From IMG/VR virus record IMGVR_UViG_3300032213_001405, positions 1-20,878 of that record: 20,878 nucleotides of DNA. One strand, 5' to 3'. Of the stretch, positions 1 to 20,878 are shown one piece after another. Positions within the stretch are counted from its first letter, which is position 1. The number at the start of each line of letters is the position of its first letter. The position numbers and the translations under genes were made by a program. Under the pieces are notes generated by a model. That model saw only the letters and a list, made by a program, of their open reading frames with translations. It ran no database searches and was not told the DNA's origin. Origin of the DNA: a virus.

Positions 1-2196
1 CTTACAATCAGGGTCGTACTCATGTGTAGACAACTTGTCAATCTTAGATTGATTGTGGTCAATTTGAAGTCGGATATTTTCCAACTTGTGTTTTGTTTTC
101 GAAATTGATTGGATTGTTTCTTGTAGAACTTGCCAATCTTGTTGTAATTTATCCGAGTCTATTGAGTCAAATTGAGTTTGAAGTTCGGATAGAATTTTGT
201 TTTCATTACCGAGTTCAATTTCCAATCTTTCAGTCTCTTCTCTACACAATACAACCTTACGAACAAACTCGTCTTTCTTTTGAGTTAGTTCTTCTAAATT
301 GTGATTCATCAGTCGGTCATCAATTGGTTTGAGTGCCTTAGTCAATTCCATAATGACTTCGTTCTTGGAATCCAATCTTGCAGTGTATAGATCACGTTCT
401 TCATTGATTTCATCTAAATCCAATTGTGAACGTTTGAGGTTATCGTTTGCATCTGCAATCTTCGTAGAGTAATCCTGACGTGAGTATTCTCTGATAAGAG
501 TTTGAACCGATTTGATTTCATCGGAAGCAATTGTACTCAACTCTTCAAACAAATTGAGGTCAAGGAATTGTGCCAGAAGGTCTTTACGTTCTCTCTGTGC
601 CTTATCAATGAAGTTCGTGTTGTTTCCTTGTAGGGAGAATGCAGTTATGATAAAGTCATCATATGTACCGAGATAATTTCGGATTGCAAAGTTCGTTCCA
701 TCTCTATCATCACCATTGAGAGAAATCTTTTCACCACTTTCTTCGTGCCAGAAATCAACGTTGACCTTTACGTGTCCTCTCTTATCTTTTGTGGCGATAC
801 GTTCAATCCAGTAATCTTTTCCATTGATTTGGAATTGGAACTTACAACGGAATGTATCTTTCTTGTTATTGAGAACTTGTGATGCCTTGAATGTTCTAGA
901 ACACTTATCAAAGATACAGAACATAAGGGCATCCAATACAGATGACTTACCACTTGCGTTTGCAGCAAAGATACCATACGTTCCATTCATTTGACTGAAA
1001 TCAATCTTGTTACCTTCTCCATATGAGAACATATTGTCAAATTCAAACTTGATTGGATTCCAAATTACATTACGAAGAACAACTGATTTATCAAGGTTTG
1101 TATTGATTGTTCTGTTTATCTTTCTAACTTCATCTATTACTTCTTCTTCTACCGCAAACTCTTTTTCAAGATAATCACCGATGAGTTTGTTTTGATATTC
1201 AACATCACGAACATCACCAATAGAAACCATTGATTGCGTTTGTCCGTTTGTTGGCTTTGTTGAAAACTTCTGAATACGAATGTCATCAACCTTTACGATT
1301 GATTTTAGTTTGGCTACCGCCTTCATCAGCTCAGAGTTTGGAGTATTGTAAGAACGAACACGGATTCGGTTATGAATCGAAAATTCAGTCGGTAGATTTA
1401 CAAAATTACCTTCGTCAATATCAATAGTATAGTGAGACCAATCGTTTGGAATCTGAACAAATGTTGATTTGCCTTCAAGAAGATTCCAATGAATTATTCC
1501 GTGAACTAATCCTTCACCAAAGTTTTGTTGGATAAGAGAACCCGCATAGGCAAACTTGTTGTTTGGATGTAGATATTGAAATCCGTGAATATCACCAAAC
1601 ATACCAAAGTCAAAATCCTTGAACATATCTATATTGACTCGGTTGTTCTTGATTGTTTGACCAAATCCAATATCTGCTCTATCAATTGCACCGTGATAAA
1701 ATACTACCTTTATTCCGTCCCCTACAACGTCCTCTGCTTTGATAAAATTCTCAGGGTCTTCGTGTACAGCATTCAGAATAAAATTGACACCACCGAGGTT
1801 GTAGACCCCTGTATCCTTCAAGTAAAAGAAGTCAGGTGTATCTATTGAGTCTACGATTGGTGAAAGGGCATCCAGACGATTGCGGTTATTCAAATTCATA
1901 TCGTGATTACCAGCGATAAGAAAAACAGGTGCAATATCAGAAAGGTTTACAAGGAAGTTTCTCGTCATTACAATAAGTTCAGGAGACATATCTGTTTTTG
2001 CGTGAACAATATCTCCTGCAAGATAAATGATTGTGTTCTTATCTTGTTGAACTTGTTCTTTACAATAATCATATACCCGATTGAATACCGACTCGTATTC
2101 ATCATGTCTCTTGAAATTACGAATGTGAACGTCAGCAATGTGAATGACGTTATCTACTTTGTTTACTCTTTTTGAAATGAGTGTTTGTTGTATCAC
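1..2196 (-). CDS. Fused gp47 (Mre11/SbcD) nuclease and gp46 (Rad50/SbcC) ATPase, 3' end off the window
   Basis: One frame runs from a GTG at 2196 to the left edge with no stop: all 732 codons were read. Residues 1 to about 330 are a metallophosphoesterase of the Mre11/SbcD type: D22-V-H24, G61-D62, G96-N-H-D99, H168 in YHG, and G201-D-I-H204. Residues about 333-372 are helical and sit where Mre11 has its Rad50-binding segment. A Rad50-type ATPase half follows, with Walker A G408 to S419 (NASGKSS) and a Q-loop at Q523 (LQG). A charged coiled coil runs from about 555 to the edge, so the second ATPase lobe lies outside. In T4 the two subunits form the exonuclease that resects DNA ends for recombination-dependent replication. 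The GTG overlaps the primase stop by 4 bp and has AAGGA 7 nt upstream; no other usual start lies between it and the in-frame stop at 2221-2223. Internal ATGs at residues 389 and 403 lack a well-placed ribosome binding site, so separate gp46 translation is not supported. Confidence 0.88.
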   Translation of the reverse strand, partial: MIQQTLISKRVNKVDNVIHIADVHIRNFKRHDEYESVFNRVYDYCKEQVQQDKNTIIYLAGDIVHAKTDMSPELIVMTRNFLVNLSDIAPVFLIAGNHDMNLNNRNRLDALSPIVDSIDTPDFFYLKDTGVYNLGGVNFILNAVHEDPENFIKAEDVVGDGIKVVFYHGAIDRADIGFGQTIKNNRVNIDMFKDFDFGMFGDIHGFQYLHPNNKFAYAGSLIQQNFGEGLVHGIIHWNLLEGKSTFVQIPNDWSHYTIDIDEGNFVNLPTEFSIHNRIRVRSYNTPNSELMKAVAKLKSIVKVDDIRIQKFSTKPTNGQTQSMVSIGDVRDVEYQNKLIGDYLEKEFAVEEEVIDEVRKINRTINTNLDKSVVLRNVIWNPIKFEFDNMFSYGEGNKIDFSQMNGTYGIFAANASGKSSVLDALMFCIFDKCSRTFKASQVLNNKKDTFRCKFQFQINGKDYWIERIATKDKRGHVKVNVDFWHEESGEKISLNGDDRDGTNFAIRNYLGTYDDFIITAFSLQGNNTNFIDKAQRERKDLLAQFLDLNLFEELSTIASDEIKSVQTLIREYSRQDYSTKIADANDNLKRSQLDLDEINEERDLYTARLDSKNEVIMELTKALKPIDDRLMNHNLEELTQKKDEFVRKVVLCREETERLEIELGNENKILSELQTQFDSIDSDKLQQDWQVLQETIQSISKTKHKLENIRLQIDHNQSKIDKLSTHEYDPDCK

Positions 2197-3146
2197 ACTA
2201 ATATCCTTTCTTTCATCAAATCAAACCTATCTACCGATGGTAATGTTTCAATATACTCCGAAAATCTTTCAAATCCAAATTCATTGATGTCTTTATCTGG
2301 AAGTTTTGCCATACTTGTTTTGATTCCATTTGAAATCAACCACTCACAAATCTTTATGGAATCCTTCATCGCATCATTATCAAGGGCAACAATAACCTTT
2401 GGTGGTTTACGAATGAGTATCTTTTCTTTTAGAAGAGGTTGGACAATTTTACCGAATAGTGGTATGGCATTGAAACGGGCAGAAATGGCATCAAACACAC
2501 CTTCAACAAGTGTGATTGGTTCTTTCCAATTTATGAGGGATTCAAATCCAACAACGTCTTTACTTACAGGTGGATTTTTATACTTTGCGTTTACATCTTC
2601 AAAGATAGTTCGGGAAACAAAGAAGTTTAGGTTTAGATTATCGTCATATGATGGGACAATAATTCTACCACCATAGATACCATTTGGACAATAACCGATG
2701 TTGTATCTGAAAATATCTGTTGGGAGAATACCACGAGATTTTAGGTAAGATACCGCTTGTTTTATTTGCATTGCAATTGTGATGTCTCGTATAGAACCAA
2801 AGTCCGTAAGACGGATAAACTCTGGTGGTAATCTCAACTCCTCGTCTTTATCGTCGGTGTTGACGAATGTGTGGAGTGCCTTTGTTTTGAGGATTCTGTT
2901 GAGGGACTCGTAGTGTTGACGGTCTACCCGTAGACGTTTGAACAGGGATTGTATTGTTCTACCCTTTTCGTTGGAAATCCAACAATGCCAGAAGTTTTGG
3001 TTTTTAGAGTTAGATGAAACATCTATCTCCAACTTTGGTTTGTAGTGGGAAACGAATGGTGAAAAGAAAGAATAGTTGTTGCCGGAGGTCTTCTTTCCTT
3101 TACCTAAAACTTGTTCTAACAGATGTAATAAGTCGTGGTTTATCAT
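2193..3146 (-). CDS. DNA primase, DnaG/gp61 type, with degenerate zinc-binding domain
   Basis: This 317-residue protein should make RNA primers for lagging-strand synthesis alongside a replicative helicase not seen here. The C-terminal half has a TOPRIM fold: E215 in LVEGVFDA and D256-N-D258 in VALDNDA are the metal-binding residues, and D283/D285 in PDKD lie further on. A GRIIVPSYDD segment at 160-168 fits the catalytic core of the family. The N-terminus still has the layout of the primase zinc ribbon, but the positions expected as CPxC and CxxC read S29-P-F-V32 and C55-W-I-S58, so only one of four cysteines remains. Zinc binding by the usual ligands is therefore doubtful. The gene starts 32 bp after the endonuclease I gene ends, and its last 4 bp overlap the start of the fused nuclease. 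The ribosome binding site is weak. Family assignment is firm; the name gp61 rests on memory of the family. Confidence 0.88.
   Translation of the reverse strand: MINHDLLHLLEQVLGKGKKTSGNNYSFFSPFVSHYKPKLEIDVSSNSKNQNFWHCWISNEKGRTIQSLFKRLRVDRQHYESLNRILKTKALHTFVNTDDKDEELRLPPEFIRLTDFGSIRDITIAMQIKQAVSYLKSRGILPTDIFRYNIGYCPNGIYGGRIIVPSYDDNLNLNFFVSRTIFEDVNAKYKNPPVSKDVVGFESLINWKEPITLVEGVFDAISARFNAIPLFGKIVQPLLKEKILIRKPPKVIVALDNDAMKDSIKICEWLISNGIKTSMAKLPDKDINEFGFERFSEYIETLPSVDRFDLMKERILV
2204..2208 (-). promoter_or_regulatory. Ribosome binding site deciding the GTG start of the fused nuclease/ATPase
   Basis: AAGGA on the minus strand ends 7 nt before the GTG at 2196. It lies within the last codons of the primase gene. 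It is the evidence for using a GTG start here, because the open frame has no ATG upstream of the DVH metal-binding motif. Confidence 0.65.
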
Positions 3147-3178
3147 AGTAAAACCAATATACGACTATTTGAGGATAT
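3147..3178 (-). other. 32-bp gap between the resolvase and primase genes
   Basis: The gap is AT-rich. I see no inverted repeat strong enough for a terminator, no strong ribosome binding site for the primase and no clear promoter. Confidence 0.4.
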
Positions 3179-3586
3179 TTACAAACAATCATCCAACCAT
3201 TCTTGTGGAATTTCTTTCTTTGACCACAACCAACCCCGTTTCTCACAGAATTGGGCATATGTTGTTTTACTTCCCTTGTAGAGTTTTGCGTTTGGATTCT
3301 GAAAGACAAACCTAATATCTATGTTTGGATATTGGTCGAATATCAGTTCCATCTTTTCTCGGTCGTCCTTTACCCACCTACCCTTAGTTTCGATATACAT
3401 AGTTTCACCACTTTTCTTTTGTAGAACAAAGTCGGGTGTGTAAGTGTGGTTTGTGGCTGGTCTAATATACGAAAGTTTCTGAGTTTCGTATCCGTAATTT
3501 TTCTTGGACGATTTTAGATTTTCATTGATTGTATCTTCGAGACCAGAACGAAACCCGTGTTTTATCGCAACTGCATTTCTTTTCAT
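3179..3586 (-). CDS. T7 endonuclease I-type Holliday junction resolvase
   Basis: This 135-residue protein closely follows T7 gp3, which cuts branched DNA and Holliday junctions as a dimer. Shared blocks are GFRSGLED at 11-18, a PATNHTYTPDF stretch at 43-53, ETKGRW at 66-71, DIRFVFQN near 90, KLYKGS at about 100-105, and FCEKRGW near 113. The catalytic set of T7 endonuclease I (E20, E35, D55, E65, K67) is matched by E17, E34, D52, E66 and K68, so the enzyme looks intact. Length is close to that of T7 gp3. The ATG directly follows the stop codon of the upstream virion gene (TAAATG), which suggests translational coupling. In T4 this job belongs to the unrelated endonuclease VII (gp49). Packaging needs branch-free DNA, which would suit its position next to structural genes. 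Confidence 0.95.
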   Translation of the reverse strand: MKRNAVAIKHGFRSGLEDTINENLKSSKKNYGYETQKLSYIRPATNHTYTPDFVLQKKSGETMYIETKGRWVKDDREKMELIFDQYPNIDIRFVFQNPNAKLYKGSKTTYAQFCEKRGWLWSKKEIPQEWLDDCL

Positions 3587-5335
3587 TTATATATCCCATC
3601 TAACAATGATGTTCATATCTACGTCATCTCTCTTTTCAAGTGGTGATGCAAGTTTACCTATTGCCAACAATTCATTGTTGTCATTGTATAAACCTACCGT
3701 TGTAATGTATGGATTGAAATATGAACTTGTAACAAAACTTCTCAATGAATATGTATTTGGATCGCCACTTTCTCTCAATGATACATTTTGAGAAAGATTG
3801 AATTCATTTTTACGAATTTTACATATCACTTGGTATTCATAAAAAGTAGTTGTACTTCTAAATTCACCACTGAATCCATTTGTTCTACCAGAATAATCAA
3901 AATTACCAGTTTGACCTAGTAATGAATTTGCATACTTAGGTCTTGGATCAGATACCAAGATTTCCCCTGTCTTGTAGAAGATATTTCCTATAACATTTGT
4001 TTGGTATGCATAACCCAAACCATAAGAATTATCAGCTAAATAAGAAACTTGATTGGAAGTGAGTGACTGATTGTAAATTCTGAATTCGTCTATTGATGCA
4101 GAAATCATTCCACTGTTTGTTCCGTTACCACCAATATACATTTCATGATTATTAGAAACATTCTTATTCATATCAAATGTTTTACTAGAATTCAATGTAC
4201 CGTTTAAATGTATGCTATATACACTTCCACTCTTCTGGCAAACAACATGATACCATTGACCAGGTGTTATTGCAGATGAACTTACAGTTACTATGTTTTC
4301 CGCCGATGACTGTTCAAACACAATTCTATGTGGAGTTGGACTTGAACTGTTTGTAATTTTTATGTCAAACGGATAATGTGATGACTTTCGTTGTACAAGT
4401 GTAGTGTTGTATTTTCCTACTTGTGTGTTAAATCCATCATCCAATACCATCGTATTTTTGTTCAAAATATGATTATATGTGTAATCATAGTTTGATTGAG
4501 ATGACGGCACATTTATCCAAAAACTAATTGCGAAAGAACTTTTTGGAAGAGGGTTGAAGTTTTCTCTCGATTTTGCGTGAAGATAACCACCATCCATTAC
4601 AATACAAGTTCCACTTGAAGAAACGGGAGATGTTGTTGGTATTCCTGGCTCAAATCTAATTTGTTTAGGTTTTACATAAACAACTTCGTTTTCTCTGTTA
4701 CTAAAATCATAAACGGTATCGGTCTGTTTGTTTCTAAAACCGTATTCTCTGTATTTCTCATTGAATCCGAGATAAATAAGACATCTATCATTTCCAATGA
4801 ACTTATTTGTGTCATATGATTCATCTATAACATTACCGTCGCCATCATCTTTCATCGTATATGAATGAGACGGATTTGTACTGTAATGACTCAATCTAAA
4901 AGATTTTGGTTTTATACCTTCACCAAAAACATCTTGTGGTATCTTAATTAGAGAACCACTTATTGATAAATTCAATTCAGTTTTTGGACTTAGTAGTATC
5001 GCTGGATTCTTATCATTTTTAAACTTGTTGTAGTATTTGTGATCTATCGAATACCACAATAACTTAGGATCTAAACTTTGAGTGGTAAATACTCTTCTAT
5101 AAAGAGAAGAGCTAAGGTTTGCAACTGCTCCATAATACAAATTGTTTTCTGGATAAAGTACTCGATATACATCAATACCTAGATTTTTGTAGAATGTAGA
5201 TCTTCCTGCAAATGTTTCGGTATCATCACTTGCAAACTTCCATAGTTTATTTGCCTGAAATGGTCTTACTTCGAAATCCCCACGCTTTAGACGTTTGTAA
5301 ATCAAAGATACAATATTTCCTTTTTGAAATGACAT
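3587..5335 (-). CDS. Virion protein with LamG-like lectin domain and paralog C-terminal module
   Basis: This 582-residue protein has three parts. Residues 1 to about 240 are not recognised. Residues about 243-437 look like a LamG / concanavalin A-like beta sandwich: FAISFWINVP near 268-277, a PGQWYHVVC strand at 358-366, an HLNG turn near 376-379, an MYIGGNG strand near 399-405, and IDEFRIYNQSLT at 415-426. Such domains usually bind glycans or act as structural spacers. Residues about 455-582 match the end of the four upstream paralogs, with YITTVGLYNDNNELLAIGKL at 543-562. This copy has an insertion with RESGDPN where the others read SNNPTF. The start overlaps the upstream TAA by 1 nt. It is probably a tail or baseplate decoration that meets the host surface; that role is inferred from the domain and neighbours. 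Confidence 0.8.
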   Translation of the reverse strand: MSFQKGNIVSLIYKRLKRGDFEVRPFQANKLWKFASDDTETFAGRSTFYKNLGIDVYRVLYPENNLYYGAVANLSSSLYRRVFTTQSLDPKLLWYSIDHKYYNKFKNDKNPAILLSPKTELNLSISGSLIKIPQDVFGEGIKPKSFRLSHYSTNPSHSYTMKDDGDGNVIDESYDTNKFIGNDRCLIYLGFNEKYREYGFRNKQTDTVYDFSNRENEVVYVKPKQIRFEPGIPTTSPVSSSGTCIVMDGGYLHAKSRENFNPLPKSSFAISFWINVPSSQSNYDYTYNHILNKNTMVLDDGFNTQVGKYNTTLVQRKSSHYPFDIKITNSSSPTPHRIVFEQSSAENIVTVSSSAITPGQWYHVVCQKSGSVYSIHLNGTLNSSKTFDMNKNVSNNHEMYIGGNGTNSGMISASIDEFRIYNQSLTSNQVSYLADNSYGLGYAYQTNVIGNIFYKTGEILVSDPRPKYANSLLGQTGNFDYSGRTNGFSGEFRSTTTFYEYQVICKIRKNEFNLSQNVSLRESGDPNTYSLRSFVTSSYFNPYITTVGLYNDNNELLAIGKLASPLEKRDDVDMNIIVRWDI

Positions 5336-6891
5336 TAGTTCATTCTTAATTTTACTTCAAAAACATATGACTTGTTAGGATTCTTCAAGAGTGGTCTTTT
5401 TAATTTTCCAATTGCTAAAAGTTCATTCTTTGAATTGTACAGACCAATTGACGTGATGTACGATACAGGGTTGTCATAGAAATAACTATAACGTATTTCG
5501 TTTTTACTACCACTCACATAAGTTGGATTGGAACTATAATTGTATTCGTCTGTATCTACTCTGCAAAAATACGTTTGAGTTAAAACTTTCTCGTTTGATC
5601 TAGCGAAGAATGAACCAGAGAAATTTCTACCAGATGTTATAGTGGAGGAACCACTTATTGATAAGAATAACTTGGAAATATTATCACCGTCTATTGATGC
5701 AGTTACAGTATTGAATGAACATGATTGATCTAAAACAACACCATCCAATACAATTACACCTAGTTTTGGATATACGAGACCCCATGCATTCGCATTATCT
5801 TCATCATATACACCATCACGTTTTGAACCAGATACGAGATAGTAAAAATCGTTTATATCGCTCTTATCTGTTGTTGATTGTTTTGAATCACCACTATCAT
5901 CTATCAAAGTATAAAGTACGCTAGATGATTGATTAACAGAGACATTACTACCAGTATTTACAAGTTGGTTAGAACTTCCAGAAAGAGGTGCCAGTGATAA
6001 TTCAAAATTACCAGCGTCCAATCTATCTTTCAATAAATCTCTATCCAACTGTATTATATAGACATACTGACCGTTTACTCCATTTTTAAATGGAAATTTA
6101 GATGAACCATTTTCAACGTCACCGATACATTCCATCAAATATTTTCGATACATTGTTTTTGATGGCATCAAATTTATTGTACCGTTCATAAGATATGAAC
6201 CAGAACCATTTATGTGACCAAATGATATATCGAACTGTTGATGAGAATTTGATGTATTTGGATTCCCATTATATACTGAAAGATAGTATTTGTCTTTTGT
6301 ATTGCCATTAGATGACGTAAAGAACGTATTAAGTGCATCGTCGTCACATTTCCATATGGAAACCGTTCTGTTTTTTCGTATTATTGCAGACTTATCTTTT
6401 ACAATTGAAAATCTTTTGAATGAATATGTTTGATTTTCATCTCTTGTTAGTTCATCAATTAGATTGTTTATCAAATCATCAAAAGATTCTGTGTTTTGAA
6501 AAGATATATCTGTTGCAACTGGGTATGAATACTTTGTAGTTGAATCTATTCTTGGTGCCGGCATTTCTCCACCAGTTCTTGCACCACCAACAAAGAATTT
6601 CTTTTCAGTATTTAGATAGTTTAGAAGTAGATTTTTTAATTCTCGTTGTATCTCCATAAGGATTTCTTTCGAGAACATATTTGCCTCAGCATTTATCTTT
6701 TGAACATTTTGTTGATACTGAAATTCTACACGATTTTCAAGGTCGGTAATACCTTCCACAAATGTTATCTTTGATATGTTAACACCGTAAAACTCAGAAT
6801 TTATATCATTCAAGAGTTCGTCAAATAACCTCTGTGCCTCATCTTTGACATAAGTTGCAGGGTCTGCAATATTCATGTAAGAAAGTGACAT
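5335..6891 (-). CDS. Virion structural protein, paralog 4, with helical N-terminus
   Basis: This 518-residue protein has a unique helical N-terminal part of about 190 residues, rich in Glu, Asn and Gln, with a likely short amphipathic helix near 55-95. From about residue 198 it carries the shared module, marked by ISFGHINGSGS, a YxxYLMxC segment, DRLDAGNFELSLAPL, LIDDSGD, YYLVSGS, WGLVYPKLGVIVLDG, NYSSNPTYVSGS and YITSIGLYNSKNELLAIGKL. I recall this module from structural proteins of marine T4-like phages, with no known biochemical role. The start lies 1 nt after the stop of the 886-residue paralog with a weak ribosome binding site, so it probably relies on coupling. The helical N-terminus may attach it to a specific virion site. 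Confidence 0.78.
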   Translation of the reverse strand: MSLSYMNIADPATYVKDEAQRLFDELLNDINSEFYGVNISKITFVEGITDLENRVEFQYQQNVQKINAEANMFSKEILMEIQRELKNLLLNYLNTEKKFFVGGARTGGEMPAPRIDSTTKYSYPVATDISFQNTESFDDLINNLIDELTRDENQTYSFKRFSIVKDKSAIIRKNRTVSIWKCDDDALNTFFTSSNGNTKDKYYLSVYNGNPNTSNSHQQFDISFGHINGSGSYLMNGTINLMPSKTMYRKYLMECIGDVENGSSKFPFKNGVNGQYVYIIQLDRDLLKDRLDAGNFELSLAPLSGSSNQLVNTGSNVSVNQSSSVLYTLIDDSGDSKQSTTDKSDINDFYYLVSGSKRDGVYDEDNANAWGLVYPKLGVIVLDGVVLDQSCSFNTVTASIDGDNISKLFLSISGSSTITSGRNFSGSFFARSNEKVLTQTYFCRVDTDEYNYSSNPTYVSGSKNEIRYSYFYDNPVSYITSIGLYNSKNELLAIGKLKRPLLKNPNKSYVFEVKLRMN

Positions 6892-6892
6892 A

Positions 6893-9553
6893 TTACCAAT
6901 TCAATCTAATCTTAATGAGTAGGTCTGTATCGAATGTTTTCTTTATTGGTTGACTTAATTTTGCAATAGCAAGTAACTCATTTCTACTGTTATACAAACC
7001 AACTGAACTTATATAAGTCTGTGGTTCTTTTATAAAGCACTTGTCAAATATTTGATTCGAAGATCCCGATACAAAAGTTGGGTTATTACTGTAATTGAAC
7101 AATGGTGCATATGCTCTTACAAAGTAATGACTCGTTGTTTTATACTTTACGTTTCTTGCAGTAAGGTAGTAATTTGTAGTTCTTGAACCAAATGGAGCAG
7201 CTGCGCCACTTATTGAAGTAAAGATCTTATATGAATTATCACCATTTAGATTACTTCCAGTTACCGTATTAAATCCTGCAATTTGGTTCAATCTCTTAGG
7301 ATGTAAGATAACGATTCCAAGATTTGGATAAACCTTACCATATGTGTTTACAGAAGAATCCTCATACTTTCCATTTGAAAGAGAACCAGATACTATATTG
7401 TATGAAACTAATGGATCACCATCACACGTTTCAAATTCATCAAAGTCATCTGAATCATCTACAAGTCTAATAATTTGCGAAGAACCAACTTTAACATTAC
7501 TTCCAGTGTGTAAGTTGTTTGGTACAGTACTTCCACTTAGATATGCAAGATTTATTTCAAAATTACCAGGATCTAATCTGTCTTTTATACCGTTTCTGTT
7601 AAAATTGATTACATAAATATCATCTGATTCTACGGTTGTGCTAGAACTTACGAATGAAAACTTAGGTAAAGATACTCCACCAGTTTCAGTTCTATTTTCT
7701 TCCAGACACATTAACTGATACTGTGAGTATATAGAATCCGATGGTGTTTTATTTGATTCTTCCGATTCAACGTATAAAGAACCCGATCCATTTATATGAC
7801 CATATGCAACCGCAAAGTACGGTATTTTACCACAAGTTTCACAATCTGTTACTTCGTAGTAATATTGATTAGACGAAGTTGGTTTAGTTGAACTTGTAAA
7901 GTAACACTCCATGTACTGACTATTGTCAAACAAACCTTGTGTTGAAGATTTTATTCTATTCGTTATTATATCACGTCTTCTATCGAATGGGTGATAAACT
8001 TCTGGACCATCTGATTTACATCTTTCATCTACAACCGGCATTCTGACACCAGTGTATGTTCTAGGATCTTTTATATCACCCTTTAATATTACACTGTAAT
8101 TACCTCTTCGTGTAAGTCCTCTGTAAAAACATCCCAAGTCTGCAATTTCTATTTCTTCACAACCGCATGACTCAAATAATTCAAGTTTTTTAGATGAGTT
8201 TATTACACCAACAGTTACACCAGCATTAGATAGTGCCTGTAACTCCGATGAGTTGTTTGTTAAAAATGCAGATGATAATCTTTCGCAACATGATGGATCA
8301 AATTCACGAGAAGATTCAATTATTCGGTCTTCAATAGGACCAGACAATTCTGGGTTTGAGTAGTCTATTATGTATTCGTTTGGAAGTACTGTTACTCTTA
8401 CAGAACCATTTGATAATCTGCAAAATGTAAATTTTGGAAATGCTGGGTAAAATACTTTTTGGTATCTTTCTATTTGTCCTGTTTCGCAAGCAAATCCAAA
8501 TCCAGCTAGATTTATACGATCACCATTGTTTAGTATCGTTGGTTGTCCGTCATTACCCGGAACAGATTTTATCATTCTAAAAAGTTCTGTTCTTGTAATG
8601 TCACCAGCTTCTCTTGAATACTGACTCCACTGTGTTAGTGTATTTACAGTTATCTGTTCAACACATATTGGATTTTTTGGTTGATCTGGTTCATTCACCG
8701 TCGGAATTACACAGTTACCGAGAGATTTACATTCGTCACCTTCAATAACAATACCTTCTTGTGGAGTAAATCCACCACCAGTGGTTGTATTTATTAGGAG
8801 ATACTCACCATTTGGAGAACTTCCAGCAGTTCTATATCTTGAAATATCAGTTATTCCAGGTATTAGTCCTTGATTGAAATTTATCCAATTAAGAAAAATA
8901 TCACTCGAATAATCTCCAAAGCAATTACCCCAATAATTTCCATTACCAGGCCATGCAAAATTTCTAGAACCATCAGTTAAAATAAGTGAAACAGATCTAT
9001 CTGGTTCATTTGGTCCTGCTATTGGAGTATATGGACCATTTTGTATGTCTTCATATGAAAAGTATTGTACTATTACAGGTCTTTTTCCAGTTCTTCCATT
9101 TGAATCAATACATTCTTCGTATGAAATTGCAGCTTTTGATCTTGCAAGTAGAATCCAACCTTTGAGGGTTGCTCCATTTGTCATTAATCTATTTGAGGAG
9201 AAATCTGGTTGCACCCAACAGCATTCATATAGTGGAGCTATAAGATAACACTGTGTACCCGTTAGATTTTTGTGATCTGGATATTGTGATAGATTTAGTG
9301 GATTACCATCTGCACCAACCATCACATTTTTTGTTTTTACAACTTGTGGGGTTCCAATATGATAGTTATATCGTAAGCATGGTAAATCATTACCGCTAAA
9401 TTCTCCACCTGATAATCCCATTATTGATGGATCAATTGAATTCCCATTTATTTGTATTGCATTTAGTGGGAGTCCTGTTATTGGATCGACTCCTTGACCC
9501 AATACTAGTCTTGTATTACCAACTCCGCTCGGATTATTTAGTTTGATAGCCAT
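6893..9553 (-). CDS. Large virion structural protein, paralog 3, with Cys-rich N-terminus
   Basis: This 886-residue protein is the longest of the paralog array. Residues about 560-886 are the shared module: YYYE at 564, VAYGHINGSGS, SIYSQYQLMC, DRLDPGNFEINLAYL, VYPNLGIVILHP and YISSVGLYNSRNELLAIAKL. Residues 1 to about 555 are not recognised. They are rich in Gly, Asn and Pro and hold about 18 cysteines, including C111-C112, C422-C423 and C463-G-C465. That is unusual here: the 350-residue and 241-residue neighbours have none and the 395-residue one has a single cysteine. Disulfides or bound metal would fit, but no known metal motif is visible. It may be a tail appendage or host-contact protein; the sequence does not prove that. 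Confidence 0.78.
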   Translation of the reverse strand: MAIKLNNPSGVGNTRLVLGQGVDPITGLPLNAIQINGNSIDPSIMGLSGGEFSGNDLPCLRYNYHIGTPQVVKTKNVMVGADGNPLNLSQYPDHKNLTGTQCYLIAPLYECCWVQPDFSSNRLMTNGATLKGWILLARSKAAISYEECIDSNGRTGKRPVIVQYFSYEDIQNGPYTPIAGPNEPDRSVSLILTDGSRNFAWPGNGNYWGNCFGDYSSDIFLNWINFNQGLIPGITDISRYRTAGSSPNGEYLLINTTTGGGFTPQEGIVIEGDECKSLGNCVIPTVNEPDQPKNPICVEQITVNTLTQWSQYSREAGDITRTELFRMIKSVPGNDGQPTILNNGDRINLAGFGFACETGQIERYQKVFYPAFPKFTFCRLSNGSVRVTVLPNEYIIDYSNPELSGPIEDRIIESSREFDPSCCERLSSAFLTNNSSELQALSNAGVTVGVINSSKKLELFESCGCEEIEIADLGCFYRGLTRRGNYSVILKGDIKDPRTYTGVRMPVVDERCKSDGPEVYHPFDRRRDIITNRIKSSTQGLFDNSQYMECYFTSSTKPTSSNQYYYEVTDCETCGKIPYFAVAYGHINGSGSLYVESEESNKTPSDSIYSQYQLMCLEENRTETGGVSLPKFSFVSSSTTVESDDIYVINFNRNGIKDRLDPGNFEINLAYLSGSTVPNNLHTGSNVKVGSSQIIRLVDDSDDFDEFETCDGDPLVSYNIVSGSLSNGKYEDSSVNTYGKVYPNLGIVILHPKRLNQIAGFNTVTGSNLNGDNSYKIFTSISGAAAPFGSRTTNYYLTARNVKYKTTSHYFVRAYAPLFNYSNNPTFVSGSSNQIFDKCFIKEPQTYISSVGLYNSRNELLAIAKLSQPIKKTFDTDLLIKIRLNW

Positions 9554-9559
9554 ATGGGA

Positions 9560-10612
9560 TTAGTAATCTATTTTAACTTTAACAACAACTTCCTTTTCAA
9601 ATGATTTTTGTACTGGTTTACTTAGTTTTGCAACCGCCAATAACTCTTGGTTATCGTCATATAAACCGATACTCGTCATATAAACAATTGGATCATTGAA
9701 CATTGATTCATACTTTATAGAACTTAAACTTCCAGTTAAGAAAGTTGGATTTGTACTGTAATTGTACTCTCCATTATAAAGTCTTACATAATAATACTGA
9801 GATGCAATTACTTCACTTGTTCTACCTTGAAATGCATTCGATGCAGTGTTAAACAATATTGAAGCACTTATCGAGGTGAACAATCTGAATGCGTTATTTT
9901 GATTAATACTACCAGTTGATGGTAATCTTCTTGTATTAAATGAAGAAGATGCATCCAATGCCTTTCCATTCAATACGATAACGCCATTGTCTGGATAAAA
10001 TAATCCCCAAGGCGTTGTATCTGATGTGAAAATTCCATTAGAAATGGATCCACTTCGTATATTATAAACACGACCACCTTGTTGTGTATATTCAATCGTT
10101 GAAGCACCAGAGTCATCAATCAAAGTAAATACATCTGCACCAGTTGAAATAGATGCAGAACCTACTGCATTCAATTTTCCAATTGTTAATTGCCAATTAT
10201 TCGTATCAACTCTGTCTTTGTATCTAGAACGATTTACATTTATGATGTAAACGTGTTCGCTAGTTTCCCCATTTGAAAACGTAAATAAGTTAGTTCCAGC
10301 ATCCAACAAAAGTTGCTTGTATTGAGAATATATTGATCTAGTTGGTAAATCGTCTATGTTTCCAGTACCTCTATCGGAACCACTACCCTTTGTGTCACCA
10401 TATGCAACACTAAATTGAGGTTCTGCACCAGTAGAGTTGGAAGCACTATTATATATCTCATAATAGTATCGTTTTTGATTTGTAGACTGATAAGAGCTTG
10501 TGAAAATTCTTATCAGTGATGCTTGACCACCAGACCATAGAGGAGAAGTTATAATTTCCTTCTGACCACCTAATATGTCTCTATCTTCAACGAATGGTGT
10601 AAATGTTGCCAT
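9560..10612 (-). CDS. Virion structural protein, paralog 2, short form
   Basis: This 350-residue protein is nearly all shared module, with about 45 residues ahead of it. Visible marks are YYYEIYNSAS near 48, FSVAYGDTKGSGS near 64-76, SIYSQYKQLLLD, VYIINVNRSRYKDRVD, LIDDSGAS, GLFYPDNGVIVLNG, NYSTNPTFLTGS and YMTSIGLYDDNQELLAVAKL near the end. It has no cysteine. The protein is Ser/Thr/Asn-rich and predicted beta, with no signal peptide or membrane segment. It begins 4 bp after the 395-residue paralog ends and has a poor ribosome binding site. The family is familiar from marine T4-like phage virions, with unknown function. Confidence 0.82.
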   Translation of the reverse strand: MATFTPFVEDRDILGGQKEIITSPLWSGGQASLIRIFTSSYQSTNQKRYYYEIYNSASNSTGAEPQFSVAYGDTKGSGSDRGTGNIDDLPTRSIYSQYKQLLLDAGTNLFTFSNGETSEHVYIINVNRSRYKDRVDTNNWQLTIGKLNAVGSASISTGADVFTLIDDSGASTIEYTQQGGRVYNIRSGSISNGIFTSDTTPWGLFYPDNGVIVLNGKALDASSSFNTRRLPSTGSINQNNAFRLFTSISASILFNTASNAFQGRTSEVIASQYYYVRLYNGEYNYSTNPTFLTGSLSSIKYESMFNDPIVYMTSIGLYDDNQELLAVAKLSKPVQKSFEKEVVVKVKIDY

Positions 10613-10616
10613 AATT

Positions 10617-11804
10617 TTAGTATTCTAATCTTACTGTTACTGATAACTCACTGTTTGGTGTTTTCTTGATTGGTTGACTCATCTTTGCGATTGCAAGTAA
10701 TTCACCAGCGTCATTATACATACCAATGGATGTGATATAAACCGCTGGATCATTTATGAATGTTGTATCCTTGACTTGATTACGTGATCCACTTACAAAA
10801 GTTGGATTGTTTGAATACATTGCTAACATTGTTGGAGCACCAGTCGGTGATGTGTTGGAAACGGAAGAACCGATTCTAGCAGGTACTCGTATGTAATAGT
10901 ATGTTACATCTTTTGTAGAAACACTTCTTGCACTAAATCCGTATCCAGTTCCAAATGCTCCAGAACCACTTATTGATTTGAATAATCTGAATGCATTGTT
11001 TCCGTTTACATTACTACCTGTTATAGTTCCAAGACTTGCCGATGCATTAATCTTTGTTCCATCAATTAGTATCACTCCTCTGTCCGCGTAAACGAGTCCA
11101 TAGTAATGAGGTGCGGATGGATTGTGAACACCGTTTGTTATAGAACCACTGACAAGATTTCTTACATTAGATGGAAGACCACCATATCCAAGTGAATCGT
11201 TTGCATCACCAGAGTCATCAATCAACTTAATTACTAAGTTTGATGCCGATACTGTGAGTGCGCTGGCCGTTGCAGCTGAATTCATCACAGCAAGTGATAA
11301 TTCAAAATTACCAGGATCAAGTTTATCTTCAAATCTGTCACGTGCAATGTTTACAGTATAAAATTGATTAATAACAGTACCGTTTGCCAACACAAATGAT
11401 GATGGTGCACCGTTTGCAGCAGAGTCTGCGTTTGCATCTCCGTCCAACAACATAGTTTTGTACTGTGAATAAATTGCTCTTGATGGTGTGTCACCTACTT
11501 GCCCACCTGAATTTGCTGAGCCTGATCCTGAGATGTGACCGTATGCAACAGAAAACATGACTTCATCACCACAAACAAGAGACGCAGAACTCCAAATTTC
11601 ATAGTAGTATGACTTTGAGTTAGAATTCTGGGTTGAACTTGTGTGGAAAGTAAGTAACTCTCCCAAAGTCGCTGACCAAAGACCCTTTGTTATAAGTTTC
11701 TTTTCTGTATCAGGTTCTTGACCGGCAAGAGCGTGTTCAAACACTTGGTAGAGACCAAAATCACCACCACCTGATCCGATTCGTTGTCTTAATTCTGTTG
11801 CCAT
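10617..11804 (-). CDS. Virion structural protein, paralog 1, with strong ribosome binding site
   Basis: This 395-residue protein has about 62 residues before the shared module. Marks include YYYEIWSSAS near 66, MFSVAYGHISGSGS, AIYSQYKTMLLDGD, VNIARDRFEDKLDPGNFELSL, LIDDSGDA, YGLVYADRGVILIDG, MYSNNPTFVSGS and YITSIGMYNDAGELLAIAKM. The N-terminus begins MATELRQRIGSGGG. It is the first of the array to be transcribed. It has GAGG 8 nt before the ATG, better than any other paralog, so it may be the most abundant. That would suit a protein used in many copies, with the longer paralogs as minor variants at special sites; this is inference. Confidence 0.82.
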   Translation of the reverse strand: MATELRQRIGSGGGDFGLYQVFEHALAGQEPDTEKKLITKGLWSATLGELLTFHTSSTQNSNSKSYYYEIWSSASLVCGDEVMFSVAYGHISGSGSANSGGQVGDTPSRAIYSQYKTMLLDGDANADSAANGAPSSFVLANGTVINQFYTVNIARDRFEDKLDPGNFELSLAVMNSAATASALTVSASNLVIKLIDDSGDANDSLGYGGLPSNVRNLVSGSITNGVHNPSAPHYYGLVYADRGVILIDGTKINASASLGTITGSNVNGNNAFRLFKSISGSGAFGTGYGFSARSVSTKDVTYYYIRVPARIGSSVSNTSPTGAPTMLAMYSNNPTFVSGSRNQVKDTTFINDPAVYITSIGMYNDAGELLAIAKMSQPIKKTPNSELSVTVRLEY

Positions 11805-11812
11805 TTTTTATA

Positions 11813-11816
11813 CCTC
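11813..11816 (-). promoter_or_regulatory. Strong ribosome binding site of paralog 1
   Basis: GAGG on the minus strand lies 8 nt before the ATG at 11804, within a 35-bp gap. The four downstream paralogs lack a comparable site. Confidence 0.65.
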
Positions 11817-11839
11817 AATTACAATTTCGTTATTTCAAG

Positions 11840-12565
11840 TTATACTGTTGTTGTATCTGCGTTTCTTACTGTAACTGGTATTACAACTCTACCACCAGTT
11901 TCATTTCCTGTAACAATAATCTTTGTAGTCTTTGTAACAGTTCCTTCGAGACGAGAAACGTCAGGTAATGTTTCCAAAGTAATTGTAATCTTTGAACCCT
12001 TACCAGAACCAGGAATGACAATTGCAGATTCAGAAGTTGCTGTTCTTGATGTCATTGTGCTATTTGTTTGGATAGGAGTTGCATTATTATCAGATGTTGT
12101 TGCTGTTGTAAACATTGTAGCATAAGATGCATCGAGAAGTGTTACAGTATATCCTGCTGCTGAATTCAAAATTGGATCCAATCCAGGATTTGAACCACCG
12201 TAGTAGAATGTCTCAATGTTGAATGATTGAGGATCACCAGGACGTACTGTCAATGATGTTGCACTTGCTCTTACGAAAGGAATCGCTTTAACACCACGTG
12301 GTAGTGTTACAAGTTTATACTTCATTGATTGTGTTTCGTCTGGAACTGCCTCTGTAATTGGCATATTTTCAATAACTACACCGTAGTAGTCTGAGCCAAG
12401 TGGGTGTGCTGGGTTCCACAAATCGTAATCTATTTCATCATCAGCTAATGCAAACTGTGTGATGTTAAATCCGTTTGCAGCACCTCGGCCTTGTGCCAGA
12501 AGTTCTCTTCCACGTTTTGTAAGAATTGCATCTACCGTAATAGTGCTGTTATCTAAATAACCCAT
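11840..12565 (-). CDS. Virion structural protein, 241 residues, conserved in marine T4-like phages
   Basis: The N-terminus MGYLDNSTITVDAILTKRG, followed by GRELLAQG and ITQFALADDEIDYDLWNP, is a pattern I recall from small structural proteins of marine T4-like phages. The rest is Thr/Ser-rich and beta-like. It includes an Ig-like stretch from about residue 100 (SLTVRPGDPQSFNIETFYYGG) to the end, which finishes with a VTGNETGGRVVIPVTV strand. There is no cysteine, signal peptide or membrane helix. The gene has the best ribosome binding site in the window and sits between the baseplate block and the paralog array, in the longest gap of the window. A highly expressed virion component is likely; its exact place in the particle is unknown. 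Confidence 0.78.
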   Translation of the reverse strand: MGYLDNSTITVDAILTKRGRELLAQGRGAANGFNITQFALADDEIDYDLWNPAHPLGSDYYGVVIENMPITEAVPDETQSMKYKLVTLPRGVKAIPFVRASATSLTVRPGDPQSFNIETFYYGGSNPGLDPILNSAAGYTVTLLDASYATMFTTATTSDNNATPIQTNSTMTSRTATSESAIVIPGSGKGSKITITLETLPDVSRLEGTVTKTTKIIVTGNETGGRVVIPVTVRNADTTTV

Positions 12566-12609
12566 TTTATTCTCCTCATAAAAATACTATGTTTACTCTA
12601 AAATAAATA
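12566..12609 (-). promoter_or_regulatory. Longest intergenic gap, with strong ribosome binding site GAGGAG
   Basis: GAGGAG at 12572-12577 (minus strand) is 6 nt before the ATG at 12565, the best match to a Shine-Dalgarno sequence in the window. The rest of this 44-bp gap is AT-rich. It could hold a late promoter, but I find no clear TATAAATA-type sequence and no hairpin. Confidence 0.5.
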
Positions 12610-15600
12610 TCATCTTGTTTCTAAATTTCCACCACGATTGGATGTATTGTAGAAAATTTGTTCTGAATCAACAATATAAACTTCAATAACCGGCTTACCG
12701 TCTGGACTATTTCTCGTTGAAACGTTTATATCCGGTCCAACAAGTTTACTACCTAAGAATCTGTGGTTTTTCAGTCCCTTTGTTAAATTCTCTTGATTAC
12801 CAATCGAAGAACCAGTCAGTGACGCAGATGTATATATATTAAATCGTTGTTCAATAGAACTGGTGTAATATAAATAGTATGTACTATAAAATCCATCTTT
12901 TCTATACGAATCTATTTGACTAAATACGGAATTTATTCTGTAAGTTTGGTTACTTTGTGTTACCCACCCATCACCATATCCAGTATTTGTACTTCCAGAT
13001 TTTACTATATTGGATCGTTTATATGTTGAACTAGCACTTACTGTCAATTCAATATCATCTTGGATGTTATTATATCCACCAAATGCCTTACCGAGTTTTG
13101 TTGAAACCGATGAAGCATAACTATTGTATGTACCATTTGTACTCGATACAATATCATCTTTAACAGAAGTTTCTTTTACATTATAAACAGTTTCAAGTTT
13201 TTCAGGAGATGTATGTTGAATAGAACTTTCTTTTGATGTGTAATCAACATTAAATGTCTTATACAGATTTTCATCTATCAGTGTTTCCTTATTTGTAGTC
13301 TCCGAATTAAATGAACTATAAATTGGAGTTGGTAAGGAAGTTTCTTTGTTGGTATATTCTACTTTGAATGATTTAGAAACTGGTAAAGAAGTAAAGGCTT
13401 GGTTTGTGTATTCCGTAGGTAATACTTCTTTTTCCAAATTATAATCACCTTCAATTCTATCAAGTTCTCCTTCATTTTCTTCAAATCCAATAAGAATAGT
13501 ACCTTCGTTAACATTGTACGTTCCGAATGCATTTATAGAAGAAGAAAGTTCGTTTGATGGAATACTGTTGTTTGGTTCACCGTTTACATTTCTACCTATA
13601 CCACCAACCTTAGAACGTTCCAAAACATTTGGTTGGATAACAACACCAAGAATAGGATTACTTCTCGCAGGTAATGTTTGACGTATTTGATCGAATATAC
13701 TAAAATCAAAAATTGATATTAGTTTCAGATATGCAGTAAAATCATTCTTGTTAGAATACTTTTTCCAGTAATCTCTCGATAACCATTTCAAGTTTGGATA
13801 TTCATTTTTTGTAATATTACTGTAATCGCCAATATAATCATCCAACTGAGTATATCCAAGACTTTCATATATGTCTTCGTTGATTATATCCTGTGGTGAA
13901 AACGCAACCATCAATTTATCTGAATCATTTGAGTAAAGATCAAAGGATGATACTTCTGATGTTCTATCTTTACTAAGTCCACCTATTAATGAACCAGAAT
14001 CAATTCTAATTTTTTCTGCATATGGAGTGTTATTTGCCAGGGTGGCAACTTCCATATAATACGTTTCTGTTATAGATTCAAACGATGACGAAGTGAATCC
14101 ATTAAATGTTGCGATTTTAGGGGATGTTTCAAAATAAGTTTGATTTTGATTTGGGTGTGAACTAGATATACTAGTTGTTACCGCAACATCAAATTTTTGC
14201 CAGAACTTAAATTGTGCCTGTAAATCATAGAATGAGGAAGTTTCTGTATTTCCATTGTATGATCTAGGTGCAAGTACATGATTATCAAATGAACTTGTTT
14301 CTAAAACATTTGACCAATATCTTAATTCAAATACTGAACCCGATAATATCTTTGATGTTTGGGAGTTTGAACCAGATCCAACATATAATGTACCATTAGA
14401 GACCCATGCCCTGTTTTTATTTGGCTCGGAACCACCATTAATCGTTACACTCGATGATCTTTCTACTGCAATTTTTCCGTACTTTGCAGTCTTTAAAATA
14501 AGATCATATGTTTGGTTGATTGAAGTTGAATCGTTTCTAGTATTTCTTCTAATAAGAATGTTTAGAGGAACATCGTCATACAAATATTCATCAGTTATAG
14601 AAGCAGACTTGTATGATGATCCATCGCCAATATAAAATGTCACAGAACCCTTTTCTGGGTCTGTTCCGTTCTTATTTACAGTTACAAACCAATCAACACG
14701 TGATCCAACGTTTTTCTGTAAAAGTGTTTGGATTGGATCTTGTGCATAATCGTATGTTAATTCTGGTTCCATTTTCCATCTAAATGAGATGGCATCTGGG
14801 TACTGGAATGTGTTTGTTTCATTTTTTACACGTTCCCACGGAGACGATATATAACTTTGGGTCGGTGGTTGTGGGTAACTACCCTTGAAGTTCAAGTAGT
14901 ATGTTTGCTTTTCCCACTCCGCTCTTGGTGTTAATCCCAAGTCAGCATTATCTGGTCCGCCAAATTCTCTTATTGACAAGAGTGTTTGTGGTATTCCATA
15001 TGCAGAAAGAAGAGCCTTTATACCACGAGCAGTTCCTTTTGATTTGTAGATATAAGGAAGGTTGTTGAAAATACGTCTCCAAACTTCCTTTGTTCTTTCT
15101 TCATAGGATTTTGCCAAGTATTTGTTTGTTGTTGTTTTACCAGTCCAAATTGGCTCACCACTTCCACTAATTCCGAATGCGTATTCCCAAAGATCCTTTG
15201 CCTGTGTTCCGTGTGAAAGTGTCCATCCTAAGTTTTTAGTTGCCTCATAAATAAGATCTTGTGAAAGACCATCCTTTGGATGTTCTTCTCTAAGATTCTT
15301 TTTCATAATATGATCAGTGTAAAGATAGATAATATCAAAGTGATGACCAACCATATTAATGAATGTCAAAAATTGATCGTTATTCTCATCTTCTCTTAGA
15401 TATTCTGGTATAGCTTTGTTAAGTGAGTTATAATTTTTTAGATCATAGTCAATTGACTTTGTAATCAGATCATTATACCACTGACTTACTTCATTTGAAC
15501 TACTAGGATATAGTTTGTACTTACCTTCTTTTGTTGCAATACTATAATCACTACCAGTTGTTTGATATTTTGGATAAGGAGTTATAGATGCACTTACTTG

Positions 15601-16710
15601 TGAGGTATAATAGTTACTCGCAGTAGTTTCATAGTATAACCACTTTTCAAAGTTATCAAATCCAGATATTGTTTTATCTCTTAGAGATTTTATCTTTATC
15701 TTATTTGAAGAGACAGAACCAGTAAATGTATCTAGTAGAGTAAGTTGATTGTTATATTGTTCTATCAATTCAATCTTGTAAACAAAATTATCCACTCTAT
15801 CTTCTGCTGAGGAGTAGAAAATAAAGTTTTTAAACTCCCGATAGTCTACATTCAATTGAACTGGTAAGTTACTAGATGAAATATATCTATCTAATATTTC
15901 CTGAGAGGTTTGTACATTAGATGAAAGTATTTCGTTCCAAGACTTATATTCCGTTTCACTCGTTGTCCAATAATCATAGTCTACTTCGAAGTTTGGACCT
16001 TTAAGTGATGGTATTTGTGTTTTTATTTCTTCTGGGATATAATGTATTGTATCAATGAATGGTTTCAAAAGTTGTTCTTGAACCCAACATTGCAAATACA
16101 AATCCAAATCAGATGGTAATCCTTCGTATAGCTTAACAAAGAAGCTAAATTTACTACCGTCAGATACAAGATTTATTACATCAATTATCTTATTTTCACC
16201 AAAGTTAAGTACAACATTTGGTAAAATCTCTTTTGATTTGAGGTATGATAAAACAAAACTAGATAAGAGATTCTGATCTGTTTGTGATGTTCTATCAACC
16301 AACGTTAATTCAATTTCTGTTCTATCGGGTGATATTTTCGATATGAACATTTTTGGTGAATCATAAGAACCAATTATGTTTCTTAAAAAGTTGTAAACAA
16401 CTTTGTATTCGCCAGGTGGATTTTCACTTTTATTGAAATCTCTATGTAAATCCAAAGATAGTACAGGTGCAGAAGAATTATCCGATGATGATTCCAATTT
16501 CCAAGTATCAACATCATATAGTGATGTAAGATATGCACCGTTTGGTAAGAAGGTGTGGAATTCAACTATCGTATCATCTTTGGAAACAAGAGGTACAAGA
16601 GGTGGTGTTTTTTTCAATAACTTCAAATCATCCAATGATGTCCTAACACCTCTAATTGGTAAATTAGACTCTAATATCTCATCAATATTTTTGTATTCAA
16701 AGTTTGCCAT
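12610..16710 (-). CDS. Large baseplate protein with P2 gpI / T4 gp7-like motif, LamG-like domain and 19-residue repeats
   Basis: This 1366-residue protein is the longest in the window. Residues 1 to about 430 are not recognised. Residues about 455-590 hold a helical segment with VGHHFDIIYLYTDHI, then NNLPYIYKSKGTARGIKALL and AYGIPQTLLSIREFGG, spanning L551 to G585. The KSKGTxRGIxALLxxYGIPxxLLxIREFGG pattern is typical of phage tail proteins of the P2 gpI group, to which T4 gp7 is related. Residues about 635-810 resemble a LamG/concanavalin sandwich (FRWKMEPEL, VFELRYWSNVL). Residues 1096-1189 are a five-copy repeat. The C-terminus, with HRFLGSKLVGPDINV and DGKPVIEVYIVDSEQ, resembles ends I recall in marine phage structural proteins. 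Close linkage to gp6 supports a wedge role, since gp6 and gp7 bind each other in T4. The gp7 equivalence is inferred. Confidence 0.78.
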   Translation of the reverse strand: MANFEYKNIDEILESNLPIRGVRTSLDDLKLLKKTPPLVPLVSKDDTIVEFHTFLPNGAYLTSLYDVDTWKLESSSDNSSAPVLSLDLHRDFNKSENPPGEYKVVYNFLRNIIGSYDSPKMFISKISPDRTEIELTLVDRTSQTDQNLLSSFVLSYLKSKEILPNVVLNFGENKIIDVINLVSDGSKFSFFVKLYEGLPSDLDLYLQCWVQEQLLKPFIDTIHYIPEEIKTQIPSLKGPNFEVDYDYWTTSETEYKSWNEILSSNVQTSQEILDRYISSSNLPVQLNVDYREFKNFIFYSSAEDRVDNFVYKIELIEQYNNQLTLLDTFTGSVSSNKIKIKSLRDKTISGFDNFEKWLYYETTASNYYTSQVSASITPYPKYQTTGSDYSIATKEGKYKLYPSSSNEVSQWYNDLITKSIDYDLKNYNSLNKAIPEYLREDENNDQFLTFINMVGHHFDIIYLYTDHIMKKNLREEHPKDGLSQDLIYEATKNLGWTLSHGTQAKDLWEYAFGISGSGEPIWTGKTTTNKYLAKSYEERTKEVWRRIFNNLPYIYKSKGTARGIKALLSAYGIPQTLLSIREFGGPDNADLGLTPRAEWEKQTYYLNFKGSYPQPPTQSYISSPWERVKNETNTFQYPDAISFRWKMEPELTYDYAQDPIQTLLQKNVGSRVDWFVTVNKNGTDPEKGSVTFYIGDGSSYKSASITDEYLYDDVPLNILIRRNTRNDSTSINQTYDLILKTAKYGKIAVERSSSVTINGGSEPNKNRAWVSNGTLYVGSGSNSQTSKILSGSVFELRYWSNVLETSSFDNHVLAPRSYNGNTETSSFYDLQAQFKFWQKFDVAVTTSISSSHPNQNQTYFETSPKIATFNGFTSSSFESITETYYMEVATLANNTPYAEKIRIDSGSLIGGLSKDRTSEVSSFDLYSNDSDKLMVAFSPQDIINEDIYESLGYTQLDDYIGDYSNITKNEYPNLKWLSRDYWKKYSNKNDFTAYLKLISIFDFSIFDQIRQTLPARSNPILGVVIQPNVLERSKVGGIGRNVNGEPNNSIPSNELSSSINAFGTYNVNEGTILIGFEENEGELDRIEGDYNLEKEVLPTEYTNQAFTSLPVSKSFKVEYTNKETSLPTPIYSSFNSETTNKETLIDENLYKTFNVDYTSKESSIQHTSPEKLETVYNVKETSVKDDIVSSTNGTYNSYASSVSTKLGKAFGGYNNIQDDIELTVSASSTYKRSNIVKSGSTNTGYGDGWVTQSNQTYRINSVFSQIDSYRKDGFYSTYYLYYTSSIEQRFNIYTSASLTGSSIGNQENLTKGLKNHRFLGSKLVGPDINVSTRNSPDGKPVIEVYIVDSEQIFYNTSNRGGNLETR
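13144..13425 (-). repeat. Five-copy coding tandem repeat, 19-residue (57-bp) period
   Basis: Within the 1366-residue protein (residues 1096-1189) the Lys of the KE[TS] core recurs at 13345, 13288, 13231 and 13174, exactly 57 bp apart. The last four copies each fill 19 residues and read roughly [ST]F[KN]V[ED]YT[NS]KE[TS]S; the final copy is the most divergent. The first copy is 18 residues and keeps EYTN then a TSL ending. The DNA copies have diverged, so this is a protein-level repeat and not a recent slippage product. Confidence 0.8.
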
Positions 16711-16712
16711 AA

Positions 16713-17987
16713 TTAAAGTATTCTACCTCCAGGACTACCAGCACCACGAGCACCACCACTATTAGTTGATGCAGAACCAGTTGCACTAGTTGGGCCTCCT
16801 ATTGTGCCTCCTCTTCCAGTACCACCACTAGTTCCACCCGTTGTACTACCACCAGTTGAACTATTTCTTAATGAGTTTATAGTAGATTGTAATGCAGCTA
16901 TCTGTGCCTTCAATGCAGCAATTTCACTATCTTGTGATGCATTTTTACTAGCACCTTGTGATGATATATTTTGAGATAGTGATGACAATGCGTTATTGAT
17001 GTTATTAATTTGATTTGATACACTAGATTCAAGAGATGAGATGGTTGTTGATATTGTTTCATTCAATTGATTTATAGTCTCATCTTTCTGTCTTAGTTCC
17101 TCGTCTTGTTGTAACATCTCACCAGACAGTGTGTCTATAAATGACTCATGTTCTATTTGAGCATCTATATAAGATTGAACTTCTTCTTGTTTTACTTCTA
17201 TAATCTTTTCCAATCTATCAACCTTAGCATTCAATCCAGTTATAGAATTTTCATTTTCTATTGTGAGTTTTGTCAAATCAGTCAAGAATGTATCTATATC
17301 CGTTACATTTGCAATTTTATCCAACAAGTTTATTTCGGCAGAAACTGCTTCTGAAAGTGATTGAAAGTTTCTATCAATTACATAATCAAAATCTTTGAAG
17401 TAATATCTTTCATCTAATATTGGCAATCTGTATCTTCCGCTGTTTTTATACAAGTTCTCAAAAGTTACAGCCCTATCGTATTCGTCTCTCAAATTTTTAT
17501 CGAAATTTATAGAGCCCAATTCATTTAGAGATACCGAAAGTTTTTGTTGTATAAGTACTTCAAGTCTTGATTTAAGTTGTTCTGATGGTATAACACCGTT
17601 AGCAGATCCGTTTGGATCTATGAGTTTTCTTGCAATGTAATAATCAAATGTATCTAAGTTATATCTAGAAACACTATCCAATGTATTTTGTATTACAGTT
17701 ATATCTGATGGATTTGTTGCTAACAGTTTTTTTATCTTGTTTTGTTCTTCTACAAAGTTTTTAACAACTTCATATTCATATGATTGTTTGAAGGATTTTA
17801 ATCTTTCAAGTAAAGTACCACCAACAGAATCCTCATCAACCTTTTTTAGAGGTATAGATTTAGAATCAAAATAGTCATAGAATTCCTGAACAGTTTCAAA
17901 CGAAATATTTTTGTAAGTATCTAATATTCCAGCTGACTGTAATGGATCTATATTTTCTATGAAAAGAAACTCTGATAGACTAATCAT
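16713..17987 (-). CDS. Coiled-coil virion protein with Gly/Ser/Thr-rich C-terminal tail
   Basis: This 424-residue protein has a structured N-terminal part (about 1-235) that I do not recognise. A long coiled coil follows from about 240 to 374, with heptad-like Leu/Ile spacing in VDRLEKIIEVK, LRQKDETINQLNE and SEIAALKAQIAALQSTI. The last 50 residues are almost only Gly, Ser, Thr, Ala and Arg. Such a layout suits a fibrous trimer or a flexible tether in the tail. Its ATG overlaps the upstream stop by 4 bp, and its stop is 2 bp before the 1366-residue gene, so it is made together with the baseplate proteins. T4 fibritin (wac) is also a coiled-coil trimer, but I see no foldon-like end, so I do not use that name. 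Confidence 0.72.
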   Translation of the reverse strand: MISLSEFLFIENIDPLQSAGILDTYKNISFETVQEFYDYFDSKSIPLKKVDEDSVGGTLLERLKSFKQSYEYEVVKNFVEEQNKIKKLLATNPSDITVIQNTLDSVSRYNLDTFDYYIARKLIDPNGSANGVIPSEQLKSRLEVLIQQKLSVSLNELGSINFDKNLRDEYDRAVTFENLYKNSGRYRLPILDERYYFKDFDYVIDRNFQSLSEAVSAEINLLDKIANVTDIDTFLTDLTKLTIENENSITGLNAKVDRLEKIIEVKQEEVQSYIDAQIEHESFIDTLSGEMLQQDEELRQKDETINQLNETISTTISSLESSVSNQINNINNALSSLSQNISSQGASKNASQDSEIAALKAQIAALQSTINSLRNSSTGGSTTGGTSGGTGRGGTIGGPTSATGSASTNSGGARGAGSPGGRIL

Positions 17988-19156
17988 CTAATTACCTTGA
18001 AGTAATAATTGTTATCAAAAGTTTGTACCGTATCTCCACCGCTTGTTTCTACCTTAATGACAACCCTGTAAAATCTTTCTGGTTGAAATGAATTCATCCA
18101 AAGATTAAAATAGTTTCCATCGGAGTCGCAACTTAACTTAGTTCCAGTTGTACTAAATGGTATAACTATCTCGTCAGTGTGTGCATCTCTTATCTCATAG
18201 TAAGATGAGGTTGGTAGATAATAATTCTTAGTGTAATAAGATTCTGTTGTATAAGTTTTTGCAGGGTATCTATTATTTGAAAATACTCGTATTCTTGGTT
18301 TTTCATTTTCAGAGTAGTACTTTTTCAACTTTACATTTATCAAAAGATCATTAACACTGACTGGTGATAAACTTCCCGTTGTGAATCTAGAATCATCCCA
18401 TACCACGTGTAATCTTGGAACATATATCGTATTACTATCTGCCCCGAAAAATTTAAGACTATTAAAAGTTTCATTTGATGATTCAGCGGCATTACTAAAC
18501 TTTACGATGAATCCATCATTTTGAAATCTACCAGAACCCGTGATCCACTTTTTAACAATGGAAGTCACGTCCATGTATATATCTGATGATTCGAATGAGA
18601 AAGATTGAGTACACTCCGCACCGTTAAATGTCCACCATGTACCACCACCTTTGTTGGTAAAGTATGACGAAGTTACATTTGCTTGAAGATTTACTCCAAA
18701 CAATGAATTAGCATCTACCCACAAATCGGAAATTTCATCCCATTCATATGATTCTATCGAAGGTGGTATATTCCATTGTGTACCCACCGATCTAGATGAT
18801 TTGTATTTCCACGATACACCGTCGGTTGTTATTGGTTTGTTATTGTATCTTCCACTTCCATTTGTCCATGAACCACTTAACGGATATGCATAAACTACAT
18901 AATCCTGTGGTATTTCTTTTACTTCAACAGATCTAAGTGATAGATAGTACTTGGCACTACCAGAATTTATCTTACCAGAGTTTACTCTTGATTCTATATC
19001 TGATGTATCGAACTTTACCAAAATTCTACTGTTGTAGATTGATGATGTCCCAACGAGTTGATGTGAAAGTTCAAGTACAGAATCTAAACCAGTGTTTAGT
19101 GACTCTGTTCTTTCATAAATCGTTGCATCCCTTTGAGCATATATTGTGTATATCAT
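17984..19156 (-). CDS. Virion protein with DNRLRE-type beta domain, next to gp6
   Basis: Residues about 3-253 of this 390-residue protein follow the DNRLRE (CBM96-like) beta-jelly-roll pattern. ATIYERTESLNTGL at 11-24 is followed by SRILVKFDTSDI at 43-54, a SAKYYLSL strand, VVYAYPLSGSW near 87-97, IYMDVTSIVKKWITG at 193-207, GFIVKFSN near 215-222 and a closing PRLHVVW strand. Cellular members often bind polysaccharide. A Trp-rich insert lies at about 128-176. Residues 270-390 form a second beta-rich part ending in YYFKVIR. The start overlaps the gp6 stop by 4 bp (ATGA), with GAGG 8 nt upstream. Position after gp6 suggests a baseplate component; gp8 is a candidate by position only, and I cannot show homology. 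Confidence 0.72.
   Translation of the reverse strand: MIYTIYAQRDATIYERTESLNTGLDSVLELSHQLVGTSSIYNSRILVKFDTSDIESRVNSGKINSGSAKYYLSLRSVEVKEIPQDYVVYAYPLSGSWTNGSGRYNNKPITTDGVSWKYKSSRSVGTQWNIPPSIESYEWDEISDLWVDANSLFGVNLQANVTSSYFTNKGGGTWWTFNGAECTQSFSFESSDIYMDVTSIVKKWITGSGRFQNDGFIVKFSNAAESSNETFNSLKFFGADSNTIYVPRLHVVWDDSRFTTGSLSPVSVNDLLINVKLKKYYSENEKPRIRVFSNNRYPAKTYTTESYYTKNYYLPTSSYYEIRDAHTDEIVIPFSTTGTKLSCDSDGNYFNLWMNSFQPERFYRVVIKVETSGGDTVQTFDNNYYFKVIR
17995..17998 (-). promoter_or_regulatory. Ribosome binding site of the coiled-coil virion gene
   Basis: AAGG on the minus strand lies 7 nt before the ATG at 17987, inside the end of the preceding gene. Confidence 0.45.
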
Positions 19157-20878
19157 CCGAATGCCCTCACTCTACCAATAATATCATTATCTGGGTATTT
19201 AACTTCGAATATCGAAGGATCAAGAGATGGGAAGATTATTCCATCTTTTGTTGCTTGGTCTAAATTGTATGCGTTAGAAGAATAACCAAGAGAAGGATCT
19301 GTTAGATTTGTAAATCTTACATTTACAACTGTTTGAACACCTTCTACTTTATCAAGTTCTGTATAAACATTGCTTATCACAATAGGTTGATTTATTTGCC
19401 ATTTTTTAATGTCAAAATATTTCTTCAATCTATCAATACAACGAAGAACAACTTGATTTCCGTTTTGATCTGGCATCGTGATGATGTCAAATTCAATACC
19501 AACATTTATTATGTATGCGTCTTTAATGTTGATAGCATCTGTTAACATTCTATGATAATTCAGATATGTTTTTAAGTTATCTTTTGTGGCATCATTTATT
19601 CTCGTCAACTTGTTATCAGCATCAAATCCCAAGACGTAAAAGTTTAGTGCTAATGGATTTGAAAGTCTATCACTATTGTAAATTGATTCTTCTGTAAGTT
19701 GATCGTCTTTTGTTATGTATGCCTTTGCAATAGAACCATACTTTTGTGGAAGACTGTATGCTCGTATGATATAGTCTTCTTTTGTTACTGCTCGATTTTG
19801 AGAAGCAAAGTATGCCAAAGCATTTTGACGTATTTCATTTATATCTTCACCGTCTTTACCACCAGTTGATGGTTCTGGGTTTGTTACGGCCAAACTTCCA
19901 ATTACTTGATTGTAAATTGTTCTGTTTAAACCAGTTTCATCTATGAGTAACGTTTTAGATATTACACGGTTTATCGTATCACTTGGAACATTGTCTTTAA
20001 TACCACCACCAACTGTGTAGTAAACTGTTAGTGTTGTATTATTTGGTGCAAGTCCATATGTTTTAGTGTACAAGAAGTTTGAAGGATCTATATCAAGAGA
20101 AGCAGCAGACTCAATACCAGTCAATGAAGATCCAACTAAGTCTGGATTTGGTATGAGTATTTCATCATCAAGATTAGATACACCAGCACCAAATTGAATC
20201 TCTGTTATTCCGTTTCCAGTTTGTCTACTTATAAATCTTCTTGAAATCTTTCTTAACTTCAATAGATATGGAGTTTCATTTCGATATGAAGATAGTTGTC
20301 TATCATTTCTAGGTATGTTTGGTGTTGGTTCAAATATAGTATCTTGTGCCAAATATGGAACATGATACCACTTATTACCATCTGAATCAATAGCATAGAG
20401 TATATCTATGATATTTGGTTCTTCTAAGTTTATCTTATCGTATGGCTTAGGATCTACAAATTCATACTCGGCTGTTCGTATTACACCAGATACTGCATTT
20501 ACAGATTTTTTCAGAAGGTAGTATGTAGGTTCTTTTGAGATGTTGTCATACTCAAACACAGAAACTTCTGTTGGATCAATACTACTACTGTGTTTAAAAT
20601 CAACATAGTCTGTTGTTCTAAACTGAGAAGTTACATTGTTATTATCTGATGCAACAACCATACCAGGCTCTATTGCAAATGCATATGAGAAGTCTGGTCT
20701 ATTATTTGTACCACTACCTATTGACGGTACAAGTTGGAATACATCAAGTTTAACATTTGAGGCTATTCTTGTTTTTGGTTTGTATCCAAGAGATTGTGCA
20801 ATGTTTAGAATATTTTGACGCTCAGTAGATTGGAGTATCAATGATTCTTGAAGTGTTGTATCTGTATAATACGATAGA
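19153..20878 (-). CDS. 6: Baseplate wedge protein gp6-like (baseplate J family), 5' end off the window
   Basis: The frame is open to the right edge, so the true start lies outside. The upstream in-frame residues YYTDTTLQESLILQ followed by LNIAQSLGYKPKTRI match the family N-terminal region that ends in a LGYxPRS-like motif. A TTG at 20841 is an unlikely start because homology continues above it. The central GGKDGEDINEIRQNALAYF followed by QNRAVTKEDY is the hallmark of the T4 gp6 / P2 gpJ baseplate family. An EIQFGAGV segment and AVTNPEPSTGG lie before it. At least 574 codons are visible. In T4, gp6 forms the inner ring of the baseplate and drives its change of shape during contraction. The stop overlaps the start of the DNRLRE gene, implying coupled translation. 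Confidence 0.93.
   Translation of the reverse strand, partial: LSYYTDTTLQESLILQSTERQNILNIAQSLGYKPKTRIASNVKLDVFQLVPSIGSGTNNRPDFSYAFAIEPGMVVASDNNNVTSQFRTTDYVDFKHSSSIDPTEVSVFEYDNISKEPTYYLLKKSVNAVSGVIRTAEYEFVDPKPYDKINLEEPNIIDILYAIDSDGNKWYHVPYLAQDTIFEPTPNIPRNDRQLSSYRNETPYLLKLRKISRRFISRQTGNGITEIQFGAGVSNLDDEILIPNPDLVGSSLTGIESAASLDIDPSNFLYTKTYGLAPNNTTLTVYYTVGGGIKDNVPSDTINRVISKTLLIDETGLNRTIYNQVIGSLAVTNPEPSTGGKDGEDINEIRQNALAYFASQNRAVTKEDYIIRAYSLPQKYGSIAKAYITKDDQLTEESIYNSDRLSNPLALNFYVLGFDADNKLTRINDATKDNLKTYLNYHRMLTDAINIKDAYIINVGIEFDIITMPDQNGNQVVLRCIDRLKKYFDIKKWQINQPIVISNVYTELDKVEGVQTVVNVRFTNLTDPSLGYSSNAYNLDQATKDGIIFPSLDPSIFEVKYPDNDIIGRVRAFG
19165..19168 (-). promoter_or_regulatory. Ribosome binding site of the DNRLRE-type virion gene
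   Basis: GAGG on the minus strand lies 8 nt before the ATG at 19156, inside the end of gp6. With the ATGA overlap it allows both re-initiation and independent initiation. Confidence 0.5.

Follow-up and report, generated by a model that had tools for sequence, protein, structure and literature searches.

What does a phage gain from five consecutive, related genes placed beside those of its baseplate, and how did such a set arise? The stretch of DNA analyzed here (the window) is an IMG/VR record of 20,878 bases, whose minus strand carries baseplate genes and then a five-gene module array; we call the array genes M1 to M5. The order of transcription is gp6, 390 aa, 424 aa, 1366 aa, 241 aa, M1, M2, M3, M4 and M5, and downstream of M5 lie an endonuclease-like gene, a primase and an SbcD/SbcC-like gene. 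The gp6-type baseplate wedge protein (19153..20841, minus strand) was recognized by a PHROGs match, with an uncertain start codon at the window edge, and could be aligned to T4 gp6 over 435 columns (hhalign, 96.6% probability, E 5.7e-10). Records with one module and records with four share the order gp6, 390 aa, 1366 aa, 241 aa, module(s), M5, endonuclease, primase and SbcDC. The gp6 match and this gene order set the array among baseplate genes.

The genes between gp6 and M1 are all on the minus strand. The 390 aa protein (17984-19156), encoded between the gp6 and 424 aa genes, gave a sub-threshold match to CBM96, a carbohydrate-binding module (24.2 bits versus a cut-off of 26). The 424 aa coiled-coil-like protein (16713-17987), between the 390 aa and 1366 aa genes, is poorly conserved, with 33-40% identity in six of eight close-relative pairs and a varying length, while its neighbours are conserved. 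The 1366 aa protein (12610..16710) is a candidate for a large wedge or periphery protein, BW3-like by position only; its identity with T4 gp7 was rejected, as profile comparison gave no match. The 241 aa gene (11840..12565) was directly upstream of the module gene or genes wherever it was seen. At the far end of the window, an ORF at 1-2196 has metallo-phosphoesterase and SbcC matches together, so that SbcD and SbcC are apparently fused; its relatives are ~1050 aa long.

The original prediction was of five tandem paralogs of 395, 350, 886, 518 and 582 aa, and we recovered them as five minus-strand ORFs with blastp similarity: M1 (10617..11804), M2 (9560..10612), M3 (6893..9553), M4 (5335..6891) and M5 (3587..5335), with a spacing of -1 to 6 bases between genes. 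A module of ~350 residues is common to M1 to M4, which are 34-40% identical over it (blastp E between about 1e-51 and 8e-79). The C-terminal YITSIGLY...ELLAIAKL segment, described earlier as a closing motif of all five proteins, was found in each of the five. By these comparisons the sharing among the five proteins is far beyond chance, and it indicates that M1 to M5 are true tandem paralogs, descended by duplication. The further suggestion of five different N-termini was overstated. M2 is the module alone (blastp, predicted structure and a tree in which it groups with single-copy genes of other phages) and M1 is a bare module, matching from residue 6 (blastp and tree). Added N-terminal domains occur only in M3, which has a Cys-rich part of 511 extra residues before the module (blastp and Cys count), and in M4, which has a shorter one of 154 extra residues (blastp).

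M5 had been thought to keep only the last ~130 residues of the module, and its blastp match to M1-M4 is confined to the last 39-114 residues. This view proved wrong. The C-terminal part of M5 matched a profile of 104 modules with 99.2% probability (hhalign, E 1.4e-19), and its N-terminal part matched the middle of the module weakly (E 0.00087, versus 0.24 for a reversed control). Between them, at about residues 243-433, lies a laminin-G insert (PF13385; 4037..4609, minus strand; Pfam and predicted structure) that scored 64.7 bits against a curated cut-off of 27.6; a laminin G match at E 0.01 was present in all 40 M5 rows scanned, out of 65 listed. Three MAG contigs and a scan that took a jumbo-phage module as its query gave 46 M5 ORFs of 300-400 aa, or 21 once near-copies were removed. 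Alignments of these short M5 relatives (~335 aa) span 256 columns with the module (E 4e-20) and 296 columns with the M5 family of the window (E 1.6e-55), the laminin-G region appearing in the latter as a gap, and a Pfam scan of three of the short proteins found no laminin G. Different folds in the shared regions had been raised as a possible objection, and the AlphaFold2 models of M2 (pLDDT 89.4, pTM 0.83) and M5 (pLDDT 85.3, pTM 0.78) show the opposite when compared by element order: the order of strands and helices is identical, with laminin G between two strands of M5, and several of the best BFVD matches are common to both models. Because the laminin-G-free relatives align across both families and the predicted structures share their element order, M5 is best described, from alignment and prediction, as an entire, divergent module with laminin-G inserted mid-way. 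We read the toxin matches of the insert as reflecting a laminin-G-like fold in common, and a set of caspase matches as chance, both being uninformative on function.

Our preferred explanation, which we consider probable, is that the array arose when a single gene for a connector of the baseplate periphery was expanded in place in the genome of a Far-T4-like myophage, with a module that would work like T4 gp8 or the BW3TFN connectors. The gp8 candidacy was drawn from gene position, before structural ranking. By position only, the module gene belongs to the baseplate wedge cluster, where it follows gp6 and the gene of a large protein, and it corresponds in size and position to T4 gp8, which has 334 aa and follows gp6 and gp7. 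When the M2 model was realigned to 990 PDB chains, a Klebsiella phage gp8 homolog (Z 4.9) and T4 gp8 (Z 4.8) ranked first and second, with the third chain at 3.8; apart from these two, phmmer finds no distinct gp8 sequence in the PDB (E 0.001). The alignments to gp8 cover 75 and 81 residues with rmsd 2.8 and 3.5 and are weak matches; with so few residues aligned, Z scores under 5 may reflect a common arrangement.

Sequence searches gave a different picture. Profile-profile comparison (hhalign) found no link between the module and gp8 (probability 0.2-0.6%), and a Pfam scan of 104 module rows found no match to PF09215 or PF25691. None of four complete related genomes matched these gp8 families, with T4 as a control matching PF09215, a result that fits either a diverged gp8 or its replacement. 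At the sequence level the identification of the module as gp8 was rejected, every comparison being negative; gp8 survives as a weak structural lead, and we do not claim membership of the T4 gp8 / BW3TFN family. The missing sequence link would also suit a module that serves as an attachment domain of the baseplate or tail fibre and has a fold of its own, unrelated to gp8 but filling the same slot, on which the variable parts would still be displayed. Foldseek likewise returned no PDB match to the M2 model with E below 0.001, and its BFVD matches are unnamed phage proteins. The two leading ranks of gp8 by Z, together with the same size and similar gene position of T4 gp8, argue against such a domain, which we regard as a real but doubtful possibility. 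A P2-type tail-collar or fibre N-terminal domain, suggested by a motif only, was rejected for the module since no Pfam match was found in the window proteins or in 104 module rows (25 of 29 families listed).

Conservation of the module and of the parts added to it was tabulated for nine chosen locus pairs. Between the window and L009, its closest relative among the matches listed, identity is 81% for gp6, 72% for M2 and 55% for M1. For M3 it is 63% in the module and 29% in the N-terminal part (residues 1-511; 8021..9553, minus strand), which is fast-diverging by pair comparison and has 16 Cys; for M4 the values are 57% and 22%, the N-terminal part here being residues 1-154 (6430..6891, minus strand). 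Shuffled controls for the N-terminal parts of this pair gave mean identities of 21.1% and 23.4%, so the M4 N-terminal part is at chance level between the window and L009, as shuffled sequence scores alike. It has no detectable similarity to the M4 N-terminal parts of the other compared records either, and its length ranges from 58 to 637 residues across rows. The module was conserved above the N-terminal part in nine of nine pairs for M3 and eight of eight for M4, one M4 pair having a truncated module. Cys counts are 9-19 in the M3 N-terminal parts of 20 out of 20 rows and 0-3 in those of M4; since Cys-richness is kept throughout, the M3 N-terminal part is not freely swapped. Ig-like Pfam matches (Cep192_D4, ASH, HYDIN) were obtained for no more than 5 of the 31 N-terminal parts, with none in that of the window M3. 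Relaxed constraint could be an alternative cause of the quick N-terminal divergence. The idea of a docking module bearing variable parts is upheld as regards the conserved module, the diverging N-termini and the fit with a gp6-led cluster; the docking itself we infer.

The IMG/VR scan returned at least 563 relatives among at least 599 candidate stretches, of which the best 80 (77 loci) were kept. Among the matches listed, the 241 aa gene and the M5 gene are on the same contig in 71 of 81 full-module records. These 71 bracketed records hold one module plus M5 in 48 cases, two modules in 3, three in 2 (the fourth being truncated), four plus M5 as in the window in 17, including Microcystis phage Mel-JY01, and seven in 1; the counts, again among the matches listed, favour arrays of the window type and were made without dereplication (L021 and L062 resemble each other, for instance). 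In L070 (3639-13945), and also in L069, seven consecutive module genes extend from the 241 aa gene to M5. A module gene in L241 (2872-4065) is apparently split into ORFs of 212 and 137 aa, perhaps by a frameshift or an assembly error. A scan of genome contigs for the module found three MAG contigs and no more; these module genes (L227, L228 and L229) are on contigs in Roseiflexaceae, Flavobacteriaceae and Gammaproteobacteria MAGs, likely phage contigs binned with bacteria.

The main tree was built from 93 modules in 41 records and took in 15 of the 17 records with four modules, 22 of the 48 with a single one and five of the seven L069 modules. In this tree a single branch separates each of positions 1, 2, 3 and 4 of the 15 array records from all other rows (SH-aLRT 99, 99, 100 and 100), and position 2 clusters with single-copy genes, of which L063 is nearest among the matches listed (SH-aLRT 96). 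The two-copy loci L019/L038 and L022 represent duplications within the single-copy part of the tree, and expansion therefore occurred repeatedly; L069/L070, with seven copies, adds another case, its rows being long-branched and of unsure placement. The tree thus indicates that the module expanded at least twice more, separately from the window-type array. In a tree rooted on M5, position 4 comes first, but this tree has long branches and came from a quick search, and no duplication order was drawn from the rooting. By the tree, the array genes are old duplicates, orthologous by position across phages, in an old and conserved arrangement. Ancient orthologs without a duplication history had been put forward as a counter-case; the genes are indeed old and orthologous by position, but they are duplicates. 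A copy number of 1 to 7 could also reflect neutral drift through recombination, in which the extra copies would have no separate roles. We think this very unlikely, because the four positions occur together and in order in the 17 bracketed window-like records among the matches listed, each forming its own clade, and because of the contrasting Cys contents of the M3 and M4 N-terminal parts. Very unlikely, too, is a role as adhesins, either secreted or decorating the head, with an incidental gene location in the tail cluster: the M5 laminin-G domain and the Ig-like matches in some N-terminal parts would suit adhesins, but the conserved series of genes that begins with gp6 and ends with the modules, and M1 and M2, which are bare of any added binding domain, speak against them.

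Several known phages carry the same genes. Mel-JY01 (PP395634, 172489-181435) has all five array genes in the order of the window and with its neighbours, annotated as five 'hypothetical proteins'; the N-terminal parts of its M3 and M4 have no detectable similarity to those of the window. In Rhodothermus phage RM378, the Far-T4 reference, p128 is a full module (hhalign 99.9%, E 2e-33) adjoining the 241 aa-like p129. The searches made found one module copy in RM378, whose other neighbour, p127, is another 241-like protein and not M5; two 241 aa-like proteins (L095, 11761-12378 and 13635-14342) thus flank its module gene. The Far-T4-like affiliation of our phage is suggested by the module and 241 aa protein shared with RM378, the window being without gp23, gp20 and gp17. 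Flavobacterium phage vB_FspM_immuto_2-6A has a module and an M5 homolog (gp106 and gp105) after homologs of 1265 and 219 aa, with one module only and an M5 of 357 aa; unlike in the window, tail fiber and tail spike genes follow M5 in the immuto phages. Our literature searches found no paper on the array. Far-T4 phages are described in PMC4360716 and PMC7198788, and the main text of PMC4360716 does not mention the baseplate or paralogs.

T4 gp8 is a dimer in contact with gp10, gp7 and gp6 (PMC3004832), and gp8-fold proteins are reported as dimers linking receptor-binding proteins to the baseplate; in A511 the BW3 protein threads a chain of them, and Milano has two dimer-forming gp8-fold paralogs, gp125 and gp127 (PMC10811340). 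The module resembles T4 gp8 and the BW3TFN connectors (A511 gp105, Milano gp125/gp127) in a weak likeness to the gp8 fold, in size and in its place following gp6 and a large protein. The window array differs from them in the lack of a sequence link, in having five paralogs versus one or two, and in its added N-terminal parts and laminin-G insert.

Under the connector-expansion model, the module would be a bead that packs, in the manner of the T4 gp8 / BW3TFN connectors, on the wedge beside gp6 and the 1366 aa protein. The added parts (the Cys-rich part of M3, that of M4 and the laminin-G of M5) would face outward, where they may make contact with the surface of the host or anchor fibres. Single-module phages would use one bead in repeated copies, and the window phage would have specialised beads at differing places on the baseplate. 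The 1366 aa protein offers a possible string for such beads, with hypothetical contact, in the form of degenerate tandem repeats of ~19 residues near its C-terminal third (residues 1082-1210; 13081..13467, minus strand; p 0.003, the least possible with 300 shuffles). Repeats with p below 0.01, mostly spaced by 17-19, were present in 26 of 60 homologs tested out of 68, the other eight lacking the anchor motif or sufficient length. A more specific version is a mixed chain, in which up to five gp8-like connectors would sit on the ~19-residue repeats, giving one baseplate distinct, separately evolving host-contact parts, and in which one-module relatives would have identical beads. We consider this unlikely. 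Repeat strength showed no relation to module number (significant in 13/37, 3/4, 2/3 and 6/16 proteins, grouped by module number).

What would be new here is an amplified, domain-loaded baseplate connector, with gp8 as its candidate family. If the proposed expansion is correct, one virus, in which several of the five copies have acquired extra, fast-evolving or sugar-binding-like domains, may display several host-contacting parts, and an aquatic T4-like phage lineage would diversify its baseplate by connector amplification and the addition of new domains, not at the tail-fibre tips alone. Likely host-contact genes would then be named among proteins now annotated as hypothetical, and the natural series of 1, 2, 4 and 7 copies would be suited to testing copy number against adsorption.
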